Origin: a bacterium
Lineage (GTDB): Bacteria; Armatimonadota; Zipacnadia; Zipacnadales; Zipacnadaceae
Length of the DNA stretch: 64,000 nucleotides
Assembly (NCBI GenBank): GCA_030603495.1
Contig: JAUVXR010000004.1
Coordinates: forward strand, 65,996 to 129,995
Reading direction: 5' to 3'
In this document: positions 1 through 64,000 of the stretch, piece after piece
Position numbering within the stretch: the first letter of the stretch is position 1
Layout of the letters: the number at the start of each line of letters is the position of its first letter
Position numbers and translations under genes: made by a program
Notes under the pieces: generated by a model
The model's database searches: none
What the model was told of the DNA's origin: nothing
The model's input: only the letters and a program-made list of their open reading frames with translations

Positions 1-76
1 CTAAGGCAACACTCAACAGAGTACCGCATGCCCCGCGTTGGGGAAAAGAGCGTTGGATGAATGAGGTGTTCAGGCT

Positions 77-1312
77 ATGACCAATATGACAACTGAGGGA
101 GCACGCCACGCGGTCGTATATGCCCGCGTCTCCTCGAGACAGCAGGAAGAAGAGGGCTTTTCGATACCGGCCCAGTTGAAGCTGCTCAGGGATTATGCCA
201 GTCAATCAGGGCTGGCAGTAAAGCAGGAGTTCGTGGACGTCGAGACCGCCAAGATGACGGGAAGACCGGGCTTTGCGGAGATGGTAGAGTTCCTGACGGA
301 CCACGCCGACCGCTGCAGGATCATTCTGGTGGAGAAGACCGACCGTCTTTACCGTAACCTCCGTGACTATGTCACGTTGGATGAGCTTGACTTGGAGATC
401 CGCTTCGTCAAGGAGAACTTCGTTCTGTCCGCCGACTCCCGCTCGACGGAAAAGTTCATGCACGGCATCAAGGTCCTGATGGCAAAGAACTATATCGACA
501 ATCTCTCCGAGGAAACGAGCAAGGGCATGCGGGAGAAAGCCGAGCAGGGAACTTGGCCTTCCCGGGCCCCTCTGGGATACCTTAATGTGGATACAAAGGG
601 CAAGCGACACATTGTCCTGGACCCTGAGATCGCGCCGCTGATTTGCCGACTATTCGAGCTGTATGCGACTGGTGACTACTCGTTGCTGGAAGTGACCCGC
701 CAGATCAATGAGGAAGGCCTATGTCATCAGAGAAGCGGGCGTCCAGTTATTAGGAGCGCTATCCATAAGAGCCTTCGCAACCCTATATACTACGGCGACT
801 TCGTTTGGGACGGGAAACACTACTCGGGAACTCACGACCCCATAGTCTCCAAAGAACTGTGGGACAAGGTTCAGCAGGTTCTACACACCAGGGGTAACCG
901 CCGGACTCGACACCAGAAGCACTGGTGGGCTTTCCAGGGGCTTGTGTCGTGTGCGCACTGTGGCTGCGCACTGGTCGCCGAGGAAAAGAAGGGCAAGTAC
1001 GTCTACTATCACTGCACCGGGAATAGGGGGAAGTGTGGTGAACCCTGGGTGCGTGAAGAGGAACTCTCGCGGCAGTTTGGGGAGGTTCTAAGAGACCTAC
1101 ACTTTGAGCCCGAGATACTGGAATGGGTGCGGGATACCCTCCGCGCCAGCCACGCCGACGAAAAGGAATTCCACGACAAGGTGGTTGCTGATCTGCAGAA
1201 GCAATATCAGAAACTACAGGACCGGATTGACGCGATGTACGTTGACAAGCTCGACGGAAGTATCTCGGGTGCCTACTTCGAGGAGAAGAGCGCCGAGTGG
1301 CGTAAAGAATAA
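77..1312 (+). CDS. Large serine recombinase (probably truncated by an in-frame stop)
   Basis: A site-specific DNA integrase/resolvase of the large serine family. Residues about 12-150 form the resolvase catalytic domain, with the nucleophile serine in YARVSSRQQ. Residues about 160-260 are the Recombinase domain (APLGYLNVDTKGK). Residues about 285-330 hold a zinc ribbon (CAHCGCAL, then HCTGNRGKCG). The frame ends at TAA (1310-1312) inside the coiled-coil region, where relatives continue with about 90 more residues. The continuation is present in the same frame just downstream. GAGGTG at 62-67 is a fitting ribosome binding site. The gene points at the 3' end of tRNA-Glu, so it is probably the integrase of an element extending left of the window. 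Whether the shortened protein works is unknown. Confidence 0.85.
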   Translation: MTNMTTEGARHAVVYARVSSRQQEEEGFSIPAQLKLLRDYASQSGLAVKQEFVDVETAKMTGRPGFAEMVEFLTDHADRCRIILVEKTDRLYRNLRDYVTLDELDLEIRFVKENFVLSADSRSTEKFMHGIKVLMAKNYIDNLSEETSKGMREKAEQGTWPSRAPLGYLNVDTKGKRHIVLDPEIAPLICRLFELYATGDYSLLEVTRQINEEGLCHQRSGRPVIRSAIHKSLRNPIYYGDFVWDGKHYSGTHDPIVSKELWDKVQQVLHTRGNRRTRHQKHWWAFQGLVSCAHCGCALVAEEKKGKYVYYHCTGNRGKCGEPWVREEELSRQFGEVLRDLHFEPEILEWVRDTLRASHADEKEFHDKVVADLQKQYQKLQDRIDAMYVDKLDGSISGAYFEEKSAEWRKE

Positions 1313-1597
1313 GCAGACACACGGCGGAAGATCGAACTCCACGAACAGGCGAATCAGAGCTACATCGAAGAGGGCCTTCAACTACTCGAACTGGCCGACA
1401 AGTCCTACGACCTGTACACCGCCCAATGCCCAGAGGAGCAGCGTAGACTGCTTAATTGCGTGGTTTCACATGCTACCTGGGGTAACGGCTCCTTGTCCCC
1501 GGTCTACCGGCCTCCGTTTGACCTTATCGCCCACTCGAACCACGAGTATGCCTGTAACCACAAGGGCTCTGACGATTTTGAAGCCCAAAAAGACATT
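1313..1597 (+). pseudogene. C-terminal remainder of the serine recombinase after the in-frame stop
   Basis: Directly after the TAA at 1310 the same frame stays open and reads ADTRRKIELHEQANQSYIEE, then LLELADKSYDLYTAQ and PEEQRRLLNCVVSHATW. This is the usual C-terminal coiled coil and tail of this recombinase family. One base change (CAA Gln to TAA) explains the break, because relatives commonly have KEQ at this point (family knowledge, not checked). The open frame runs on through the tRNA gene to 1780, but that last part cannot be ancestral protein sequence. It could also be a readthrough product, but no recoding signal was seen. Confidence 0.7.
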
Positions 1598-1640
1598 TGG
1601 TACCCCCACGGGGAGTCGAACCCCGGCTTCCGGACTGAGA
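1598..1640. other. Probable attachment site in the 3' half of tRNA-Glu
   Basis: The recombinase frame abuts the tRNA 3' end, the usual geometry when an element integrates into the 3' end of a tRNA and restores it. The second copy of the core would lie left of position 1, so the direct repeat cannot be seen here. The exact limits are not determined. Confidence 0.35.
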
Positions 1641-1673
1641 ATCCGGCGTCCTTGGCCACTAGACTATGGGGGC
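1598..1673 (-). tRNA. tRNA-Glu (CUC anticodon)
   Basis: The minus strand folds as a full cloverleaf of 76 nt. The acceptor stem is GCCCCCA with UGGGGGU, the D arm is GUCUAGUGGCCAAGGAC, and the anticodon stem CCGGA/UCCGG encloses loop UUCUCAG with anticodon CUC. The T arm is CGGGG-UUCGACU-CCCCG, and the 3' CCA is encoded. The first pair is G-U, which is slightly unusual. A strong promoter lies 15 bp upstream. The recombinase remnant ends right at the tRNA 3' end, which marks this tRNA as an element integration site. Confidence 0.95.
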
Positions 1674-1687
1674 ACCCTTGGCTCGTA

Positions 1688-1716
1688 AGTATAGACATGG
1701 CAGCCCGTCGTGTCAA
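1688..1716 (-). promoter_or_regulatory. Sigma-70 promoter of tRNA-Glu
   Basis: On the minus strand TTGACA (1716-1711) and TATACT (1693-1688) are separated by exactly 17 bp. Transcription would start about 8 nt before the mature tRNA. Confidence 0.8.
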
Positions 1717-1980
1717 GATCGCCACCACCTGGGCGGCTCTCCAATGTTACCGGCTCGGGGCAGAGGACAAAGCCCACTGAGAGCGTATTGCGCTGAATTC
1801 GTAGACCGAGTTCGCCCAAAAGGCGTTTCTGGTGCAACGAGATTGCATTTGCTATGTGCCGCGGTATGTCTACTCGCTTAGTGCCTGGGAGGTTTGCTGT
1901 CTATGCCCGCCGGTGCACATCGCCGAAAGGGCTCCCTTGCCCGGCTGCTGACTTCGCCCCTTGGCCCCTCGTCCTGAGTG
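1717..1980. other. Intergenic stretch without a recognisable gene
   Basis: No ORF with a recognisable product, RNA fold or repeat was seen between the tRNA promoter and the lipoprotein gene. Short open frames here have no ribosome binding site or familiar sequence. Confidence 0.5.
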
Positions 1981-2514
1981 CTAAGACACTGACTGCAATG
2001 CCACTATGAAGTACATCCCATAGTGGCCCGAGTCCTTGGTGAACTCGTGCCAGACGAGCCTGTCGTAATGGTAGGGGACGTATCCGTTCTTGGTGACGGT
2101 GACGTCCACTATCCAGTACGAGACGCTGCGCACGAGGATAGTGCTGAAATCTTCCCAGTATCCATTGAAGTTCCAGGTAAAGCTCCCGTCTGGGTCACCA
2201 CCAATGAAGTATATCGTCTTTTGCTCTGCGGTCGAATCCGCGAAGAACTGATAGACCTGCTCATCGTAGTCCAGCACGTCCTCGTGCACTTCGATCGTGA
2301 CCATGGCCTCGAGGGGGTTACCATCCCCGTCAGTAACGGCAACGGCCAAAGTCAGATCAACGTCCACCGGCGGGCTCGGTGGCGGGTTGTAATCTAATCC
2401 GGACGAACACCCGCTCGAGCACAACATCACCCCGGTTGCTAGGCTGCTCAGAACCAACGCAAGCCAGATCGTCTTTGTTACTGCGCACCGAGCTTTCTGA
2501 CTCTTGCTGCACAT
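1981..2514 (-). CDS. Putative lipoprotein with a carboxypeptidase-regulatory-like domain
   Basis: The start ATG at 2514 is chosen because GAGGGTGAG precedes it and a signal peptide follows at once (TKTIWLALVLSSLATGVML, then CSSGC as lipobox). The mature part opens with a proline-rich spacer (NPPPSPPVDVD). It then has a beta-rich domain of about 130 residues (LAVAVTDGDGNPLEAMVTIE, later VTVTKNGYVPYHYD) that resembles Ig-like or CarboxypepD_reg folds. It is probably anchored in the membrane facing the periplasm or the surface. The function is unknown. It stands alone downstream of the flagellar-like operon on the same strand, separated by a terminator-like hairpin. Confidence 0.6.
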   Translation of the reverse strand: MCSKSQKARCAVTKTIWLALVLSSLATGVMLCSSGCSSGLDYNPPPSPPVDVDLTLAVAVTDGDGNPLEAMVTIEVHEDVLDYDEQVYQFFADSTAEQKTIYFIGGDPDGSFTWNFNGYWEDFSTILVRSVSYWIVDVTVTKNGYVPYHYDRLVWHEFTKDSGHYGMYFIVALQSVS

Positions 2515-2813
2515 GTGCTCACCCTCATCGGACTCATCAGTTATCGCTCTCCGTACTTGGGAACTTCTCTGGTTGACGCGTTGATTCCTCTGTATGACCT
2601 GGGCCATCCTAGTTGCTAGCGCCAGCTCCTGCAACTACTGCTCCAGGGCCACTCTGCTGCTGGAGATCGGTGTTCTTCTTCGCGCGCTGCACCTCCCGCA
2701 ACGGGAATACCTGGTCCAGTTACCCCGTGGCGTACGTATGGCACAGCACGCGAGGGCTGGGCTTGGATCGGTGGGCGCAAAGCCGCGGCAGGCTACTTGG
2801 CTGAGAATGCAAA

Positions 2814-2838
2814 GGGCTCAGGCCAAGCGCCCGAGCCC
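2814..2838 (-). terminator. Hairpin terminator after the flagellar-like operon
   Basis: GGGCTC (2814-2819) pairs with GAGCCC (2833-2838), and the inner arms extend the stem. On the minus strand it is followed by TTTGCATT, a weak U tract. It lies 38 bp beyond the stop of the last gene of the operon. Confidence 0.5.
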
Positions 2839-2876
2839 TGCAATGCGGGGGAAGTCGACCCCGTGCCCGTCAGCGG

Positions 2877-4067
2877 CTAAGCTGGCTCGGAGGCGGCCAG
2901 TTGGAGGATACGTACGCCAAGCTGGTCCTCGACTGCCACGATTTCGCCGAAGGCTACTACCTTATCACCCGCTAGGACCTCCACCCTTTCGTCCAGGCTC
3001 TTGTCCAGCACCACCACCGAGCCGACCCGCAATTCGAGCAATTCGGCCAGTGGCACCGCGACCTCGCCCAGCCTGAGCTGGATGTTGACTGGAATCGCGG
3101 ACAGCGACTCTAATCCTGCTCCATCTTCCCCGCAAAGCCGGCTTATCAGCTCCCGCGCAGAACCGTGTGCCTCTAGCTGTTGATCTCGGGTAGTGTCTTC
3201 GCTCATCGGCGTTTCGGTCTCCTTGAAGATTTCTGTCCGGAGCAGGCGTACGCCAAGCTGCCCGCCCCGTGCGCCAGCGCGTCCGGTGGCCACAACGCAG
3301 TCATCCGCCTGTAAGTGGACCACCATCTCCTCGCCGCGGGGCAGGGGGATAACGTCACCTGGTTCCATTGTGGCGACTTCGACCAAGCTCAGTGATACGC
3401 CCGGCAGGATCGCCGCCAGCTTAACCGGTGCCTGCTGCAATTCCCCCAGGCCAAGCGCCGGTTGCCCCGCGTCCCGGTCGCTCGCTACTCGCACCCGCCA
3501 AGCCTCCGTCGGCGCAGTCATCACAACATTACCTTCTGCTGAACCTATCACGAGTCGGAAAAGTAGGGTAAAGCCCTCTCGGCCCTGGCCCAATTTCCCA
3601 GGTGGCAGCGAGGCCAATAGTTGATGTTCGGCCCGCTTGCGGAACAGCATGCGTACCAGGTTGTCGGCCAGCGCTACGAGGTACAGTCGCAGGACGGCGA
3701 GGTCCACCTCAGTTAGGGTCTCGCTCGGTGGGGCCAGCTTAGTCGGATATCCCAACAAAGCCACCACGCAGCGAGCGGCCAGTGGCTGGCCCAGCGTTAT
3801 CACCAACCGACCAGCCTCGCCCAACTCGGTCACGAGCGCCGGCCCGCCGACCAGCGGCAACCCCGCCATATCAGACCGCTGCCACACCAACTCAGGCACA
3901 TCCACGCTAGCGCCAGCGCCCAGGTAACTGCGGCTAATGCGACCCAGTGCCTCAGCTAGCGCCGGCAACTCAGCGTGCAGTGCCTCGCGTTCGGCGCTGC
4001 TCAGTTGCCAGACGGGCGGCCACTGCGTGGCTCGGGATGTGGTCTCAGGTGGTAATAGCATCGTCAC
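2877..4067 (-). CDS. FliM-FliN fusion (C-ring / SctQ-like switch protein)
   Basis: A cytoplasmic ring protein of flagellar or type III secretion systems. Residues about 40-190 match the FliM core (TLTEVDLAVLRLYLVALA, then FTLLFRLVIGSAEGNVVM). Residues about 212-275 form a first SpoA domain. After a polar linker (about 280-310), residues about 320-388 form a second, FliN-like SpoA domain (IPVNIQLRLGEVAVPLAELL). Two SpoA domains in one chain resemble SctQ of injectisomes and fused FliM-FliN. The N-terminal CheY-binding EIDxLL motif of FliM is not seen. The start (GTG 4067, or ATG 4061) overlaps the fliJ-like gene. It is the last gene of the operon. Confidence 0.8.
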   Translation of the reverse strand: MTMLLPPETTSRATQWPPVWQLSSAEREALHAELPALAEALGRISRSYLGAGASVDVPELVWQRSDMAGLPLVGGPALVTELGEAGRLVITLGQPLAARCVVALLGYPTKLAPPSETLTEVDLAVLRLYLVALADNLVRMLFRKRAEHQLLASLPPGKLGQGREGFTLLFRLVIGSAEGNVVMTAPTEAWRVRVASDRDAGQPALGLGELQQAPVKLAAILPGVSLSLVEVATMEPGDVIPLPRGEEMVVHLQADDCVVATGRAGARGGQLGVRLLRTEIFKETETPMSEDTTRDQQLEAHGSARELISRLCGEDGAGLESLSAIPVNIQLRLGEVAVPLAELLELRVGSVVVLDKSLDERVEVLAGDKVVAFGEIVAVEDQLGVRILQLAASEPA

Positions 4068-4506
4068 ACACAGTACGGCTAATCAGTTTTGCGCGTACCA
4101 GCTCGTCAATGTGCTTATCCGCGGCTCGGCGGGTTGCCCGCCGGCTTTCCTCGTCCCGGCGAGCTAAGGCCGTCTCCGTGGCTCGGCGCATCTGCGCTGC
4201 GCCGACTAGTTCTGCCCGCCTGCCGTGCATACGTTCAGCCAGCCCGTGGCGCAGTTGCTCCGTCTTCTCAATATGCCAGCGCAAGGCCTGCGCCGTGCGC
4301 TGCCGGTGCTGGTGCCACTGGATGGTCGCGATCGCGCTGGTGCTCACGCTCTGCCGGAGGACCCGCTCTTGCTGATCCAATGCAGCCAGCCTATTCTCAG
4401 CCGCTGCCATCGCCCGCTGGCATATCGCCACTCGGCGCCCACACAACTGCTCATGCTTGAGCCGGTGAGCAAGCACCCTGCACAACCGGCTGCTGCCGCC
4501 TTCCAT
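4045..4506 (-). CDS. fliJ: FliJ-like coiled-coil export chaperone
   Basis: A 153-residue, highly charged, all-helical protein. It has the size and composition of FliJ, the stalk protein that docks in the FliI ATPase hexamer and links it to the export gate. The C-terminal helix (TALARRDEESRRATRRAADK, then HIDELVRAKL) matches the FliJ pattern of a basic helix ending in an LDE-like motif. A GGAAGGAAGAG box precedes the ATG at 4506. It lies 21 bp after fliI and overlaps the next gene by 23 bp, so the products are probably made together. The identity rests mainly on context and coiled-coil pattern, because FliJ sequences are poorly conserved. Confidence 0.65.
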   Translation of the reverse strand: MEGGSSRLCRVLAHRLKHEQLCGRRVAICQRAMAAAENRLAALDQQERVLRQSVSTSAIATIQWHQHRQRTAQALRWHIEKTEQLRHGLAERMHGRRAELVGAAQMRRATETALARRDEESRRATRRAADKHIDELVRAKLISRTVCDDAITT

Positions 4507-4527
4507 CTCTTCCTTCCTACAAGTGCG

Positions 4528-5865
4528 CTAACTACTCATCAGCTTGCGGAGCCACTCTCTGGTCTGGTCAACGTCGGCCGACTCATTGGGGCCCTGCTGG
4601 AGAAATCGGTTCATCTCAGCCCGCAGCGCCACCGCCCGATCCACCTGCGGGTCACTGCCCCGGCTGTATGCGCCCACGTTTATCAAGTCCCGGGCCTCGT
4701 TGTAGGCGGCCAGCAGCGACTTGAACTCCGCTGCGGCCTGAACGTGGTCACGGCTCGCCACATCGTTCATCAGTCGCGACACCGATCCCGTCACATCAAT
4801 AGCCGGATAGTGGCCGGATTCAGCTAGCTGCCGGGACAGCACAATGCGCCCGTCGAGTATCGCGCTGACAGCGTCAGCCACTGGGTCGTGGAGGTCATCA
4901 CGCTCGACCAGCACAGTATAGAGCGCGGTTATAGTGCCTTCGCCGGTAGCGCCGGCCCGCTCCAATAGGGACGGGAGCATCGTGTACAGCGACGGAGGGT
5001 AGCCTCCCGTGGTCGGCATCTCCCCAGCCGCCAGGCCCACCTCACGCTGGGCCTGGGCCAGCCGGGTCAGGGAATCCATGAGCAACAGGACATTGGCCCC
5101 GCTGTCCCGGAAATACTCGGCGATCGCAGTCGCCGCCATGCCCGTCTGGAGCCGAAGCAAGGGCGGCTGGTCGGAGGTAGTCACTACCACCACGGAGTTG
5201 CTCAGACCCTCGCCGAGGTCCCTCTGGAGGAAGTCGAGCACCTCGCGACCGCGTTCGCCGACCAGGGCGATGACGTTCACATCCGCCGTAGTATGCTGGG
5301 CAATCATCCCCAGCAGCACGCTCTTGCCGACTCCTGCCCCCGAGAAGATGCCCAGGCGCTGTCCTTGGCAGCAGGTCAGCAGACCATCAATGGCCCGCAC
5401 GCCCGTCCACAGTGGCGCGGCGACGCGGCGGCGCTTCAGCGGAAGGGGCGGGGCGGCTTGCACGGGGCGGTAAGTCTGCACGGAGACCGGGCCTTTTTCG
5501 TCCAGGGGACGACCAAAGCAATCTACTACCCGGCCCAGCAGCTGCGGCCCGACGCCGATCTGGAGAGGTTGGCCGGTGGCGAGAACCTGACAGCCGGGCT
5601 CCACGCCCTGGAGCGGACCAAGGGTGAGTAGGACAGTGTGCTTATCGCGGAAGGCGACCACCTGCGCATGGATAGAGCCACTGCTGCCGCTGGGCTGCAG
5701 GATGCATAGCTCCCCGATCTGCGCCGGTGGGCCTTGGGCGACGATGGTTAGGCCGGATACCTCTACCACCCGGCCCATGCGCTGGAAGCGCCCGGCTACC
5801 TTCGTCCGCTCGACGAGGTCGTCCAACTGCCGCACATACTCAGCGATGACGGATTGAGTCGTCAC
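4528..5865 (-). CDS. fliI: Flagellar/type III secretion ATPase FliI
   Basis: The AAA-like export ATPase of the F1-beta family that energises substrate unfolding at the export gate. The 445-residue length is normal. The P-loop FSGAGVGKS lies at about 174-182, Walker B NVLLLMDSLTRLAQAQREV at about 259-277, and the hallmark GYPPSLYTMLPSLLERAG follows. The N-terminal beta barrel and the DDLHDPVADAVSAILDGRI stretch also fit FliI/SctN rather than ATP synthase. The likely start is GTG 5865, behind a GGGGGGCAGAGG box. It sits between the fliH- and fliJ-like genes with gaps of 22 and 21 bp, the classical order. Confidence 0.95.
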   Translation of the reverse strand: MTTQSVIAEYVRQLDDLVERTKVAGRFQRMGRVVEVSGLTIVAQGPPAQIGELCILQPSGSSGSIHAQVVAFRDKHTVLLTLGPLQGVEPGCQVLATGQPLQIGVGPQLLGRVVDCFGRPLDEKGPVSVQTYRPVQAAPPLPLKRRRVAAPLWTGVRAIDGLLTCCQGQRLGIFSGAGVGKSVLLGMIAQHTTADVNVIALVGERGREVLDFLQRDLGEGLSNSVVVVTTSDQPPLLRLQTGMAATAIAEYFRDSGANVLLLMDSLTRLAQAQREVGLAAGEMPTTGGYPPSLYTMLPSLLERAGATGEGTITALYTVLVERDDLHDPVADAVSAILDGRIVLSRQLAESGHYPAIDVTGSVSRLMNDVASRDHVQAAAEFKSLLAAYNEARDLINVGAYSRGSDPQVDRAVALRAEMNRFLQQGPNESADVDQTREWLRKLMSS

Positions 5866-5887
5866 CTCTGCCCCCCTGACAGCGCAG

Positions 5888-6489
5888 CTACTGTTCGATA
5901 GATGTCAGCAGCGTTGTTTGAATGCGGCCGAACTGGGTGGGGATATTAGCGTCAAGGATCCCGTGGTCGCTTTCCACCACACACCCACCCCGCTCCACCC
6001 CCCGGTCGGCTATCACCCGCAGATGGGAAAATCGCCCCAGAACTGTGTCATCGGTCGCCAGAGCTTGTTCTACCAGCGGTCTGTCATCAGGATGAACCCG
6101 CACCTGTAGCTCGCCCTCGCAGGCCACCTCATCCAGAGCAGCCTTGACAGTACGCTCCACGACCCGCCGGTCCTGGCGTATCTCGGCAGCCACAATGCGG
6201 CGGGCAATGCTGATCGCCAGGCGAACGACGTGTGGGCGCAACTCGTCAAGCAGCCGCTCTCTGTCGCGGGCGAGCTGAGTGGTTAAGTCATGCAGCAAGT
6301 GGCGGATACGCGCCATCCGTTGAAGTTCAGTATCCGGCTGATCCGGCCCGCCGGAACTCGGCCTGAGCCCCGCCCCTTCCCGCACCAGTGTGGCCCCCCC
6401 CCCTGCGCAAAGCTGCTTTCCAGCCGTACAGGCCGTACCCACAGTCCGGCGTGGGTAATATCTGTCTTCTTGACCAGGTGGTTCGCCAT
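5888..6489 (-). CDS. fliH: FliH-like ATPase regulator, frame broken at a ten-base G tract
   Basis: FliH/SctL is the peripheral stalk that binds FliI and the C-ring. The C-terminal part is clear: LRPHVVRLAISIARRIVAAE, VRVHPDDRPLVEQA, then RGGCVVESDHGILDANI, the FliH signature. The natural start is ATG 6489, two bases after the stop of the preceding gene. That frame reads MANHLVKKTDITHAGLWV and RPVRLESSFAQGGG and then meets a run of ten G (6394-6403). Downstream of the run the FliH frame is shifted by one. As it stands, the product from 6489 would terminate at 6283. The rest could start only at ATG 6442 or 6313. The gene is therefore phase-variable, decayed or mis-sequenced. Confidence 0.75.
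6394..6403. repeat. Homopolymer tract of ten C (ten G in the coding strand)
   Basis: Ten consecutive C on the plus strand lie exactly where the fliH-like reading frame changes. It is the longest G/C homopolymer noticed in the window. Such tracts slip during replication and also cause sequencing or assembly errors. Confidence 0.9.
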
Positions 6490-6490
6490 A

Positions 6491-7525
6491 TTAATCACCA
6501 TCCGAGCCAGTATTGAATACGGCTGCGGTCGGTTCAGGGCACGGGTTGTTTTCGCTCGCCGTGCGCTTCAGCTGCAAGGCATCTGCTAATGAGCGCAACG
6601 TCTCATCACGAGCTGGGTGGGTCGCTGTCGGCAGTGAGCTCGCGTCGATATCTAGCACGCTGCGGCCCTGTCGTGTGATCTCTTCGTCCGGCATGTTTTG
6701 CAGGGCCACTGCCACCACTTCGGGGCGTTCTCCGCCCACCAACGCTGTAACCTCGTCCGGCGACAGCTCTGCCAGGAAATGAAGCGGATTTGGCCGCTCG
6801 ACCGAAGCCGAGCTTATCTCAGTTGGAGGCGCTTCGACTTGGCGCTCGTACTGCGTTCGCCACCGCAGCACTAGGTATGCCGCCATGGCCAGCACAACAC
6901 AGACGGCGGTCAGTCCCAGCGCGGCTTTCCACGGATCAGATAATATTGCGGCGGTCGGGGCCGCACCCGCGGAGACGAGGGCAGGCTCCAATAGTCTTGC
7001 TGCCGCCGGGGTCGGCTGACCTTGAGAAAACAGCAGGGCGCCACTGCTGTCAGTGATGAGCAGGTCCGTCCGCTGCAGCCCCTGGACAGTGTGGAGCACC
7101 AAGGCAGTCAGACTGTCGAGCCAGCTGTCAGGGCGTGGGCTGGTGGCCTCAAGATGCAAGGAGAGCGCCAGGCGAGGCGAATCAGCAGACTTAGCTTCCA
7201 GCAAAGGGGTTGCAAAGATGGCGTCGGCGGAAGCAACGTAGTCATAGCCGGCCAGCATACTTTCCAGACGCTGGGCAATTTCGGCCTGCTCGCGCCGTCG
7301 GGTGCCCGGTAGAGGCAGAGAGAGGATGCTCGTGGCAGAAGCACGCGCAGCAGGTAGATCACTGCCGTCCGGGACGGCAGACCACTGCGCAGCGGGCACA
7401 GAATATGCCTGATAGGTCGCCGCACCCAGTGCGGCGACTACCGCTGCCAGCACGGTAAGAGATAGAACTCTGGCCGCCGCTCTAAGCGACTGCCACCACT
7501 GAAGAATCTCGCGAAGCGCCTCCAT
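6491..7525 (-). CDS. Reduced FliF MS-ring protein fused to a FliG-like middle domain
   Basis: A 344-residue inner-membrane protein. TM1 spans about 19-40. Residues about 88-168 match the FliF/SctJ ring-building motif 3 region (LHTVQGLQRTDLLITDSSG). TM2 lies at about 201-221. The cytoplasmic tail then contains NPLHFLAELSPDEV and RPEVVAVALQNMPDEE at about 246-282. These resemble the FliG middle-domain pattern NPFSFLRDVDPQQL and HPQTIALILAYLDPEQA. FliF is normally over 500 residues, so the RBM1/2 domains appear to be missing. It is the first gene of the operon and carries a promoter and palindrome upstream. The FliF part is well supported. The FliG part is a short match and should be tested by profile search. 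Confidence 0.75.
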   Translation of the reverse strand: MEALREILQWWQSLRAAARVLSLTVLAAVVAALGAATYQAYSVPAAQWSAVPDGSDLPAARASATSILSLPLPGTRRREQAEIAQRLESMLAGYDYVASADAIFATPLLEAKSADSPRLALSLHLEATSPRPDSWLDSLTALVLHTVQGLQRTDLLITDSSGALLFSQGQPTPAAARLLEPALVSAGAAPTAAILSDPWKAALGLTAVCVVLAMAAYLVLRWRTQYERQVEAPPTEISSASVERPNPLHFLAELSPDEVTALVGGERPEVVAVALQNMPDEEITRQGRSVLDIDASSLPTATHPARDETLRSLADALQLKRTASENNPCPEPTAAVFNTGSDGD

Positions 7526-7536
7526 CCCCGTCCCCC

Positions 7537-7552
7537 CATGACTTTAGTCATG
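7537..7552. promoter_or_regulatory. Perfect palindrome upstream of the flagellar-like operon
   Basis: CATGACT-TT-AGTCATG is a perfect 7+2+7 inverted repeat centred about 20 bp upstream of the first start codon, inside the leader. It could be an operator for a dimeric regulator or a short RNA hairpin near the ribosome binding site. Confidence 0.45.
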
Positions 7553-7675
7553 CGCGAATCTTCAGGGCGCGGGGATGGGCGTTCAGTGACTATTGCCCTT
7601 GAATTGCTATTGAGGTGGTCTGCGAACTCGCTGCGAGTATTAGGCTAGTGATCCTTCTCCCATCCCTCGGCCGTC

Positions 7676-7704
7676 TTTATACCATATGTTCCACAAATTG
7701 TCAA
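7676..7704 (-). promoter_or_regulatory. Sigma-70 promoter of the flagellar-like operon
   Basis: On the minus strand TTGACA (7704-7699) and TATAAA (7681-7676) are 17 bp apart. Transcription would start near 7669 and leave a leader of about 143 nt before the FliF-like start. A housekeeping promoter, rather than a sigma-28 or sigma-54 site, suggests constitutive expression. Confidence 0.7.
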
Positions 7705-7836
7705 TACCTTTTCCAGCGGTTATCAACAATGTCTTCCACATTTGCATCAGGCAGCACTCCGCTGCAACAAGGAGATCCCAGCATTGATGTCGAAAATAAG
7801 ACCACAGCCGAGCAAGAAAAGGAGGCCAACAAGCTG

Positions 7837-8010
7837 GGTGTACGTGCTCCGCTTATCAAAGCCGGCCTTACTAAGGTTCAGGTGTGCGAGCAAGTCATTG
7901 CCGCACTGCGCGGGGCCGGATTCACTTATGTCACCGTTGACCTGGGCGCCTATCGCTCTGGGAGTATGGACGAGACGCTGGATAGCCCTGAGGGACCGAA
8001 CATATCTTGA
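7837..8010 (+). pseudogene. Possible remnant of a LarE-type sulfur transferase C terminus
   Basis: The open frame ending at 8010 reads VIAALRGAGFTYVTVDLGAY and then RSGSMDETL. This resembles the end of LarE/TIGR00268 ATP-pyrophosphatase-like proteins (GFxYVTLDLxGYRSGSMNE). The rest of that roughly 270-residue family is absent. The upstream half of the frame overlaps the minus-strand promoter and leader and looks non-coding, and no convincing start codon was found. I read it as a leftover C-terminal fragment. The family match is from memory and needs a search. Confidence 0.35.
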
Positions 8011-8086
8011 GGCAGCCGTGTCTTACCATGCTGGGGCTGGGAAAAGCGCGCCCTCTCTTGGAAGCTCTTAGAGGAGAAAGCCGAGA

Positions 8087-9814
8087 ATGGCAACAGCCCT
8101 GAACAAGCAAGACTGGCGGCTCGTCGAGGAGCATGCGGCCGATCTTCAGGTGACACTCGAGGCAATCCGCCAGCAACGCTACATCCCGAGGATATGGGCT
8201 AAGGATGCGAGCCTGTGGCGGCCTGAGCCCGAGCATCAGGCTGAAATCGAGACGCGTCTAGGTTGGCTCTGGCTTCCTGAGCGCTGCTTGGCACAGGTAG
8301 ACCACCTCAGTAGCTTCGCAAATCAGGTCCGGCGAGCCGGCTTCGAGCACGTGGTATTGCTCGGAATGGGGGGGAGCAGCCTCGCAGCGTGGGTCTTCGA
8401 ACGGGTGTTCGGCGTCACCCCCGGCTATCCCAGCTTGTCGGTGCTGGACAGCACTGTCCCCCAGGAGGTTCTCGCCAGCACAGGCGGTGCCGATCCCGCC
8501 CGCACCTTGTTTATTGCCGCCAGCAAGTCCGGGACAACTACCGAGGTGCTCTCCTTCTTCGAGTACTTCTACGACCAAATCAAACAGATTAGAGGAGACG
8601 CGGCGGGCGAGAACTTCGTGGCCATCACCGACCCGGGCACTCCCCTCGCCCAGACAGCCCACGAACGAGGCCTACGCGCTACCTTCGAGAACTGGCCCGA
8701 CGTAGGCGGGCGTTACTCCGGTCTGTCTTACTTCGGCATGCTACCCGCGGCGCTGATGGGCCTGCCGGTGCGGGAAATCCTGGCCAGCGCCCAAGCAATG
8801 GCCGAAGCGTGCGGCCCGGCGGTGCAGCCGCAGCAGAATCCCGCCGCCTGCTTGGGAGCCCTCCTTGGCTGCTGCCAATCCCGGGGCCGGGACAAGGTCA
8901 CATTCCTGACCTCACCGATCCTGGCCAGCTTCGGCGATTGGGCTGAGCAGTTACTGGCCGAAAGTACCGGCAAAGCAGGTACCGGGCTGATTCCGGTAGT
9001 GGGCGAGCCTCTGGGCGAAGTCGGCGCGTATAGCGATGACCGCCTCTTCGTCCATCTGCACCTATCCGGCGACGATCGCCTCAGCAGCTTCGCCGCTGCG
9101 CTCGCTGCCGCCGCGCATCCGGTCATAGAGATTGAAGTAGCCGATGTGAATTCGCTGGGACAGGAGATATTCCGTTGGGAATTTGCCGTGGCGGTGATCG
9201 GCGCACTGATGGGCATTAACCCCTTCGATCAGCCGAACGTTCAGGAAAGCAAGGATAAGACTCGCGAAATGCTGGCCTACTACAGTCGCGACGGGAGTCT
9301 AACAGATAGCGGCCCGGACCTGCTGGAAGACCGCTTAGCCGTGTATGGCGCCCCCGAGGCCGAGTCCACTGGCGGAGCGATAGCAGCATTGTTTGCCCAG
9401 GTCCAACCCCACGACTATGTGGCATTGATGGCGTACCTGCCGTATAGCTCACGCACCGACGACGCCCTGGCAACGATACGGTCCGACATCCGTGACCGAC
9501 TGAGGGTTGCTACCACCACCGGCTACGGCCCGCGGTTCCTGCACTCCACCGGCCAGCTTCACAAAGGTGGCCCCAACACCGCGGTACTATTGCAGCTTAC
9601 TGCACGCGACAGCGCAGCGCTGCCAATTCCTGCACACGATTACGACTTCGCCACGTTGAAGGATGCCCAGGCCTCTGGCGATTTCGAGGTCTTGCGCCAA
9701 CGTCAGCGCAGAATCATGCGCCTTGATCTGGGCACTGACATTGACTACGGGATGGCGAAGCTGGCGGAACTGATCAGCGAGGCACTGCGGCAGATATCCG
9801 CTGGGGTTGGCTGA
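8087..9814 (+). CDS. pgi: Glucose-6-phosphate isomerase (transaldolase-associated type)
   Basis: Interconverts glucose-6-phosphate and fructose-6-phosphate. The sugar-isomerase motifs are GMGGSSLAAWV at about 93-103 and SKSGTTTEVLSFFEY at about 146-160. The C-terminal half has NPFDQPNVQESKDKT and TTGYGPRFLHSTGQLHKGG. This is the form that in many bacteria is fused behind transaldolase (Tal-Pgi). Here the transaldolase half is missing and the protein begins directly with the isomerase part. A GAGGAG box lies 10 bp before the ATG. It stands alone, so it may pair with a tal gene elsewhere. Confidence 0.9.
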   Translation: MATALNKQDWRLVEEHAADLQVTLEAIRQQRYIPRIWAKDASLWRPEPEHQAEIETRLGWLWLPERCLAQVDHLSSFANQVRRAGFEHVVLLGMGGSSLAAWVFERVFGVTPGYPSLSVLDSTVPQEVLASTGGADPARTLFIAASKSGTTTEVLSFFEYFYDQIKQIRGDAAGENFVAITDPGTPLAQTAHERGLRATFENWPDVGGRYSGLSYFGMLPAALMGLPVREILASAQAMAEACGPAVQPQQNPAACLGALLGCCQSRGRDKVTFLTSPILASFGDWAEQLLAESTGKAGTGLIPVVGEPLGEVGAYSDDRLFVHLHLSGDDRLSSFAAALAAAAHPVIEIEVADVNSLGQEIFRWEFAVAVIGALMGINPFDQPNVQESKDKTREMLAYYSRDGSLTDSGPDLLEDRLAVYGAPEAESTGGAIAALFAQVQPHDYVALMAYLPYSSRTDDALATIRSDIRDRLRVATTTGYGPRFLHSTGQLHKGGPNTAVLLQLTARDSAALPIPAHDYDFATLKDAQASGDFEVLRQRQRRIMRLDLGTDIDYGMAKLAELISEALRQISAGVG

Positions 9815-10033
9815 GAGACCAGCCGAAGCCAGATGGCCCCGAGCAAGACGTCGAGACCAGTGAAGCCGCCCTGTCATATCTCGATACAGACATGCGAACT
9901 GGGTTTTCGCTACTGGGGCAGACCGGATGAGCTAAGGGCCGCGGCGGACGACAAAGCTGCACGGACTACTGGACCGGTAGCCAACGAAGACAGCCGGGCG
10001 CACAGTACACATCGTAGAGGGCCGCTGGACGAG
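9815..10033. other. Convergent intergenic region
   Basis: About 220 bp between the convergent pgi and a minus-strand membrane protein gene. No clear terminator or small gene was seen. Confidence 0.4.
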
Positions 10034-11425
10034 CTAGCGGCGGCACTGCCAGACGATGTCGGCGTCGTCACAACTCAATTTCTGTGGGGAGTCAGTAGGC
10101 GGCACACTGCCGTCGTCTTCTCGGTACCGGCCGATGCTGCAGAGCCTGAAGCCTCCGCCCGTGCGCTGGTAGATGAAGTCCTTGCCGCTGAAGGGGTCCT
10201 GGGGCAGCTCCCAGTCCAGCGCCTGCTGAAGCTGGTCCAAGGTCTCTGGATAGGCCCCGTGTTCGTACCTGTATGCCTTCAGCGCCAGTACCACGCGGCA
10301 CAGACCGATGTTGGCTGTGGCCATCGCGCGCTTGTGCACTACCCTTGCAAAGACCGGAATGAGGATCTTTGCCAAGACTCCCTGATAGAACGGCAACGCC
10401 CTCAATTCCTTGTTCGCTGATTCAATCTCCCCAACTGCCCTGGCATAAGGTAAACGCTGGGCTTCAACCACCCGAGACATGTAGTCAATGTAAGTCAGTT
10501 CGTCAAGCTTCCACAGCGGCCAAGCAAGTCGACTGCGATATGTCTGTACAATTGGCAACTCAACGCTACCATATGTACCGCGGCGAATCGCTTCAGTGGT
10601 TTCAATCCCCAAAGCCCGTTCGCCTATCATGCCATCCGTGAATGCCTTGCGCAGATCAATTCGGGACAGATACTCCTGGAAGTCATTAGCTACGCCCGGC
10701 TCCAGTTGCTGCCCAGAGATGATCCGCTCTAGCGCGTCAAGAGTTATCGCCTGAATCGCGATGGCGACGAGCTGAGCAATGAGCGTCGGCTCAGAGGCAG
10801 CGTGCTCAGATATGCGTAGGGCGACCCGGCACCAGTCGAGCGCTTCGTCGAGGTGGCCGGCCTCGGCTGATACCAAGGCCTGGATTCTGAGCATCTGTGC
10901 TGCACTGCGGAGGCCTGCGAAATGCGGAAAGAGCGCCCCGGCTCCACCTTCCCAGTTGACAGGAAAGATGCAGTGCGGTCGCTGCGAGGCGCGGCGGATG
11001 ATCTGCAGGTCGCGCTTCACTGCCGGACGGCTAAGAATCCTGCGGACCTGCCGCCGCTCCGCGCGGCCTGTCTTGATGTAGGTCGTTATGAAGTGGTGTT
11101 CCTCCTCTGTTATCCCGCCAATATACCGGCGCTCCGGCACAAGTCCGGGAGAGGAGAACTCACCGAATACCTTCTGATAGAGCACTGCGGCGTTCTGGCT
11201 AGCAGGTACTGGTTTTGGTGCCGCTTCCGCCAGTGTCAGCGGCAGGCCCTGCGCCTTGAGCTCGGCCAGCTTGGCCTCCAGTTCCAGGCCCCACTTGATG
11301 TTGAAATAGGTCCAGGGGATGGCCACCAGCACGAACAGCACCAGCAGCCCGAAGCCTACTCGCGGAGCAACCCGCACACACCAGCGGCCTACTCGTCTGA
11401 CGGTGGGAAAGCGTTCCTCATTCAT
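10034..11425 (-). CDS. Membrane-anchored protein with a pseudopilin-like C terminus, in an ECF sigma operon
   Basis: ATG 11425 is preferred because AGGAGG lies 7 bp upstream. One N-terminal TM segment (about 24-44, VGFGLLVLFVLVAIPWTYF) is followed by a large, mostly helical extracytoplasmic part. The last 90 residues contain LALKAYRYEHGAYPETLDQL, then PQDPFSGKDFIYQ and GGFRLCSIG. This is the pattern of the C-terminal domain of GspG-like pseudopilins, here without a type IV N-terminal helix. It follows the sigma factor and a small TM protein, with gaps of 12 bp or less. The function is unknown. The arrangement recurs in Armatimonadota and planctomycete-like genomes (recollection). Confidence 0.6.
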   Translation of the reverse strand: MNEERFPTVRRVGRWCVRVAPRVGFGLLVLFVLVAIPWTYFNIKWGLELEAKLAELKAQGLPLTLAEAAPKPVPASQNAAVLYQKVFGEFSSPGLVPERRYIGGITEEEHHFITTYIKTGRAERRQVRRILSRPAVKRDLQIIRRASQRPHCIFPVNWEGGAGALFPHFAGLRSAAQMLRIQALVSAEAGHLDEALDWCRVALRISEHAASEPTLIAQLVAIAIQAITLDALERIISGQQLEPGVANDFQEYLSRIDLRKAFTDGMIGERALGIETTEAIRRGTYGSVELPIVQTYRSRLAWPLWKLDELTYIDYMSRVVEAQRLPYARAVGEIESANKELRALPFYQGVLAKILIPVFARVVHKRAMATANIGLCRVVLALKAYRYEHGAYPETLDQLQQALDWELPQDPFSGKDFIYQRTGGGFRLCSIGRYREDDGSVPPTDSPQKLSCDDADIVWQCRR

Positions 11426-11437
11426 TGTCATTCCTCC

Positions 11438-11764
11438 TCACGAATTTCCGTTCTCGCCCAGAATTTCGGACATCAGTTGTTCCATCTCTTCGAGGCTGTC
11501 TGCATAAGCCGCGCCGGGCATGGGGCGGGCGATGGCGGGGCGGCCGGTGATTTGCGTTATGGGTCGTTCGTGGAGATGATCAAAGACTACGTTGACCAGA
11601 ATCAGCAGGCCCGCGGCGGCGGCAAGCGCCCACCGCAGTACCTGCCTGCGGCGCTGAGCGCGTGCTCTGCGCACGGCGCGGTGCAGAAGCCGCTGCTTCA
11701 CCTCCGGGTCGGGCATCGCCAGGGGTACCTGGCGCAACTGATTCTCGAACTTTTCATTAGTCAT
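11438..11764 (-). CDS. Small single-TM protein, possible anti-sigma factor
   Basis: 108 residues. There is a charged N-terminal cytoplasmic part (about 1-42, PEVKQRLLHRAVRRARAQRR), one TM helix (about 43-60, LRWALAAAAGLLILVNVVF) and a short C-terminal tail. The start codon overlaps the end of the sigma gene by 8 bp (ATGACTAATGA), so the two are translationally coupled. The position suggests an anti-sigma factor. The usual HxxxCxxC zinc motif is absent, so the role remains inferred from context. Confidence 0.5.
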   Translation of the reverse strand: MTNEKFENQLRQVPLAMPDPEVKQRLLHRAVRRARAQRRRQVLRWALAAAAGLLILVNVVFDHLHERPITQITGRPAIARPMPGAAYADSLEEMEQLMSEILGENGNS

Positions 11765-12305
11765 CGTTGCTCTCTCCTAATAGCTCCCGCAGCTTCTCCA
11801 GCCCGTAGCGGTAGCGGCTGGCGGCGGTATTGGGCGAAATGTCCAGAACCTCCCCGATCTGGGCGAAGGTTAGCTCGTGCCAGACCTTCAGGACGACGAC
11901 TTCCGCCTGCTCGGCGGGCAGTTGGGATAGCGCGTCGTGGACGGCGAGCGCATCGAGCGTGCGCTCGAGGGGGCTTTCGGCAACCGCGGCCAGAGTGGCC
12001 GGATTGTTGGTATTGTCCCCACGCCGACGCTGGACCCGCGCGGCCTTGTTGCGCGCTATCTTCAGCAGATAGGCCTGCAGGTTCCTGATGCCGGTGACGC
12101 GGCGCCCCCGCTCGATGAGTGCCAGAAAGACCTCGACCAGGATGTCTTCGGCCTGCTCCTTCTCGCCCACCCGCGCCAGCAGCAGATGGTAGACGGGCGC
12201 GCGGTAAGCGTCGTAGATCACCGCCAGCGCCTGCATGTCGCCTGCGGCCAGGGCTTGGAGCAGCTCATAGTCGTCAGGTTGTTTCAGAGCATGAATGGCA
12301 TTCAC
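11757..12305 (-). CDS. RNA polymerase sigma factor, ECF family
   Basis: A 182-residue sigma-70-like factor. Region 2 is ALAVIYDAYRAPVYHLLLAR and EQAEDILVEVFLALIERG. Region 4 is LSQLPAEQAEVVVLKVWHEL and FAQIGEVLDISPNTAASRYR. GTG 12305 is chosen as start because a TAGACA-17-TACACT promoter lies just upstream (12338-12366), so the longer frame to 12437 would begin before the transcript. No good ribosome binding site was seen. It heads a three-gene operon with a small TM protein and a pseudopilin-tailed membrane protein. Confidence 0.85.
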   Translation of the reverse strand: MNAIHALKQPDDYELLQALAAGDMQALAVIYDAYRAPVYHLLLARVGEKEQAEDILVEVFLALIERGRRVTGIRNLQAYLLKIARNKAARVQRRRGDNTNNPATLAAVAESPLERTLDALAVHDALSQLPAEQAEVVVLKVWHELTFAQIGEVLDISPNTAASRYRYGLEKLRELLGESNDD

Positions 12306-12337
12306 GGTGCACCGCACAATTGCGCTGTCACTAGGTA

Positions 12338-12366
12338 AGTGTAGTTTAGCCCGGCGGATTTGTCTA
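12338..12366 (-). promoter_or_regulatory. Promoter of the ECF sigma operon
   Basis: On the minus strand TAGACA (12366-12361) is followed after 17 bp by TACACT (12343-12338). It fits a housekeeping promoter and fixes the sigma start downstream of about 12331. Confidence 0.5.
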
Positions 12367-12745
12367 ATGACGGGGCCGCACCACGGGCATATGACTCCGA
12401 ATCCGAGGCGCTGCTCCAGGCCATCAAGGTCGGTCACGGCCTGCGCGCGCAGGCTATCGCTGATGGGGACACCGTTGTGGGCAACGAGCTAATCGCGCTC
12501 AACGCCGGCATGGTCAGGTACTGGCAGTATCCCAGCAGCGCGCCCTGCTGCGCTTCTGGGTCGGACGCAAGTGTGTGGATATGGCTGTCGGGCGCTTTGC
12601 GCTGCCGTAGACTCGCTAACCGCCTGAGATATTCTGCCTCAAAAAAAAGCCGTGAGATGGTGCCAGAAGAAGGAGGAGGCAACCCTTTTGGCGAAGAATA
12701 GAATAATCATGGCGTGAAAACTGTGAAGGGAAGGAGCTCATTAGT
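12367..12745. other. No recognisable gene
   Basis: A plus-strand frame (12360-12701) is open and starts with readable codons (ESEALLQAIKVGHGLRAQAI). It then degenerates into cysteine- and arginine-rich sequence, matches nothing I know, and lacks a ribosome binding site. An A8 run lies at about 12641-12648. It may be a decayed gene. Confidence 0.4.
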
Positions 12746-13051
12746 ATGGCTGACGCAGTTCTGATGGTGACCACCAAGGGCTATGGCAAGGTCGTATCGC
12801 CTACCGAGTTCAAGCAGCAGAAGCGCGGAGGGAAGGGAATCATTGGCTTCAAGGTAACCGAGGACAGTGGTCCGGTCGCTGCCACCGCGCATGTTGTACT
12901 CGGCGAGGGAGAGCGAGTACTCGTTACGACTGCTAGGGGCCGGGCGATAATGACCCCGGTGGACGACATCTCCGTACGCAGCCGGACCGCGGGCGGTGTG
13001 AAGATAATTGATGTGGCCGACGGCGACGGTGTAATCTCGGTCATCATCTAG
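12746..13051 (+). CDS. Free-standing GyrA beta-pinwheel protein with a GyrA box
   Basis: 101 residues that correspond to about two blades of the DNA gyrase A C-terminal beta-pinwheel. The opening is MVTTKGYGKVVSPTEFKQ, then QKRGGKGIIGFKV, which contains the GyrA box (consensus QRRGGKG) needed for DNA wrapping. It continues with ERVLVTTARGRAIMTPVDDI and RSRTAGGVKIIDV. The gene has its own start and a strong GGAAGGAG box (about 12728-12735). It is therefore a designed small protein rather than the tail of a cut gyrA; no other gyrA sequence adjoins. A role in DNA binding or gyrase modulation is inference. It could also be a decayed gyrA/parC duplicate. Confidence 0.8.
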   Translation: MADAVLMVTTKGYGKVVSPTEFKQQKRGGKGIIGFKVTEDSGPVAATAHVVLGEGERVLVTTARGRAIMTPVDDISVRSRTAGGVKIIDVADGDGVISVII

Positions 13052-13147
13052 GCGCATCATTCTGCTGACTCCCCACTCCCGCAGGTGTGCGCTGGATTCC
13101 CCCGCGCGGCCGCCTCGTCGCCGGGGGAGGCCCTTATTGTATCAATC

Positions 13148-13177
13148 GGTCGCAGTCGCCTTCGGGCGGCTGCGGCC
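13148..13177. terminator. Very stable UUCG-loop hairpin
   Basis: GGTCGCAGTCGCC (13148-13160) pairs over 13 bp, with G-U pairs, to GGCGGCTGCGGCC (13165-13177) around a TTCG tetraloop. No clear U tract follows. It lies between the GyrA-box gene and the next promoter and probably ends that transcript. Confidence 0.5.
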
Positions 13178-13269
13178 CCTCGTTGTGTTGACGGGTTTGC
13201 TGGGGTAGCTGGGGCTTGTGGCTGTGGGCAAGTTGGCGTCACTGGGGGTGCGTCGGCTTGTGGGCTACC

Positions 13270-13298
13270 TTGCAGTATTGCCCGAACTAGGATATAGT
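13270..13298 (+). promoter_or_regulatory. Promoter of the homocitrate-synthase-like gene
   Basis: TTGCAG (13270-13275), a 17 bp spacer and TATAGT (13293-13298). It implies a leader of about 130 nt before the ATG at 13437. Confidence 0.5.
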
Positions 13299-13436
13299 AT
13301 TACTCGTCGAACAGGTCTTGGCTACTAACGCCGCGAGCTGGGTGCCAGTTGAGGCCGACAGCGTTGCGGCGTCATATTAGTGGTGTGGCCGTTGGCTAAT
13401 GATGCTGCAGATTGGCTGCGTTTTAGGAGGAGTATC

Positions 13437-14681
13437 ATGCCCAATATATACTTTGTTGACGTGACTAACCGTGATGGGGAACAGACCGCTCGCATCAGTC
13501 TGGCCAAGCTCCAAAAGACGGTAATCAACTGGCTGCTCGACGAGATGGGCGTTTACCAGTCGGAGATGGGCTTTCCCCTCAATCCGCACGAGTGGGACTA
13601 TATAAACGCCAACATTGAGCTGACTGAGGAGGTCAACTCCAACGGGCCGCTAATCACGAGCATGCAGCTGAGCGGCTGGTCCCGGGCTGTGGCTGGTGAT
13701 GTACGTCAGGCGCAGACGCACACCAATCTGAAGCACTTCAACCTGTCCATTTCCACCTCCGAGCAGATGCTCGAGTGGAAATTCCAGGGGAAGTTTTCCC
13801 GCGAGGACATCATCAAAATGATGGTCGAGTCGGTAGTCGCCGCCAAAGAAGGCGGTGGGGGCAGCATCGGGGTTAATGCCGAAGACGCCTCCCGCACTGA
13901 CATTGACTTCCTCATCGAGTTCGCCCAGGCGGGTAAAGAGGCCGGGGCTAACCGCTTCCGCTACTGCGATACGCTCGGCTACGAAGATCCCACCCGCATC
14001 GCCGAACGCATCGGCCTGCTGGCCCGGGAGACAGAAATGGCTCAGGAATTGCACTGTCATAACGACCTGGGTCTGGCTGTGGCTAACTCGATAGCCGGGG
14101 CACTGGCTGCCTGTGAAGCGGGTGTTGATGCTCTTATCAACACCACGGTCAATGGTGTCGGGGAGCGGGCGGGGAATGCTGACCTGCTTTCCTGTATCCT
14201 GGCGCTGAAGTACTCGGCCCAGTGGGGCACCAATCCGTACCTGGATGAGGCGATTGACCTGAGCAAGGCCTGGCAACTGGCTAAGTATGTCAGCCAGGCC
14301 TTCGGTGTGCCCTTGCCCATAAACCAAGTTGGAGTCGGGGCCAATGCCTTTGCCCACGAGTCGGGGATTCATGCCGACGGCGCGCTGAAAGATCGCCAGA
14401 ACTATGAGCTGTACGACTTCGAGGACCTGGGCCGCGGCGAAAAAGAAGAGGTATCCACTGGGCGAGTGATTACCACCGGCGCTCACGGGGGCACCTCTGG
14501 CTTGGAATATGTCTACAATCAGTTGGGCTTGGCCTTGCGCGACGAGGAGCACGCGCGCGAGGTTCTCAAGCTCGTCCAGTATGCCAATCTTCATACGCAG
14601 GCCCCCCTGACCGAAGAGGAGCTATGGCTGATCTACCACTATCCTGAACAGGTCGAAAAGCTCCTGGCGGTGACACCCTAA
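13437..14681 (+). CDS. Homocitrate synthase-like enzyme (DRE-TIM metallolyase family)
   Basis: Condenses acetyl-CoA with a 2-oxo acid. Family marks are VTNRDGEQT at the N terminus, the metal site HCHNDLGLAVANS, then NTTVNGVGERAGN and HESGIHADG. ATG 13437 is chosen because AGGAGG lies 6 bp upstream. At 414 residues it lacks the C-terminal regulatory domain of 2-isopropylmalate synthase (LeuA). Homocitrate or citramalate synthesis is therefore more likely than leucine synthesis. NRD in place of the usual LRD in the first motif is a small deviation. No lysine, nif or leu genes are adjacent, so the substrate cannot be fixed from context. Confidence 0.75.
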   Translation: MPNIYFVDVTNRDGEQTARISLAKLQKTVINWLLDEMGVYQSEMGFPLNPHEWDYINANIELTEEVNSNGPLITSMQLSGWSRAVAGDVRQAQTHTNLKHFNLSISTSEQMLEWKFQGKFSREDIIKMMVESVVAAKEGGGGSIGVNAEDASRTDIDFLIEFAQAGKEAGANRFRYCDTLGYEDPTRIAERIGLLARETEMAQELHCHNDLGLAVANSIAGALAACEAGVDALINTTVNGVGERAGNADLLSCILALKYSAQWGTNPYLDEAIDLSKAWQLAKYVSQAFGVPLPINQVGVGANAFAHESGIHADGALKDRQNYELYDFEDLGRGEKEEVSTGRVITTGAHGGTSGLEYVYNQLGLALRDEEHAREVLKLVQYANLHTQAPLTEEELWLIYHYPEQVEKLLAVTP

Positions 14682-14690
14682 CGTTCGGTA

Positions 14691-14711
14691 CGACGGGCGT
14701 CTCGCCCGTCG
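14691..14711. terminator. Hairpin after the homocitrate-synthase-like gene
   Basis: CGACGGGCG-TCT-CGCCCGTCG, a perfect 9 bp stem 9 bp after the stop codon. There is no U tract, so its strength as a terminator is uncertain. Confidence 0.4.
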
Positions 14712-14769
14712 CCAGCCGCCGACAGGTGCTACCGCCTGGCGTGCGAATGTAGGGCGGAGAGGTGGAACG

Positions 14770-15834
14770 ATGCGCAAAGAGTCGCTGGCGTTTCTAGAAT
14801 CCCTGATGACGACACCCTCGCCGTCGGGCTTCGAGCAGCCGGTCCAGCGCCTCGTCCGCGAGACGGTAAGCGAGTGGGCCGACGAGGTGCGCACCGATGT
14901 GCACGGCAACGTCATCGCTGTCAAGAATCCCGGTGCTGAGCCCCGCGTGATGCTGGCGGGCCACTGCGACCAGATTGGGTTTATGGTCCAGCATATCACT
15001 GATGAAGGCTATGTGCATTTCAGTGCCATTGGCGGTGTTGACACGGCGCTGGTGCCGGGCTCGCGCGTCCACATCTGGACAAAAGATGGCCCGGTGCTGG
15101 GCGTAGTCGGGCGTAAGGCCATCCACTTGATGAAGCCCGAAGAGCGTAAGAAGGGCGAAGTCGAGCTCAACAAGCTGTGGATTGACATCGGCGCCAAGAG
15201 CAAGAAAGAGGCGCTCAAGCGCGTCCAAATCGGCGATCCCATCACCTTCGACCTGCGCATGGACCGCCTCTCGGGCGACCTGGTCACTGCTCCGGCCTTC
15301 GACGACAAGTCCGGAGCGTTTGTAGTGATGGAGGTACTGCGCCGACTGCGCCGCCGCAAGATAGACTGTTCCCTACACAGCGTCTCGACGGTCCAGGAGG
15401 AAGTGGGACTGCGGGGCGCGACTACCAGCGCTTACGGCATCAATCCGTTGGTGGGGATTGCGGTGGACGTAACTCATGCCAGCGACTATCCGGGCGCGGA
15501 CAAGTCGCTTACTGGCGAAGTGAAGCTCGGCGAGGGCCCGACTATAGCTAGGGGTGCCAATATCAATCCGGTCGTCTTCGACCTGCTGGTGCAAACTGCT
15601 GATGATAAGAAGATCCCCTACCAGTTGGAGGCGGCGCCCCGGGCGACCGGGACCGATGCCAACGTCATGCAAATATCGCGGGCCGGTGTGGCCGCTGGTC
15701 TGGTGAGTATTCCCAACCGCTATATGCACACCCAGGTGGAGGTAGTTTCGCTGCGCGACCTGGAGAACGCGGCCAAGCTGCTAGCGGAGACGGTGGTGCG
15801 CATTGACGAGAAGATGGACTTCACCCCGAAGTAG
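14770..15834 (+). CDS. M42 family metallopeptidase (glutamyl aminopeptidase / FrvX-like)
   Basis: A cytoplasmic dinuclear-metal aminopeptidase, usually a tetrahedral dodecamer that trims short peptides. The metal and catalytic residues are visible: His in AGHCDQIGFMV, Asp in APAFDDKSGAF, the Glu pair in QEEVGLRGA, Asp in AVDVTHASDYPG, and the last His in NRYMHTQVEV. The 354-residue length is normal. A GGCGGAGAGG sequence precedes the ATG. It lies between the homocitrate-synthase-like gene and glmS on the same strand, but each has its own leader. Confidence 0.9.
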   Translation: MRKESLAFLESLMTTPSPSGFEQPVQRLVRETVSEWADEVRTDVHGNVIAVKNPGAEPRVMLAGHCDQIGFMVQHITDEGYVHFSAIGGVDTALVPGSRVHIWTKDGPVLGVVGRKAIHLMKPEERKKGEVELNKLWIDIGAKSKKEALKRVQIGDPITFDLRMDRLSGDLVTAPAFDDKSGAFVVMEVLRRLRRRKIDCSLHSVSTVQEEVGLRGATTSAYGINPLVGIAVDVTHASDYPGADKSLTGEVKLGEGPTIARGANINPVVFDLLVQTADDKKIPYQLEAAPRATGTDANVMQISRAGVAAGLVSIPNRYMHTQVEVVSLRDLENAAKLLAETVVRIDEKMDFTPK

Positions 15835-15888
15835 GCGACGCAGGACTACTGGCGGCTGCGCTGCAAAGACGAACTCCATCCCGGCTGC

Positions 15889-15916
15889 TTGCACCAGTCG
15901 GGATGCTTGCTATTCT
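15889..15916 (+). promoter_or_regulatory. Possible glmS promoter
   Basis: TTGCAC (15889-15894), 16 bp spacer, TATTCT (15911-15916), 20 bp before the ATG. The spacing is acceptable and the match moderate. No glmS ribozyme core was recognised in the roughly 100 nt intergenic region. Confidence 0.4.
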
Positions 15917-15936
15917 GATATCTGAGGAGACAGATA

Positions 15937-17766
15937 ATGTGTGGCATTGTAGGTTACATCGGGCCGCGCTGTGCGGCTGATATCTGTTTGGCGGGTCTGA
16001 AGCGGCTGGAATACCGGGGCTATGATTCCGCCGGCATTGCTGTAATAGACAACGGCAAGCTTGACACTCGTAAGGTAGTCGGCAAGCTGGTCAACTTGGA
16101 CGAAGCTCTCCAGGCTGAGCCGCTGGTCGGCGCACCGGGCATCGGCCATACCCGCTGGGCTACCCACGGCAAGCCCTCGGTGACAAACTCCCACCCCCAT
16201 CTAAGCACCAACGGGCGCATCGCCGTGGTGCACAACGGTATCATCGAGAACTACGGCGAGCTGCGTGAGCAACTCATCGCCGAGGGTTGCAGCTTCGTCT
16301 CGCAGACCGACACCGAAGTTATGCCTCACCTGGTCGAGAAATACTACGAGGGGGACCTGCGTGAGGCGGTGCGCCGGGCGGTGCTGGATTTGCGGGGAGC
16401 CTTTGCCTTCGGTGTCATCTCCGCCGACAGCCCGGACGAGCTGGTCGCGGTGCGCCGCTTCTCGCCACTGGTAGTCGGCCTGGGCCAGGGTGAGAACTTC
16501 ATTGCCTCCGATATGGGGGCGATTCGGCCAGAGACCGACAGAGTCTACATCATTGACGACGATGAGCTGGCCCTGATCACTCGCGATGGTGTGGAGCTGA
16601 CCGACTTGGCGCTCAAACCGCTCCAACGGGAGGTCTTTGTGATTCCGTGGGCGGCGGATGCGGCAGAGAAGGGCGGGCACAAGCACTTTATGCACAAGGA
16701 GATCCACGAGCAAGCCGACGCCATGCACGCCTGCCTGGCCGGCCGGCTCTCTTCGCCCGACCAGCCTATTGTCCTCGAGGGCCTCCAGATGACCACCCAG
16801 GAGATCAAGGACCTGCGGAAGGTGGTCTTCACTGCCTGTGGCACAGCCTTTCACGCTGGTATGGTTGGCCGCTTTGCTATGGAGAATCTGGCTCGCGTGC
16901 CCTCGGAGGTGGACTTGGCCGCGGAGCTCCGCGCCCGTGATCCGGTCGTGCTGGACAACACGCTGGCCATCGTCATCTCCCAGAGCGGGGAGACGGCTGA
17001 CACACTGGTGGCGCTACGCGACCTGAAGGCGAAGGGTGCCAAGGTCGTCTCCGTGCTCAACGTGGTAGACAGCTCCATTGCCCGCGAATCCGACGGCGTG
17101 GTCTATATCCAGGCCGGCCCCGAGATCGGTGTCGCCTCCACGAAAGCCTACACGCTGCAGGTCCTGACGATGGAGCTAATCGCGCTACACTTCGCCGAAG
17201 TGCGTGGGACTGCTGATACCGCGATCATACGATCACTCAAGGAAGCATTGATAGCTGTTCCCCAGCAAGCCCAGGAGCTACTCAGCCGTGAAGGTGACGT
17301 CAAAGCGGTTGCTGAGGCGTATTACCAGATGCCTAATTCGCTTTTCCTGGGCCGTGGGGTAAGCCTGCCCTCGGCGATGGAGGGGGCGCTTAAACTAAAG
17401 GAGATTTCCTACATCCACGCCGAGGGTTATTCGGCTGGTGAGATGAAACACGGCCCGATTGCCTTGGTGGAGCCGGACCTGTTTACCGTTGCCATCGCCG
17501 TTGCTGGTGAGGTCTACGAAAAGATGATCGGCAATCTCCAGGAGATCAAGGCGCGCTCCGGTCCGGTTATCGGTGTAGCCAACGACGGCGATAGTACCAT
17601 CGGCGACGAGTGCGATCATATGATCTGGGTGCCGTCGTGCCCCGAGTTGGTCTCGCCGATCACGGTGGCAATTCCCCTGCAACTGCTGGCCTACCACATA
17701 GCCGATATGCGCGGCGAGCATATTGACCAGCCCCGAAACCTGGCCAAGACGGTGACGGTGGAATAG
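15937..17766 (+). CDS. glmS: Glutamine-fructose-6-phosphate aminotransferase GlmS
   Basis: Makes glucosamine-6-phosphate, the entry to UDP-GlcNAc for peptidoglycan and LPS. The class II glutaminase domain begins MCGIVGYIG, so Cys2 is the nucleophile after Met removal. Further marks are the RWATHGKPS and HNGIIENY motifs. Two SIS domains follow (TACGTAFHAGMVGRFAMENL, VISQSGETADTL, later LGRGVSLPSAMEGALKLKEI), and the protein ends DQPRNLAKTVTVE. The length of 609 residues is standard. GAGGAG lies 9 bp upstream of the ATG. Confidence 0.97.
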   Translation: MCGIVGYIGPRCAADICLAGLKRLEYRGYDSAGIAVIDNGKLDTRKVVGKLVNLDEALQAEPLVGAPGIGHTRWATHGKPSVTNSHPHLSTNGRIAVVHNGIIENYGELREQLIAEGCSFVSQTDTEVMPHLVEKYYEGDLREAVRRAVLDLRGAFAFGVISADSPDELVAVRRFSPLVVGLGQGENFIASDMGAIRPETDRVYIIDDDELALITRDGVELTDLALKPLQREVFVIPWAADAAEKGGHKHFMHKEIHEQADAMHACLAGRLSSPDQPIVLEGLQMTTQEIKDLRKVVFTACGTAFHAGMVGRFAMENLARVPSEVDLAAELRARDPVVLDNTLAIVISQSGETADTLVALRDLKAKGAKVVSVLNVVDSSIARESDGVVYIQAGPEIGVASTKAYTLQVLTMELIALHFAEVRGTADTAIIRSLKEALIAVPQQAQELLSREGDVKAVAEAYYQMPNSLFLGRGVSLPSAMEGALKLKEISYIHAEGYSAGEMKHGPIALVEPDLFTVAIAVAGEVYEKMIGNLQEIKARSGPVIGVANDGDSTIGDECDHMIWVPSCPELVSPITVAIPLQLLAYHIADMRGEHIDQPRNLAKTVTVE

Positions 17767-17999
17767 CCACAGCTAAAGTCAAAGCGCTCCGCCCGTAGAG
17801 GGTGGTGACGCCTACGCTGGTTGTGGATAGAAGCCTACTGGGGTAGTCTGCTATTGCCAGTTGCCGGCTGTTCGCTGCTCCACGACGATGTTCCCCTGCA
17901 TACGCTCGGATCAAGTCGGACTCCTGTTCAAGTTCGCTGTGACCACTGCCGAAGAACTACCCAGATGGGGGGTATTTGCGTTGAGGAGCAGAGCGCGAA

Positions 18000-18428
18000 A
18001 TGCGAGTCGTGGTCTTTGTGTTCAAGGTATTGGCGCTGACCCTCGGGTTGGTCGCCGTTTTGCACTTTGTCACGGCCGAATATGGGTGCCCCTTGGTCTT
18101 TATGGTGGAGGTAGAGGGGGCGTCAATGGAGCCCACCCTGGAATCAGGCGAGCGGGTGTTATTCATTCGCCGCCCCTGGCAACAGGGGGACGTGGTGGTG
18201 GCAGATGTCGGTGAAGACAAGCTGGTGGTTAAGCGAGTGGTGCGACGCTGGCATCAGTGGGCTTATCTGGCCGGTGACAATCGGGCCATTTCGCGTGACT
18301 ACTGGGTGCAACCCGCCGACATAAGATCGGTGATGTTCTGTCCCGTGCCGTTGCCCAAGGTCATCAAGACCGCTGCAGCGAGCCAACCCTCCGACGCCGC
18401 CTGTGCGCAGGATGGCCGGATGCCTTGA
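18000..18428 (+). CDS. Small signal peptidase I-like S26 serine protease
   Basis: 142 residues. An N-terminal TM helix (VVVFVFKVLALTLGLVAVL) is followed by the catalytic-serine box EGASMEPTLESGERVLF and the catalytic-lysine box DKLVVKRVVRR. The conserved AGDNRAISRDYWVQPADI motif comes next. It is shorter than typical LepB (over 200 residues) and resembles the minimal forms found in archaea and Firmicutes. It probably cleaves signal peptides of exported proteins. The C-terminal 20 residues are low-complexity. Confidence 0.75.
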   Translation: MRVVVFVFKVLALTLGLVAVLHFVTAEYGCPLVFMVEVEGASMEPTLESGERVLFIRRPWQQGDVVVADVGEDKLVVKRVVRRWHQWAYLAGDNRAISRDYWVQPADIRSVMFCPVPLPKVIKTAAASQPSDAACAQDGRMP

Positions 18429-18470
18429 ACCCTATTGTGCAGTCCGTAGTGTCGGGTAGTGCCTGCGCTG

Positions 18471-20024
18471 CTACTGCCCGTGGGCTGGTGCAGCGAGCTC
18501 TTGCTGCGTCTGCTCGTATAGTTCATTGAGCGGATGGGTCTGGCGGTAGGGCGCTGTATCCCCAGTCAAGCCGTTGACGTAGATGGCTATCCCCAGACTG
18601 TTGCCGAACGACCGGTACTTCAGGCCCCACGTCAGCGCGTGCGCCCGGCGTCTGAGTTCGAGATCATAGTCACGCAGGTCGCTCTCGGCCATATCGTAGC
18701 TGGCGTTGGCGCGTAGCGACCAGTTCGGGGAGAGCCACAGCTCACAGGCTGGCTGCAGTTCAGTGAGGATGCCAACCTCGTCGTGGAGAAAGGGCGTACG
18801 TCCGCCGAGGATGTGGTGGGTGAGGCTCAGAGAGCCTCTGAGGGAGCTGCTTATCTGCCCGCCGGCTCCGGCGGTCAGCGCGATATCTTGGTAGTTGTCA
18901 CCGCTGCTGTAGAAGGTCTGACGAGCAGCCACCGAGCACCACTTCCCAAGCTTGTCACGGCGTTCGTCGTTGTGCCAGTCGTACCGTAGACTCAGGCTGG
19001 TGCTCTGTTCCCGGACAGTCGGCGCGGGGTCAGGTGAATTGGTCTGCAACTCCTCGACGATGTTGGCCAGGGTAAGCGAGCCGGCCCAGCCCGTATCCTG
19101 GTTCGCGCCGGAGGAGAATCTCGTGTAGCGCAGCTCGGGGCGCCGGTCCAGAACGAGGTGAGCGCCCCGGTCGCTGTACGCATCTTCGGTCTGGGAGACT
19201 ATACCGAGGGCCGCCCAGTTGGCGCTGGTGTACGTGTTTGCTGAGTGTAGTCGAATGCCCCGTTTCTGCGTCAGACGGACTGTCACATTGTTCTGCAACC
19301 TTGCCTCCGGGCTGGAGAAGTTGAACTGATAGGGGAGACAGAGCTTATCTCTGCTGGAGTAACCCGGTAAGGGAATCAGCGGAGACATCTTCTGCCCATC
19401 TTTGCCTATCCTGAAGGAGAATTTGGGGATCAGTGGCAGCCGTACCCCGTGGAGCCTAAGGGCGGCGCCCGTAATCTTAAAACGGCGCTGACGGGGATAG
19501 CATTCGATGCGCTTGGCCTCGAGGGTGTATTCTGGGTTGCGTCGGTCAGAGGTGGTTATCCTGCCGTCCAGGACGTAGACGACCTCCTGGGTACTTCTTA
19601 TCTCCTCGCCAAAAATATAGCCAAGCAAAGACTGAGGTTGATCGGGAGTCAAGTCAACCGCGGCCTGCGCCTGCTGCAGCCGGAATTCGCCGGTGGTGGT
19701 GTTCAGCGTTAGGTGCTCGCCGACGAGCACGCCCTGTGGGGTGCCGATGGTTACTCCCCGGCTGGCTTCCATCTGCCCGGATAGTGAGCCGCCTACTCGT
19801 CCGGCATTGATGATAGCAGCGCGGTCGGGCTGGCCCTCGAGTGTGATGCGGACTTGTACTCCTTCATCCGCCTCCAGCATCTGCTGGTCCCAGCGATATT
19901 GAATGTGGCCGTCCGGGGCGTATATCTCTACCCTCAGCCGGGGTGCAGAAGGGATGCCGTCACCGGCCAATACGCCGCAGGCCGCGAGGGTCAGGACTAT
20001 GAGAACTGTTACCGTTGGGCGCAT
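18471..20024 (-). CDS. OstA/LptD-like outer-membrane protein
   Basis: Signal peptide (RPTVTVLIVLTLAACGVLA), then an OstA/LptA-like beta-jellyroll with repeated strands (GVLVGEHLTLNTTTGEF, IRSTQEVVYVLDGRITTSD, YTLEAKRIECYPRQRRFKI). A C-terminal region rich in alternating beta strands (NNVTVRLTQKRGIRLHSANT, SLSLRYDWHN, WSLRANASYDMAE) is typical of an outer-membrane barrel. It resembles LptD, the LPS insertion barrel, but is shorter (517 against about 750 residues). It supports a diderm envelope. ATG 20024 is used; TTG 20027 is also possible. A strong promoter lies about 60 bp upstream. Confidence 0.65.
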   Translation of the reverse strand: MRPTVTVLIVLTLAACGVLAGDGIPSAPRLRVEIYAPDGHIQYRWDQQMLEADEGVQVRITLEGQPDRAAIINAGRVGGSLSGQMEASRGVTIGTPQGVLVGEHLTLNTTTGEFRLQQAQAAVDLTPDQPQSLLGYIFGEEIRSTQEVVYVLDGRITTSDRRNPEYTLEAKRIECYPRQRRFKITGAALRLHGVRLPLIPKFSFRIGKDGQKMSPLIPLPGYSSRDKLCLPYQFNFSSPEARLQNNVTVRLTQKRGIRLHSANTYTSANWAALGIVSQTEDAYSDRGAHLVLDRRPELRYTRFSSGANQDTGWAGSLTLANIVEELQTNSPDPAPTVREQSTSLSLRYDWHNDERRDKLGKWCSVAARQTFYSSGDNYQDIALTAGAGGQISSSLRGSLSLTHHILGGRTPFLHDEVGILTELQPACELWLSPNWSLRANASYDMAESDLRDYDLELRRRAHALTWGLKYRSFGNSLGIAIYVNGLTGDTAPYRQTHPLNELYEQTQQELAAPAHGQ

Positions 20025-20081
20025 CAAGTCGCTCGCCGCTGGTAGAGATTAGGAAGTAGGAACGAAAACAACCTGGTGTTG

Positions 20082-20111
20082 ATTATAGCACGGGGCAGTG
20101 GGTGTTGACAA
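20082..20111 (-). promoter_or_regulatory. Promoter of the LptD-like gene
   Basis: On the minus strand TTGTCA (20111-20106), an 18 bp spacer ending TGC, and TATAAT (20087-20082), giving an extended -10 element TGCTATAAT. Confidence 0.65.
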
Positions 20112-20235
20112 CGAGTGCGACTACTGGTGGTCTGGGCTGAGAAGGGGGTTTCCGCCTGCACCAGCCCTTTAGAGGAGCTGTCGAGGCCACAACAGGATCC
20201 TAATTCAGGCGAACCAGCGAGACGGCCAGCCGCGC

Positions 20236-20481
20236 TCAGCCGATCCGGTACTCGGTTACTACGTCTTTCACTCCCGGCATCGTTTCGATCGCCTCAATTA
20301 CCCGTTGCATTTGCTGTTCAATCTTCACCCCGCGACTGAGTATCCCACGGATTTCGCGGACCACGCCATCAATGTAAATGACTTCGTTTATGCAGCGTAC
20401 CCGGAGCAGCGTCGCGTCCACGGGGTGCTTGGAAATCTCGCGCTCGACCAACCGGCGTGTTCTCTTGTCTTCGATGGGCAT
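20236..20481 (-). CDS. Small BON-domain-like protein
   Basis: 81 residues without signal peptide. The pattern LRVRCINEVIYIDGVVREI, then QMQRVIEAIETMPGVKDVVT, matches a single BON domain (beta-alpha-beta-beta with a central hydrophobic helix and closing GVKDV). BON domains bind phospholipids or ligands in periplasmic and transport proteins. Here it would be cytoplasmic, with a charged N terminus (EDKRTRRLVEREISKHP). AAAGGAG precedes the ATG. The function is unknown. Confidence 0.6.
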   Translation of the reverse strand: MPIEDKRTRRLVEREISKHPVDATLLRVRCINEVIYIDGVVREIRGILSRGVKIEQQMQRVIEAIETMPGVKDVVTEYRIG

Positions 20482-20524
20482 ATGCTACTCCTTTCCGTCA
20501 TCACCACCGTCAACAACCGCTACT

Positions 20525-20552
20525 ATTATACCCCATCTCTGCTGGAAAGCAA
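20525..20552 (-). promoter_or_regulatory. Possible promoter of the BON-domain gene
   Basis: On the minus strand TTGCTT (20552-20547), 16 bp spacer, TATAAT (20530-20525), about 45 bp before the start codon. Confidence 0.5.
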
Positions 20553-20585
20553 CAATTGGGTCTGGCTGTACTGGCACCACTTGCG

Positions 20586-21320
20586 TCATATCCCCAGACT
20601 CAGGCGCTGAATCATGCCCAGTGGTAGGCCGGCGGCCACCATCTGCTCCTGCGCTGCGGCGATATCGTAATCAATACGCAAAAGCTGGACCTGGCGCGCT
20701 TCGGTGTCGTAGATGGCAAAGGCGGCCTGGTGATTGCCGTCGCGCGGCTGGCCGACTGCCCCGGGATTGATCAGGTACTTGCATTCAGTGTCTACTGAAC
20801 ACGCCCCGCCGGCCGGATGCGAATGCTGCTCCGGCACTCCTCCGTCATCTTCCTGCACAAACCACTCGGCACAGTGAGTATGGCCGAAGAAGGCCAGTGG
20901 CCCAGACATTGCCTGCAGGCTGGGCGCCGCATCGGGGGGCGAGATTATGTAGAAGTCAGGATCAGGAATCGAGCCGTGACAGAGAATGACATCGCTCAGC
21001 TCGGCGCTGGGGGCGAGGCCGGCTAGGAAATCCGTGTTGGTCTTACTGAGCTGCTGCCGGGTCCAGATCAGGCAAGCCCGGGCCTCGGGATTGAACCAGT
21101 CCTGCATATCGGGCTCCAGCACTGCCTGCTCGTGGTTCCCGCGAATGCAGATCGCCCCGATGTCCTGGATTATCTCGCAGCATTCGTTAGGTGATGCCCC
21201 GTAACCCACGATGTCACCCAGGCACAGGTAGGTATCAATCTCCACCTCGGCGAGTGCGGCGAGCACCTGCTCCAGGGCGGGAAGGTTACCGTGGATATCA
21301 GAGATTAGGCCGTAGCGCAT
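20586..21320 (-). CDS. Metallophosphoesterase (YfcE/phosphodiesterase-like)
   Basis: A calcineurin-like binuclear metal phosphoesterase. Motifs in order are RYGLISDIHGNLPALEQVL (D-x-H), CLGDIVGYGASPNEC (GD), IRGNHEQAV (GNH), ILCHGSIPDP (H) and FFGHTHCAEWF (GHTH). ATG 21320 is chosen because AGGAGTGGGGA precedes it and the DIH motif follows at once; the longer frame to 21419 has an unlike N terminus. 244 residues. The substrate is not predictable from sequence. Relatives include broad phosphodiesterases and diadenosine tetraphosphatases. Confidence 0.85.
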   Translation of the reverse strand: MRYGLISDIHGNLPALEQVLAALAEVEIDTYLCLGDIVGYGASPNECCEIIQDIGAICIRGNHEQAVLEPDMQDWFNPEARACLIWTRQQLSKTNTDFLAGLAPSAELSDVILCHGSIPDPDFYIISPPDAAPSLQAMSGPLAFFGHTHCAEWFVQEDDGGVPEQHSHPAGGACSVDTECKYLINPGAVGQPRDGNHQAAFAIYDTEARQVQLLRIDYDIAAAQEQMVAAGLPLGMIQRLSLGI

Positions 21321-21492
21321 TCCCCACTCCTGTGGGCTACTCTGTTGCTTTCGTTCTGAACTTGATCGTCTGTGATATATTCGGTGTGCAACTTGAAGAC
21401 CATTTCGCCGCTGTCGCAAGCATTCCTGCTAGGGCCCCGGAACCGTTGTGGAAATAACTAGCCGGGCCCACGAAACTTTTTCCGAAGAGGCC

Positions 21493-21521
21493 TTGACATG
21501 CCGGTTGCTTTACTGTATACT
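21493..21521 (+). promoter_or_regulatory. Consensus sigma-70 promoter of the PEP-CTERM gene
   Basis: TTGACA (21493-21498), exactly 17 bp, TATACT (21516-21521). The leader to the GTG start is about 63 nt and carries a GGGGGGAGG ribosome binding site. Confidence 0.85.
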
Positions 21522-21589
21522 TTAGCTGTAGGTTTGTCGTTCTCAAACTCAGATAGCAAACGACACCCGGCTTCCGGGGGGAGGTCCTC

Positions 21590-22228
21590 GTGTCCAAAAG
21601 AATATTGTTGTGTGCTGTCGTACTCATGGTTGTAGCATGCGGCATAGCATTGGCCGACACCACACCCGTATATCCTTCTTCGCCTGCCGACACCACGTGC
21701 ACGGGCACGTACAGCCTGGCGAACGACGAGTGGACCTATACTCTGACGCTTGACGAGTGGGCAGTCACGGATTTTTACGTATTCCTCGGCCCCAACGTGG
21801 AGAGCTTTGACTGGCTTGCGGACATAAGCAATGACGGCGGCTGGACAAATCCCACGACACTCGACACGGTCACTGACACCGGGGTGTGGGGTGCCAACGA
21901 CTGGGACGGGCTGAAGTACCTGCACTGGACGGCATCGGGCAGTGACACTACAGTGATCTTTAAGTTCAGCGACGCGCACTATGATCTCGGCGGCGGTCAC
22001 TATGTGGACCTGATAAACCACCCCGGCCCTCTGCTGTTCGACCCGATAAGCAATGCCAATGCGTGGTCCACCGGCTGGACGGACTGGGACGGCGTATGGG
22101 AGGATTACACCTCGTATGCCGGTAGCGACACGGTTGCTAACGCGATTACGCCCGAGCCGACGACGATGGCATTGTTTGGATTGGGCTTGCTGGGCCTGGC
22201 CAGGAGAGTACGCCGGCGAGTAACGTAG
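21590..22228 (+). CDS. Secreted PEP-CTERM domain protein
   Basis: GTG start behind GGGGGGAGG. Signal peptide SKRILLCAVVLMVVACGIALA. The mature domain is aromatic- and threonine-rich and beta-like (YSLANDEWTYTLTLDEWAVT, YVFLGPNVESFDWL). The C terminus is a textbook PEP-CTERM sorting signal: PEPTTMALFGLGLLGLA followed by RRVRRR. Such proteins are processed by exosortase and often attached to extracellular polysaccharide. No exosortase (EpsH/XrtA) gene is in this window. It is monocistronic, with its own strong promoter and terminator. Confidence 0.8.
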   Translation: MSKRILLCAVVLMVVACGIALADTTPVYPSSPADTTCTGTYSLANDEWTYTLTLDEWAVTDFYVFLGPNVESFDWLADISNDGGWTNPTTLDTVTDTGVWGANDWDGLKYLHWTASGSDTTVIFKFSDAHYDLGGGHYVDLINHPGPLLFDPISNANAWSTGWTDWDGVWEDYTSYAGSDTVANAITPEPTTMALFGLGLLGLARRVRRRVT

Positions 22229-22257
22229 TCAACTTCTGGGAAAAGGTGGACCACGAT

Positions 22258-22292
22258 GGGGCCGGGAGCCCAACGGCGACCCGGCCCCTTTT
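22258..22292 (+). terminator. Intrinsic terminator of the PEP-CTERM gene
   Basis: GGGGCCGGG (22258-22266) pairs perfectly with CCCGGCCCC (22280-22288), followed by TTTT. Confidence 0.85.
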
Positions 22293-22468
22293 GGGCTAGC
22301 TGGTGTGCTTGGCACAGAGTGGGTTGTTGTGGCGATGTGCAAGAATTCCTGGGTGGGGAAGGAGGGGAGAGACAGGCGGGTTCGGTATGCGGTTAAGCTT
22401 GACGTGTAATCCCCGTAGCAAATGGGTAAAAGGAGAATAACAAGAGCGTCAAGAAGGGAGAACATGAG

Positions 22469-23164
22469 ATGATAGCTCCCCAGAGGCAGTCTAAGGTCGG
22501 CTTCACTTTGATCGAGCTGCTGGTAGTCATTGCCATCATTGCTATTCTGGCGGCTATCCTGTTCCCGGTTTTCGCCCGGGCCAAAGCCAAAGCCCAGCAG
22601 ACTCGCTGCCTAGCGAATATCAAGAACATTGCCATGGCCTTCCAGATCTACGCCACCGACCACGATGAGACGCTGCCCGATGTCCGGTGCGGCACCTACG
22701 GCTGGGATCATTCAGTGCCAAAAAAGGCATTCATGAGCCAGTTGGTCAGCAAGCTGCTCCCTTATACCAAGAGCACCCAGATCTGGTACTGTGACATGGA
22801 TCCCTGGGGCTCACAGCCCTCCGCGGACAATCCCGCCGCAGACGGCGTAGTGAGCTACAGCTATTGTGTTCAGTGGAAGACCATATGTGATGATGAGGTA
22901 GAAATGGACTGGGTCGAGGACCCGGTGGGCCCCGGATACGGGGAATTCGGCGACATCTTCATCGGCCGGCAGGCGAGCAAGCAGTGCCTGATGATTGACA
23001 ACGGTTTGCCCGCTATCCCTAGTAACGATCTTAGTCAGTACGAGACCCCGCACGGCGATATGAGCAATGTCGCTTTCTGGGATGGTCATGCCCAGGCATA
23101 TCCCAAGGCTCAGTTCGGCAGTATCCATCCCCCGCTGATCCGGCCCAGTGCTACCTGTCCCTAG
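22469..23164 (+). CDS. Type II secretion/type IV pilus-like pseudopilin (DUF1559-like)
   Basis: The prepilin signal is KVGFTLIELLVVIAIIAILA with the G-F cleavage site and Glu5. It is followed by AILFPVFARAKAKAQQTRCL and ANIKNIAMAFQIYATDHDET. The C terminus has NVAFWDGHAQAYPKAQF, the H-x-G-box motif of DUF1559 proteins. These are abundant in Armatimonadota, Planctomycetes and Lentisphaerae, which supports the taxonomic guess. The mature part is exported and assembled, or held in the membrane by its N-terminal helix. AAGAAGGGAGAA precedes the ATG. A strong terminator follows. Confidence 0.85.
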   Translation: MIAPQRQSKVGFTLIELLVVIAIIAILAAILFPVFARAKAKAQQTRCLANIKNIAMAFQIYATDHDETLPDVRCGTYGWDHSVPKKAFMSQLVSKLLPYTKSTQIWYCDMDPWGSQPSADNPAADGVVSYSYCVQWKTICDDEVEMDWVEDPVGPGYGEFGDIFIGRQASKQCLMIDNGLPAIPSNDLSQYETPHGDMSNVAFWDGHAQAYPKAQFGSIHPPLIRPSATCP

Positions 23165-23218
23165 TCCTTGCACCGCGGCCAGCCGCCAAAAACCACAGTC
23201 AACTGACAGGCAGCCATC

Positions 23219-23249
23219 AGCCGCCCCTCACTTTGGGGGCGGCTGTTGT
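23219..23249 (+). terminator. Intrinsic terminator of the pseudopilin gene
   Basis: AGCCGCCCC (23219-23227) pairs with GGGGCGGCT (23236-23244) around TCACTTT, followed by GTTGT. Confidence 0.75.
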
Positions 23250-23345
23250 ATGATAAGCGCCACGTATTCCCCCCGATACGCAGGTCAGCGACTCACCTCT
23301 GTCGAATACTGTTACGGCTGCAATACTCGCGGACGCTTCGCAGGA

Positions 23346-24737
23346 ATGAGTGGAGTGACCACGTCCCCGGACCAGCAGATAGCCACTTACCAGGCGGCCT
23401 GCGCCTACCTCGATTCGTTCATTAACTACGAACGAACCGGCTTCCGCCGAGGTTTCGCTGAGGCGATGCGGTTCAACACCATCGAAGCCTTGCTCGATCT
23501 GCTCGGGCAGCCCCAGGATAGTTGCCCTGCTATCCATATCGCTGGTACGAAGGGGAAGGGTTCAGTGGCGGTGATGATGGAGGCAGCTCTGCGCCGGGCC
23601 GGCTACACCACCGGCTTATACACTTCTCCCCACCTGGTCACCGTCCGTGAGCGCATCCGCATCAACGGTCAGAAGATAACTCGGGCCCAAATGGTCAACA
23701 TTACGGAGATGCTGCGCCAGGCAGTGGTCGAACTCGATTCGCGCAGCGACCTGAGAAGGCCAACGTTCTTTGAGGTCTATACAGCCTTGGGGTTTATGGC
23801 CTTTGCCGATGCGGGTGTGGACGTGGCCATAATCGAGACGGGGTTAGGCGGGCGGCTCGACGCCACCAATATCATCACTCCTCTGGCTTCGGTGATCACC
23901 AGCGTAGACTTTGATCACACAGAGATTTTGGGCAGTGAGCTGACGCAGATTGCCCGGGAGAAAGCTGGCATAATCAAGTCAGACGTCCCGGTGGTTAGCG
24001 CTTGCCAGGCTCGGGAGGTCGGCCACATAATCGCTACTGTTGCCCAACAGCTTGGAGCACCGTTGATAGAGCCGCCCATTGTTGCCGAGTTTGGCCAAGT
24101 CCAGCCGCTGGCCCGGCCGGCTTCGCGTGACGAGCTTGTCCAGCCCCAACAGAGCTTCGCCCTGGCGCTCGATTCCGGCCTGCTGTGGATCGAAACCGGC
24201 CTGCTGGGGCAGCACCAAGCCTACAACTGCGCAGTGGCCTATGGGGCTCTGGCGGCGCTGGCTGACCAGGGCTTTGTGGTGACCGACGAGGATTTTGCCC
24301 AGGGCTTGGCCGGGGTAGAATGGCCCGCACGCCTGCAAGTAGTGGAAGCTTGTCCATGGTTGATCCTGGACTGTGCACACAACCCGGCTTCGCTGCGCGC
24401 ACTGGTATCTGTTTTGCCGCGGCATCTGAACTATGACAGGCTCACTGTAGTCTTGGGCATATCCGCCGAGAAAGATGCGGCCCGGATCGTCCGGATTCTG
24501 TGCCCAGCGGCTGACCAGATTGTAGTCACGGCAGCGGACAACCCCCGCGCCCTAAGTGTGGCGGGCCTTCGGGCCGTAGTCGAAAAGCACTGGACCGGTC
24601 CTGTGCAGGTAGCACCCACCGTGCCCGAGGCGGTGGCGTTGGGCCGGCGGATCGCTGGCAGCAGCGACGCGCTCTGTGTAACCGGCTCATTCTTCGTAGT
24701 GGGTGAAGCAATGGAACACCTGGGGCTGGAGCCGTGA
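23346..24737 (+). CDS. folC: Folylpolyglutamate/dihydrofolate synthase FolC
   Basis: An ATP-dependent Mur-ligase-like enzyme that adds glutamate to dihydropteroate and folates. Marks are LLGQPQDSCPAIHIAGTKGK (P-loop GTKGKGSVA), YTSPHLVTVRERIRING, VAIIETGLGGRLDATNII and ITSVDFDHTEILG, then LILDCAHNPASLRAL in the C-terminal domain. The start is uncertain. ATG 23346 has AGGA too close, GTG 23355 has better spacing, and the frame is open to 23148. 463 residues from ATG 23346 fits the family. It is preceded by the pseudopilin terminator, so it needs its own promoter. Confidence 0.9.
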   Translation: MSGVTTSPDQQIATYQAACAYLDSFINYERTGFRRGFAEAMRFNTIEALLDLLGQPQDSCPAIHIAGTKGKGSVAVMMEAALRRAGYTTGLYTSPHLVTVRERIRINGQKITRAQMVNITEMLRQAVVELDSRSDLRRPTFFEVYTALGFMAFADAGVDVAIIETGLGGRLDATNIITPLASVITSVDFDHTEILGSELTQIAREKAGIIKSDVPVVSACQAREVGHIIATVAQQLGAPLIEPPIVAEFGQVQPLARPASRDELVQPQQSFALALDSGLLWIETGLLGQHQAYNCAVAYGALAALADQGFVVTDEDFAQGLAGVEWPARLQVVEACPWLILDCAHNPASLRALVSVLPRHLNYDRLTVVLGISAEKDAARIVRILCPAADQIVVTAADNPRALSVAGLRAVVEKHWTGPVQVAPTVPEAVALGRRIAGSSDALCVTGSFFVVGEAMEHLGLEP

Positions 24738-24877
24738 CTGCCCCCGCGGGCTGTGCCAAGCCTCTGCGGACGGGTCTTTGGCCCAATTATTGCGAGCAGG
24801 AGTGGTGATGATTGGCGAGGAATCCTATCGTGGACACCTACTTGTCTCGACCTGAAGCGAAGGAGATGGTGGCGACT

Positions 24878-26551
24878 ATGGCGAGCCGAAGCGTGCTGAT
24901 AGTGGTGCTGCTGTTTTCGCTGAGTTGGGCCTCGGCCCAGGCGCCGAGTGTCGCTGAGCAGTTCACCGCTCAGGAGCTTTATCAGCAGATTGGCGTGCTG
25001 GAAACTGCGGGTATCCTCCAGTTAAGTGCCGAGCAGATTGCTGGGTATCTGTCTCTTCTCCGGCAGGTGAATGAGAACCATGAACAGGTGCTGGCCAGCG
25101 CCGACCAGGCATGGGAGCAATACAGCACAATAATTGAGCAGGCAATCGCTGCCGGAATTGCTGGGCAGCCGGCGCCGATCGAAGTCAGCCAGAGCGTCCT
25201 GCTGGCGACCACTAACTTCGCCCAACAGCGCGACGCGTTTTACCGCTATCTGCAGAGTTCGGCCTCTCAGTTTATGGCCTACCTCACGAGTGAGCAGCGT
25301 CAGCTTATAGAAGATGCCGCAACCCCGCAGAGGCGGGCAGAGATGGCGCGCCAGTTGGAGGGTGCGGCGAGCGTAGCCGAATACATTGTGCGGGTGCTCG
25401 ATGCTCAGCGCGAGTTGATGCCGGACGAGTACGAACTGGTCCGCATCCCCCAGGCTGAGCAGACTGCAGCGAAGATCGTCGGCCCACGCTCGCGCGAGTT
25501 CGCCAATCTCGCCGACCGGGTGCTCGGGCTGACTGATACGGTATTCGGCTGGTCCCAGGAGCAGTACGTCCAGCAGTATCCTGGGCTGGAGCAGCAGGTG
25601 TCTGAATATCTGCAACTGCCCCCTGCACCCGCGGCAGCGCCACTCACTTACCAGAAGCTGCTCGACTTATTGTCTAGCCCCTTTACGGTGCCACTGCTGC
25701 AGCGAGTCGCTGCTCTACCCACCACCGATCCCCTGCCCTCGGGCACGCGCGTTGTCGACGAGCTGCCCTTACCTCAGGCTATCGCCGGGCTGCGTTTGCT
25801 GGAGTTGCTCAATAGGCTTCAGGTAACCCCGCGCCAACTGGCTGCGCTGGTGCCCGTAGTTCAGCAGATCAAGGTCCTCGCTGAGCCCCTGCGGCATCCT
25901 CTCGGCAGCCAGGGGGAAGGGCTCATCGCTGATATGGTCCAGGCTCGGGACTTGCTGCTGGCCACTGGCCAGCTGTCGCCCGAATGGGCGCAGTTCGAGG
26001 CCGCAGTTGAGGAGGGGCAGCAGGAGGCTAGGTTGCGCATCGCCGTGCAACTGGAGCAGGTAGCCGGCATAATGTCGCCCGCGCAGAACGATTTGATTGA
26101 CTGGCGCCCTCCCGCGGACGTCCTGGCGGCTGACATTGACCGGCTAGGGCGAGCGCAGCGTCGGCTCTTGGCGGAGATGCGCCATACGGTCAGTGTGCTG
26201 GAGCGACTGCGCTTCCGGCAGATGCAGCTCTATCAACGCACGCGCATTGTCGAGCTCAATCAGCTGCTGGAGCGGTACGGTATCAGTGAGCATTCTCCCC
26301 GGTATCGAGAATACCGCAGTTTCGGCATTGACATCCTTAACCGTATGAGAATGACACAGCGGGAGGATTGGCAGCGGCAGAAGGTCTTGCTGGCACTGGA
26401 GTTTCTGCGCGGCGTCGGGGCTGTCGAAGAACTGGCAGGACGGCCGACGACGGCTAAGCCGGTGACCTGGGAGGATATGTATGCGGCCTTCACCGACCCC
26501 CAGGCCGGACAGATTGTTCAGCAGATGCTGGCGGCTCGTTCCAGCCGTTAG
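24878..26551 (+). CDS. Secreted helical protein of unknown function
   Basis: A signal peptide begins right after ATG 24878 (SRSVLIVVLLFSLSWASA, cleavage likely after AQA). AAGGAG lies 12 bp upstream; the longer frame to 24812 adds a non-signal prefix. The mature part of about 530 residues is almost wholly alpha-helical, rich in Gln, Glu, Leu and Ala (AEQFTAQELYQQIGVLETAG, LNQLLERYGISEHS). It has no cysteine and no TM segment. The pattern resembles periplasmic helical-bundle or scaffold proteins. I recognise no family. It lies 57 bp before pyrE on the same strand. Confidence 0.6.
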   Translation: MASRSVLIVVLLFSLSWASAQAPSVAEQFTAQELYQQIGVLETAGILQLSAEQIAGYLSLLRQVNENHEQVLASADQAWEQYSTIIEQAIAAGIAGQPAPIEVSQSVLLATTNFAQQRDAFYRYLQSSASQFMAYLTSEQRQLIEDAATPQRRAEMARQLEGAASVAEYIVRVLDAQRELMPDEYELVRIPQAEQTAAKIVGPRSREFANLADRVLGLTDTVFGWSQEQYVQQYPGLEQQVSEYLQLPPAPAAAPLTYQKLLDLLSSPFTVPLLQRVAALPTTDPLPSGTRVVDELPLPQAIAGLRLLELLNRLQVTPRQLAALVPVVQQIKVLAEPLRHPLGSQGEGLIADMVQARDLLLATGQLSPEWAQFEAAVEEGQQEARLRIAVQLEQVAGIMSPAQNDLIDWRPPADVLAADIDRLGRAQRRLLAEMRHTVSVLERLRFRQMQLYQRTRIVELNQLLERYGISEHSPRYREYRSFGIDILNRMRMTQREDWQRQKVLLALEFLRGVGAVEELAGRPTTAKPVTWEDMYAAFTDPQAGQIVQQMLAARSSR

Positions 26552-26607
26552 TAGCAGCGCCAGGCGGCCAGCTATGCCCTCGGCTAGCACGCTACAGGAG
26601 GCCAGGA

Positions 26608-27180
26608 TTGAACTCACAGACTGAAGAGCACAGAGCCAAGCTAGCCCAGCTCATCAAGGCGAGGGCACTTCGCTTCGGGGACTTTACGCTAGCCTCGGGG
26701 CAGAAGAGCGACTACTACATTGATGGCAAACAGATCTCGCTCAGCGGCGAGGGCCTCTACCTACTGGCTGGTCTGATCCTGGACACCTTGGCCCCGGAAG
26801 TGGAAGCGGTGGGAGGGATGGCCATCGGGGCCGACCCCATCGCCGGGGCAGTTGTCGCTCTGGCGGTGGGACGGGGGCGCAAGCTGGATGCATTCATTGT
26901 GCGCAAGGAGCATAAAGAGCGCGGTACCCGCCAGCAGGTCGAGGGCCCGCTGGGCCCCGGCGTGAAGGTTGCGATGCTGGAGGATGTTATCACCACGGGC
27001 GGGTCCACACTACGTGCCATCGAGGCACTGCAGCGCGAGTATGACGCTGAGGTGGTGAGCGTAGTTGCTATGGTTGACCGGCTACAAGGAGCTGGGGAGA
27101 ACCTCGCGGCTGCGGGCTACCAGCTCACTGCCCTGTTTGATATCACGGAGCTGGGGGTGAGACCAGACTCCCCCGCGTAG
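26608..27180 (+). CDS. pyrE: Orotate phosphoribosyltransferase PyrE
   Basis: Makes OMP from orotate and PRPP in pyrimidine synthesis. The N-terminal ARALRFGDFTLASGQKSDYY and the PRPP-binding VAMLEDVITTGGSTLRAIEA are diagnostic, and FIVRKEHKERGTRQQVEG is the flexible loop with catalytic Lys. The start is TTG 26608 with AGGAGG 5 bp upstream. 190 residues is normal. No other pyr gene adjoins. Confidence 0.95.
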   Translation: MNSQTEEHRAKLAQLIKARALRFGDFTLASGQKSDYYIDGKQISLSGEGLYLLAGLILDTLAPEVEAVGGMAIGADPIAGAVVALAVGRGRKLDAFIVRKEHKERGTRQQVEGPLGPGVKVAMLEDVITTGGSTLRAIEALQREYDAEVVSVVAMVDRLQGAGENLAAAGYQLTALFDITELGVRPDSPA

Positions 27181-27302
27181 CGCCGCCGCAGACAAGGGCT
27201 TGTGGTGCGCGAATTGCTGTGACCAAGGGCCAAGCCTGCTGCGTGGTGCCCCGCGCTTGAAGGGGGCAATGTCACCCGTCGGAAAGAATGAGAAAATAGC
27301 CC

Positions 27303-27331
27303 TTGACAAATTGACGATTTTATGATATCTT
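27303..27331 (+). promoter_or_regulatory. Sigma-70 promoter of the following membrane-protein gene
   Basis: TTGACA (27303-27308), exactly 17 bp, TATCTT (27326-27331), in a locally AT-rich stretch. Confidence 0.7.
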
Positions 27332-27396
27332 TCGCACGTTTGTGATACTTCTGCCCAATCGTCATATCTTCGCCACACCTTTCGGGGTGATCTAGG

Positions 27397-28035
27397 TTGG
27401 CAAGCCCGACTGAGCCTGAAGCGTACTCACGAGCCAAGGCATCGCCGACTACAGGAGCAGATTTACCTAGCTCTGAGGAGCGCACTGGAACAGTGCACGA
27501 GCTGGTTCGGCCCCGTCATCCCCTGTTACGTTTACTCCCCTATTTGATTGCTTCTCTGCTTATCAACGGCTCCGTCGTGCTCTTGCTGGCTCACCTGACG
27601 CCGGATTCCGCGCTGCTACTAATAAGGTTCCCGGGCGTGTTGATGGGAATATCGTGGGGTTGGGCCGGTCTGGTGCTATGTGTCTTCGTCGGCATTGTGA
27701 TGGGCCTGCCGGTTGTTGCTTTTCAGGGCGCTTACGTTGCCCTAAAGCTATCCCAGATTGCCCAGGGCGCTGACTTCCACGAAACGCTGGGCAACCGCAC
27801 AGCCGAGGCGATCCTCATTTTTCCTTGGTTTGTCGCCGCCGCCGTCGGCTACGTGTTCGGCTACTTCTGGGTCTTCCCGCCGCTGGGCGGACCACTGATT
27901 GCCGCCAACATCCTGTGGGTGCGTCTGCTGCTATATCGTCAGCACCTGTGGATCTACGCGTACGAGAAGGCCTACTTGCAGCAACAGCAGGAGATGTCCC
28001 ATCAGGTCAATGGCGCCAACCGCTCCTTGGCTTGA
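27397..28035 (+). CDS. Integral membrane protein of unknown function
   Basis: 212 residues, TTG start with GGGGTGA 7 bp upstream. The first 45 residues are polar. Four hydrophobic segments follow: LLPYLIASLLINGSVVLLLA, FPGVLMGISWGWAGLVLCVF with VGIVMGLPVVAF, AILIFPWFVAAAVGYVFGYF, and PLIAANILWVRLLLY. The tail is charged (EKAYLQQQQEMS). No family is recognised. It has its own promoter and is convergent with the csaB-like gene. Confidence 0.6.
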   Translation: MASPTEPEAYSRAKASPTTGADLPSSEERTGTVHELVRPRHPLLRLLPYLIASLLINGSVVLLLAHLTPDSALLLIRFPGVLMGISWGWAGLVLCVFVGIVMGLPVVAFQGAYVALKLSQIAQGADFHETLGNRTAEAILIFPWFVAAAVGYVFGYFWVFPPLGGPLIAANILWVRLLLYRQHLWIYAYEKAYLQQQQEMSHQVNGANRSLA

Positions 28036-28063
28036 GCGGCGCGCTGGAGCCTCTCACCCGGCA

Positions 28064-28085
28064 GCTATTCGTGACTACGAATAGC
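28064..28085. terminator. Hairpin between convergent genes
   Basis: GCTATTCGT-GACT-ACGAATAGC, a perfect 9 bp stem placed between the convergent membrane-protein and csaB-like genes. The U tract is weak. Confidence 0.5.
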
Positions 28086-28128
28086 TATTCGCCTCCTTCC
28101 CCCCGACATCTGCCCGCCAGTAGGCGCG

Positions 28129-29226
28129 TTATCCTCTGCGTCGCAGGGATGCCAATACGTCAGCCAGGATGTCGAAATTGTCAGCCGCAGCCTGGCAGAG
28201 GCGTTGAGCAGCGTCGCGGCGGCGGGAGGCTTGTTGGGTGCGGGTCTCCCAGAGCTTCTGCACTTCGCGCACCAGTCTGTCGCTGGAGAGATCAGGCAGC
28301 TGGATCATCGGCTGGCGGGCGCGGGCAGCGAAGGCTGCCACTTTCGGATCATAGGCGAGCGCGACGGCGGGGACCTGGGCAGCTGCGGCGAAGATCAGGC
28401 CGTGCAAGCGCATAGAGATGAGCAATTCAAGCCTGGATACTATCCCCAGCATCTCACGGGGCTCGGGCGTTGGGTCGAGTATTGCCACGTGTGTGCCCGT
28501 CTCCTCGGCGAGGCGCCGGGTCAAGCCTGAGTCCTGCTCAGGCTGGAACGGGATTAGGACCACTTGCGCCGCCAGCGACTCGCCCAGGTACTGCACCAGT
28601 GTCGCTGCCGGCGGCACTATCTCGACCCCGGGCCAGCTCCGCACGGCGATCCCGATCAGCGGCTGCGCGCAACTGAGGCCATAGTTAGCCAGCAGCTCCT
28701 GGATGCGTGCGTCTTGGGCAGGCTCGAGCAGCAACGCTGGGTCGGCGGTTACCTCACAGGGCGGCGTGGTTACTCCCAGATTGGCCAGAAGTTGGGCTGA
28801 TTGCTCGTCGCGCACGGTTATTGCTGCGGCGTGACGGAAGCACCGGGCTGTCGCCCAGCGGGTCAAGCTATGCCGCAGCGGCCCTAGCCCGTGGGCGAAT
28901 ATCACATAGGGTGTGCCGGCCAGACGCGCCAGGCGCAAGAGCCCCAGGTAGTAGAGCGGCGAGAGTGCACTGGTTGCATCCTGGATCAGTCCGCCTCCGC
29001 CGGAGACGAGTAGGTCCGCACTGCGTAGCGCGCGCCAGACCGCCGGAAGCGACCAGCGGGGCACCGCCTCAACGCCGTATTGACTCGTGGTTGCCTCTGG
29101 CGTGCGGGACAGGACAGTTAGCTGTACCTCCGGGTGGCGCCGATGCAGCTCGGCAGTCATCGCAGCGAGAATGGCCTCGTCCCCGAGGTTGCCATATCCG
29201 TAGTATCCCGAGAGCACTAGCCGCAT
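28129..29226 (-). CDS. csaB: Polysaccharide pyruvyl transferase CsaB-like
   Basis: Transfers pyruvate from PEP to a secondary cell-wall polymer. In Gram-positives this creates the anchor for SLH-domain S-layer proteins. ATG 29226 is used because MRLVLSGYYGYGNLGDEAIL is the classic N terminus; the frame upstream to 29436 overlaps the preceding gene. Other marks are SADLLVSGGGGLIQDATS, VIFAHGLGPL, ITVRDEQSAQLL, then LLISMRLHGLIFAAAAQVPA. It lies 8 bp after the DUF5693-like gene, a pairing seen in Firmicutes and Armatimonadota (recollection). Pyruvylated cell-wall polymer is therefore likely here although the cell looks diderm. Confidence 0.85.
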   Translation of the reverse strand: MRLVLSGYYGYGNLGDEAILAAMTAELHRRHPEVQLTVLSRTPEATTSQYGVEAVPRWSLPAVWRALRSADLLVSGGGGLIQDATSALSPLYYLGLLRLARLAGTPYVIFAHGLGPLRHSLTRWATARCFRHAAAITVRDEQSAQLLANLGVTTPPCEVTADPALLLEPAQDARIQELLANYGLSCAQPLIGIAVRSWPGVEIVPPAATLVQYLGESLAAQVVLIPFQPEQDSGLTRRLAEETGTHVAILDPTPEPREMLGIVSRLELLISMRLHGLIFAAAAQVPAVALAYDPKVAAFAARARQPMIQLPDLSSDRLVREVQKLWETRTQQASRRRDAAQRLCQAAADNFDILADVLASLRRRG

Positions 29227-29234
29227 AAGAGCCC

Positions 29235-31175
29235 CTACCCAGCGCCGGAAGCTGGCTGGTCTCTGCGCCTCATCCAGCCAAGGTAAATGATGACCCAGAG
29301 CACCAGCCCCCCCAGCACGCCCAGCCACAGCCCGTGGCCGACACGCAGCAGCGACACCTGAAGCGGCGTGTGCAGGTGGCAGAAGGTGTTCAGGATGGAG
29401 ACCTGCCCGATGGTGCCGGCCGTCAGCCACAGCCACAGCCTCCGGCGCGTCCCGGCCGCGATCAGGACCAGTGCTACGATCATGGCAGGGTGGCCGAAGA
29501 AGATCTCCTTGCTGCGCGGCCGGACCAGCAGCACTTGGTCCAGTAGGGCCCGAAGTTGCCCCTCCAGTCCTGATACCCCAATGGCCGGCTGGTTGCCGGA
29601 GCGGAGCATCAGTATTGCCAGGATGCCTAGCCCCAAAACAACGGCAATCACGTGCCAGTAGCGAACGACGTGCCCAAGCGCCTCGCGCAGCCCCGCTGCG
29701 AGCGCCGGCAGCTCAGCGCGGGCCTCGCCCAGTTCAGTTCTGACCTCCCAGTAGTTGCGCATTGACCGCGCGGTAAATGCGCCCGCCACAACTACCAGCG
29801 GCAGCAGCTCAGCCAGCTTCACGCCCCGGAACTGTGCTACCTTCATCAGATACGCGTCGGACGTTAGGCAGGCTGCCACCAGTAAGCCACCGGCGGCGGT
29901 GAGCACGCTGATACGCAGGAAATCGAGCAGCCCAGTCCGGAGGGGGTGGTGTGCAGACTGCTCCTGCTCGCGGAGCCGGACGGTGAGCACTGCCCAGGTG
30001 GGGAAGACCAGTGCCGCGGTCAGAGCTGCCAGTACGCGAAACATGCCAATGCCTGAGAGTCCGGCGGCGGCTGCGATCAGCAACACGGCCCCCGTGGTTA
30101 CCCAGAACCACAGTCGGCTAAGGCCGATGACTGACTGAATCAGCCACATCAGTGCGGCACCGATAGCGGCAAACAGCACGGGCAGCGCCCATACTGGCAT
30201 ATCCACGGGGTTAAAGGGCTGGGGGCTGCCGATGGTGAAGCCGTCCCGGCGCAGCCGGTTGGTGAGCTGATCGACGTAAATCAGGTTATCTTTGATATAG
30301 CCGTGCTGCGTAAAGAACAGACGCACGTAGCACAGGCGCACCTTCCGCTCGCGCACCGCCAGGCTGAAGCGGTTAATGGCCTTTTCCGGGCGTATCTGCT
30401 CCAGTTCCTGCTCGCTAATGCTGTGCGTGCGGATGAACTTGTAGTCAAGGTGCCGCGCCAGCGCCTGCTCACCAAGCTGTGGGGCCAGTTCAATGAAACC
30501 GAAGCTCAGTCCGGTTTCTCGTAACGCCTTCGCTACGTGGCCCAGCTCGTCGCGGTAACCCATCACTCGGCTTCCGGCGAAGACCACTATGTCCGCGCCA
30601 ATGTCGCGGGCGGCATCAATCGCGTAATCAATACTGTCCGCAGTCGTAAACTGGGCGCGGGGTCGGGCGATAATCTTAAGCCCGGCCTGCTGAGCAGTCT
30701 CGACGGCCTCGTCGTAGCCGACGCCGATATCCTGCAGCTCGGGCGTAACCCGAAGCAGGTGGGCGTAGTAGTCGTACATTCTCAGCTTTCTCGCGGGATA
30801 GCCCTGCGCTCTTGTTCGAGGCAGCTTGGCTTCAAGCAGCTTGCGGATGCGCTTCCGCGTGGCTGGTGACATCTGCGTATCCGCGGGGGCGACGCCAGCA
30901 CTGATGTAGAGCAGCCGACCTGTCTCCACCAACTCGCCCAGACTCACCTCGGTAATAGCCACGTGACTGGCGCCGGCGTTCTTCAAGCGCTCAAGAACAT
31001 CCCGGGGCGTGAGGCCGGCCAGCGCTGCCACGCGCAGCGCGTCGTTGTAGTCCACGGCCAGTGCCACGGTTGGATTGGCCCGCTCCACCATTATGCGCTG
31101 ATACCCGATCCAGCCGGCAGCGCCCAACCCGGCGAGGATTACGATTGCCAGGACTATCTTCTGGAGTCTACGCAT
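29235..31175 (-). CDS. DUF5693-like multi-pass membrane protein
   Basis: ATG 31175 with AGGGG 8 bp upstream. An N-terminal TM (LQKIVLAIVILAGLGAAGWI) is followed by an extracytoplasmic domain of about 310 residues. It has sequence blocks ERLKNAGASHVAITEVSLGE and ADIVVFAGSRVMGYRDELGH. About eight hydrophobic helices follow (VLFAAIGAALMWLIQSVIG, WVTTGAVLLIAAAAGLSG, VIAVVLGLGILAILML and others). This matches the DUF5693 layout. These genes sit next to csaB and are thought to help build or flip the pyruvylated polymer, but no reaction is established. A weak minus-strand promoter (TATACT 31229-31224) lies upstream. Confidence 0.75.
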   Translation of the reverse strand: MRRLQKIVLAIVILAGLGAAGWIGYQRIMVERANPTVALAVDYNDALRVAALAGLTPRDVLERLKNAGASHVAITEVSLGELVETGRLLYISAGVAPADTQMSPATRKRIRKLLEAKLPRTRAQGYPARKLRMYDYYAHLLRVTPELQDIGVGYDEAVETAQQAGLKIIARPRAQFTTADSIDYAIDAARDIGADIVVFAGSRVMGYRDELGHVAKALRETGLSFGFIELAPQLGEQALARHLDYKFIRTHSISEQELEQIRPEKAINRFSLAVRERKVRLCYVRLFFTQHGYIKDNLIYVDQLTNRLRRDGFTIGSPQPFNPVDMPVWALPVLFAAIGAALMWLIQSVIGLSRLWFWVTTGAVLLIAAAAGLSGIGMFRVLAALTAALVFPTWAVLTVRLREQEQSAHHPLRTGLLDFLRISVLTAAGGLLVAACLTSDAYLMKVAQFRGVKLAELLPLVVVAGAFTARSMRNYWEVRTELGEARAELPALAAGLREALGHVVRYWHVIAVVLGLGILAILMLRSGNQPAIGVSGLEGQLRALLDQVLLVRPRSKEIFFGHPAMIVALVLIAAGTRRRLWLWLTAGTIGQVSILNTFCHLHTPLQVSLLRVGHGLWLGVLGGLVLWVIIYLGWMRRRDQPASGAG

Positions 31176-31290
31176 AGCTGTGCCCCTATTGATTAGGTCG
31201 GAGCGGCTTTGGTAATGCTGCTTAGTATACTTTGCCATGGAGCGTAGCAATTCCTGCATACCGCCTCCGACGGCTTGCCCCGACGGTTTC

Positions 31291-31319
31291 TTGACAGGGC
31301 GGTGCTGGGGCAATATACT
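31291..31319 (+). promoter_or_regulatory. Consensus promoter of tmk
   Basis: TTGACA (31291-31296), exactly 17 bp, TATACT (31314-31319), about 43 nt leader to the tmk start. Confidence 0.8.
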
Positions 31320-31368
31320 GCCGATAACTGGCGAAACACCGCTGATTCCAGCGAGATAACATTATCTT

Positions 31369-32004
31369 ATGGTGCACGTCAATAGGTCATCTTGCAGGTT
31401 TATCGTCCTCGACGGCGTGGAGGGTTGTGGCAAGAGCAGCCAGGTAGAGCTTCTGGCCCAGCACCTCCGGCAAAGGGGCCGAGAGGTGGTGGTTACCCAT
31501 GAACCTGGCGGGACACCGGCTGGTGAGGCGATTCGCGCTCTTCTGCTCGATTCTGACCTAGACATGAGCGGGTTGACGGAGGCCTTTCTGTTCTGCGCTT
31601 CGAGGGCACAGCACTTGCAGGAAGTGATTATGCCCGCGCTGAAGGCGGGCAAGACGGTGGTCTGCGACCGTTTCTCCTCGGCTACCGCTGCCTACCAGGG
31701 CTACGCGGGCGGTGTGGGCCTGGATCGGTTCGAAGAGCTGGACAGGATCACCACCGGGGGGCGTAAGCCGGACATGACTATTGTCCTAGATGTGGACCCA
31801 GCGGTGGGGCGGGAACGCAAACAGTCGGCGGATCGGGCGGCGCCCGACCGTATCGAACGGAAGGCTGATGAGTACCACTTTCGTGTCCGGGAGGGCTTCT
31901 TGGAGTATGCGCGCTACCTGGGACCGCAGGGGGCGATTGTGGACGGCGACGGCTCGGCCGAAGAGGTGCACCAGGCGATTCTGGCGGTTCTGGGCTTAGA
32001 TTAG
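31369..32004 (+). CDS. tmk: Thymidylate kinase
   Basis: Phosphorylates dTMP to dTDP. The P-loop is LDGVEGCGKSSQVELL. HEPGGTPAGEAIRALLL is the substrate-binding stretch. VVCDRFSSATAAYQGYAGGV carries the DR motif, followed by MTIVLDVDPAVGRERK. 211 residues is standard. It begins a same-strand run tmk-UXS-holB-galE. tmk and holB are often neighbours in bacteria, and here a UDP-sugar gene lies between them. Confidence 0.95.
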   Translation: MVHVNRSSCRFIVLDGVEGCGKSSQVELLAQHLRQRGREVVVTHEPGGTPAGEAIRALLLDSDLDMSGLTEAFLFCASRAQHLQEVIMPALKAGKTVVCDRFSSATAAYQGYAGGVGLDRFEELDRITTGGRKPDMTIVLDVDPAVGRERKQSADRAAPDRIERKADEYHFRVREGFLEYARYLGPQGAIVDGDGSAEEVHQAILAVLGLD

Positions 32005-32025
32005 ACAGGAGGGGGCATAACACAG

Positions 32026-32973
32026 ATGAGAGCGCGTGCAGTTGTTGCCGGCGGGGCTGGCTTCATTGGCTACACCTTCGTTTCCCGGCTACTCCGCGAG
32101 GGCTTTGACGTCGTCATCGTGGACAACCTGGCGACGGGGACCCGCCGCAACATCAACGACCTGCTCCAGGAGAACCACTGTGAGTTCGTCGAGCACGACA
32201 TCTGCCAGCCGCTGGCGATCAGTGGACCGGTGGACTACTTGGTCAACTTGGCCTGCCCCGCCAGCCCAGTTGATTTCTCGCGCATACCTGTGGAGATAAT
32301 GCGCACCTGCTCGGAGGGTACCTACAACCTGCTGGAGCTGGCCCTGCACAAACGCGCCGGATTTCTGCATGCCTCCACCTCCGAGATCTACGGCGACCCC
32401 GAGATCCATCCGCAGCACGAGGACTACACCGGCAACGTCAATATTGCCGGTCCGCGTGCTGTCTACGACGAAGGCAAGCGCTATGCGGAAACGCTGATCC
32501 ACACCTACCATCGTGAGTTCGATGTGCCGGTGCATATCGCCCGTATCTTCAATACCTACGGCCCCCGCATGCGTCCCGACGATGGGCGGGTTGTCTCGAA
32601 CTTCTGCATCCAGGCGCTGAGCGGGGAGCCCCTCACTCTGTATGGTGACGGGCAGCAGACGCGCAGCTTCTGCTACGTGGACGACTTGGTAGAGGGGCTT
32701 TTTCGCGTGATGCTTAGCGAATTCAGCGGTCCGTTTAATATTGGTAATATCGAGGAAATCTCGATGGAGGAACTGGCCGAGAAGGTGATTGAACTGTCGG
32801 GCAGCGCCTCCGAAATTGAGCATCGGCCACTGCTGCATCCTGACGATCCCAAGCGCCGCCGCCCAGCGCTCGACCGCATCAAAGAGACGCTTGGCTACGA
32901 ACCCACGACCGACCTGACTACTGGTCTGACGCGCACGCTTGACTGGTTCCGCCAGGTCGTCGCGGAGCAGTAA
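32026..32973 (+). CDS. UDP-glucuronate decarboxylase (UDP-xylose synthase)
   Basis: An extended short-chain dehydrogenase that converts UDP-glucuronate to UDP-xylose. The Rossmann motif is GGAGFIGYTF. Family hallmarks are NLACPASPVDFSRIPVEIMR, HASTSEIYGDPEIHPQ with the catalytic Ser/Thr, and the YxxxK pair in AVYDEGKRYAETL. RIFNTYGPRMRPDDGRVVSN follows. These are much closer to UXS/ArnA_N than to GalE. It follows tmk by 21 bp with AGGAGG, and holB starts 20 bp after it. It probably supplies UDP-xylose for surface polysaccharide. Confidence 0.9.
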   Translation: MRARAVVAGGAGFIGYTFVSRLLREGFDVVIVDNLATGTRRNINDLLQENHCEFVEHDICQPLAISGPVDYLVNLACPASPVDFSRIPVEIMRTCSEGTYNLLELALHKRAGFLHASTSEIYGDPEIHPQHEDYTGNVNIAGPRAVYDEGKRYAETLIHTYHREFDVPVHIARIFNTYGPRMRPDDGRVVSNFCIQALSGEPLTLYGDGQQTRSFCYVDDLVEGLFRVMLSEFSGPFNIGNIEEISMEELAEKVIELSGSASEIEHRPLLHPDDPKRRRPALDRIKETLGYEPTTDLTTGLTRTLDWFRQVVAEQ

Positions 32974-32992
32974 CTTCCTCATTGGTCTGCCT

Positions 32993-34228
32993 ATGTCTTT
33001 CCAGAAAATCCTTGGGCATGAAATACCAATAGACATTCTCCAGCGGGCAGTTGCCAGCAACCGCCTGCCTACCGGCTATTTGTTTGTCGGCCCCCCCAAC
33101 GTCGGCAAGGCCCTAGCGGCGGTAGAGTTGGCCAAAACCATCAATTGCGAAAGCCGGGCAGCGACTGCTGAGGCAAGTACCGTTGACTGCTGCGATGAGT
33201 GCGAGACTTGTCGGCGGATTGATCAGGGCACCTATCCATATCTGCGGATTGTCTTCCCGATGCTCAAGAAGCAAGAGGAGCTTCGCAAGAAGCAGCTCAA
33301 GAAACAGCAGAAGGGCGTTCCAGTTGCTGCAGAGAGCGATAGTGCCGACGAACACGACCAGGTGCTCGAGCAGATCGAACTGGAGGGAGCGGAGATACTG
33401 ATTGATCCGGTGCGCGATATGGTGCGCAATGCCAACGCGAAGGCGCCCGAGGGAGTCTGGAAGCTGTACATGGTGCAGGGAGCAGAAAAACTGCGAGCGG
33501 AGGCCGCCAGTCTCTTGCTCAAGACCCTCGAGGAACCCCCGCCTCGAACCACCTTTATTCTGACGACCAGCCGACCCGCCGATGTCCTGCCCACGATCGT
33601 CTCCCGCTGCCAGGTGATTGACTTCGGCCCGGCATCCAGATCGGCAGCGCTTCCTGCTCTGCGCGAAGGATTCTCTGATATTGCTGGCGAGGAGGTCGAG
33701 GCGATCGTTGCGGCCAGCGCTGGACGATACGGTTGGGCCCATCAGATGCTCAGCCGCCCGGCGCTGCGGACTAATCGGCAGGCGCTGCTGGAGCTGCTGG
33801 CTGGGCTGCCGGACCGCGAACTGTTCGAAGGTATGAGACTGGGGGAAGAACTTGTCAGCTTGGCGGAGAGTTGGTTTATGGACAGCTACGATCCCGATAC
33901 ACGCGAAGCCGAGACCGCCCGCGCGCTGCTCAAGTCAAATCGCGATAGGGTACTACGGACTGTAATGGCGCAGTTGCTTGATATGGCGCTGACCTGGTGG
34001 CGGGACATTGTGCTGCTGGTAAGCGCGCCCGGCAGCACCGAGGTTCTGAATCGCGATCATCGGGCGGAGATAGCAGAGCTGGCTAAGATCTACGAAGCGC
34101 AGCACTGCCACCGGGCCCTGCGCTGGATTGAAGAAGCCCGTAGTCACTTCCAGGGCAATGCCAACTTGCGCTTGACCGCCGAGCTTGTCATGCTCAAGCT
34201 GGTTTCGTTGTCACCGTCGAAGCCGTAG
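32993..34228 (+). CDS. holB: DNA polymerase III delta-prime subunit
   Basis: A clamp-loader subunit that opens the beta clamp with delta and tau/gamma. Marks are ILGHEIPIDILQRAVASNRL, P-loop-like GPPNVGKALAA (Ala after GK suggests no ATP hydrolysis, as in delta-prime), zinc module CCDECETCRRI, and LLLKTLEEPPPRTTFIL with the SRC finger VSRCQVIDF. A charged insertion of Lys/Gln (KKQEELRKKQLKKQQKG) lies between the zinc module and the sensor region. 411 residues, longer than the usual 330-350. ATG 32993 has no strong ribosome binding site, so coupling with the upstream gene is likely. Confidence 0.9.
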   Translation: MSFQKILGHEIPIDILQRAVASNRLPTGYLFVGPPNVGKALAAVELAKTINCESRAATAEASTVDCCDECETCRRIDQGTYPYLRIVFPMLKKQEELRKKQLKKQQKGVPVAAESDSADEHDQVLEQIELEGAEILIDPVRDMVRNANAKAPEGVWKLYMVQGAEKLRAEAASLLLKTLEEPPPRTTFILTTSRPADVLPTIVSRCQVIDFGPASRSAALPALREGFSDIAGEEVEAIVAASAGRYGWAHQMLSRPALRTNRQALLELLAGLPDRELFEGMRLGEELVSLAESWFMDSYDPDTREAETARALLKSNRDRVLRTVMAQLLDMALTWWRDIVLLVSAPGSTEVLNRDHRAEIAELAKIYEAQHCHRALRWIEEARSHFQGNANLRLTAELVMLKLVSLSPSKP

Positions 34229-34285
34229 GAAAACAGTCAAGCAGCTCGCCTCAGGTGAGCAGCCGTCACATACGGAGGGTACACT

Positions 34286-35230
34286 GTGAAGATATTGGTT
34301 ACGGGCGGAGCCGGATTCATCGGTTCACACGTTGTGGACCGGTACATTGAGCTTGGTCACCAGGTGGCGGTCGTAGATAATCTATCTACGGGTCGGCAGC
34401 AGAACCTCAATCCCGAGGCAGGCTTATACGAAGTTGATATCACTGATGCCGATGAGCTCGAGGCGGTGTTCCAGGCCGAGCGGCCCGAGATCGTCAACCA
34501 CCACGCTGCCCAGATGGACGTGCGCCGTTCGGTTGAGGACCCCTTGTTCGACGCGCAGACCAACATCATCGGCAGCCTGAACGTGATCCAGAGCTCAGTG
34601 CGCGCAGGTGTGGGGAAGGTAATCTATGCCTCCACCGGCGGTGCCATGTACGGGGAACTTCAGTACAGTCCCGCTGATGAGCGCCACCCCGTCAACCCAC
34701 TTAGTCCTTACGGCATATCCAAGCATGTCGTCGAGCACTACCTCTACTTGTACAAGCACGTGGAGGGCCTCGACTACGCCGTGATACGCTACGCCAATGT
34801 CTACGGGCCGCGCCAGAATCCCCATGGTGAGGCCGGAGTGGTCGCGATCTTTGGCAAGTTGATGCTTACCGGCCAGCAACCCACAATATTTGGCGACGGG
34901 ACCGACACCCGTGATTATCTCTTTGTTGGAGACGTGGTCGAGGCTAACCAAGCTGTGCTGGAATCCGGCGCGGGTGAGATATTCAATATCAGTACAGGCC
35001 AAGCGACTTCTGTCCAGCAGGTCTTCGCTGCAGTCGCCCATGCCGTCGGCTATGAAGGTCAACCCACCTATGCGCCGGCCCGCGCGGGTGATCTGCGCCA
35101 CAACGTACTCGACAACTCCAAAGCGCAGCGGGCGCTAGGTTGGCTGCCCCGTGTCGAGTTGCCTGAGGGCATTGCCCTGACGATGGAGTACCTCCGCTCC
35201 GGCGAAGTCGGTACCCCGCCACCTGCGTAA
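34286..35230 (+). CDS. galE: UDP-glucose 4-epimerase-like NAD-dependent epimerase
   Basis: GTG start with GGAGG 7 bp upstream. NAD motif VTGGAGFIGSHVVDRYIELG, then HHAAQMDVRRSVEDPLFDAQ, the catalytic Ser region ASTGGAMYGE and YGISKHVVEHYL with the YxxxK pair. VIRYANVYGPRQNPHGEAGV follows. This is the short bacterial/archaeal GalE-type epimerase (314 residues). It probably interconverts UDP-glucose and UDP-galactose for surface glycans, fitting the UDP-xylose synthase two genes upstream. The exact sugar cannot be read from sequence. Confidence 0.85.
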   Translation: MKILVTGGAGFIGSHVVDRYIELGHQVAVVDNLSTGRQQNLNPEAGLYEVDITDADELEAVFQAERPEIVNHHAAQMDVRRSVEDPLFDAQTNIIGSLNVIQSSVRAGVGKVIYASTGGAMYGELQYSPADERHPVNPLSPYGISKHVVEHYLYLYKHVEGLDYAVIRYANVYGPRQNPHGEAGVVAIFGKLMLTGQQPTIFGDGTDTRDYLFVGDVVEANQAVLESGAGEIFNISTGQATSVQQVFAAVAHAVGYEGQPTYAPARAGDLRHNVLDNSKAQRALGWLPRVELPEGIALTMEYLRSGEVGTPPPA

Positions 35231-35306
35231 GGCGCGTCTGGGCGCACTGATGCCCGCCGTTGGCTTACTGCACAATCGTGGGGCAGGCGGCTCCGATACG
35301 TTGGGC

Positions 35307-35334
35307 TTGACATTATTCTTGTGTCTGCTATAAT
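35307..35334 (+). promoter_or_regulatory. Strong promoter of ssb
   Basis: TTGACA (35307-35312), 16 bp, TATAAT (35329-35334), with extended -10 TGC. It is the best promoter match in the window. Expected transcript start is about 35341. Confidence 0.85.
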
Positions 35335-35345
35335 TTAGGAAGTCA

Positions 35346-35377
35346 GGGGCGATGACATCCTCGTCGCCCCGCATTTT
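35346..35377 (+). terminator. Terminator-like hairpin in the ssb leader
   Basis: GGGGCGATGA (35346-35355) pairs over 10 bp, with one G-U, to TCGTCGCCCC (35361-35370) around CATCC, then GCATTTT. It starts about 5 nt into the predicted transcript and ends about 88 nt before the ssb start codon. It may attenuate ssb or create a small RNA. Confidence 0.6.
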
Positions 35378-35464
35378 GTGGGCAGTTCTCAATCATCGTA
35401 CCAGCTCAATTCCCTGACTGTCGGAGTGGAAGTGCTGGCGAATGAAAGGTAGGAGGTGTGATTT

Positions 35465-35941
35465 GTGGCGGACCTAAATCTTATCGCTCTTTCCGGAGTC
35501 GTCACGAGGGACGCTGTGCTTAGGGAGAAGGCAGGCGGACAGGTCAAGGCTGAGTTCAGCTTTGAGGTGGAACGGCCTTTCCTCCGCAGCAATGGCGAGG
35601 CCGTCTCGGATCTGTTTCTGGTGGACGTCTGGAACGACCTAGGCGAATGGGCGACCGAGCATATCAAGGAGGGGCAGCAGCTCTTTATCCTCGGCACGCT
35701 CAACAAGGAAAGTTACAGCACGCGCGCGGGACGCGAGCACTTGACCATCGTCAAGGCCAAGTACCTGCGTCTGCTCGATGAACGGCTCCTCGACGGTCGA
35801 GTTGACGTCGAGCAACTCAAGGCTGATTGGTGGCCTACCAGCCTGCTGCATCAGACTGTAGGGATAGTTGATTCCGCCATAAGCGACGATGTAGTGGTAG
35901 CGCAGGCGGCCCCGGCGGAGTTGTCCGAAGCTAGCAGCTAG
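35465..35941 (+). CDS. ssb: Single-stranded DNA-binding protein
   Basis: GTG start (GTGGCGGACCTAAAT) with AGGAGG upstream. The OB fold is readable: DLNLIALSGVVTRDAVLREK, VKAEFSFEVERPFL, DLFLVDVWNDLGEWATEHIK and EGQQLFILGTLNKESY. 158 residues. The C-terminal tail ends AAPAELSEASS and lacks the canonical acidic DDDIPF tip that recruits partner proteins. It may therefore be a secondary or divergent SSB. It has its own strong promoter with a leader hairpin. Confidence 0.85.
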   Translation: MADLNLIALSGVVTRDAVLREKAGGQVKAEFSFEVERPFLRSNGEAVSDLFLVDVWNDLGEWATEHIKEGQQLFILGTLNKESYSTRAGREHLTIVKAKYLRLLDERLLDGRVDVEQLKADWWPTSLLHQTVGIVDSAISDDVVVAQAAPAELSEASS

Positions 35942-35979
35942 TCCCGCAGGAGGACAAAACTTGGTGCACTCGTTAAAGT

Positions 35980-36002
35980 AGCCGCCTGGCTGTCAGGCGG
36001 CT
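35980..36002 (+). terminator. Terminator-like hairpin after ssb
   Basis: AGCCGCCTG (35980-35988) pairs with CAGGCGGCT (35994-36002) around GCTGT. The tail GCTTGACTTTG has only a weak U tract. Confidence 0.5.
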
Positions 36003-36035
36003 GCTTGACTTTGCCAAGGATAGGGGAGAGATGGC

Positions 36036-36443
36036 ATGGATCACGCGCAGTTGACGCTGACTGATGATCACTGGTGTTTTGCCTGCGGCTCGCAGAACCC
36101 CCATGGTTTGCATCTGGCCGATTTCTGCTTTGAAGGCGACCAGTACATTTGTCACTTCACCCCTGAGCGCCACCATCAGGGCTGGGCGGGAATAACCCAC
36201 GGTGGCATCGTCGCCACGCTGCTCGACGAAATCATGACCCGCATGCTCTGGAAACAGGGCATTAACGCCGCAACCGGCGAGATCACCGTCCGCTACTACC
36301 AACCGGTTAAGACCGGCCAGCTATTGACGGTGCGTGGGCACCTCGGCTACAAGCGCGGGAAGCTTATCAAGATGGAGGCGAAGCTGGCGTTGGGCGATGG
36401 CACTGTGGTGGCAGCAGCCCGAGCTAAGTTGGTCCAGGTCTAG
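36036..36443 (+). CDS. PaaI-family hotdog thioesterase
   Basis: A 135-residue acyl-CoA thioesterase. HWCFACGSQNPHGLHL is a common opening of this subgroup. GITHGGIVATLLDEIMTRML contains the HGG active-site turn and catalytic Asp/Glu helix. GEITVRYYQPVKTGQLLTVR follows. GGGGAGAG lies 7 bp upstream of the ATG. It precedes rqcH by 16 bp and is probably cotranscribed. The substrate is unknown. Confidence 0.85.
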   Translation: MDHAQLTLTDDHWCFACGSQNPHGLHLADFCFEGDQYICHFTPERHHQGWAGITHGGIVATLLDEIMTRMLWKQGINAATGEITVRYYQPVKTGQLLTVRGHLGYKRGKLIKMEAKLALGDGTVVAAARAKLVQV

Positions 36444-36459
36444 ATCGCAGGAGAAAGAG

Positions 36460-38211
36460 ATGCTCTTCGACAGCGCTATGCTGGGGCGGATATCTGCGGA
36501 GCTCAATGTGCAGCTTGTCGGCTGCCGCATCCGGCGGGCTATCGCAACCGCCCCAACCGAAGTCGCGCTGGAGACCACGGCGGTCGGGCCCGCCAGGTGG
36601 CTGGTGCTCTGCGCCGATCCGCAGTTCGGGCGCGTTCACATTTCGGAGCATGCTGCACCCCGCCCCGATATCCACTCTCCCCTTGCCGACGTACTCCGCC
36701 GCTACTTGCGGGGCGCGCGGTTGGAGGGCGTCGCGCAGGTTGATTTTGACCGCTGCTTGCAGCTAGTGTTTATCAACGCTCAGGGGCTGGGGCCCGGCGA
36801 GACCTGTACACTGGTCGTCGAAGTGATGGGCCGCCGCAGTAATGTCCTGCTGCTGGATGACGAGGGTGTCATCCTCGAATGCCTCAAGCATGTCCCTGCT
36901 GGGGTCAATCGCTACCGCCAGAGCCTGCCCGGCGTCGAGTACGTGGCTCCGCCGAGCTTCGGCAAGGTCAACCCGCTCACGGTTACGAAAACAGAATGGG
37001 CTGCGCAGATTGCCGCGGCTGAGCCGAGCTCGGAATTTGCCACCTGGTTCCGGGAGACCTGCCACGGCGCCAGTGATCTCTTCGTGGCCGAGGTGGCCGC
37101 ACGATCTGGGTTTGCCGCTGATACGCCGGTGAATGCGCTGATTGCAGGTGACGGGGAGCGGCTGTTTGCGGCGATAGCCCAGTTGCGGGAGTTGATTGCC
37201 GGTCCTGGCGAGGCGTACGTATGCCGGGATACCCTCGGCGAGACCGTGTTTGCCTACCCCTTCGTGCCGCAATCTCGCCCTGGCTTGGTCACTACGTCAG
37301 CTCGCAGCCTCAGTGCCGCGCTTGATCGTATTTACTCGGAGCTGAGAGAGCGGGACGATATGCGTGAGCTTCGCCAGCGGCTGCTGGGGGCGGCAGGCAA
37401 GCAGCTTGACCACATACTAGTGCGCCGCCGTAAGCGCCAAGCAGCGCTGGCCGGTGTGGACGATGCTGACCGCTACCGTAAGTGGGGGGAGCTGATCCTC
37501 ACTCATCTGCACCAGATTCCGCCGGGTGCTGAGCAGATTACGGTGACCGACTACTACTCGCCGAGTCAGTCGCAGGTGACCATCCCGCTGGATCCCGACC
37601 GCACGCCCCAGGTAGTTGCCCAGCACTACTTCAAGCGCTACAAGCGGGCTGGACGCCTGCGCCAGCGGCTGCCGCGCCTGATCAGGGTTGACCGGATCCA
37701 GCAGGACTATCTGGAGGGGCTTATGCACCAGATTCAAAGCACGGTAGAGCTGGCCGACCTGGAAGAGCTGCGCGATGAGATGATCGGGCAGGGCATGCTC
37801 AAGCCGCCGAAACGACCACAGCCTCGTCCGCAGAAGCGGCGCTTGCCCAGCTTCAGCAGCATAGATGGTTATGCGGTGTGGTACGGCAAGACCGGGCGAC
37901 AGAACGACGAACTGCTCCGCGCAGCTAGTCCCGATGACATCTGGCTGCACGTGCAGCAAGGGCCGGGTGGGCATGTCATTATCAAGACGGGTGGCCGACC
38001 GGACGAGGTACCGGAGAGCACCATTGTGGAGGCTGCCGGGCATGCCGCAGCGCTCAGTCGCCAGGCCCAGTCAGCGAAGGTTGAGGTGGACTACACGCAG
38101 GTCAAGCATCTGAGCAAGCCACGGGGCGCTCCGCCGGGGTTTGTCCTGTACCGTAACTTCAAGGCCGTCCGCATCGCTCCTCAGCGTATAGAGACGCCAG
38201 AAGTAACCTAA
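36460..38211 (+). CDS. rqcH: Rqc2/RqcH ribosome quality-control protein (NFACT)
   Basis: Binds peptidyl-tRNA on stalled 50S subunits and adds alanine tails for degradation; older names are FbpA/Rqc2. The N-terminal NFACT-N domain (LFDSAMLGRISAELNVQLVG, RPDIHSPLADVLRRYLRGAR) is followed by a helical coiled coil (LRERDDMRELRQRLLGAAGK). The C-terminal NFACT-R domain has YAVWYGKTGRQNDELLRAAS, then DDIWLHVQQGPGGHVIIKTG. ATG 36460 with AGGAG 6 bp upstream is preferred; the frame to 36334 is read inside the thioesterase gene. 583 residues is typical. The stop overlaps the convergent MBL gene. Confidence 0.9.
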   Translation: MLFDSAMLGRISAELNVQLVGCRIRRAIATAPTEVALETTAVGPARWLVLCADPQFGRVHISEHAAPRPDIHSPLADVLRRYLRGARLEGVAQVDFDRCLQLVFINAQGLGPGETCTLVVEVMGRRSNVLLLDDEGVILECLKHVPAGVNRYRQSLPGVEYVAPPSFGKVNPLTVTKTEWAAQIAAAEPSSEFATWFRETCHGASDLFVAEVAARSGFAADTPVNALIAGDGERLFAAIAQLRELIAGPGEAYVCRDTLGETVFAYPFVPQSRPGLVTTSARSLSAALDRIYSELRERDDMRELRQRLLGAAGKQLDHILVRRRKRQAALAGVDDADRYRKWGELILTHLHQIPPGAEQITVTDYYSPSQSQVTIPLDPDRTPQVVAQHYFKRYKRAGRLRQRLPRLIRVDRIQQDYLEGLMHQIQSTVELADLEELRDEMIGQGMLKPPKRPQPRPQKRRLPSFSSIDGYAVWYGKTGRQNDELLRAASPDDIWLHVQQGPGGHVIIKTGGRPDEVPESTIVEAAGHAAALSRQAQSAKVEVDYTQVKHLSKPRGAPPGFVLYRNFKAVRIAPQRIETPEVT

Positions 38212-38858
38212 TTGGCGGGTTGCAGGACAATGATGCGTGGCTCCGGACCGAGGTCAGCAGACGAGATGGATATCTCCGGGCCTTCGACCAGTTCGACGCC
38301 GTTCTTCCCCGCCAGAAATTCCTCCACCAGTGCGATAGGAGAACCGGCCTTTGGTGTCTTGTAGTGCATCGGAATCACCGCGACGGGCTGAAGCTGGCCG
38401 ACCACCTCAGTGGCCTGGGCGGCGTCAATGGTGAACGTGCCGCCGACTGGAATCAGCAGCACATCCACATCACCAATCGAGGCGGCCTGCTCAGTGCTGA
38501 GTAGGTGACCCAGGTCACCCAGGTGGCAGACACGGATGCCGTCCACCTCGAAGCAGAAGATGCGGTTGGTGCCGCGCCGGGCGCCCTGCGCATCGTCGTG
38601 GTACGATTCGGTCACCTCGAAGTCAATGCCCCTGACCTCACCTGACGAGCTGACCACCACCGGATTGCCCGGCACCCCCTGGACATAGTTGTGGTCGGCG
38701 TGGTCGTGGCTGACGGTGACGATATCGGCCTCGTCGGTAATGGGCGAGTATCCGATCTGACCTCCAAACCCCCCCGGCTCGTACGGATCGGTGATTATGC
38801 GCACCCCATCGCTACTTGTGATTAGGAACGTCGCATGTCCCAGGAATTTGATGGTCAT
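38208..38858 (-). CDS. Metallo-beta-lactamase fold hydrolase (UlaG-like)
   Basis: Marks are MTIKFLGHATFLITSSDGVR, VTVSHDHADHNYVQG (HxHxDH metal site), IRVCHLGDLGHLL and AVIPMHYKTPKAGSP. This is the small UlaG-like group of metal-dependent hydrolases. Start M38858 fits the conserved opening; ATG 38876 is also possible. 216 residues. It lies 47 bp behind mdh on the same strand and is probably cotranscribed. The substrate is unknown. Confidence 0.85.
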   Translation of the reverse strand: MTIKFLGHATFLITSSDGVRIITDPYEPGGFGGQIGYSPITDEADIVTVSHDHADHNYVQGVPGNPVVVSSSGEVRGIDFEVTESYHDDAQGARRGTNRIFCFEVDGIRVCHLGDLGHLLSTEQAASIGDVDVLLIPVGGTFTIDAAQATEVVGQLQPVAVIPMHYKTPKAGSPIALVEEFLAGKNGVELVEGPEISISSADLGPEPRIIVLQPAN

Positions 38859-38905
38859 ACTGTTATCGCTCTCCATGGTGATTCGGTGAATGATAGTGCC
38901 TGTCG

Positions 38906-39838
38906 CTAAGGGTCTTGTATCTGATTCCAGCGGGCGATGGTGCTGCGGACGTGCTCGGCGGACTCGTGCAGAGCTGATAGCTCTTCCTCGGTCAAGTCCA
39001 GCTCGATGATTTCTTCTACCCCGCCGGCGCCCAGCTTGACGGGGACACCCACGAAGACATCATTCAGCCCGTACTCGCCCTGGAGCAGGACCGAAGCCGG
39101 CAGGATGCGCTTCTCGTCGCGCACAATGGCACCCACCATCTGCGCAACCGCGGCCGCAGGCGCATAGTAGGCGCCGCCCGTTTTGAGGTGCGAGACGATC
39201 TCCGCGCCGCCGTTGCGGGTCCGCTCAATGATCTCCTCCAGCCGGTCCGGGCTGATCAGTTCAGTCACGGCGACTCCGCCTACGGTAGCGTAGCGGGGCA
39301 GAGGTACCATCGAATCGCCGTGCCCGCCCAGGACCACGGCCTGAACATCGGCAGGCGAGCAGTTCAGTTCCTGCGCGATGAAGGTACAGAAGCGGGCGGT
39401 GTCCAGCCCACCGGCCATGCCCATCATCCGCTCGCGGGGGACGCCCGAGACCTGGTGGGCGATGTATGTGGTCACATCCAGCGGATTGGTGACCATTATG
39501 TAGATAGCGTCAGGGATCACTTTCGCCAGTGCGGAGGCAATGTCGGCAACGATCTTGCCGTTCGTAGCCAGCAGGTCGTCACGGGACATCCCGGGCTTAC
39601 GCGGGAGACCGGCGGTGACAACCACTACGGCGGAGCCCTCGGCCAGCGCATAATCCTGGCCACCGGTTACTTGCCGGCTGTGGCCGACCAGCGGGGCGGC
39701 CTGGGCCAAATCGAGCGCCTTGCCGGCGGCCAGTCCCTCGGCTATGTCAATCAGGCAGACATCCGCGATACCTGCTTCGGCAATACGCTGGGCACAAGTT
39801 GCGCCGACATTGCCGGCGCCGACTATGGTGACTTTCAT
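38906..39838 (-). CDS. mdh: Malate dehydrogenase (LDH-like type)
   Basis: NAD-dependent interconversion of malate and oxaloacetate. The Rossmann motif is KVTIVGAGNVGATCAQRIAE. TAGLPRKPGMSRDDLL carries the substrate-binding Arg pair typical of malate rather than lactate dehydrogenase. MVTNPLDVTTYIAHQVSG and the catalytic His in VVLGGHGDSMVPLPRY follow. 310 residues. ATG 39838 is chosen for GGAGAGGATC upstream and the motif start. A TCA-cycle or C4 metabolism role is expected. Confidence 0.92.
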   Translation of the reverse strand: MKVTIVGAGNVGATCAQRIAEAGIADVCLIDIAEGLAAGKALDLAQAAPLVGHSRQVTGGQDYALAEGSAVVVVTAGLPRKPGMSRDDLLATNGKIVADIASALAKVIPDAIYIMVTNPLDVTTYIAHQVSGVPRERMMGMAGGLDTARFCTFIAQELNCSPADVQAVVLGGHGDSMVPLPRYATVGGVAVTELISPDRLEEIIERTRNGGAEIVSHLKTGGAYYAPAAAVAQMVGAIVRDEKRILPASVLLQGEYGLNDVFVGVPVKLGAGGVEEIIELDLTEEELSALHESAEHVRSTIARWNQIQDP

Positions 39839-39900
39839 AAAGATCCTCTCCAATATTGTCGTTGTCTGTACAGCCTTGAGTAGCTTTGACCGCTAATACC

Positions 39901-39909
39901 TGCTATAAT
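39901..39909 (+). promoter_or_regulatory. Extended -10 promoter directly at a start codon
   Basis: TGCTATAAT (39901-39909) ends 10 bp before the ATG of the next gene, so the mRNA would have almost no leader. No -35 box stands at correct spacing. Confidence 0.5.
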
Positions 39910-39918
39910 ACTCCCGGC

Positions 39919-40701
39919 ATGGCTGCTCTATCCCTAGCCAAACAGACAGGCGTCGTGGTTGCGGAAGCCCTTGTGCTTTATATGCTTTCCCGGCTGTTGT
40001 TCGCTTGGGTGCTTCAGTCGGTGGCCAGCCGTAACCCCCGGCTGCGCGGGGGCCGCTTGGTGCAACTACTGCGCCTGCCCGGCAATCTCATTCACGAACT
40101 CAGCCACGCCGCCGGCTACTTGCTGTTTGGCTACACGGTGCGGCGGGTCATTCTTTGTATATTCGACCCGTGGGGGCGAGGTTCCTGCCAGCCGGGCCGG
40201 CCCTGGTTGCCATTGGCCTTACCGTGGTTGGCAACTGGGGCGGCCGCGATAGCGCCACTACTGGTGGGCAGCCTGGCGCTCCGGGGCACTGCGCAGATGC
40301 TCAGCGTCGAGCTTCAGGTAGCCCCCAGCGCGCAGTCGAGCATCGGCGGTCTGTTGGTAGACAACATCTGGGCGAACGTGCAGGCCTTGGACTTCCATAT
40401 CTGGCAGACGTATCTGTTTCTGTACCTGGCCTTCAGTATTGGCTCGGAGCTATCGCCCAGCCGGGCAGACCTGCAGCGCAGCATTCCAGCATTGCTCGGC
40501 GTGGGCGCTGTGCTGATTGCGCTGTTGCTTGGTCTAATGCGTGTGGCGCCGGACGTGCCGGTACACCAGTTTGTCACCACGCATATGCAGACCGCGCTGG
40601 CCTCGCTCCAGGCTCTACTGGACTTCGGTATTTTGACCACAGCGATTGCAGCAGCGGTCACGGTAATCCCTGCACTGCTCATCCGTGCGGTCCGCCGCTG
40701 A
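39919..40701 (+). CDS. Multi-pass membrane protein with an HExxH motif
   Basis: 260 residues, about six hydrophobic segments (VVVAEALVLYMLSRLLFAWV, LATGAAAIAPLLVGSLAL, ALLGVGAVLIALLLGLMRV, ILTTAIAAAVTVIPALL). Near residue 55, LPGNLIHELSHAAGYLLFGY contains HELSH within a hydrophobic helix, as in membrane-embedded M50-type zinc proteases. The usual second metal motif (NxxPxxxxDG) is not seen, so protease activity is uncertain. ATG 39919 lies just behind an extended -10 box, so translation may be leaderless. Confidence 0.55.
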   Translation: MAALSLAKQTGVVVAEALVLYMLSRLLFAWVLQSVASRNPRLRGGRLVQLLRLPGNLIHELSHAAGYLLFGYTVRRVILCIFDPWGRGSCQPGRPWLPLALPWLATGAAAIAPLLVGSLALRGTAQMLSVELQVAPSAQSSIGGLLVDNIWANVQALDFHIWQTYLFLYLAFSIGSELSPSRADLQRSIPALLGVGAVLIALLLGLMRVAPDVPVHQFVTTHMQTALASLQALLDFGILTTAIAAAVTVIPALLIRAVRR

Positions 40702-40951
40702 GGCCAGCCGGATTCGCCTCGTTGCCTCGAGTAGCCCAGCCCAGGCAACTGTGCACAATCGTAACTCCGTGCCACTACGGCTGTCAAGTCACCGCGGTCG
40801 GCGAAGCAGGGAGGTGAGCTCGCCCATTGGGGCGAACTGCCTGGAGTAGTTACTGATTCGTTTGGGCCCAACCTCCGGTGTGGAATCGAAGGTTTTGGTG
40901 CTGAAGGGCACTGAGGCGCTCCGGGGAGTCGGGCTAAGCAGGAGGTTGGCA

Positions 40952-41623
40952 ATGTCAAGGAATTCTGTAGTTGTTGTTCTGGTAGTAGCGGCTGCACTAG
41001 TTGCTCTCGGCGGTGCTTGCACGCCCCGTGAGACACCGGTAGATACAGCGCGAGTTGGTACGACGCCCCGGAAACCACCACCCGTACAGGAGGCTGAGAT
41101 GCCCGAGGAGCAGGTTAGCACAATCGAAGAGGCGGCGGGATCTGTCGTCAAGATGAACACCACTAAGGGGAACATCCTCATTGAGCTGTTTGACAAGGAG
41201 GTACCCATTACCGCGGGCAACTTCCTGCTGCTTGTCGAGGACGGTTATTATGACAAGGTCAAGTTCCACCGGGTGGAGCCGGGCTTTGTGATCCAGGGCG
41301 GCGATCCGACGGGCACCGGCTCCGGTGGGCCCGGCTTTACCATTCCCGATGAGCTGAAGCCCGAACTGAGGCATGATCGCGGTGTGCTATCAATGGCCCA
41401 CGCGGGGCCCGGCACCGGCGGCAGCCAGTTCTTCATCTGCCTGAGCCGCGAGACCACCCAGCACCTGGATATGAAGCACGCGGTCTTTGGGCGGGTAATA
41501 GAGGGAATGGAGATCGCGGACCAGATTCGGCGAAACGATCCGATGCTTGAGGTGACGGTAGAACGTGAGTCGCCCCATGCCCTGGCGGCCAGGGAGGCCG
41601 CTCGGCAAGCGCGGGTGCCCTAG
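40952..41623 (+). CDS. Cyclophilin-type peptidyl-prolyl isomerase, lipoprotein
   Basis: ATG 40952 with AGGAGG 8 bp upstream. The signal peptide SVVVVLVVAAALVALGGAC ends in a plausible lipobox, so the protein is probably exported and lipid-anchored. After a proline-rich linker, the cyclophilin domain reads KGNILIELFDKEVPITAGNF, DKVKFHRVEPGFVIQGGDPT, MAHAGPGTGGSQFFICLS and LDMKHAVFGRVIEGM. These include the active-site Arg, Phe and Gln residues. It would help fold secreted proteins. 223 residues. Confidence 0.88.
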   Translation: MSRNSVVVVLVVAAALVALGGACTPRETPVDTARVGTTPRKPPPVQEAEMPEEQVSTIEEAAGSVVKMNTTKGNILIELFDKEVPITAGNFLLLVEDGYYDKVKFHRVEPGFVIQGGDPTGTGSGGPGFTIPDELKPELRHDRGVLSMAHAGPGTGGSQFFICLSRETTQHLDMKHAVFGRVIEGMEIADQIRRNDPMLEVTVERESPHALAAREAARQARVP

Positions 41624-41798
41624 TGATCTATGGCGAAAAGGGGCCAAGGTGACCCGCCGGACCGACGCCGACATGCCCCAGAGCGCGGCCTCATCTCCAG
41701 CAGCGTGCACCGGGAACTAGTCAGCGAGTAGGACGAGTAACGCCTGCCGCTCAAGGCCGAGGTCGGCTGGCGACCAGGCCAGCTCAGTAGCACACAAG

Positions 41799-41835
41799 AA
41801 AGCCGCTGCGCCTAGATCATAGGGGCAGCGGCTTT
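41799..41835. terminator. Bidirectional terminator between convergent genes
   Basis: AAAGCCGCTGC (41799-41809) pairs over 11 bp with GCAGCGGCTTT (41825-41835). It gives A and T runs on either side and serves both the cyclophilin and the lipoprotein genes. Confidence 0.75.
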
Positions 41836-41868
41836 GTCGTCCTATTTATGGTCTGACGTCTCTGAGTA

Positions 41869-43032
41869 TTAGCCCCAGGTGATTGATTCCGTTGGTCCGT
41901 CTGTCCACTCTATCTGCGCGGTGTGGTCGTAGAGGTTGCCGCTGAAAGTGGCGATGATCGTTCCTTCGGCGTCTTTGATCCAGCCACTGATATCGCCGTT
42001 TTGGTCAACGACGATATTGCCAGTCATCCCGTTGCTCAGATCCAGGTCCTGTGCCATTGTGAACCAGGATAGCTGCTGGCTGGAGTCGAACTCGCCCTGG
42101 GCCTGGCCCTCATGATGTGCCCAGAAGAATTCCTCCCCGGCCAGCGCTCCGAAGTAGTAGTCCAGGTCGGCAGCGAATACCACCGAGTAGTCTGCGCCGA
42201 TCGTTCCGGTAATATCGTGAACCCCTTCGAGTTTGTGCTTAGTGATCCATTGGCCCAGTTCGTTTATCGCAAACGAGTCATTCATAGCATACGAGCCCGC
42301 GAAGTCGCTCCAGGTGTCGCCGTCTTTGTACACCGTCGCGGTGATGCGATCATCAAGTATGGCCCGGCCAGCCACCTCCTGGTATTCCCCTGTATCCCAA
42401 TCACAGAGCTGGAGCAGGCAGGTGATGTATCCCTGGATGGTGACAACGCCTTGGCCGGAGGTCAAGCCGAGCGTCGCCGAAATGTCAACGTCAACGTCAG
42501 TGTCGTCGCCAGTTCCGGTGATGGTGCCCTGGATGTTATTGAGAACTTGCTGGACGCTGCCAGTCCAGTGAATATCAAAGACCGGATCGGTCCAGTCAAT
42601 TTCCCAGGTCTGCGACTGGGCGGGTCCGGTCTCGTCTTCGGACTGGGGAGGTGCCTGGGCCAGGAATTCAGCCAGATCGAAGGCCAGAGTGGTGGGTGTG
42701 GCCCGATTCTCCTGGGCTGGCGCACTGGCCGCGAATAGGCCCAGACTGTTCAGTACGTAGTTGACCCCGTTGCCGATGGCGTCAATACTGGCATTCGATA
42801 GCATCCAGGGATTCAAGCCCGCCGGCACCTCGGCCACCTCGTAGATGGCCACGGATGCCTGGTCAGCGGCAAAATCGGCCTGCGTGCCTTCATCGGCCAC
42901 GTCCGGGGGTGGGGTGTAAGCCGGCCAACTGGCCCCATTGTCCACGGCGGGCCCCCCGCCACCTCCACAGCCGGCCAGCACCAGCGCCAGTATGACTACC
43001 ACAGCTATCATGCTATCCCGCCCGTATGCCAT
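41869..43032 (-). CDS. Putative lipoprotein of unknown function
   Basis: ATG 43032 with GGAGG 8 bp upstream. The signal DSMIAVVVILALVLAGC has a clear lipobox, followed by a Gly-rich linker (GGGGG). The mature part of about 365 residues is rich in Asp, Thr and Trp with beta-strand repeats (WTGSVQQVLNNIQGTITGTG, SATLGLTSGQGVVTIQGYI, GNIVVDQNGDISGWIKDAEG). It looks like a beta-sandwich or beta-helix surface protein. Two unlinked segments each end in a strand-turn-strand with TGxI or GxVxI. No known family. Confidence 0.6.
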   Translation of the reverse strand: MAYGRDSMIAVVVILALVLAGCGGGGGPAVDNGASWPAYTPPPDVADEGTQADFAADQASVAIYEVAEVPAGLNPWMLSNASIDAIGNGVNYVLNSLGLFAASAPAQENRATPTTLAFDLAEFLAQAPPQSEDETGPAQSQTWEIDWTDPVFDIHWTGSVQQVLNNIQGTITGTGDDTDVDVDISATLGLTSGQGVVTIQGYITCLLQLCDWDTGEYQEVAGRAILDDRITATVYKDGDTWSDFAGSYAMNDSFAINELGQWITKHKLEGVHDITGTIGADYSVVFAADLDYYFGALAGEEFFWAHHEGQAQGEFDSSQQLSWFTMAQDLDLSNGMTGNIVVDQNGDISGWIKDAEGTIIATFSGNLYDHTAQIEWTDGPTESITWG

Positions 43033-43280
43033 CGGTGTCGCCTCCAAGAGAATACGTTACACGAGGGTTGCTGTTGTTGGCTGCAATTAGTATACCCAGC
43101 TTGTCCCAACCCTAACGTTAGCAATAGTTCTATCCCCAGTCAAGATCACCCAGCCGCGAAAGCTTGGCTGGGGAGTCGGACCATCCTTGTACAAAGGACT
43201 ATCGTTCAGTCGTGCGGAACATCAGTCCGTGAGACAAGCAGCACTTGGCAAAGACTAAGGGCGCACAGGGAGGTTAACAG

Positions 43281-44315
43281 ATGACAGGGGAATTTCGCTT
43301 CACTTTTGGTCCATGGAATATCCACGAGGGGGCTGATCCGTTCGGCCCGCCAGTGCGCAAATCGCTGGCCTTGAGTGAGAAACTGACGATGTACAAGGAA
43401 TTGGGCTTTGACGGTGTTCAGTTCCACGACGACGACGCTGTTCCCGAGTTGAATGAGCTCAGCCCGGAGCAGATCATCGTGCGGGCTGGTGAGATGCGTG
43501 AAATGCTGGAGGACCACGGTCTGGTAGCTGAGTTCGTGGCGCCCCGGCTGTGGGAGGACGCGCGCACCATTGACGGTGCCTACACCTCCAACGACCCCGA
43601 ATGCCGCCGCTACGCGGTGGAGCGCAGCAAGTGGGCCATTGATATCGCCAATGCGCTCGGGACCGATCTCATCGTCCTGTGGCTGGCGCGGGAGGGTACC
43701 TACCTGCGCGAGGCCAAAGACAGCCGTGTTGCGGTTGAACGCCTGGTCGAGGCGATTGATGCGATGCTGGAATACGATCCGCAGGTGCGCTTTGCCATCG
43801 AGCCGAAGCCCAATGAGCCGATGGACCAGGCCTATATCCCTACCACCGGCCATGCTATCGCGCTCGGCTTTCTGAGCGCGGCTCCCGAGCGCGTCGGCGT
43901 CAACATCGAAAGCGCCCACGTTGTCCTCGCCGGGTTGGATCCTGCCGACGAGATGGGTTTCGCGCTGGCGCACGGGAAGCTCTGGAGTGTGCACCTCAAC
44001 GACCAGAACGGCCTGAAGTTCGACCAGGACCGGTCCTTCGGAGCCGTGGACCTGCGCCGGGCCTTCAACCAGGTGCGCATTCTGGACCGACATGGGTACG
44101 GGCGTGACGGTGAGTGGGTCGGCCTGGACGTCAAGGCCCTGCGCACGCAGAAAGACAACGTGGCTGCTCGGCACCTGAGTAACAGCCGGACCGTCTTCCT
44201 CAGGCTGCTCGAGATTAGCCGCAGTCTCGACGATGGCAAGATCGAGGCGATGATCGCCGAGCGTGACTACGAGGAGTTGGACCTGTACATCATCGAGAGC
44301 CTGCTGGGTCGGTAG
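43281..44315 (+). CDS. xylA: Xylose isomerase
   Basis: Interconverts xylose and xylulose, and often glucose and fructose, in the TIM-barrel family. FRFTFGPWNIHEGADPFGPP is the N-terminal signature. VQFHDDD contains the catalytic His, VRFAIEPKPNEPMDQ the metal-binding Glu/Lys, and VHLNDQNGLKFDQDRSFG the Asp/Asn metal site. It resembles the actinobacterial short class (344 residues). GGGAGG lies 9 bp upstream of the ATG. It is convergent with the GH15 gene, 13 bp apart. No xylulokinase gene adjoins. Confidence 0.9.
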   Translation: MTGEFRFTFGPWNIHEGADPFGPPVRKSLALSEKLTMYKELGFDGVQFHDDDAVPELNELSPEQIIVRAGEMREMLEDHGLVAEFVAPRLWEDARTIDGAYTSNDPECRRYAVERSKWAIDIANALGTDLIVLWLAREGTYLREAKDSRVAVERLVEAIDAMLEYDPQVRFAIEPKPNEPMDQAYIPTTGHAIALGFLSAAPERVGVNIESAHVVLAGLDPADEMGFALAHGKLWSVHLNDQNGLKFDQDRSFGAVDLRRAFNQVRILDRHGYGRDGEWVGLDVKALRTQKDNVAARHLSNSRTVFLRLLEISRSLDDGKIEAMIAERDYEELDLYIIESLLGR

Positions 44316-44328
44316 GCTGACTGCTTGG

Positions 44329-46263
44329 CTACTGCAGCTTATCCAGGGCCAGGATACACTCTACTAGTAGACCCGAGGCCCAGCTATGGGGTGCCGCCCA
44401 GCAGGAAGTGTCCGGGTTGGGGCCGATTATCTCCGGCAGTAAGCCCGTGGCCGTCGTGTGATCGAGGCAGAAGTCGAGGTAGTCCAGCGCCTGCTGCCGG
44501 TAATGCGCAGATTTTGGAGTGTTCTCATCACGATAGGCCTGCGCCAGGCGCAGGCAGACCCACGCCGCCCACAGCGTATTCACGCATCCGACGGCACCAT
44601 CCAGATAGCTGTCGCCCTCGTAACGGCGAATGCCTGCGCCGCCGTCGAGGTTTAGGGTGAGTTGCGCCTGGATGGTGGCCAGATTGGACTCGATGATCTG
44701 GCGGTGATCGGGATTGTGCGGAGAGAGCAGGCCAAACGGCTCGACCAGCCCTAGTGTTGAAGAATCCACGACCGGATCGGTCTCGCCAGATGCCCGCTGT
44801 CCGCGTGGGAAGTAGCCATCGCCGTAGGAGGCTAGCGTAGCCTGCTGAATGGCATGGGCCACCTCGTCCCAGCGCGCGGCCAGCTCATCGCACCTGCACA
44901 GGCGCGCGCACTGCGCGGCGGCGCGGAGTGCCCCGTAGATGGCGGCGTTGGTGTAGGCAAAGGCCCCGCAATAGGTCTCCCACAGGTCACAGGCGGGAAT
45001 GTGCCAGCCGTCTTGGCCAACACTTGCCGCCAGGGCCTGGCCGGCCTGCTCCAGGGTCTCCCAGTATTGTGCGCACGCCGCTTCGCGGGCATCTGCCGGC
45101 AGTGCCGCGAGGTAAGTGGCCAACACGTACAGCGCCGACGCACTCTGGTCAATCTGGTGGAAATCCTCGCGTAGCGACCAGGAAGCAGCGGTCTGGCCTT
45201 GAGACCAGTAACGCTGTCCCCACAATCCCGAGGGCAACTGCACCCTGGCCAGCCAACCTGCCAGCCGTGGCAGGTAGCCAGTAAAGCCGGCGTGCTCCAG
45301 GGCCAGAGCGGCGGCGGCTGCATCACGCGGCCAGCAGTAGCCGTAGCCGCCGCAGCGCAGATAATGGGGATCGAATTCCGGTGCGGCGATGAAGCTGTGC
45401 TCGCGGGCGTCCCAGAGCAGCGTCATCGCCAGCAACGCGCGCTGGTAGGCTTCCTGCAGCCGTGGGCTTACGGAAGCCGGCTGGCGTTGGGCTAGCCAGT
45501 TCTTGTCGTGCTCGATAGTCCGAGTCAGCAGTCCAGGGATGCCCTCGGCGCACAGTTGCAGGAACTGCTGCGCCGGGGGCTGCAGGCTTCTGGCCCCCAC
45601 GATTAGTATCTCGATCTCAGTTTCCTGGCCGGGGGCAAGGTCCAAATGATAGCCCAGCGCGAAGTCCACCTGACCGATGTCTTCGGGTTGGCCGTCGAGG
45701 TGGCCGTCGTACATATCGCTCTTGGCGCTGGACGGCGCGTGCTGGTCAATTGACTTGCCGCAGCGCCACATTCCCGGGCGAGTGCCCCCGACAGTCACAG
45801 CGACATCGCGGAAATGCTGGATGACATAGCCTTCGTCGGGGACGTAGCGAACGGCCTGCTTGACCGCAACTTCGCCTAGATTCAGGTCGAAGTAGTGGAG
45901 GAAAACGCCCTCCAAGCGGCCCCGGCCGGTATTCCTTACGGTGACCGTGCGCACGAGCGCATCACTCTGGGGTGGACAGAAGTCCTGGAAGGTCAGGATG
46001 ACCGGTGGTGTGGGCAGCTCGAGTTCGGTGATCACAATGTTTGTCTGAGGCAAGTAGTGCTGCTGGCGGCGGAACTGTGGGCCGAACGTCCACATAAAGA
46101 CGCCGTGGCCCGGGGCGCCGAGGTACAGAGCAGGCAGACACTCGTGGATGTTCTGGGCGAAGTCAATACGGGGATAGAAGAAGGTCATTATCTCCCCGGC
46201 ACCGCCCAAGGTCGCCAGGACGCGCCCGTTGCCCACCGCTGCCGTTGGTAGATATATTGCCAT
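44329..46263 (-). CDS. Glycoside hydrolase family 15 (glucoamylase-like)
   Basis: Releases glucose from alpha-glucans such as maltodextrin or glycogen. The N-terminal half is a beta-sandwich typical of bacterial GH15 (GNGRVLATLGGAGEIMTFFY). The (alpha/alpha)6 barrel has HYLRCGGYGYCWPRDAAAAA, then REDFHQIDQSASALYVLATY, the catalytic Glu in IPACDLWETYCGAFAYTNAA, and the second in TTATGLLPEIIG. 644 residues, no signal peptide, so probably cytoplasmic. It is followed on the same strand by nothing and preceded by the FAH gene. Confidence 0.88.
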   Translation of the reverse strand: MAIYLPTAAVGNGRVLATLGGAGEIMTFFYPRIDFAQNIHECLPALYLGAPGHGVFMWTFGPQFRRQQHYLPQTNIVITELELPTPPVILTFQDFCPPQSDALVRTVTVRNTGRGRLEGVFLHYFDLNLGEVAVKQAVRYVPDEGYVIQHFRDVAVTVGGTRPGMWRCGKSIDQHAPSSAKSDMYDGHLDGQPEDIGQVDFALGYHLDLAPGQETEIEILIVGARSLQPPAQQFLQLCAEGIPGLLTRTIEHDKNWLAQRQPASVSPRLQEAYQRALLAMTLLWDAREHSFIAAPEFDPHYLRCGGYGYCWPRDAAAAALALEHAGFTGYLPRLAGWLARVQLPSGLWGQRYWSQGQTAASWSLREDFHQIDQSASALYVLATYLAALPADAREAACAQYWETLEQAGQALAASVGQDGWHIPACDLWETYCGAFAYTNAAIYGALRAAAQCARLCRCDELAARWDEVAHAIQQATLASYGDGYFPRGQRASGETDPVVDSSTLGLVEPFGLLSPHNPDHRQIIESNLATIQAQLTLNLDGGAGIRRYEGDSYLDGAVGCVNTLWAAWVCLRLAQAYRDENTPKSAHYRQQALDYLDFCLDHTTATGLLPEIIGPNPDTSCWAAPHSWASGLLVECILALDKLQ

Positions 46264-46302
46264 TATTGCCCAATTCCTGGTGTTGTACGGCCGGCTTGGC
46301 CC

Positions 46303-47250
46303 TTACATCTCGGCCTGCACTGGATTTGTCAGGCTGCCCACCAGGTCCAGTTCTACTCGTACGATATCTCGGTCCTGGAGCCTAATGCCTTGAGGGTGCC
46401 CTACTCCTGCGGGAGTACCAGTCGCGATGACATCGCCGGGCCGCAGTGTGATGATGCTGGAGATATATGCGATCGTTTCAGGCAAGTTGAAGATCATCAT
46501 TCCGGTGCTCGCATCCTGCTTCAACTCGTCATTGAGGTAGAGCCGGAGGCACAGATTGTGGATGTCGGGCACATCTTCCATCGGCACCGCACACGGACCC
46601 AGCGGGGCGAAGGTGTCGAACCACTTGCCGTTGAGCCAGTTAAAGAACTTGTCGCGCTCGGACATCCCCTCGCCGGTGCCGCCCCATTCCCGCTCCGAAA
46701 CGTCGTTAAAGGCGCTGATGCCCGCTACGTAATCGAGGGCCTCTTCCTGGGGAATGCAGCGCCCACTTTTGCCGATGATGACCGCCATCTCGGCTTCGTA
46801 GTCTACGAAGCGGGAGTTGCGCGAGAGGAGTATCGGCTGGCCGTCGCCGATCAGGACATCTGGCGAGGGCTTCATAAAGACGTGAGGATTACCCTTGGGC
46901 GGCCCTTCACCCTCCTTCTGGAAGCCGAAGGTGCTTGTCTCCATACCATGCTCGTGATAGTTGACGGCGAGGCAGAAAAGCTTGCCGGGATTGGGCACCG
47001 GTGGCAGGAGCTTCACCGCTGAGCGGGGCAGCAGATGTTCGTCGCCCCCATGCTCAACAGCGCCCTTGGCCCAGTCTATCCACTCAGGTTGGCTGAGTAC
47101 GGTTATCAGGGAGTTGTCCCACCGGGCGGGCAGGCTGGCCGACTGCTGCTCGGCCCGGTCGCTCAGGTCAACAATGCCGTCTTCGGTCAGGGCGCCAATG
47201 TGCCAGTCATTAGCGTCCTGCTGTTGGAAAGTGACAAGTCGCAGTGTCAT
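46303..47250 (-). CDS. Fumarylacetoacetate hydrolase family protein
   Basis: A metal-dependent hydrolase or decarboxylase of 2-oxo acids. The catalytic domain has LPPVPNPGKLFCLAVNYHEH, SRFVDYEAEMAVIIGKSGRC (metal-binding Glu), GISAFNDVSEREWGG and LRPGDVIATGTPAGVG. 315 residues, with an N-terminal FAH_N-like segment (MTLRLVTFQQ). The FAH family covers many degradative enzymes. Substrate choice needs context, which here is only GH15 and XylA. GAGGTC precedes the ATG. Confidence 0.85.
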   Translation of the reverse strand: MTLRLVTFQQQDANDWHIGALTEDGIVDLSDRAEQQSASLPARWDNSLITVLSQPEWIDWAKGAVEHGGDEHLLPRSAVKLLPPVPNPGKLFCLAVNYHEHGMETSTFGFQKEGEGPPKGNPHVFMKPSPDVLIGDGQPILLSRNSRFVDYEAEMAVIIGKSGRCIPQEEALDYVAGISAFNDVSEREWGGTGEGMSERDKFFNWLNGKWFDTFAPLGPCAVPMEDVPDIHNLCLRLYLNDELKQDASTGMMIFNLPETIAYISSIITLRPGDVIATGTPAGVGHPQGIRLQDRDIVRVELDLVGSLTNPVQAEM

Positions 47251-47391
47251 AATTGAAGACCTCGCTTGAACTGTGGCTGGGTAATACGGCTGTGCCCTCG
47301 CAAGATGCTACCACGCTGCCTGTGCTTGTGTCAACGAGACCTGGCGCTGGATGGGGGAGAGGGAAGGCGTGTCGGCCTGGGCCGAAGCCAC

Positions 47392-49263
47392 TCAATATCG
47401 TGGAACAGAGGGCTCGTGGTTCGTTGGGTTGGTCGCACCAATTTCTAGATAGCGCACCTCGCCCTGCTGAATCTTGGCGCGGGTTTGGTCGCGCCAAGGC
47501 TGGACGCTCTGGCGGGCCGGCCACAGCGAAATGACCGAGAGGAGGAAAAGCACGGCGAACGTCACGGGCACCAGCACCCGCAAAGTAGCTAGATAGGTTC
47601 GGGCTTTGCCGAGGCGTTGAGCCGGTGCCTGTCGGGCGCGCTTTAGTAGCGTCACCACCAATACCACCACAAGCCAGGCTGCAATTATCAATGAGAGGCC
47701 GCAGATTGCCGCTGGCAAGTAAATGGGGTAGGCATAGAAGTATGAGTACACATGCAACTCTGGCCACGGGGCCAGCAGTCGTATGCCCACCAGCAGAATG
47801 CCTATGAGCGGCAGCCCTTGCCACCAGTGCCAGGCAAGGCCGGCACGCGGCTCGCGCCAGTATCGCACCACAACTGAGATTAGTCCTACCAACAGCCACA
47901 GAGCCAGCGGCAGCCCTGTTTGCAGCCACAGAAGCCGGCTGTAGCCGGGCCAGCCGTATAGGAATACACTCGACGAGACCTGGCTATCTATTGCGGCACG
48001 GGCTTGCTTCTTCCACTGGTTGGCCGCCTCGATCTCTTGGCGATAGAACTCACCCAGACCGGAGCGTCCGTGGCTGTGCATATAGGCGGCGAAGTTGTCA
48101 ACGCGCGCCTCTTCCATGCGCCTCATGCGCTCGTCCTGCTGGCGCCGGACACCTTCCTCCTTCTTCCGTTGCTGTGCGGATTTGACGGCTTCTCGCTTGC
48201 TCCCTTCGCGAAGGTATCTCTGCATCTCCCTGCCGCGTGGCTCCTTGGAAAATGTGTGCATCGCTCTTAGAGAAGTCTGTATCTCTTCGGTATGGTGGCC
48301 TTCGTCGGCGGTGACTGGAACCTCCTGCATTATTCTCTCGCGTTCCTCTTCCGAAAGGAAGGACGCCGCAGCTATCTTCGTTATGGCAATTGAAACGAGG
48401 CCGTCGATCACGCTATAGGCATCCTTCCGCATGACGTAACCCAACTGCACTGCCGCCTCGCAACACAGAATAGCTTTCTGGTGCTGGGCGCCCTTTCTGA
48501 ACTGCTCTCCTAGACCATCAAGATTGTGCGATAAACTCCGCAACTTAGTAGTCGTGTGGATGCCGCTGGAGGATGCTATGCCGAACGCGTGGGTCTCGAG
48601 CAGCGGCGAAGCTGAGCCAGCGGCGCCCAGCAGACGGAGAACGGCAGTGGCTGCGGCCTGGCTGCCGATGTTCCAGCGAGGCTTGCCAATGGCCCGGCGC
48701 AAGACGGCGAAGGCCTGTTCGTCCTTGTGCTGGACCAGATAGATGTAGGCGAGCAGATGATCGCAGGCGGCATTGTCGGGCTGCAGCCGGCGAGCTTCTT
48801 GGAGCAGGCTCTCGGCTTCGCGGAGATTGGCAATCTGGGTGGCAGTTCGCTGTGGCTCTTCTGCCCTTTCGACACCCGCTTCTTCTACACGGCCCAGCTC
48901 GCCGCTGTTGGCCAACAGGTATATGGCATATCGCAAATACGGGGCTGGGGAGTCGGGGGCCAGCGAGATTGCTCTTTCGTACGCCGGCTGGGGCAACCAG
49001 GACTGGTCCCACGGATATGTGGGGCTCCAATATCGCTGTGGGAAGTCTGAGCTGGCGCCGCACTCGGCGAAAGCCAGCCACATCTCTGGGTCTTGGGGAT
49101 GGCGGTTGACCACTTGCTCAACTTCGGCCTTTCTCAGCCATGTCCCGTGTACGCCGATAGGATTGTACCGCAGAAGGTCCAGCGTGCCCCGCAGTTGCGG
49201 CACTGCCAGCAGCAGTATGATCGCGGCTGCCAACAAGATGGCAGTGAGTTTGGTGGTCTTCAT
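47392..49263 (-). CDS. TPR-like protein with C-terminal TM segments
   Basis: ATG 49263 is chosen because a signal anchor follows (TKLTAILLAAAIILLLAVPQ) and GAGAGGGC precedes. Residues about 50-190 hold helical repeats of TPR type (DPEMWLAFAECG, PQPAYERAISLAPDSPAPYL, LREAESLLQEARRLQPDNAA). A highly charged coiled coil (SKREAVKSAQQRKKEEGVRR) and about four TM helices (LPLALWLLVGLISVVVRYW, LPLIGILLVGIRLLA, LPAAICGLSLIIAAWLVVVL, VLVPVTFAVLFLLSVISL) follow. No family is recognised. It may be a scaffold at the cytoplasmic membrane. Confidence 0.6.
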   Translation of the reverse strand: MKTTKLTAILLAAAIILLLAVPQLRGTLDLLRYNPIGVHGTWLRKAEVEQVVNRHPQDPEMWLAFAECGASSDFPQRYWSPTYPWDQSWLPQPAYERAISLAPDSPAPYLRYAIYLLANSGELGRVEEAGVERAEEPQRTATQIANLREAESLLQEARRLQPDNAACDHLLAYIYLVQHKDEQAFAVLRRAIGKPRWNIGSQAAATAVLRLLGAAGSASPLLETHAFGIASSSGIHTTTKLRSLSHNLDGLGEQFRKGAQHQKAILCCEAAVQLGYVMRKDAYSVIDGLVSIAITKIAAASFLSEEERERIMQEVPVTADEGHHTEEIQTSLRAMHTFSKEPRGREMQRYLREGSKREAVKSAQQRKKEEGVRRQQDERMRRMEEARVDNFAAYMHSHGRSGLGEFYRQEIEAANQWKKQARAAIDSQVSSSVFLYGWPGYSRLLWLQTGLPLALWLLVGLISVVVRYWREPRAGLAWHWWQGLPLIGILLVGIRLLAPWPELHVYSYFYAYPIYLPAAICGLSLIIAAWLVVVLVVTLLKRARQAPAQRLGKARTYLATLRVLVPVTFAVLFLLSVISLWPARQSVQPWRDQTRAKIQQGEVRYLEIGATNPTNHEPSVPRY

Positions 49264-49487
49264 TGGTTGCTTGCCCTCTCCTCGCCCTGTCTTGATACGT
49301 ACCCCCACAAACTTCGTCCGCTCTTTGCCCAGCAAGCAGCAAACCGTACATTCCACTCTACTTATCCTACATTATTTCACAAATGTTGTCACGCGCCAGT
49401 GCCGCCGGATGGCAAGAGTCAGAAAAACCAGATGTGGAGTAGCAGGCCTCAGTCACTGCCCTGCTTTACCGCCGCCCGCAAAGGATA

Positions 49488-49493
49488 TATAAT
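49488..49493 (+). promoter_or_regulatory. -10 box directly before the anSME start
   Basis: TATAAT (49488-49493) ends 11 bp before the ATG at 49505. It implies a transcript with a leader of about 5 nt or none. Confidence 0.45.
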
Positions 49494-49504
49494 GCTTAGC
49501 CGCT

Positions 49505-50719
49505 ATGCCTGCTCAAGATATCGGTGTCCTGGTAAAGCCGGCTGGGCCCGACTGCAACCTGGCATGCACATATTGCTTCTACCGACCGAAGGCGGCCCTC
49601 TATCCTGATACCCCACGGCACCAGATGTCGGATGATGTGCTCGAGGAGTTCGTACGGCAGTATGTGGCGATGAGTGGACCGCAGGTCTCGTTTGCCTGGC
49701 AAGGCGGCGAGCCGACGCTGATGGGCCTGGAGTTCTTCCAGCGGGCCGTCTACTACCAGCAGAAGTTCGGGCGCAGCGGCCAGGTGGTCTCCAACTCGCT
49801 GCAGACTAACGCGATTCTGCTGGATAACCAGTGGTGCCAGTTTTTGGCCGACTACAAGTTTCTGGTCGGCGTTAGCATTGACGGCCCCGCAGACATTCAC
49901 GACCGCTTTCGCAAGTACTCTTCAGGCACTCCCAGCCACGAGCAGGTCATCGCGGCACTGCACCGGCTCCAGGAGCATAATGTAGACCACAACTGCCTGG
50001 CGATGATTACGCCGGCTAACGTTAGGCGGCCTGAGGAATTATATCATTACTTCACCGACGAGCTAGGCCTGGAGTATCTCCAGTTCATTCCGCTGGTCGA
50101 AAAAGACCCGGCCACCGGCAAGCTCGCCGACTTCAGCATTGATCCCGATGCCTACGGCGAGTTCCTGTGCCGGGTATTCGACCTGTGGGCGCGCGCCTCC
50201 GAGCCACAGGTGCACGTGCGGATGTTCGATGATCTGCTCGCGCTCCACGCCGGCGTGGAAGCGCCCTCGTGCCTGCTGCGCGAGCATTGCGGCGCGTACG
50301 TGGTGGTCGAGCATAATGGTGACGTCTACTGCTGCGATTTCTTCGTTGAGCCGGAGTGGAAGCTGGGGAACTTGATGGCGACGCCGCTGACTGACTTGGT
50401 GCAGAGTGAAAAGTTCGCCCAGTTCGCCCGGCGCAAGTCAGAGCTGGGCCGTAAGTGCCAGGGGTGCGAGTGGCTGAAGTTCTGCTGGGGTGGCTGCCCC
50501 AAGCATCGCTTGGTATATGCCGACGATGTCTCGATGCCCAGCTACTTCTGCGCGGGCTACCGACGAATATTCGAGCACAGCCAGGAGCAGCTTCAACGCC
50601 GCGCGCGGCGCTGGCTGGCCCAGCAGTGCTACCCAACCATCAACTACGACGGTGTCGGCCGCAACGATCCCTGCCCTTGCGGGAGCGGCAAGAAACACAA
50701 GAAGTGCTGTATGCTGTGA
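49505..50719 (+). CDS. Anaerobic sulfatase-maturase-like radical SAM protein with SEC-C tail
   Basis: A radical SAM SPASM enzyme that would oxidise a Cys or Ser of a target sulfatase to formylglycine. The [4Fe-4S] motif CNLACTYC is at 17-24, with FAWQGGEPTLMGLEFFQ and VSIDGPADIHDRFRKY after it. The auxiliary-cluster cysteines lie in CLLREHCGAYVVVEHNGDVY and GRKCQGCEWLKFCWGGCPKH. The C terminus adds a SEC-C zinc motif, NDPCPCGSGKKHKKCC, unusual for this family. It may also be another peptide-modifying enzyme. No sulfatase gene lies nearby. Translation may be leaderless. Confidence 0.85.
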   Translation: MPAQDIGVLVKPAGPDCNLACTYCFYRPKAALYPDTPRHQMSDDVLEEFVRQYVAMSGPQVSFAWQGGEPTLMGLEFFQRAVYYQQKFGRSGQVVSNSLQTNAILLDNQWCQFLADYKFLVGVSIDGPADIHDRFRKYSSGTPSHEQVIAALHRLQEHNVDHNCLAMITPANVRRPEELYHYFTDELGLEYLQFIPLVEKDPATGKLADFSIDPDAYGEFLCRVFDLWARASEPQVHVRMFDDLLALHAGVEAPSCLLREHCGAYVVVEHNGDVYCCDFFVEPEWKLGNLMATPLTDLVQSEKFAQFARRKSELGRKCQGCEWLKFCWGGCPKHRLVYADDVSMPSYFCAGYRRIFEHSQEQLQRRARRWLAQQCYPTINYDGVGRNDPCPCGSGKKHKKCCML

Positions 50720-50785
50720 CAGAATTGGCCGTCCTGGTGTATTTCCTGGCAGCAACGGTGGTGGCGGGCGCAACTTGCGCCAGCC

Positions 50786-51817
50786 CTATTCCTCACAGAT
50801 GGCCAGCCTGCCGTCCTTGTCGTACTCCCCCTCCTCGAGCCAGACCTCGTACGCCCAGTGCTGCCAGAGTGGATCCGTGGCAATCGCCTCATCGTCAGGA
50901 TAAGGCTTGCCAATAAAGCCACCAGAGTGGGATGCCAACTTGCGGAGCATCTCACGGGCCATGGCCTTGATTGTTTGCTCGTCGCCGGTTTGCAGCGTCC
51001 TCTGGATATCCACTGGACACCAGTAGGTCACTCGGTCGGAGAAGCTGGCCAGAAGATCCAGGCCATTCAGCTCAGGCTGGTCGAATTGGAACACATCCAG
51101 GCCCAGCTCTACCAGCGGGGGGATTATGTCGCGGACGTATCCGCACGAGTGCATCCAGACGGTTAGACCCTTCTCGTGAGCGCGGCTGATCAGCCGCGCG
51201 AAGTCAGGCTTGAAGATATCATGCCACATTGCTGGACTGACCAGCAGCCGGTCTTCGGTGCCCCAGTCCTCGCCGAAGAAGACTCCGTCGGCGCCGATAT
51301 CAGCGTATATGTCAATCTGCTGGAGTGCGATGTCGCTGACAATTCGATTCAGTTGCTTGACCTTTTCGGGATACAGCGCGCAGTCGCACAGGTAGTTCTC
51401 CAGCAGCCGCAGCTTACGGGCCACATTGAAGCTGCAGCCCACAATACCGCCCAGTAGGTACTTGTCAGCGTTCTCTTGGCGCACATCAGGAGCATGGTGG
51501 TAGCGCGCCGGATTGGCGATATCCGGTGGTTCATAGGTATCGAGCTGTGACCAATCGGTGATCGCCCCCTCGACGATCTCACCGCGCTTGATCCTACCCT
51601 TCAGCCGCCGCTGTGTGCAACCCCAGCTATCCACCATTATCTCGCCGCCCTTGCCGTCGTCTTCCCAGATCGGTCCGCGGTCGCCGGGAAGCGCTGCGGG
51701 GCTGATGCCAACGGTGTCTCTGATGCGCGGCTGACCGTTGAAATCGGAGAAGGTCAGCCCGACGCGTTTGGGATTGTCATGTTCAACAACCTTGCGGATG
51801 ATCTCACGGGATGTCAT
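50786..51817 (-). CDS. Uroporphyrinogen decarboxylase-like (methyltransferase-related) protein
   Basis: A TIM-barrel of the URO-D superfamily. EIIRKVVEHDNPKRVGLTF is the usual opening, followed by GIVGCSFNVARKLRLLENYL, YADIGADGVFFGEDWGTEDR, HEKGLTVWMHSCGYVRDIIP and LGLDVFQFDQPELNG. The HSCG motif and missing haem-enzyme residues point to the methylcobalamin/URO-D-like clade common in Armatimonadota, Planctomycetes and Clostridia, not to HemE. The start is chosen at ATG 51817 (TSREIIRK). The substrate is unknown. Confidence 0.75.
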   Translation of the reverse strand: MTSREIIRKVVEHDNPKRVGLTFSDFNGQPRIRDTVGISPAALPGDRGPIWEDDGKGGEIMVDSWGCTQRRLKGRIKRGEIVEGAITDWSQLDTYEPPDIANPARYHHAPDVRQENADKYLLGGIVGCSFNVARKLRLLENYLCDCALYPEKVKQLNRIVSDIALQQIDIYADIGADGVFFGEDWGTEDRLLVSPAMWHDIFKPDFARLISRAHEKGLTVWMHSCGYVRDIIPPLVELGLDVFQFDQPELNGLDLLASFSDRVTYWCPVDIQRTLQTGDEQTIKAMAREMLRKLASHSGGFIGKPYPDDEAIATDPLWQHWAYEVWLEEGEYDKDGRLAICEE

Positions 51818-52040
51818 TGCCGTCGTTACAACTCCTGTCAGCCGCTGTAGCGGCAGTATGGACAGCATCTATGGCGTCATTCTTGCGTGGGTATGGTATT
51901 GCCGCACCGCATATTTGTCAACATCCCGGCCCTGCGCAGTTTGGCTTGGGTGAAAACGTGGCGAGATAGCTCTTGGGCAGTGATACCAGGTCAACCAGGA
52001 CAAGTTGTGGGCAACCGCACAGGTCGGGTCCGTTTGCTGC

Positions 52041-52069
52041 TTGACACGAGCCGCAGTCTCTGTTATTAT
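52041..52069 (+). promoter_or_regulatory. Promoter of infC-rpmI-rplT
   Basis: TTGACA (52041-52046), 17 bp, TATTAT (52064-52069). Leader of about 65 nt to the infC start. Confidence 0.75.
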
Positions 52070-52140
52070 TTTGAAGCCTGAACGGCGCCTGTGTGGAGTA
52101 TCCGTCGGAAACACACCATATTACGCAGGGGTGAGTGCCC

Positions 52141-52659
52141 ATAAGCCCGAAAAACTATCGGATCAACGAACGCATCCGCGCCCCCGAGGTGCGAGTGATT
52201 GATCCCGAAGGCAACCAGATCGGTGTGCTAGCCATTGAAGAAGCGCGGGGGGAGGCTGAAAGCCGAGATCTGGATTTGATCGAGTTGGCTCCCGACGGAC
52301 AGCCACCAGTCTGTCGTATAATGGACTACGGCAAGTTCCGCTACGAACAGCAGAAGAAGATCAAGGAAGCCGCCAAGAAGTCGAAGCAGGTCGAACTCAA
52401 GACGATACGGGTACGGCCCAATACTGACGTACATGATATCAATTTCAAGCTCCAGCGGGCTATCAAGTTTCTGGAGAAGGGCAACAAGGTAAAGTTTAAC
52501 GTCATATTCCGTGGTCCCGAGCTTCGCCATAAGCACATCGGGCGTCAGCAGCTTCAGAAGTTCATTGACGGGTGCCAGGAATGCGCCGAGATTGATTCGC
52601 CGCCGCATATGGAGGGGAATCAGATGATTATGATCCTGCGTCCCCCCAAGATCGGGTAA
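52141..52659 (+). CDS. infC: Translation initiation factor IF-3, apparently starting at AUA
   Basis: Binds 30S and checks the initiator tRNA-start codon match. The sequence reads SPKNYRINERIRAPEVRVID, then LIELAPDGQPPVCRIMDYGK and ELKTIRVRPNTDVHDINFK. AGGGGTGA (52127-52134) lies 6 bp before ATA at 52141, whereas the upstream GTG (52135) directly abuts it. The N terminus from ATA aligns with B. subtilis IF-3, which starts AUU-AGC-AAA (known). A non-canonical start allows IF-3 to repress its own synthesis. It is the first gene of the conserved infC-rpmI-rplT operon. Confidence 0.93.
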   Translation: MSPKNYRINERIRAPEVRVIDPEGNQIGVLAIEEARGEAESRDLDLIELAPDGQPPVCRIMDYGKFRYEQQKKIKEAAKKSKQVELKTIRVRPNTDVHDINFKLQRAIKFLEKGNKVKFNVIFRGPELRHKHIGRQQLQKFIDGCQECAEIDSPPHMEGNQMIMILRPPKIG

Positions 52660-52790
52660 GTAGCCAGCCAGCAGCCGGAATGAGGCGGGAACAGCCCGCG
52701 CCCAGGCCCCAGCGGTCTGGGCGCACACTTGGTGGTCGGGCGGAGGCCTGTTCTCCGGGGGCTAGCAGAGTTCGGAGAGAGAAATAGGCA

Positions 52791-52994
52791 ATGGCCAAGA
52801 AGAAGATGAAAACGAAAAAGGCCGCGAAGAAGCGGTTCAAAGTCACGGGGCGAGGTCGGATAATGCGCCGCCAGACCGGCCAGCGACATCTGCTGTCGAA
52901 GAAGTCCAGCCATCGCAAGCGCCGGCTCAGTGATGAGCAGGAAGTCACCGCTGGCGAGGCCCGCCGCGTCAGGACCCTGATCCCCAAAGAGTAG
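52791..52994 (+). CDS. rpmI: Ribosomal protein L35
   Basis: 67 residues, basic, with the L35 signature AKKKMKTKKAAKKRFKVTGR, then HLLSKKSSHRKRRLS. ATG 52791 has GGAGAGAG upstream. The 130 bp infC-rpmI gap holds no gene and no typical terminator. In other bacteria this gap carries L20 autoregulation. Confidence 0.95.
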   Translation: MAKKKMKTKKAAKKRFKVTGRGRIMRRQTGQRHLLSKKSSHRKRRLSDEQEVTAGEARRVRTLIPKE

Positions 52995-53050
52995 CGCGGG
53001 GCCAAGTAGGGCAGGGAAGCCATCGGCAAGACATAAGGAGTTAGCGAGAT

Positions 53051-53407
53051 ATGCCTCGGGTCAAGACGGGACCGACGCGCCGGCGTCGGCACAAGAGAAT
53101 ACTGAAGGCCGCCAAGGGTTATTGGGGCGGGCGTCACCGGCAGATAGGACCTGCCAAGGAGACGCTGATGCGGGCAGGCAACTATGCCTGGCGGCATCGG
53201 CGTGCGAAAAAGCGGGATTTCCGCCGGCTGTGGATTGCGCGCATCAACGCGGCCTGCCGGCAGCGGGGCTTGACTTACAGCGAGTTCGCGGGCGGTCTCC
53301 AGAATGCGGGCATCGGACTCAACCGCAAGATATTAGCGCACCTCGCCGTCGAGGACGCCGAGGCTTTCGATGTCGTTTTCGAGCAGGCTCAAGCCGCGCT
53401 GGAATAG
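53051..53407 (+). CDS. rplT: Ribosomal protein L20
   Basis: 118 residues with the full L20 pattern: PRVKTGPTRRRRHKRILKAA, KGYWGGRHRQIGPAKETLMR, RRAKKRDFRRLWIARINAAC. It binds 23S rRNA early in 50S assembly and in many bacteria represses this operon. ATAAGGAG precedes the ATG. A hairpin directly after the stop may end the operon. Confidence 0.96.
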   Translation: MPRVKTGPTRRRRHKRILKAAKGYWGGRHRQIGPAKETLMRAGNYAWRHRRAKKRDFRRLWIARINAACRQRGLTYSEFAGGLQNAGIGLNRKILAHLAVEDAEAFDVVFEQAQAALE

Positions 53408-53434
53408 CCCCGGCCAGACGGACGGCCTGGGTTT
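53408..53434 (+). terminator. Possible rplT terminator inside a relic gene segment
   Basis: CCCCGGCC (53408-53415) pairs 7 of 8 with GGCCTGGG (53424-53431), then TTT. The sequence belongs to a relic copy of the neighbouring membrane-protein family, so it may have been co-opted. Confidence 0.4.
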
Positions 53435-53464
53435 GCGCTCGTCAGTGTCGCTAAGCGTGTTCAC
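53409..53464 (-). pseudogene. Relic N terminus of a third copy of the tandem membrane-protein family
   Basis: The minus strand from GTG 53464 reads NTLSDTDERKPRPSVWPG. This matches NMLSDTDEGRARPSVWPVY and NTPKDTDEGRARPSVWPVY of the genes at 54158-54604 and 54631-55158. The DNA of the three segments is almost identical over about 50 bp. The rest of the copy is lost; it would run into rplT. Confidence 0.7.
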
Positions 53465-53512
53465 CGAATTCTACCATCCTGTGGGGTTCTGTGCTCAACT
53501 GACCTCGTAAGA

Positions 53513-54091
53513 CTACCCCTTAGATAGGAATACGATAATGTACACGGTACTAACATCGGGAGCGCCGGGAGTGTCGAGACGGACGATGACCTCGCAGTAG
53601 TAAGTAGGGAGGGTATCCACTCTCCACCAGGGCCCGTTCCAACCGATAGCAGCTTCCCCCCAATGCTTCCGGAGTTTCCTAGGAACGGACCGAATGGCAG
53701 GACGCAAACCAATACTTTGTTGGAGCAAATCCCACTTTCCCTTCACGAGCTCCTGCTGTGTAAACTCCTCAATCTCGCTACGCCTTATCTCCACCCTGTA
53801 GTAATAGTTGATGGTGGTATCCATCCCGAACCCTAGTTTGAAGAATCGGCGACCACCCCACACATATGCATCAACAAGCTGAGTACTCCCCGGGAATTCC
53901 AAGCCAGTGAAGGCCCGGACGTGCACCAGGCCTCCCTCAGGTTCGAAGGCCCGCAGACGATCATAATCCAACAGGCAAAGACCGAGTATCACGCCGCAGA
54001 CCACGACAAGCACAACAACTAGGACTAGCGACGCCAGGCGACCACGCTTTTCCCCGCGAGATATCTGGAGGCGGTCTCTGGATGCGGTCAC
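53513..54091 (-). CDS. Single-TM membrane protein of unknown function
   Basis: GTG 54091 with AAAGGAGA upstream. A short basic N terminus is followed by one TM helix (LASLVLVVVLVVVCGVILGL) and an extracytoplasmic beta-rich domain. The domain includes LVHVRAFTGLEFPGSTQLVD, RFFKLGFGMDTTINYYYRVE and YYCEVIVRLDTPGAPDVST. 192 residues. No family is recognised. It lies between the relic and the two intact members of a tandem membrane-protein family, 66 bp from the next gene. Confidence 0.5.
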   Translation of the reverse strand: MTASRDRLQISRGEKRGRLASLVLVVVLVVVCGVILGLCLLDYDRLRAFEPEGGLVHVRAFTGLEFPGSTQLVDAYVWGGRRFFKLGFGMDTTINYYYRVEIRRSEIEEFTQQELVKGKWDLLQQSIGLRPAIRSVPRKLRKHWGEAAIGWNGPWWRVDTLPTYYCEVIVRLDTPGAPDVSTVYIIVFLSKG

Positions 54092-54157
54092 AAGTTGTCT
54101 CCTTTAGCACGCCAACGCGTTTGTGCCTCTCTACGAGCTTCCTGCACACACCAGGGG

Positions 54158-54604
54158 CTATTCATCGCCCTCTGGCTTCGGTGGGAAGAACAACCGTCGG
54201 CGCGTTGCTATTGGCCACACGACCAGGGCTACGACGGCGCACCACGGTAGATAGAGTAGGCCCCGCATCCACGGCCACGGTCTTGACATGGCTCCAACCA
54301 TGCGAAGGTATTCTATCATCATCCAAACCCCAAAAGCGGGCACGGTCATAAAGACAACAGTCCATACAACTGCACACCACCATGCCCAGGGACGCAACCG
54401 AGCTACTCCCCACGCCGTGAGGCCTCCGAAAGCTCCATATGTGGCCCAAACCAGAAACACCCAATCGTAGCCGTTCTCTCTCACAGATGACCATGCTTCA
54501 GTCAAGCAATACAGGCTGAAGAACCCGATTGCTGCCGCCGCCAGATACACCGGCCAGACCGACGGCCTGGCCCGGCCCTCGTCAGTGTCGCTAAGCATGT
54601 TCAT
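54158..54604 (-). CDS. Small four-TM membrane protein, tandem family copy 1
   Basis: ATG 54604 with AGGAGG 7 bp upstream. N-terminal SDTDEGRARPSVWPVYLAA is shared with the next gene. Four hydrophobic helices follow (YLAAAAIGFFSLYCLTEAW, WVFLVWATYGAFGGLTAWGV, WWCAVVWTVVFMTVPAFGVW, LLYLPWCAVVALVVWPIA). The conserved tail is TRRRLFFPPKPEGDE. The identical ends and diverged middle point to duplication of one gene. The function is unknown; the family looks lineage-specific. Confidence 0.55.
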   Translation of the reverse strand: MNMLSDTDEGRARPSVWPVYLAAAAIGFFSLYCLTEAWSSVRENGYDWVFLVWATYGAFGGLTAWGVARLRPWAWWCAVVWTVVFMTVPAFGVWMMIEYLRMVGAMSRPWPWMRGLLYLPWCAVVALVVWPIATRRRLFFPPKPEGDE

Positions 54605-54630
54605 CTGTCTCCCTCCTGTGCGATTCGGGG

Positions 54631-55158
54631 CTATTCCGCGCCCGCTGGCTTCGGCGGAAAGAATAGCCGCCGCCGGGTTACCAATACCACTACTATCAAC
54701 ACGGCTACTACAAGACACGGTGCTGTGATAGCAATGCCGCCAGCACTATCGGGTAAAACTCCATCGGGTAAAACTCCACAGGAGTAGAACCACACGCAGG
54801 GCCCTTCGGCAAACCATTCGGGAAACCAACGCCCAAACCAAACAGGGGCGGATTCATAGGCTATCCACCGTGCGACGAACACGGCTGCACACCACCACGC
54901 CCAGCGCCGCAGCCGAAGCATCCCGATGGCTGTGACGACTCCAAAGAGCCCGTAGGCAGCCGCAGCATAGAGCCAACTCCAGGGGCCGAAGCCCTCGATT
55001 CCCCAGCGGTATTCGGGGGTGGTAGCTTTCAAGACATACACGTCAAGGGCTACTGCCAGGAATACCAGGCCGACGATTAGCACCGCTATAGCCGCCACAT
55101 ACACCGGCCAGACGGACGGCCTGGCCCGGCCCTCGTCAGTGTCTTTAGGTGTGTTCAT
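54631..55158 (-). CDS. Small four-TM membrane protein, tandem family copy 2
   Basis: ATG 55158 with AAGGGGTGAG upstream. The N terminus NTPKDTDEGRARPSVWPVY and the C-terminal VTRRRLFFPPKPAGAE match copy 1. The helices are AAIAVLIVGLVFLAVALDVY, WLYAAAAYGLFGVVTAIGML, WWCAAVFVARWIAY and TAPCLVVAVLIVVVLVTRR. A loop insert (WFYSCGVLPDGVLPDSAGG) contains a short direct repeat GVLPDGVLPD, probably a local duplication. 26 bp before copy 1. The function is unknown. Confidence 0.55.
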   Translation of the reverse strand: MNTPKDTDEGRARPSVWPVYVAAIAVLIVGLVFLAVALDVYVLKATTPEYRWGIEGFGPWSWLYAAAAYGLFGVVTAIGMLRLRRWAWWCAAVFVARWIAYESAPVWFGRWFPEWFAEGPCVWFYSCGVLPDGVLPDSAGGIAITAPCLVVAVLIVVVLVTRRRLFFPPKPAGAE

Positions 55159-55178
55159 CTGTTCTCACCCCTTTCCAA

Positions 55179-55844
55179 TTACGCGATGAGCAACTTCCGC
55201 ACGCACTCCATACTGACCTCTGCCAGCGAGTCCACTACGAGGTCAGCCGCGGCGAGCTGGGCAGCGTCTACGCTGGAGGTCACCGCGATGCAGGGCATTC
55301 CCGCCGACTTGGCTGACTCGACGCCAGCGGGGGCATCCTCGAAGACCACGCACCGCTCTGGGGGCAGGCTCAGCTTCTCGGCGGTGACCAGGTAGATTTC
55401 GGGGTGGGGCTTCTTGTGGGTGATATCGTCGCCGGTGATGACGACGTCGAACCATTCCAGCTTTACACCCGTGCCCGCAATGACGGGGAACTGCTTGTCC
55501 TTGTTGCCGGAGGTGGCGATGGCCAGCTTCAGTTCGGGGTCGTCGCGCGCCGCAGTGACCAGTGCCATTACGCCCGGAGCCGCCGGCAGAGGTTGGTGCT
55601 CCAGTAGCTTGAAGAAGTTCTCGGCCCGGCGTTGGATCGCCGCCGGGGTGTTAATCTGGACGCCATACTTCTCGGCCACGCCCTCGACATAACGCTCGTC
55701 GCCGGTGCCGACAAAGGGCTGAAAATCCTCCGGCTGGACGCGGGTGTTGTAGAGCTGCTCGAACATCAGGACGCTGGCCTGGGCGTTAAGGACCTCGGTA
55801 TCGGCGATGACGCCGTCCACATCGAAGATCAGTGCACTGGTCAC
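55179..55844 (-). CDS. HAD-superfamily hydrolase (beta-phosphoglucomutase-like)
   Basis: GTG 55844 with GAGGAGG upstream. HAD motifs: SALIFDVDGVIADTEVLNAQ (I), LAIATSGNKDKQF (II, Ser), HKKPHPEIYLVTAEKLS (III, Lys) and CVVFEDAPAGVESAKSAGMP (IV, Asp). A helical cap (about 15-80) places it in subfamily IA with phosphoglycolate phosphatases and beta-PGM. It lies 34 bp behind paaK on the same strand. The substrate is unknown. Confidence 0.85.
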   Translation of the reverse strand: MTSALIFDVDGVIADTEVLNAQASVLMFEQLYNTRVQPEDFQPFVGTGDERYVEGVAEKYGVQINTPAAIQRRAENFFKLLEHQPLPAAPGVMALVTAARDDPELKLAIATSGNKDKQFPVIAGTGVKLEWFDVVITGDDITHKKPHPEIYLVTAEKLSLPPERCVVFEDAPAGVESAKSAGMPCIAVTSSVDAAQLAAADLVVDSLAEVSMECVRKLLIA

Positions 55845-55878
55845 GGCGTGGCCTCCTCTTAGCGTGGTTGGCTGGCGG

Positions 55879-57189
55879 TCAGGACTCGTGAGGGGTCTCG
55901 ATTATCCGGGTGCGGCCCTGGCTGGTATCCATCGAGCCGGGCTGGACTAGCTTGACTGCCACACTCATCCCCAGCAAGGTCTGGAGCTGTTCTTCGACTT
56001 GCTCTTCCAGGGCTATCAGCCCGCCCACGCTGTCAGGTGCGGAATCCTGGGCGACTGCGACGTGCACTTCCAGCCGGTCGAGAGCGGTGGTCTGGTCGAG
56101 CACCAGTTGGAACTCCTGGCCCAGGCCGGGAATCCGGGCGATGACCTTGGCAACCTGGTCGGGGAAGATATTCGTGCCACGGACAATCAGGCGGTCGTCA
56201 CTGTGGCGCACGACGCGGCTCATCCGCGCCAGGGTGCGCCCGCAGGCACACGGTTCGAGGTCGAGCCGGCTGAGGTCGCCGGAGCGGTAGCGCAGCAGCG
56301 GCATAGCTTCCTTGTTGAGGGTGGTGAAGACCAATTCGCCCTCCTCACCGGGGGGCAAGACCTCACCGGTCTCGGGGTTAATGACCTCCACGAGGTAGTG
56401 ATCCTCGGAGATGTGCAGTCCGCAGCGACACTCACACTCGTAGGAAACACCCGGGCCGCCAATCTCGGCCAGTCCGTAGACATCGAACGCCTCGATGAGC
56501 AGACTGCTCTCGATCTCCTCACGCACTCGCTCTTCCCAGACCTCTGCGCCGAACAGGCCGATACGCAGCGACAGCGAGTGGGGGTCTACATTCATCTCCT
56601 GCGCGGCGGCGGCGATGCGTAGGGCGTAGTGGGGTGTGCCGATTATGACGGTGGTGCGGTAGTCGCGCATCATCTCGACCTGCCGGCGGCTGTCGGTGTG
56701 GGAGACGGGGATGACCGAGGCGCCGACGGCCTCGGCCCCGTAGTGAAAGCCGAAACCAGCGGTAAAGACGCCGTAGCCGAAGAAGATCTGGACCACGTCG
56801 TCCTTGGTCACCCCGGCGGCGACCAGGTTGCGGGCGACTAGATTGGTCCAGTGCTGCAGGTCGTTAGCGCTGTAGCCGACGACCGTGGGTCGGCCGGTGG
56901 TCCCGGAGGACTGGTGAATACGGACGACCTCGCGCAACGGCACGGCGAAGAACTCGTAAGGATAGCCGTCGCGCAGGTCCTCCTTCTGGGTGAAGGGGAG
57001 CCGCTGGAGGTCCTGGAGCGACTGGATATCCTCGGGATAGATGCCGAGGTCCTCGAACTGTTTGCCGTAGAAGGAGACATTGCGCGCCGCGCGGTTGACC
57101 GTCGCCTGAAGCCGCTCGATCTGGAGCTGCTCGATCTCCCGACGCGGAATACACTCGAACTTGTCATCCCAGATCGCACCGGTAGCCAT
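55879..57189 (-). CDS. paaK: Phenylacetate-CoA ligase-like enzyme
   Basis: An AMP-forming CoA ligase for phenylacetate or related aryl acids. The signature is RIHQSSGTTGRPTVVGYSAN, then VQIFFGYGVFTAGFGFHYGA and GTPHYALRIAAAAQEMNV. LPPGEEGELVFTTLNKEAMP and LIVRGTNIFPDQVAKVI (catalytic Lys region) follow. 436 residues, GAGGAGG before ATG. It lies 3 bp behind livF, so it is cotranscribed with the liv transporter. That points to activation of an imported acid. Confidence 0.92.
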   Translation of the reverse strand: MATGAIWDDKFECIPRREIEQLQIERLQATVNRAARNVSFYGKQFEDLGIYPEDIQSLQDLQRLPFTQKEDLRDGYPYEFFAVPLREVVRIHQSSGTTGRPTVVGYSANDLQHWTNLVARNLVAAGVTKDDVVQIFFGYGVFTAGFGFHYGAEAVGASVIPVSHTDSRRQVEMMRDYRTTVIIGTPHYALRIAAAAQEMNVDPHSLSLRIGLFGAEVWEERVREEIESSLLIEAFDVYGLAEIGGPGVSYECECRCGLHISEDHYLVEVINPETGEVLPPGEEGELVFTTLNKEAMPLLRYRSGDLSRLDLEPCACGRTLARMSRVVRHSDDRLIVRGTNIFPDQVAKVIARIPGLGQEFQLVLDQTTALDRLEVHVAVAQDSAPDSVGGLIALEEQVEEQLQTLLGMSVAVKLVQPGSMDTSQGRTRIIETPHES

Positions 57190-57192
57190 CGG

Positions 57193-57927
57193 CTAAACCT
57201 CCTCGTAATCTTTGCCCAGATAAGCACGCTGGACGTCCCGGTTGGCCAGCAGCTCCTCGGCAGTGCCTTCGAGCACTATCTGGCCGACTTCCAGGACATA
57301 GCCCCGGTCGGCAATCTTGAGGGCAGCCGAGACGTTCTGCTCGACCAGTACTACGCTGGTCCCTCGCCGGCACAGGGCTTGGATTCTGGCGAAGACCTCA
57401 CTGACTGCTTTGGGGGCTAGCCCAGCCGAGGGTTCATCAAGCAGCAGCAGGCGCGGGGCAGACATCAGGGCCCGCCCGACGGCCAGCATCTGCTGCTCCC
57501 CGCCACTGAGCGTCCCCGCGCGGCGGTCCGCGAACTCTGCCAGAATCGGGAATAGCTCGCACACCCCGTCTATATCCTCTTCAATCCGGCGGCGCGACTC
57601 GCGGCGCATGCGTGAGTAGGCACCCAGCAGCAAGTTGTCGCGCACCGTGAGGTCATCAAAGAGCAGACGACCTTCGGGCACCTGGGTCAGTCCCCTGCGC
57701 ACTACCCGGTCGGGGCGGAGGTGGGAAATGTCTTCGCCGGCGAAGCGCACCTGGCCTGAGCGTGTCGGCAGCAGACCGCAGATGACGTTGAGCGTAGTGC
57801 TCTTGCCGGCACCGTTGGCGCCGAGCAGCGCAGTGATCTCGCCCTCGTTGGCATGCAGGGATATGCCCCGGAGGGCCAGCAGCCCCTCGTAGTCAGCGGT
57901 CACCGATCTGAGCTCTAGCAGGCTCAC
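57193..57927 (-). CDS. livF: ABC transporter ATP-binding protein LivF-like
   Basis: Cytoplasmic ATPase of a branched-chain-type uptake ABC system. Walker A GANGAGKSTTLNVICG, signature LSGGEQQMLAVGRALM, Walker B LLLDEPSAGLAPKAVSEV. The GTG start overlaps the livG stop (GTGA). 244 residues, normal for LivF. In this family the permeases LivH/M and LivG/F form one channel, with substrate supplied by LivK. Confidence 0.93.
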   Translation of the reverse strand: MSLLELRSVTADYEGLLALRGISLHANEGEITALLGANGAGKSTTLNVICGLLPTRSGQVRFAGEDISHLRPDRVVRRGLTQVPEGRLLFDDLTVRDNLLLGAYSRMRRESRRRIEEDIDGVCELFPILAEFADRRAGTLSGGEQQMLAVGRALMSAPRLLLLDEPSAGLAPKAVSEVFARIQALCRRGTSVVLVEQNVSAALKIADRGYVLEVGQIVLEGTAEELLANRDVQRAYLGKDYEEV

Positions 57928-58757
57928 AGCCGCTCCTCCGTTGACTGGACTGGGGGTCCGTTCGCGGCAAACTCCTCACCGAGGTATGCGCTGATGACCT
58001 GTGGGTCCGCCTGTATCTGGGCAGGGGTGCCTTCAGCGATCTTGTGGCCCCGGTCAATGACCATCACCCGCTCAGCCACCTCCATCAGCAGCCGCATATC
58101 GTGCTCGATCAGGACGATAGTAAGCTCCAACTCCTGCTGCATGCGCAGGATGAACTCGCCCAGGGCTTCGGTCTCGCGGGTGTTGAGGCCGGCGGCCGGC
58201 TCGTCGAGGAGAATGATCTGCGGCTCGCCGGCCAGGGCGCGGGCGATCTCCAGCAGCCGCTGCTGGCCGGTGGTTAGGCTGCCGGCTTTGGCCTCTGCCC
58301 GCTCGCTGAGGCCGACCATATCGAGATAGGCGAGAGCCTCCTGACGCAGTTGAGATTCCTCGGCGCGTATCCCCGGCAGACGCAAGACGGAGCCAATCAG
58401 GCTAGCGGAGGCCTGACTGTGCCGGCCGACCAGGACGTTCTCCAGCACAGACATCTCCCGAAATAGACGAATATTCTGGAAGGTTCGGGCCACGCCCAGG
58501 TGGGCAATCTTGTGACATGGCAGCCCCGTGATGGGGCGGCCCCCGAGACCGATTTCGCCCTTCGAGGGCGAGAAGACGCCGCTGATGATGTTGAACAGCG
58601 TGGTCTTACCTGCGCCATTGGGCCCGATGATGCCTAGGATTTCACCGCCGAAGACCTCGCCACTGACCCCGTCGAGCGCGACCAGGCCGCCGAAGAACTT
58701 GGAGACCTCAGCAAAGCCGAGTACGATCTCATTTTCGGTAACTGCGCAGTCGTGCAT
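57924..58757 (-). CDS. livG: ABC transporter ATP-binding protein LivG-like
   Basis: Walker A GPNGAGKTTLFNIISG, signature LTTGQQRLLEIARALAGEP (Thr-Thr for the usual Ser-Gly), Walker B IILLDEPAAGLNTRETEA, and the long linker VGRHSQASASLIGSVLRLPG typical of LivG. 277 residues. Its start is 1 bp after the livM stop and its end overlaps livF by 4 bp, so the genes are translationally coupled. Confidence 0.93.
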   Translation of the reverse strand: MHDCAVTENEIVLGFAEVSKFFGGLVALDGVSGEVFGGEILGIIGPNGAGKTTLFNIISGVFSPSKGEIGLGGRPITGLPCHKIAHLGVARTFQNIRLFREMSVLENVLVGRHSQASASLIGSVLRLPGIRAEESQLRQEALAYLDMVGLSERAEAKAGSLTTGQQRLLEIARALAGEPQIILLDEPAAGLNTRETEALGEFILRMQQELELTIVLIEHDMRLLMEVAERVMVIDRGHKIAEGTPAQIQADPQVISAYLGEEFAANGPPVQSTEERL

Positions 58758-58758
58758 A

Positions 58759-59823
58759 TCAAGCCTCTGCCTGGGCTTCTGGCTGGATGGCTGGCCCCCT
58801 GGCTCGTCCTGGTCTCCTCGCAGCGAGCGTGACCAGTCCGCGAGGCAGGAAGACCACTACGGCAACCAGGACCACACCGAACAGGACGATATCCAGGTCG
58901 GCGACCCAAGGGACCTGTTCGCCGATCTTGCCCAGAGTCTCGGACAGGATATTGAAAAGCGCCGCGCCTGCGACTGGTCCCCAAATGCTGCCAGCGCCGC
59001 CGACCACAACCATTATGAGCAGATCTACGGAAAAGACAAAACCGAAGGGTCCGGGGCTTACAAAGCGCATAAAGTGAGCGTAGAGACTGCCGGCCACCGA
59101 GGCCAACACTGCGCTAATCACGAATACCTGTAGCTTGCTGCGGGCGACGTCCACTCCGCATATCGCTGCCGCCAGCTCGCTCTCGTGCAACGCGCGCAAG
59201 GCCCGACCGCTGCGGGAGTTGACCAGATTGTGCGCCATCAGCAGCGTTACACCCAGCGTGAGCATCACCACAGCGTAGAACTCGGGCTTGGTGTCAAACT
59301 GCCACGAGCCTATTCCCAGATGGGGTATGTTCCTCACACCACCGAATCCGCCGGTCAGCCCCCGCGCCTGGTTGAAAACGATCTGGACGATCATACCCAG
59401 ACCGAGGGTGAACATCGCCAGATAGTGGCCATGTAGGCGCAGCGTCGGCGCTCCCAATATCAAAGCGATTAGGGCGGTGAGCATGATGCCAGCCAGCATC
59501 GCCAGCAAGGGTGGCAAGCCCAGCTTGGTCGTGAGGATCGCCGAGCTATACGCTCCCAGCCCATAGAAGGCAGCGTGGCCCAGCGAGACCTGGCCGGCGT
59601 AGCCCATAAGCAGGCCCAGACCGACAGCAATGATGGCATGAATGCCGGTGAAGATGCCGATAGTGAGGAGGTAGTTCTTGCCGACGCCGCCCGGAAGCCG
59701 GTAGCCCTCGCCGAGCAGCAACGGCGTCGCGACGACTGCCGCAAGCAGCAGCCAGGCCGTCGCTCTGAGCAGACTGCTCCAGCGGGCGCCTCCTTTGTCG
59801 GCTATCTGGCGCGCGGCGCTCAT
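58759..59823 (-). CDS. livM: Branched-chain amino acid-type ABC permease LivM-like
   Basis: ATG 59823 overlaps the livH stop (ATGA); the longer frame to 59871 is not needed. It has about ten TM helices, with the LivM pattern IGIFTGIHAIIAVGLGLLMG, YAGQVSLGHAAFYGLGAYSS, GHYLAMFTLGLGMIVQIVF and ADLDIVLFGVVLVAVVVFLP. The conserved RSGRALRALHESELAAAICG contacts the ATPase. 354 residues. Confidence 0.92.
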   Translation of the reverse strand: MSAARQIADKGGARWSSLLRATAWLLLAAVVATPLLLGEGYRLPGGVGKNYLLTIGIFTGIHAIIAVGLGLLMGYAGQVSLGHAAFYGLGAYSSAILTTKLGLPPLLAMLAGIMLTALIALILGAPTLRLHGHYLAMFTLGLGMIVQIVFNQARGLTGGFGGVRNIPHLGIGSWQFDTKPEFYAVVMLTLGVTLLMAHNLVNSRSGRALRALHESELAAAICGVDVARSKLQVFVISAVLASVAGSLYAHFMRFVSPGPFGFVFSVDLLIMVVVGGAGSIWGPVAGAALFNILSETLGKIGEQVPWVADLDIVLFGVVLVAVVVFLPRGLVTLAARRPGRARGPAIQPEAQAEA

Positions 59824-60725
59824 GCTGACTCCCTTTCGCGTCGGCCCAGCAGTCCCTGGGGCCGCAGCCACAGTATCAACAGCGCGACCGCCAGTGCGAT
59901 AGCCTTACTGTAGCCGGAATGAATCAGTCCACGGGTGGCAACGTCAACAAAGCCGCCGGCCAGAGCCTCGAGCACCCCCAGCATTATCCCACCGACCACT
60001 GCGCCGATTCCGTTGCCTAAGCCGCCGACCACGGCGGCCAGGAAACCGGTCAAGGTGAAGGTGGCGCCTTGGGAGTAGCGCATCATGGTCACTGGCGTCA
60101 GTACTATGCCCCCTATTGCCGCCAGGGCCGCGCTTAGGCCAAAGCTGAGGCTGACCATGCGGTTGATGTTGATACCGACGAGCTGGGCAGCGGAGCGGTT
60201 GATGGCGCAGGCCTGCATCGCCTTGCCGGTGAGGGTGTACTTGAAGAAGAGCTGCACCCCGATGACGCTGACCAGCGCCACGCCCATCACCCAGACGCGC
60301 TGCGGGTCTATGCCGGCGGCGCCGATATGCAGGGGAGCATGGCCGCTGAACGAGGGGAGTATGACCGCTTCGGGCCCCCACAGGAGCTTGGCGCCTCCCT
60401 TGAGTACAAAGGAGGCGCCAATGGTCGCGATTATCAGCGTTATTATCGAGGCCCGCGGCAACGCGCGGATCGCCAGCCGTTCGACCAGCAGTCCGACTGC
60501 TGTCACGACGGCAATCGATAACAGCGCAGCCACAATCAGGGGCATACCCAGCCCCGTGAAGGCGACCGCGCACATGCCACCGAGCATCACAAACTCGCCC
60601 TGGGCGAAGTTAATCACCCCGGTGGCGTTGAAGATTATAGCTAACCCTAGCCCGACCAGCCCGTACACCGCACCGATCGAAACCCCGGTGACCAGGTACT
60701 GGACTATCTGGTCAGTCAGACTCAT
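59820..60725 (-). CDS. livH: Branched-chain amino acid-type ABC permease LivH-like
   Basis: About eight TM helices. Marks are GVSIGAVYGLVGLGLAIIFN, TGVINFAQGEFVMLGGM (the LivH opening), ACAINRSAAQLVGININRMV (EAA-like ATPase contact) and GGLGNGIGAVVGGIMLGVLE. 301 residues. GAGGTCCGCC precedes the ATG. It lies 58 bp after the binding-protein gene, a common position for an mRNA-stabilising gap. Confidence 0.92.
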   Translation of the reverse strand: MSLTDQIVQYLVTGVSIGAVYGLVGLGLAIIFNATGVINFAQGEFVMLGGMCAVAFTGLGMPLIVAALLSIAVVTAVGLLVERLAIRALPRASIITLIIATIGASFVLKGGAKLLWGPEAVILPSFSGHAPLHIGAAGIDPQRVWVMGVALVSVIGVQLFFKYTLTGKAMQACAINRSAAQLVGININRMVSLSFGLSAALAAIGGIVLTPVTMMRYSQGATFTLTGFLAAVVGGLGNGIGAVVGGIMLGVLEALAGGFVDVATRGLIHSGYSKAIALAVALLILWLRPQGLLGRRERESA

Positions 60726-60783
60726 AGGCGGACCTCTGCCTCGGCAGTTGCCTCAGTAAATGCTGCAACGTTTGCTCCGAGAG

Positions 60784-61989
60784 CTACTCGGCGAGCTGCC
60801 AGGCGCCGTCAACGATCTTGACCCAGACGAAGGCGTCCATGGTCAGACCGTTGTGGTCTTCCGCTGAGTAGTTGAAAACCCCAGCAGTGCCCTGAAAGTC
60901 CTTTATCTGCTCGATGGCGTCGCGGACCTTGGCCCGGTCGGCCTCGCCCGCCTCCGTGATCGCTTGCACGGCAATCCAGAAGGCGTCGTAGGCATAGCCA
61001 GCAAAGATAGTGGGGGCCTGACCGTACTCCTCCTGGTAGGTGGTAGCGAACTCCCTGAGCACATCCTTGTGTGGATCGTCATCGGCCAACTGCTCCCAGA
61101 CGATCAGGCGGCCGGCGGGAAGCTGGACACCGTTGGCGGCCTCCCCGGCGAGTTCGATGAACTTCATATTAGCGACGCCGTGGCTCTGCAGTATCGGCAC
61201 ATCCAGGCCGATCGTCTTGGCATCCTTGGTCACGCTCGCCGGTCCGGGATTGGTACCCCAGCAAATCAAAGCGCCCGGCTCCGCCGCCTTGATCTTCGTC
61301 AGTTGCGTGGTCATGTCGGTGTCGTCCCCGCCGAAGGTCTCAACAGCGACGATCTCGATACCCTTCTCGGCGGCGAGGGCTGCTATATTCTCCCGCCCGT
61401 CTTCGCCGAACGGGTTGGCCACGTAAATCGAGGCAACCTTGTCAATGCCCTGCTTCTCCAGGTAGTCGAAACACTTCTCCACCGCCAGAGTATTGGTCTG
61501 GGGCACCGCGAAGACGTAGCTGGCGACCGGATCCGTGATTGTTTTGCCCGCTGCGCAGGCGATCAGGGGTACGCCCGCCTCCTGGCAAATATCCTTCAGG
61601 GGCATTGTCGAGGGCGTCGTGGATGGACCAATGATCGCCACTACACCCTGTTCGATGAGGTCGTTAGCCGCCTTTACTGCTCCGGCGGGTGTGCTCTCGT
61701 CGTCCCTGACGATGACCTCCAGGGGTCGTCCCAGGACGCCGCCTTGGGCATTAACCTGCTCGACCAGCATCTGCACAATGTTCTTCTGGGGTTCGCCAGA
61801 GGGGGAGGCCGGGCCAGTGAGACTAAGAATCGCGCCGATTGTCACTGGCGCGCTTTCAGGGGTGACGGGTGCTGGCAGAGGTCGGACGACGACATCTTCC
61901 GGTGATTTGCGGGAACAGCCGACCAGTAGGCCGAGAAAGGCCAAAATGGTCAGTGTAGCAAGCCATACCCTCGTTCGAGTGGAGTTCAT
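60784..61989 (-). CDS. ABC transporter substrate-binding lipoprotein LivK-like
   Basis: ATG 61989 with AAAGGGGGGA upstream. Signal TRVWLATLTILAFLGLLVGC with lipobox, then the type I periplasmic fold. The sequence runs VTIGAILSLTGPASPSGEPQ, GGVLGRPLEVIVRDDESTPA, VVAIIGPSTTPSTMPLKDIC and KVASIYVANPFGEDGRENIA. It binds the substrate for LivHMGF. The family takes amino acids, amides, urea and aromatic acids. With paaK in the operon, an aryl acid is a fair guess but not proven. Confidence 0.9.
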   Translation of the reverse strand: MNSTRTRVWLATLTILAFLGLLVGCSRKSPEDVVVRPLPAPVTPESAPVTIGAILSLTGPASPSGEPQKNIVQMLVEQVNAQGGVLGRPLEVIVRDDESTPAGAVKAANDLIEQGVVAIIGPSTTPSTMPLKDICQEAGVPLIACAAGKTITDPVASYVFAVPQTNTLAVEKCFDYLEKQGIDKVASIYVANPFGEDGRENIAALAAEKGIEIVAVETFGGDDTDMTTQLTKIKAAEPGALICWGTNPGPASVTKDAKTIGLDVPILQSHGVANMKFIELAGEAANGVQLPAGRLIVWEQLADDDPHKDVLREFATTYQEEYGQAPTIFAGYAYDAFWIAVQAITEAGEADRAKVRDAIEQIKDFQGTAGVFNYSAEDHNGLTMDAFVWVKIVDGAWQLAE

Positions 61990-62317
61990 CTGTCTTGTAT
62001 CCCCCCTTTGTGGGTTTGTGCCCAGCGTCCAGACGACGTTACCTACAGTATACACTCATCAAGCGCTGCTCGCCAGAGCAGTCGCGAAGTGGTCGGTCCG
62101 CGGCGGCCATGTTCCCGGAGTAGTGAGCATGTCGGTGGCCCATCGTCGCGGCGGCTGGCACAAGGTATACGCTCGGGAACTATCCGACACGACGAGGGTC
62201 ATGAGCAGGCCGAGCCCAATCAGATCAACCCGGCTGATGCTGCCCCTGCAGTGATCGTTGGTAGTGTAACGAAGAGAGCGCATCTATTCGATCGGTATTG
62301 GGGGTGATATACACAAG
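61990..62317. other. Upstream region of the liv operon, no gene seen
   Basis: No recognisable CDS. A TATACT box on the minus strand (about 62053-62048) could be the liv -10, but its -35 match is poor. Confidence 0.35.
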
Positions 62318-62357
62318 CGCCAATGAGCGCGACGATGCTGCGCTCATTGGCGTTTTT
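62318..62357 (+). terminator. Perfect 13 bp hairpin with T5
   Basis: CGCCAATGAGCGC (62318-62330) pairs perfectly with GCGCTCATTGGCG (62340-62352) around GACGATGCT, followed by TTTTT. The T tract fits a plus-strand transcript, but no plus-strand gene precedes it. It may also stop the minus-strand gene at 62401. Confidence 0.7.
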
Positions 62358-62400
62358 GGTTCTCGGCCGAGTTGTTGTCAGGGTCGTGCGGCAGCCTTGA

Positions 62401-63096
62401 CTAGAAGCTGCCGTGGTATCCCACATGCCACAGCGGGTCGCCTTGACCCCAGCCGAAGTGAATCTCAATATCGGGGGTGGGCATGCAGGCAACCAGGTAG
62501 ATGGGCTGGTCCTGATAGTTGAAGATACCTGCGCCGAGGCCAGGATGCACAAGTATCTGCATCCCCCCGAACGGATCGTCTTGGTGGAAGTTGGTGCCGT
62601 AACCAAGGTGTAGCCTTACCAGCGGGTTCCGCAAGCTGGGTGGACCACCTTGGGGCACCATGATGTTGTAGGAGCCCAGCACGAACGGTGAAGCCCGGGT
62701 GTCGCCGAGGGGCCCGGGCCGCTCTTTGCTGGGTAGCCAGTTCTCGCCAGTCACGTTTGTGGCCCCCACAATCAACGAAGGCTTCAGGGGGGTCTCCTCC
62801 AACAGCCGGTAGTAGACGTTGACTTCCTGGATCCTGTCCAGGCCCTGAGGCCACACGGACAGAACGTCTATCTCCAGGTCGTCAGTTACACCAACAAAGA
62901 ACTCAAACACATTGACGTGTTCCAGGATCTGGCCACCCGGCGTAGGTATGGATCCCGTATCCCAGTAGATGTAGTGGGCCTCATACTGGCCCTTGGGCAC
63001 CATATTGCCGGTGGGCATGGCAACGATGTCCCCCGTCCAGGCCGCACCCCCCATGCACATCAGCACAACGATCACGACTACTGCGATTCTACACAT
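62401..63096 (-). CDS. Secreted, probably outer-membrane, protein of unknown function
   Basis: ATG 63096 with GGGAGGGAG upstream. Signal peptide CRIAVVVIVVLMCMGGAAW, then GDIVAMPTGNMVPKGQYEAH. Alternating beta-strand pattern throughout (NVFEFFVGVTDDLEIDVLSV, NVYYRLLEETPLKPSLIVGA, LVRLHLGYGTNFHQDD). It ends WHVGYHGSF with a terminal Phe, as in barrel proteins. 231 residues. No specific family is recognised. Confidence 0.6.
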   Translation of the reverse strand: MCRIAVVVIVVLMCMGGAAWTGDIVAMPTGNMVPKGQYEAHYIYWDTGSIPTPGGQILEHVNVFEFFVGVTDDLEIDVLSVWPQGLDRIQEVNVYYRLLEETPLKPSLIVGATNVTGENWLPSKERPGPLGDTRASPFVLGSYNIMVPQGGPPSLRNPLVRLHLGYGTNFHQDDPFGGMQILVHPGLGAGIFNYQDQPIYLVACMPTPDIEIHFGWGQGDPLWHVGYHGSF

Positions 63097-63325
63097 GCTA
63101 CTCCCTCCCTTTGTGGTTAGTGCTATGCGCTGTCGCGTCTGGCATCTATTCTGCGTTCGGCGCTCGTGCAGAGTGACTTTCCGTTGAGAGCACAGCGCCC
63201 CGGGTCGCAACTTCGCAGCAATCATACCGAAATCACGCGTCATTGTCAAGAGTAATGTGCAAGGGGCCTGTGGGGGCACACTCTAACCACGAGGATACAG
63301 CTCGTGGGGTAACTACAACACACAC

Positions 63326-63358
63326 GTAGGCAGCCTCAAGTTGCGCGAGGCTGCCTAC
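63326..63358 (-). terminator. Strong hairpin downstream of the porin gene
   Basis: GTAGGCAGCCTC (63326-63337) pairs perfectly over 12 bp with GAGGCTGCCTAC (63347-63358). On the minus strand it is followed by GTGTGTGTTG. Confidence 0.6.
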
Positions 63359-63386
63359 GGGAATCACGGCTTGTACCAACCAGCCA

Positions 63387-63406
63387 GTGGCCCCGTGCGG
63401 GGCCAC
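63387..63406. terminator. Second hairpin between porin gene and terminator
   Basis: GTGGCCCC-GTGC-GGGGCCAC, a perfect 8 bp stem about 60 bp beyond the porin stop. It has no U tract; it could be a 3' stability element. Confidence 0.4.
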
Positions 63407-63466
63407 CGGCCCGGTAGGTGTCTGTCGCTTGTGCTGATTGAATCAGCTCAAGCGTCCGTCTCTCAG

Positions 63467-64000
63467 CTACTCGAACATCATCTGCCACTGCAGCCCGATT
63501 AGGTCCTTCTTCCGGGTCCTATCTCCACCCCTGTAAACGCAATCGCCGTTGGTCCACTGCAGCGTGACTTCGTTGTTCGCGTCTAGCTGCTTAGTCAGAC
63601 CGAGATGCACAGCATCGTACTTGGCATTGCTCTTGGGATTGAACTCCTCCAACTTGACGAAGGCCCACGTCGGATTCTTCGTCAACCGATACTCGAACTG
63701 GCCAGACCAGCCGTCGACGTCGTAGCCGTTCAGTTCGCCGTCCATATACTCGGCCTGTGCCGCCCAACGCTGATTAGGTTGCGCCCAGCGCACATAGCCC
63801 AGCAGCGCTTTACGGTCTTTGTCCGGCGAAGAACTGGTCTTGCCATTCAGCCAGCTAAGCCCGTACTGCCCCCACGCCCGGTCCCACTTCAGATCTGCGG
63901 AGAGCGTCTTGTTGCTGTTGTTCTCTACATCCCGGGCGTTACCGTTAGTCAGGCCCAGTATAATCTGTGGCCCGCCGGCACTCTTGCGATTGCGGACGAA
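63467..64000 (-). CDS. Outer-membrane porin-like beta-barrel protein, N terminus beyond the window
   Basis: The frame stays open to the window end. Antiparallel strand pattern: GPQIILGLTNGNARDVE, KTLSADLKWDRAWGQYGLSW, ALLGYVRWAQPNQRWAAQAE, WSGQFEYRLTKNPTWAFVKL, AVHLGLTKQLDANNEVTLQW, and the final strand DLIGLQWQMMFE. This resembles the C-terminal barrel of porins (for example OprO/P or DcaP-like). It ends in Glu after Phe instead of a C-terminal Phe. Terminator hairpins follow. Confidence 0.7.
   Translation of the reverse strand, partial: FVRNRKSAGGPQIILGLTNGNARDVENNSNKTLSADLKWDRAWGQYGLSWLNGKTSSSPDKDRKALLGYVRWAQPNQRWAAQAEYMDGELNGYDVDGWSGQFEYRLTKNPTWAFVKLEEFNPKSNAKYDAVHLGLTKQLDANNEVTLQWTNGDCVYRGGDRTRKKDLIGLQWQMMFE

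What the first reader, a model, noticed from the sequence alone, without database searches (positions are those of the whole stretch)
2877..7525. Minimal flagellar/type III-like operon with two fused ring proteins and no export gate
Five genes in tight order encode a FliF-like ring fused to a FliG-like domain, FliH, FliI, FliJ and a FliM-FliN fusion. The proteins for ring, switch and ATPase are all here. FlhA, FlhB, FliPQR, rod, hook, filament, needle and translocator genes are not. The housekeeping promoter and compact fusions suggest either a streamlined apparatus whose gate genes lie elsewhere or a repurposed ATPase-ring machine. Fusion of neighbouring parts on this scale in one small operon is not something I have seen described.
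Basis: partly seen in the sequence, partly recalled or inferred. Interest (0 to 1): 0.85.

Follow-up and report, generated by a model that had tools for sequence, protein, structure and literature searches.

The report
Flagellum-derived export machine without a flagellum
This little-studied bacterium has no flagellum, yet it and its relatives keep a stripped, heavily fused version of the machine that exports flagellum parts, together with the genes of its classic on/off gene switch, which suggests that evolution turned the flagellar exporter into a different device a second time, apart from the well-known injectisomes.

Summary
The five genes are real: a FliF ring domain fused to the middle domain of FliG, then FliH, FliI, FliJ and a FliM-FliN fusion. 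But the export gate is not missing. FliO, FliP, FliQ, FliR and a short FlhB lie on another contig, and FlhA with a sigma-28 gene on a third. About 26 genomes of one Armatimonadota class carry this system, several as one uninterrupted operon in flagellar gene order. It is distinct from the true flagellum that some of the same genomes also have. Eleven genomes have only this system; none has a rod, hook or flagellin gene. Every FlhB lacks the self-cleaving domain. The ring protein keeps the part of FliG that holds FliM and lacks the part that makes torque. The genes are under purifying selection. The anti-sigma factor FlgM, normally exported by this kind of machine, accompanies the system in every genome checked, often behind a sigma-28-type promoter. 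Best reading: a de-motorised flagellar exporter that arose inside Armatimonadota and probably switches genes by exporting FlgM. Other cargo and the route across the outer membrane are unknown. No earlier description was found in the paper library.

The parts
6491..7525 (-). fliF*: ring protein; TM helix, one ring-building motif (RBM2), TM helix, FliG middle domain fused at the C-terminus. No RBM1, RBM3, FliG N-terminal or FliG torque domain recognised.
   Evidence: AlphaFold model, Foldseek/VIA matches, family profile hits FliG at about 1e-15, alignment A1 across 14 genomes
5888..6442 (-). fliH: ATPase stator; main frame
   Evidence: PF02108 E 4.7e-24; conserved next to fliF* and fliI in relatives
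6394..6501 (-). N-terminal stretch of fliH in another frame, joined to the main frame at a run of ten G (6394-6403); assembly error or slippage
   Evidence: comparison with FliH of G001 and G006
4528..5865 (-). fliI: export ATPase
   Evidence: TIGR01026 E 7e-169; tree
4045..4506 (-). fliJ: ATPase stalk
   Evidence: TIGR02473 E 1.4e-9; conserved in family f1
2877..4061 (-). fliM-fliN fusion: FliM middle domain + FliM SpoA + FliN SpoA; no recognisable CheY-binding N-terminal motif
   Evidence: PF01052 x2, model and fold matches, alignments A5/A6
2877..3206 (-). FliN-like part with a conserved internal ATG at the fusion joint; in family relatives this is a separate gene
   Evidence: internal Met conserved in all five fused genes; G011 and G013 have two genes split at this point

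Best explanation
The operon is the ring-and-ATPase third of a complete but de-motorised flagellar-type export machine. The other two thirds lie elsewhere in the genome: FliO-FliP-FliQ-FliR-FlhB(short) on contig C21, and FlhA plus a FliA/WhiG-type sigma factor on C56. Shown by sequence: the parts, their conservation as a system across one Armatimonadota class, the absence of axial genes, and the loss of FlhB's cleavage domain. Inferred: (1) an RBM2 ring surrounds the FliPQR-FlhB gate; (2) the covalently attached FliG middle domain holds FliM-FliN pods, which dock FliH-FliI-FliJ and load cargo onto FlhA; with no FliG torque domain and no CheY motif the ring is a loading platform, not a rotor; (3) with no FlhB cleavage domain and no hook or needle there is no early/late substrate switch, so the gate serves one fixed cargo class; (4) FlgM is one cargo, and its export frees the sigma-28 encoded beside FlhA, so export activity sets the output of a sigma-28 regulon; (5) the system arose by duplication and deletion of an Armatimonadota flagellar operon. 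The overall confidence refers to a working non-flagellar export apparatus derived from the flagellum. FlgM export alone I put at about 0.45.
For: Complete gate in the same genome. One contiguous operon FliF*-H-I-[J]-M-N-O-P-Q-R-FlhB*-FlhA-sigma in several order/class relatives. Strong FliF* matches in 26 genomes, all of one class; hits elsewhere in the phylum look like ordinary FliF or FliG. No PF00460 rod/hook match in any of 11 system-II-only genomes, present in flagellated relatives; the same for flagellin. All 13 FlhB* lack NPTH, which flagellar FlhB of relatives has. FliG_M and FliM_M both retained. The acidic residue corresponding to FlhA Asp208, essential in Salmonella and replaceable there by Glu (PMC3139655), is Glu in 14 and Asp in 2 of 16. 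dN/dS 0.08-0.38. FlgM in 19 of 19 genomes with either system and 0 of 7 with neither; sigma-28-like sites in 13 of 30 flgM loci; in G042 flgM lies about 2 kb upstream of fliF*. FlhA-II is one clade and FliI-II is one clade within the Armatimonadota flagellar group.
Against: No export was measured and no substrate is shown. Trees place the system nearest Armatimonadota flagella, but AU tests do not reject a grouping with injectisomes (FliI p 0.36); the FlhA branch is long. Genomes are drafts (own genome 93.5% complete), so absences rest on agreement among 11 genomes. The fliH gene has a frame change at a G run in this assembly. Exact sigma-28 sites exceed the reversed control in G000 (7 against 0), G001 and G005, but not in G006 or G011. 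An outer-membrane path was not found: secretins are abundant, but none lies at these loci.
Confidence: 0.72

Rival explanations
1. It is a decaying remnant of a flagellum that this genome lost.
For: The genome has no flagellum, fliH has a frame change in this assembly, and a FlgM2 plus FlgN-position gene pair looks like a relic of the flagellar flgM-flgN-flgK operon.
Against: G001, G018, G021, G030, G041 and G042 have both this system and a flagellum, with separate FlhA and FliI clades. Purifying selection on every gene tested. 26 genomes keep it.
Confidence: 0.04
2. It is a lineage of ordinary injectisome-type NF-T3SS (Sct family), with secretin and needle genes elsewhere.
For: No motility genes; the SpoA-SpoA fusion with an internal start resembles SctQ; many secretins in the genome; AU tests do not exclude a common branch with SctN/SctV.
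Against: All gate parts score higher with flagellar than with Sct models. FliG_M and FliM_M are retained. SctN and SctV each form a separate clade. Holding system-II FlhA with Armatimonadota flagella raises the likelihood by about 24 units.
Confidence: 0.1
3. The machine is an accessory to type IV or Tad pili or another envelope structure, as the needleless T3SS* of Myxococcus works with the Kil pilus, and not mainly a FlgM-based gene switch.
For: Myxococcus T3SS* lacks secretin, needle and translocon and works with a Tad pilus (PMC12075869). Export genes of non-flagellated Lysobacter affect twitching (PMC7277350). Many secretins occur in these genomes.
Against: No pilus gene was recognised at the loci examined. 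The constant companions found here are sigma-28 and FlgM.
Confidence: 0.2
4. Sigma-28 and FlgM are retained for a separate regulatory use, and the exporter's cargo is unrelated to FlgM.
For: FlgM export is inferred from the flagellar precedent, not shown. Two or three FlgM paralogues occur in several genomes.
Against: The sigma gene is last in the export operon. FlgM number tracks the number of export systems (one in G007 and G010, two in genomes with both). flgM is linked to the operon in G042.
Confidence: 0.25

Closest known systems
Myxococcus needleless T3SS* (Myxo group of Abby and Rocha 2012; PMC3459982, PMC12075869)
   Same: Sorting platform, ATPase and export gate without secretin, needle, translocon, rod or hook; FliO present (PMC12403147); reported to lack FliE, FliG and MotAB.
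   Different: Myxo is grouped with NF-T3SS by its authors. Here the ring is FliF RBM2 fused to FliG_M, the pod is FliM_M-FliN, sigma-28/FlgM accompany it, and FlhB lacks its whole cleavage domain. The Myxo sequences themselves could not be compared here.
Bacterial flagellar type III export apparatus (fla/che-type operon)
   Same: Same components and the same gene order F-(G)-H-I-J-M-N-O-P-Q-R-B-A-sigma (order in Bacillus from own knowledge); FlgM and sigma-28.
   Different: No axial proteins found, no FliG torque domain in the fused ring protein; single-RBM FliF; truncated FlhB; clade separate from the flagellar genes of the same genomes.
SctQ-type sorting platform proteins (for example SpaO with its short form; PMC13059759)
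   Same: Two SpoA domains in one chain with a conserved internal start codon.
   Different: The N-terminal half folds as a FliM middle domain, and relatives have two separate genes.
Flagellar export genes in non-flagellated Lysobacter enzymogenes (PMC7277350)
   Same: Export apparatus retained and functional without a flagellum.
   Different: There the flagellum's own export genes are left after its loss; here a class-wide, separate paralogous system with fusions.

Membership tests
Bacterial flagellum | rod, hook and hook-associated proteins (PF00460) | tested here: not met
   no match in 11 system-II-only genomes; matches in 10 flagellated relatives
Bacterial flagellum | flagellin / FlgL (PF00669) | tested here: not met
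   no match in the same 11 genomes; present in 7 flagellated ones
Bacterial flagellum | FlhB with self-cleaving NPTH domain | tested here: not met
   all 13 end at or after the linker with no NPTH; flagellar FlhB of relatives has it
Bacterial flagellum | complete export gate FlhA, FlhB core, FliP, FliQ, FliR | tested here: met
Bacterial flagellum | FliG torque domain and MotA/B stators | not tested
   torque domain not seen in FliF*, but PF01706 and MotA were not searched genome-wide
Non-flagellar T3SS (injectisome) | components pass the Sct equivalog models | tested here: not met
   FlhA 279 bits against cut-off 692, FliP 154 against 209, FliI 554 against 605; flagellar models score higher
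Non-flagellar T3SS (injectisome) | dedicated secretin | tested here: inconclusive
   nine secretin matches in the genome, none on the contigs of the loci
Non-flagellar T3SS (injectisome) | ATPase and SctV inside the NF-T3SS clade | tested here: inconclusive
   separate clades in both trees, but AU tests do not reject a joint branch
Non-flagellar T3SS (injectisome) | needle, tip, translocon, SctD | not tested
   no such model was run genome-wide; none recognised at the loci read
Myxo needleless T3SS* | shared ancestry with the Myxo group | not testable with these tools
   no Myxococcus sequences were at hand; only literature compared

The most novel reading that the evidence does not exclude
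A type III machine that arose a second time from a flagellum, independently of injectisomes, has lost its motor, its conduit and its substrate switch, and works chiefly as a signalling device: it exports the anti-sigma factor FlgM so that export activity across the inner membrane is read out as gene expression.
Probability: 0.3. Interest if true: 0.9.

Novelty: new variant of a known kind. Interest (0 to 1): 0.75.

Why it matters
Injectisomes (NF-T3SS) are held to have evolved from the flagellum, with only Myxococcales keeping an intermediate without secretin or needle. This class-wide system looks like a second, independent conversion, caught in genomes that still carry the flagellum it came from. 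It shows which flagellar domains can be discarded (FliF RBM1 and RBM3, FliG N and C domains, FlhB cleavage domain, all axial proteins) and which are kept (RBM2, FliG_M, FliM_M, SpoA, the gate, the acidic FlhA residue, FlgM). That makes the minimal working export machine, and whether FlhB cleavage is needed for export as such, testable.

Tried and rejected
Decay of a lost flagellum: rejected by separate clades, wide conservation and dN/dS. Missing gate: rejected. A separate FlhB cleavage-domain gene: no second PF01312 match in G000. Naming the organism: the genome-contig scan with FlhA-II filled up with ordinary flagellar FlhA and held no recognisable relative of the system; the phylum was instead inferred from flagellar FlhA trees in which Fimbriimonadales sit among the phylum's members. 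Secretin search: many hits, none linked. The hat-like fT3SS-related structure (PMC9380563): no gene content to compare in the part read. PADLOC: no hits. Inverted repeats upstream of fliF: none. Other genes behind sigma-28-type sites (hybrid histidine kinase, lipoprotein) give no clear function. Literature searches for Armatimonadota with type III or flagellar genes gave no description.
Full report
What was checked. The window holds five minus-strand genes between 2877 and 7525. Pfam and NCBIfam name four of them plainly: FliH, FliI, FliJ and a protein with two FliMN_C (SpoA) domains. The ring protein is recognised only weakly. Gaps between the genes are 48, 22, 21 and -17 bases. The window is contig C24:65996-129995 of a 2.67-Mb draft genome, 93.5% complete.

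The gate is present elsewhere. FlhA lies at C56:6857-8752, next to a FliA/WhiG-type sigma factor. FliP lies at C21:23317-23892 and a short FlhB at C21:25078-25779, with FliO, FliQ and FliR in the same row.

Two systems in one class. Searches of relatives with the FliM-FliN protein and with FliP, FlhB and FlhA profiles showed two sets of genes. One is an ordinary flagellum (FliP E about 1e-80, full-length FlhB). The other, here called system II, has a more distant FliP (about 1e-57 to 1e-74) and an FlhB that matches only about the first 240 of 335 profile positions. G001, G018, G021, G030, G041 and G042 have both; G000 and ten others have only system II. In several order- and class-level relatives system II is one uninterrupted operon: FliF*, FliH, FliI, a FliJ-sized gap, SpoA1, SpoA2, FliO, FliP, FliQ, FliR, FlhB*, FlhA, sigma. 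That is the order of a fla/che-type flagellar operon (own knowledge of Bacillus) with axial, motor and chemotaxis genes removed. In the window's genus it is split into three loci. Of 291 phylum genomes searched with the FliF* alignment, 26 gave strong matches, all in this class. The phylum is Armatimonadota by inference: Fimbriimonadales FlhA sequences sit among the phylum's members.

The ring protein. The AlphaFold model (mean pLDDT 72) has a TM helix, one RBM2 domain, a second TM helix and a helical C-terminal domain. RBM2 matches FliF RBM2 at Z about 11 with 19-24% identity; the C-terminal domain matches the FliG middle domain at Z about 10, for example 4fq0_C with rmsd 2.0 over 76 residues. 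Independently of the model, the family profile finds true FliG proteins at E 1e-13 to 1e-16, aligned at their middle domain and sharing an ERPxVxA-like motif.

The FliM-FliN protein. The model (pLDDT 75) has a FliM middle domain (Z about 18), a FliM SpoA and a FliN SpoA; the best match to the two SpoA domains is the solved FliM(SpoA)-FliN fusion. The PDB profile search agrees. G011 and G013 have two separate genes; the five fused genes of the window's genus keep a Met codon at the joint. This resembles the internal start of SctQ/SpaO, but expression of a short form here is inference.

What is missing. No PF00460 rod/hook protein occurs in any of the 11 system-II-only genomes, while 10 flagellated relatives have 4-6 matches each. 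No flagellin or FlgL was found there either. All 13 FlhB* proteins lack NPTH; 12 stop right after the linker and one runs to the end of its contig. No FlhB cleavage domain was found elsewhere in G000. FliG torque domain, stators, SctD and needle were not searched genome-wide.

Signs of function. dN/dS is 0.08-0.38 for nine system II genes in two genome pairs; gate and ATPase values are near those of neighbouring housekeeping genes. The FlhA residue corresponding to Salmonella Asp208 (in the motif KFVRGD; correspondence inferred from the motif) is essential there, and Glu is tolerated (PMC3139655); here it is Glu in 14 and Asp in 2 of 16. These favour an active exporter.

The sigma-28 and FlgM link. 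The FliA/WhiG consensus TAAA-N14..16-GCCGATA occurs 7 times in G000 against 0 in the reversed control; G001 and G005 also show an excess, G006 and G011 do not. Two of the G000 sites precede two FlgM genes. FlgM (PF04316) occurs in every one of 19 genomes with a flagellum or system II, and in none of 7 where the SpoA search had found nothing. Copy number follows: one in flagellum-only genomes, two in genomes with both systems. Thirteen of 30 flgM loci carry a sigma-28-like site. In G042 flgM lies about 2 kb upstream of fliF* on the same strand, with a GAF-HD gene between. Several non-flagellated genus members also keep a second FlgM and a small gene in the FlgN position, likely left from the flagellar flgM-flgN-flgK operon seen in G001. 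FlgM is the textbook substrate whose export frees sigma-28 (own knowledge), hence the proposed switch. Export of FlgM here is not shown.

Origin. System II FlhA and FliI are each monophyletic. In the FliI tree rooted on F1 ATPase they fall with Armatimonadota flagellar FliI (83/87) and apart from SctN (100/99). Holding FlhA-II with the class's flagella improves the likelihood by about 24 over the free quick tree. AU tests reject neither this nor a joint branch with injectisomes, so independent origin is favoured and not proven. Better scores with flagellar than with Sct models and the retained FliG_M and FliM_M point the same way.

Comparison with what is known. The nearest known kind is the needleless T3SS* of Myxococcus (PMC3459982, PMC12075869, PMC12403147), which also lacks secretin, needle and axial parts and works with a Tad-like pilus. 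The FliF-FliG_M fusion, the FlhB truncation and the FlgM circuit set the present system apart. I found no earlier description in the paper library; subscription journals and preprints are mostly not held, so this is not proof of novelty.

Limits. The genomes are drafts without names; absences rest on agreement between genomes. The fliH frame change at a run of ten G in this assembly may be an error. The outer-membrane route and the other cargo are unknown.

Noticed in passing
window 6394-6403: Run of ten G inside fliH at which the reading frame changes; either an assembly error or a slippage/phase-variable tract. FliH is intact in G001 and G006.
   Followed up: partly
window 77-1673 and G000:C24:56000-66000 (L003): Large serine recombinase next to a tRNA gene (1601-1673, -), preceded on the contig by a phage-type integrase, a DUF5131 gene and a GMT-wHTH protein: probably the end of an integrated mobile element just left of the operon.
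   Followed up: partly
L329:2477-2875 and 3048-3383 (G000:C10): 132-aa helical protein behind a sigma-28 site and a conserved ~111-117-aa protein in the FlgN position (61-68% identical among genus members); possible cargo and chaperone of the export system.
   Followed up: partly
L330:2038-3540 (G000:C18), L335, L336: PAS hybrid histidine kinase with a conserved upstream sigma-28-type site in G000, G004 and G006.
   Followed up: partly
L097:9994-10773 and equivalents in G005, G006, G011: Amidohydrolase gene inserted between fliO and fliP of the gate locus in some relatives.
   Followed up: no
L094:8878-9240, L095:13056-13415, L096, L097: A third SpoA (FliN-like) gene at the head of the gate locus in G001, G004, G005 and G006, not found in G000.
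   Followed up: no
L094:7863-8663, L093:8521-9576: A HisKA-type kinase gene regularly precedes the gate locus in the window's genus.
   Followed up: no
window 7615-8010: Short ORF beside fliF related to a PP-loop (LarE-like) protein that is full length in G001 (L109:5118-5996); a nickel-insertion (LarC-type) gene lies near the gate locus.
   Followed up: no
L294:7389-8168 (Mesorhizobium huakuii plasmid): Annotated SctU of only about 260 codons, short against about 340-360 elsewhere; possible truncation of an injectisome SctU, not examined.
   Followed up: no
G000: Nine secretin matches in a 2.7-Mb genome, which looks like many; types not assigned.
   Followed up: no

Follow-up and report, generated by a model that had tools for sequence, protein, structure and literature searches.

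The window (the whole stretch of 64,000 nucleotides that was analysed) carries, at positions 12746..13051 of the forward strand, a free-standing gene for a two-blade beta-pinwheel protein (101 aa plus stop, ATG start). The gene and its length are conserved under purifying selection, the product is kin to blades 5-6 of the GyrA C-terminal domain, and a separate, full-length GyrA is encoded in the same genome. The fold is predicted. We tentatively propose, at somewhat short of an even chance, that the two-blade subunit, probably expressed from its own transcription unit, closes as a trimer and serves gyrase or the nucleoid as a DNA-binding or DNA-bending accessory.

Gene and domain composition

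The start codon is preceded, at a distance of 9 nt, by the Shine-Dalgarno sequence AAGGAG (12731..12736; on the + strand, like the gene, its repeats and loops and the hairpin at 13098..13129). In the profile search the ORF matches PF03989, the GyrA C-terminal repeat, in two stretches with 76.5 bits against a cut-off of 27 (E 1e-21), which is far beyond chance. Repeat 1 (12746..12901, approximately residues 1-52) is the equivalent of GyrA blade 5, as judged from the structural match and the blade-pair trees, and repeat 2 (12902..13048, approximately residues 53-101) is the equivalent of blade 6, as judged from the PF03989 profile and the structural match. PF03989 is the sole domain in the 101 aa: the catalytic N-terminal breakage-reunion domain is missing, and in place of the six-blade tail with a blade-1 GyrA box that characterizes GyrA, there are two repeats resembling blades 5-6. 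The NCBIfam profiles for gyrA (62.5 bits, cut-off 877) and parC (18.9 bits, cut-off 628.9) stay below their thresholds. In a phmmer search of the PDB with the window protein, GyrA C-terminal domains come out on top, followed by ParC tails.

The window genome (2.67 Mb, 62 contigs, 93.5% complete) has its closest named relatives among the Ca. Zipacnadia and WS1 genomes of the phylum Armatimonadota; the class of Ca. Zipacnadia was described from marine sediments (PMC10290634). Its own GyrA (830 aa) is encoded on contig C5 and contains six PF03989 blades, the only other PF03989 stretches of the genome, with VQHRGGRG as the blade-1 box. The two-blade gene is found on contig C24, with no operon in common. 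The first-pass annotation, which had described a 101-residue ORF with a ribosome binding site, about two pinwheel blades and no attachment to gyrA, is therefore borne out in these respects. It had also advised a survey of the genome for full gyrA and parC genes. Besides the GyrA on C5 no further type IIA A-subunit is detected with PF00521 in the window genome, and the same search across the class relatives (G000-G045) revealed no separate ParC. The gyrA frames are split in two of the relatives.

Predicted structure and blade identity

The AlphaFold2 model of the monomer (pLDDT 95.6) predicts a beta-pinwheel blade fold. In the VIA-align superposition the whole chain falls on residues 740-838 of the Salmonella Typhi/E. 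coli GyrA, i.e. on blades 5-6 (Z 15.9, 1.4 Å over 99 residues), and not on blade 1, the seat of the true GyrA box; the structures 5ztj, 1zi0 and 3l6v are matched at Z ~15-16. In the tree of GyrA blade pairs and stand-alone proteins the window family forms one clade, located within or next to blades 5-6. It appears closer to the Rhodobacteraceae-type GyrA than to the GyrA of its own genome, a biased detail, as the outgroups were fetched with a family-derived motif. Tree and structure agree that the protein corresponds to GyrA blades 5-6.

This assignment bears on the QKRGGKG loop (12818..12838, residues 25-31), in which the GyrA box needed for DNA wrapping had been recognized at first pass. The letters are present, but, since tree and structure place the protein at blades 5-6, they belong to a blade-5-equivalent loop, and the exact consensus Q(R/K)RGG(R/K)G is limited to the window protein and close relatives (G001, G004, G005, G006 and G013), so that the loop is not to be read as the blade-1 wrapping motif. 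Other members of the family have RGGGG, RGTKG, RGSKG or other variants at this position, and only R-G-x-x-G is kept. The blade-6-equivalent loop, RSRTAGGVK, is located at 12977..13003 (residues 78-86).

Both loops contain an arginine with a counterpart in Salmonella GyrA: R27 aligns with R766 of blade 5 and R80 with R817 of blade 6, and the alanine mutants of these two residues bind DNA more weakly (PMC7210945). R27 is present in 28 of 29 sequences (the remaining one has K) and R80 is invariant (29/29), within a strongly conserved surrounding (R27-G-x-x-G31; R80, G83-G84-V85-K86). The net charge of the family is near zero (-5 to +4), whereas GyrA blade pairs average ~+4 to +6, which makes strong non-specific DNA binding doubtful.

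In the model of the GyrA tail of the same genome (pLDDT 84.7) blades 2-6 are predicted to have short strand-C stretches, which are missing from blade 1. When the two-blade protein is modeled by itself, the strand-C stretch of repeat 1 likewise stays unpaired, whereas blade 5 within the GyrA tail forms a short strand at that place. Neighboring pinwheel blades are linked by hairpin invasion (PMC3797127); the lack of a paired strand C in repeat 1 and of strand C in GyrA blade 1 fits such an arrangement and points to open edges at both ends of the two-repeat chain.

Distribution and conservation

The stand-alone gene is found in 30 of the 46 class genomes (the window genome and 45 of its class), with one further copy outside the class, in a genome from another part of Armatimonadota (G066). 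Copies are placed deep within long contigs, e.g. C13 of G024 (240 kb) and C11 of G041 (227 kb). The orthologues are 98-104 aa long (the 98-aa copy is truncated at a contig end) and share the start, the length and, wherever upstream DNA could be inspected, a Shine-Dalgarno-like site; their alignment (n=28, 107 columns) has 13 invariant positions. The dN/dS values are 0.03-0.22 (Nei-Gojobori, 25 closest pairs), meaning that the orthologues evolve under purifying selection. Homologues of similar length and a test of dN/dS were what the first-pass annotation had asked for, and both support a genuine gene; homologues existing solely as recent gyrA fragments, with neither a conserved start nor a conserved length, would have spoken against its reading, and those found have both.

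A decaying gyrA fragment or an assembly artefact would account for the high similarity to part of GyrA, in genomes that are metagenome-assembled, but is hardly credible for a gene whose length and start are conserved in 29 sequences, whose dN/dS is far below 1, and whose orthologues lie within long contigs and form a separate clade in the blade tree. A gyrase fragment or pseudogene is ruled out by the conserved length, the dN/dS values and the separate complete gyrA.

Sixteen of the 46 class genomes, several of them nearly complete, yielded no copy of the gene, which is thus dispensable. None of the searched members of families f2, f9 and f10 or of genus g4 has it, the gene having been lost there or never gained; single absences are weak evidence, since the metagenome-assembled genomes of many relatives are incomplete. 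In the rest of the phylum the matches listed for the family profile are full gyrA genes, besides the two families described below. A scan of genome contigs with the motif RSR[TS]AGGVK (best 80 loci) gave, outside the phylum, short relatives only at a contig edge; for a scope of one motif scan, distant stand-alone relatives may still exist there. The GyrA on a contig titled Enemella evansiae (L109, Actinomycetota) clusters with those of Rhodobacteraceae, probably owing to contamination. A mobile-element origin was considered and rejected: the three phage and ten plasmid matches are weak (31-48% identity) and some are annotated as gyrA, none of the viral contigs codes for a relative, and the records of a Planococcus plasmid and a fecal phage have no annotation at the matching position.

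Further two-blade families

A search started from G054 revealed more stand-alone two-blade proteins elsewhere in the phylum (97-106 aa overall), which form two families, SA2 and SA3. SA2 (98-106 aa) is present in G054 and G117-G120. SA3 is present in seven of the eight f38 genomes (G247-G253; L196, L197, L198), one of which is a single-contig genome; the other six proteins are 69-93% identical to the query, and the three that were read have 97 aa each. In the tree SA2 is nearest to GyrA blades 1-2 and SA3 to blades 3-4, with weak support; one clade of all three two-blade families is not rejected by the AU test (p 0.07), though the tree splits them. Nothing hints more strongly at two blades being the functional unit than the recurrence of the two-blade length. 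A broader proposal, in which free-standing two-blade pinwheels originated repeatedly within the phylum, from different pairs of GyrA blades, assemble as three-fold six-bladed rings and wrap DNA without a topoisomerase, as a new class of nucleoid proteins, is unlikely.

Gene neighborhood and transcription

In close relatives the gene is preceded by a sigma factor gene and followed by homocitrate-synthase-like, M42 peptidase and glmS-like genes, while in other families the neighbors differ. The comparison of synteny that had been suggested along with the search for homologues gives, in consequence, a gene order common to close relatives only, and a conserved operon was rejected on the same grounds.

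Between the gene and the next one there are two G+C-rich hairpins (13098-13175), followed by promoter-like sequence, an arrangement kept in five close relatives, and the gene is therefore probably transcribed alone, as its own unit. The hairpin 3' of the stop codon (13098..13129), which is kept in an alignment of five species, is a possible transcript end. No T-run terminator was detected 3' of the gene in the terminator scan, the folding is only mildly better than that of shuffled sequences (z -1.9 for 13049-13140 and -0.74 for 13085-13150), and no known Rfam element was found around the gene, the hairpins included. The promoter-like sequence, TTGCAG-17-TATAGT (13270-13298), is conserved and precedes the homocitrate-synthase-like gene at 13380.

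The SA2 genes are located in an operon-like run (L193:2190-6437, L194, L192) with genes for a TPR protein, a dihydrolipoyl dehydrogenase, two lone response-regulator receivers and a 2,4-diaminopentanoate-dehydrogenase-like protein. Such company, in particular the receivers and the dihydrolipoyl dehydrogenase, together with the shifting neighborhoods that contain metabolic genes and the low net charge, would suit a stable two-blade module with a role away from DNA, whose binding partner would be a small ligand, RNA or another protein, and in which the DNA-related residues are kept to hold the blade together. The strong conservation is found, however, in the perimeter loops that face DNA in GyrA, and we consider this explanation improbable.

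Possible assembly and function

According to the proposed mechanism, the protein would go back to the final blade pair of a GyrA C-terminal domain. In a pinwheel every repeat contributes a hairpin to the blade that follows, so a two-repeat chain would be left with two unmatched edges: no earlier blade supplies repeat 1 with a hairpin, and the hairpin of repeat 2 has no later blade to invade. The chains could close these edges on one another, most simply as a homotrimer, in which 3 x 2 blades would give a six-blade ring of 303 aa, as large as one GyrA tail. Such a trimer would display three of the box-like loops and, along its perimeter, six arginines, and the ring would assist gyrase or the nucleoid by binding or bending DNA.

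The trimeric, DNA-contacting ring is favored because two-blade trimers have precedents and because in gyrase the box loop closes the ring. The chain of the Ralstonia solanacearum lectin consists of two blades. The lectin is described as a trimeric propeller (PMC11883740), and the designed two-blade chains of Pizza2 close into a six-blade trimer (PMC7337062). Both resemble the window protein in chain length (~90-100 aa) and in the 3 x 2 blade arithmetic, the trimer being putative in our case, but they are true propellers and not pinwheels with hairpin invasion, and there is no sequence relation. In gyrase, the ring is closed by the GyrA-box loop, which connects blade 1 with blade 6, and the same loop shapes the DNA that is bound (PMC3510516). 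Against the trimer, AlphaFold2 folds the monomer confidently, so the prediction requires no oligomer, and blade 1 of the predicted GyrA tail also lacks strand C, so an unmatched edge is no proof of a partner.

The protein may instead act on gyrase directly, by docking where the GyrA tail has a free blade edge or a gap (blade 1/blade 6) or by joining mixed rings, and so shift wrapping and the balance of supercoiling and decatenation. Descent from the same domain and compatible blade edges would allow this, a near-zero charge suits a protein-protein role better than DNA wrapping, and, as no separate ParC accompanies the one type IIA A-subunit seen in the class, gyrase must also decatenate and could need tuning. 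On the other hand, the gene is far from gyrA and shares no operon with it, the class members without the gene likewise have a single GyrA, and the identity of the family to blades 5-6 of the GyrA of its own genome is only 31%, the interface being putative. Direct action on gyrase is thus rather unlikely, though the low charge, the confident monomer and the patchy presence lend some weight to the rivals of the trimeric ring, and most to this one.

Compared with the GyrA tail, the window protein has the same sequence family and predicted fold and the equivalent loop arginines, but it is free-standing, has two blades instead of six, no catalytic part and a lower net charge, and its box-like motif is in another loop. 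The GyrA C-terminal domain of Borrelia burgdorferi is reportedly made independently as a DNA-binding protein, as a whole six-blade tail from within gyrA. It likewise represents GyrA tail material without the rest of gyrase, whereas here a separate two-blade gene exists beside an intact gyrA. The Borrelia burgdorferi domain partly compensates for the loss of HU in E. coli (PMC6113365). A small accessory DNA-bending role, as proposed for the window protein, would also be like that of HU/IHF (PF00216), which has an unrelated fold; the HU gene is detected in 42 of the 46 class genomes, the window genome included, and the protein is not an obvious HU substitute.

In general, the DNA-wrapping tail is known from gyrase, as part of a six-bladed domain on a large enzyme, and the gene described here is a natural two-blade version, kept separately over long evolutionary time. 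The protein would offer a minimal system for the fewest blades needed for DNA wrapping, for pinwheel assembly from separate chains by hairpin exchange, and for the evolution of repeat rings. In bacteria in which only one type IIA topoisomerase was found, it may also be regarded as a candidate accessory of gyrase or the nucleoid.
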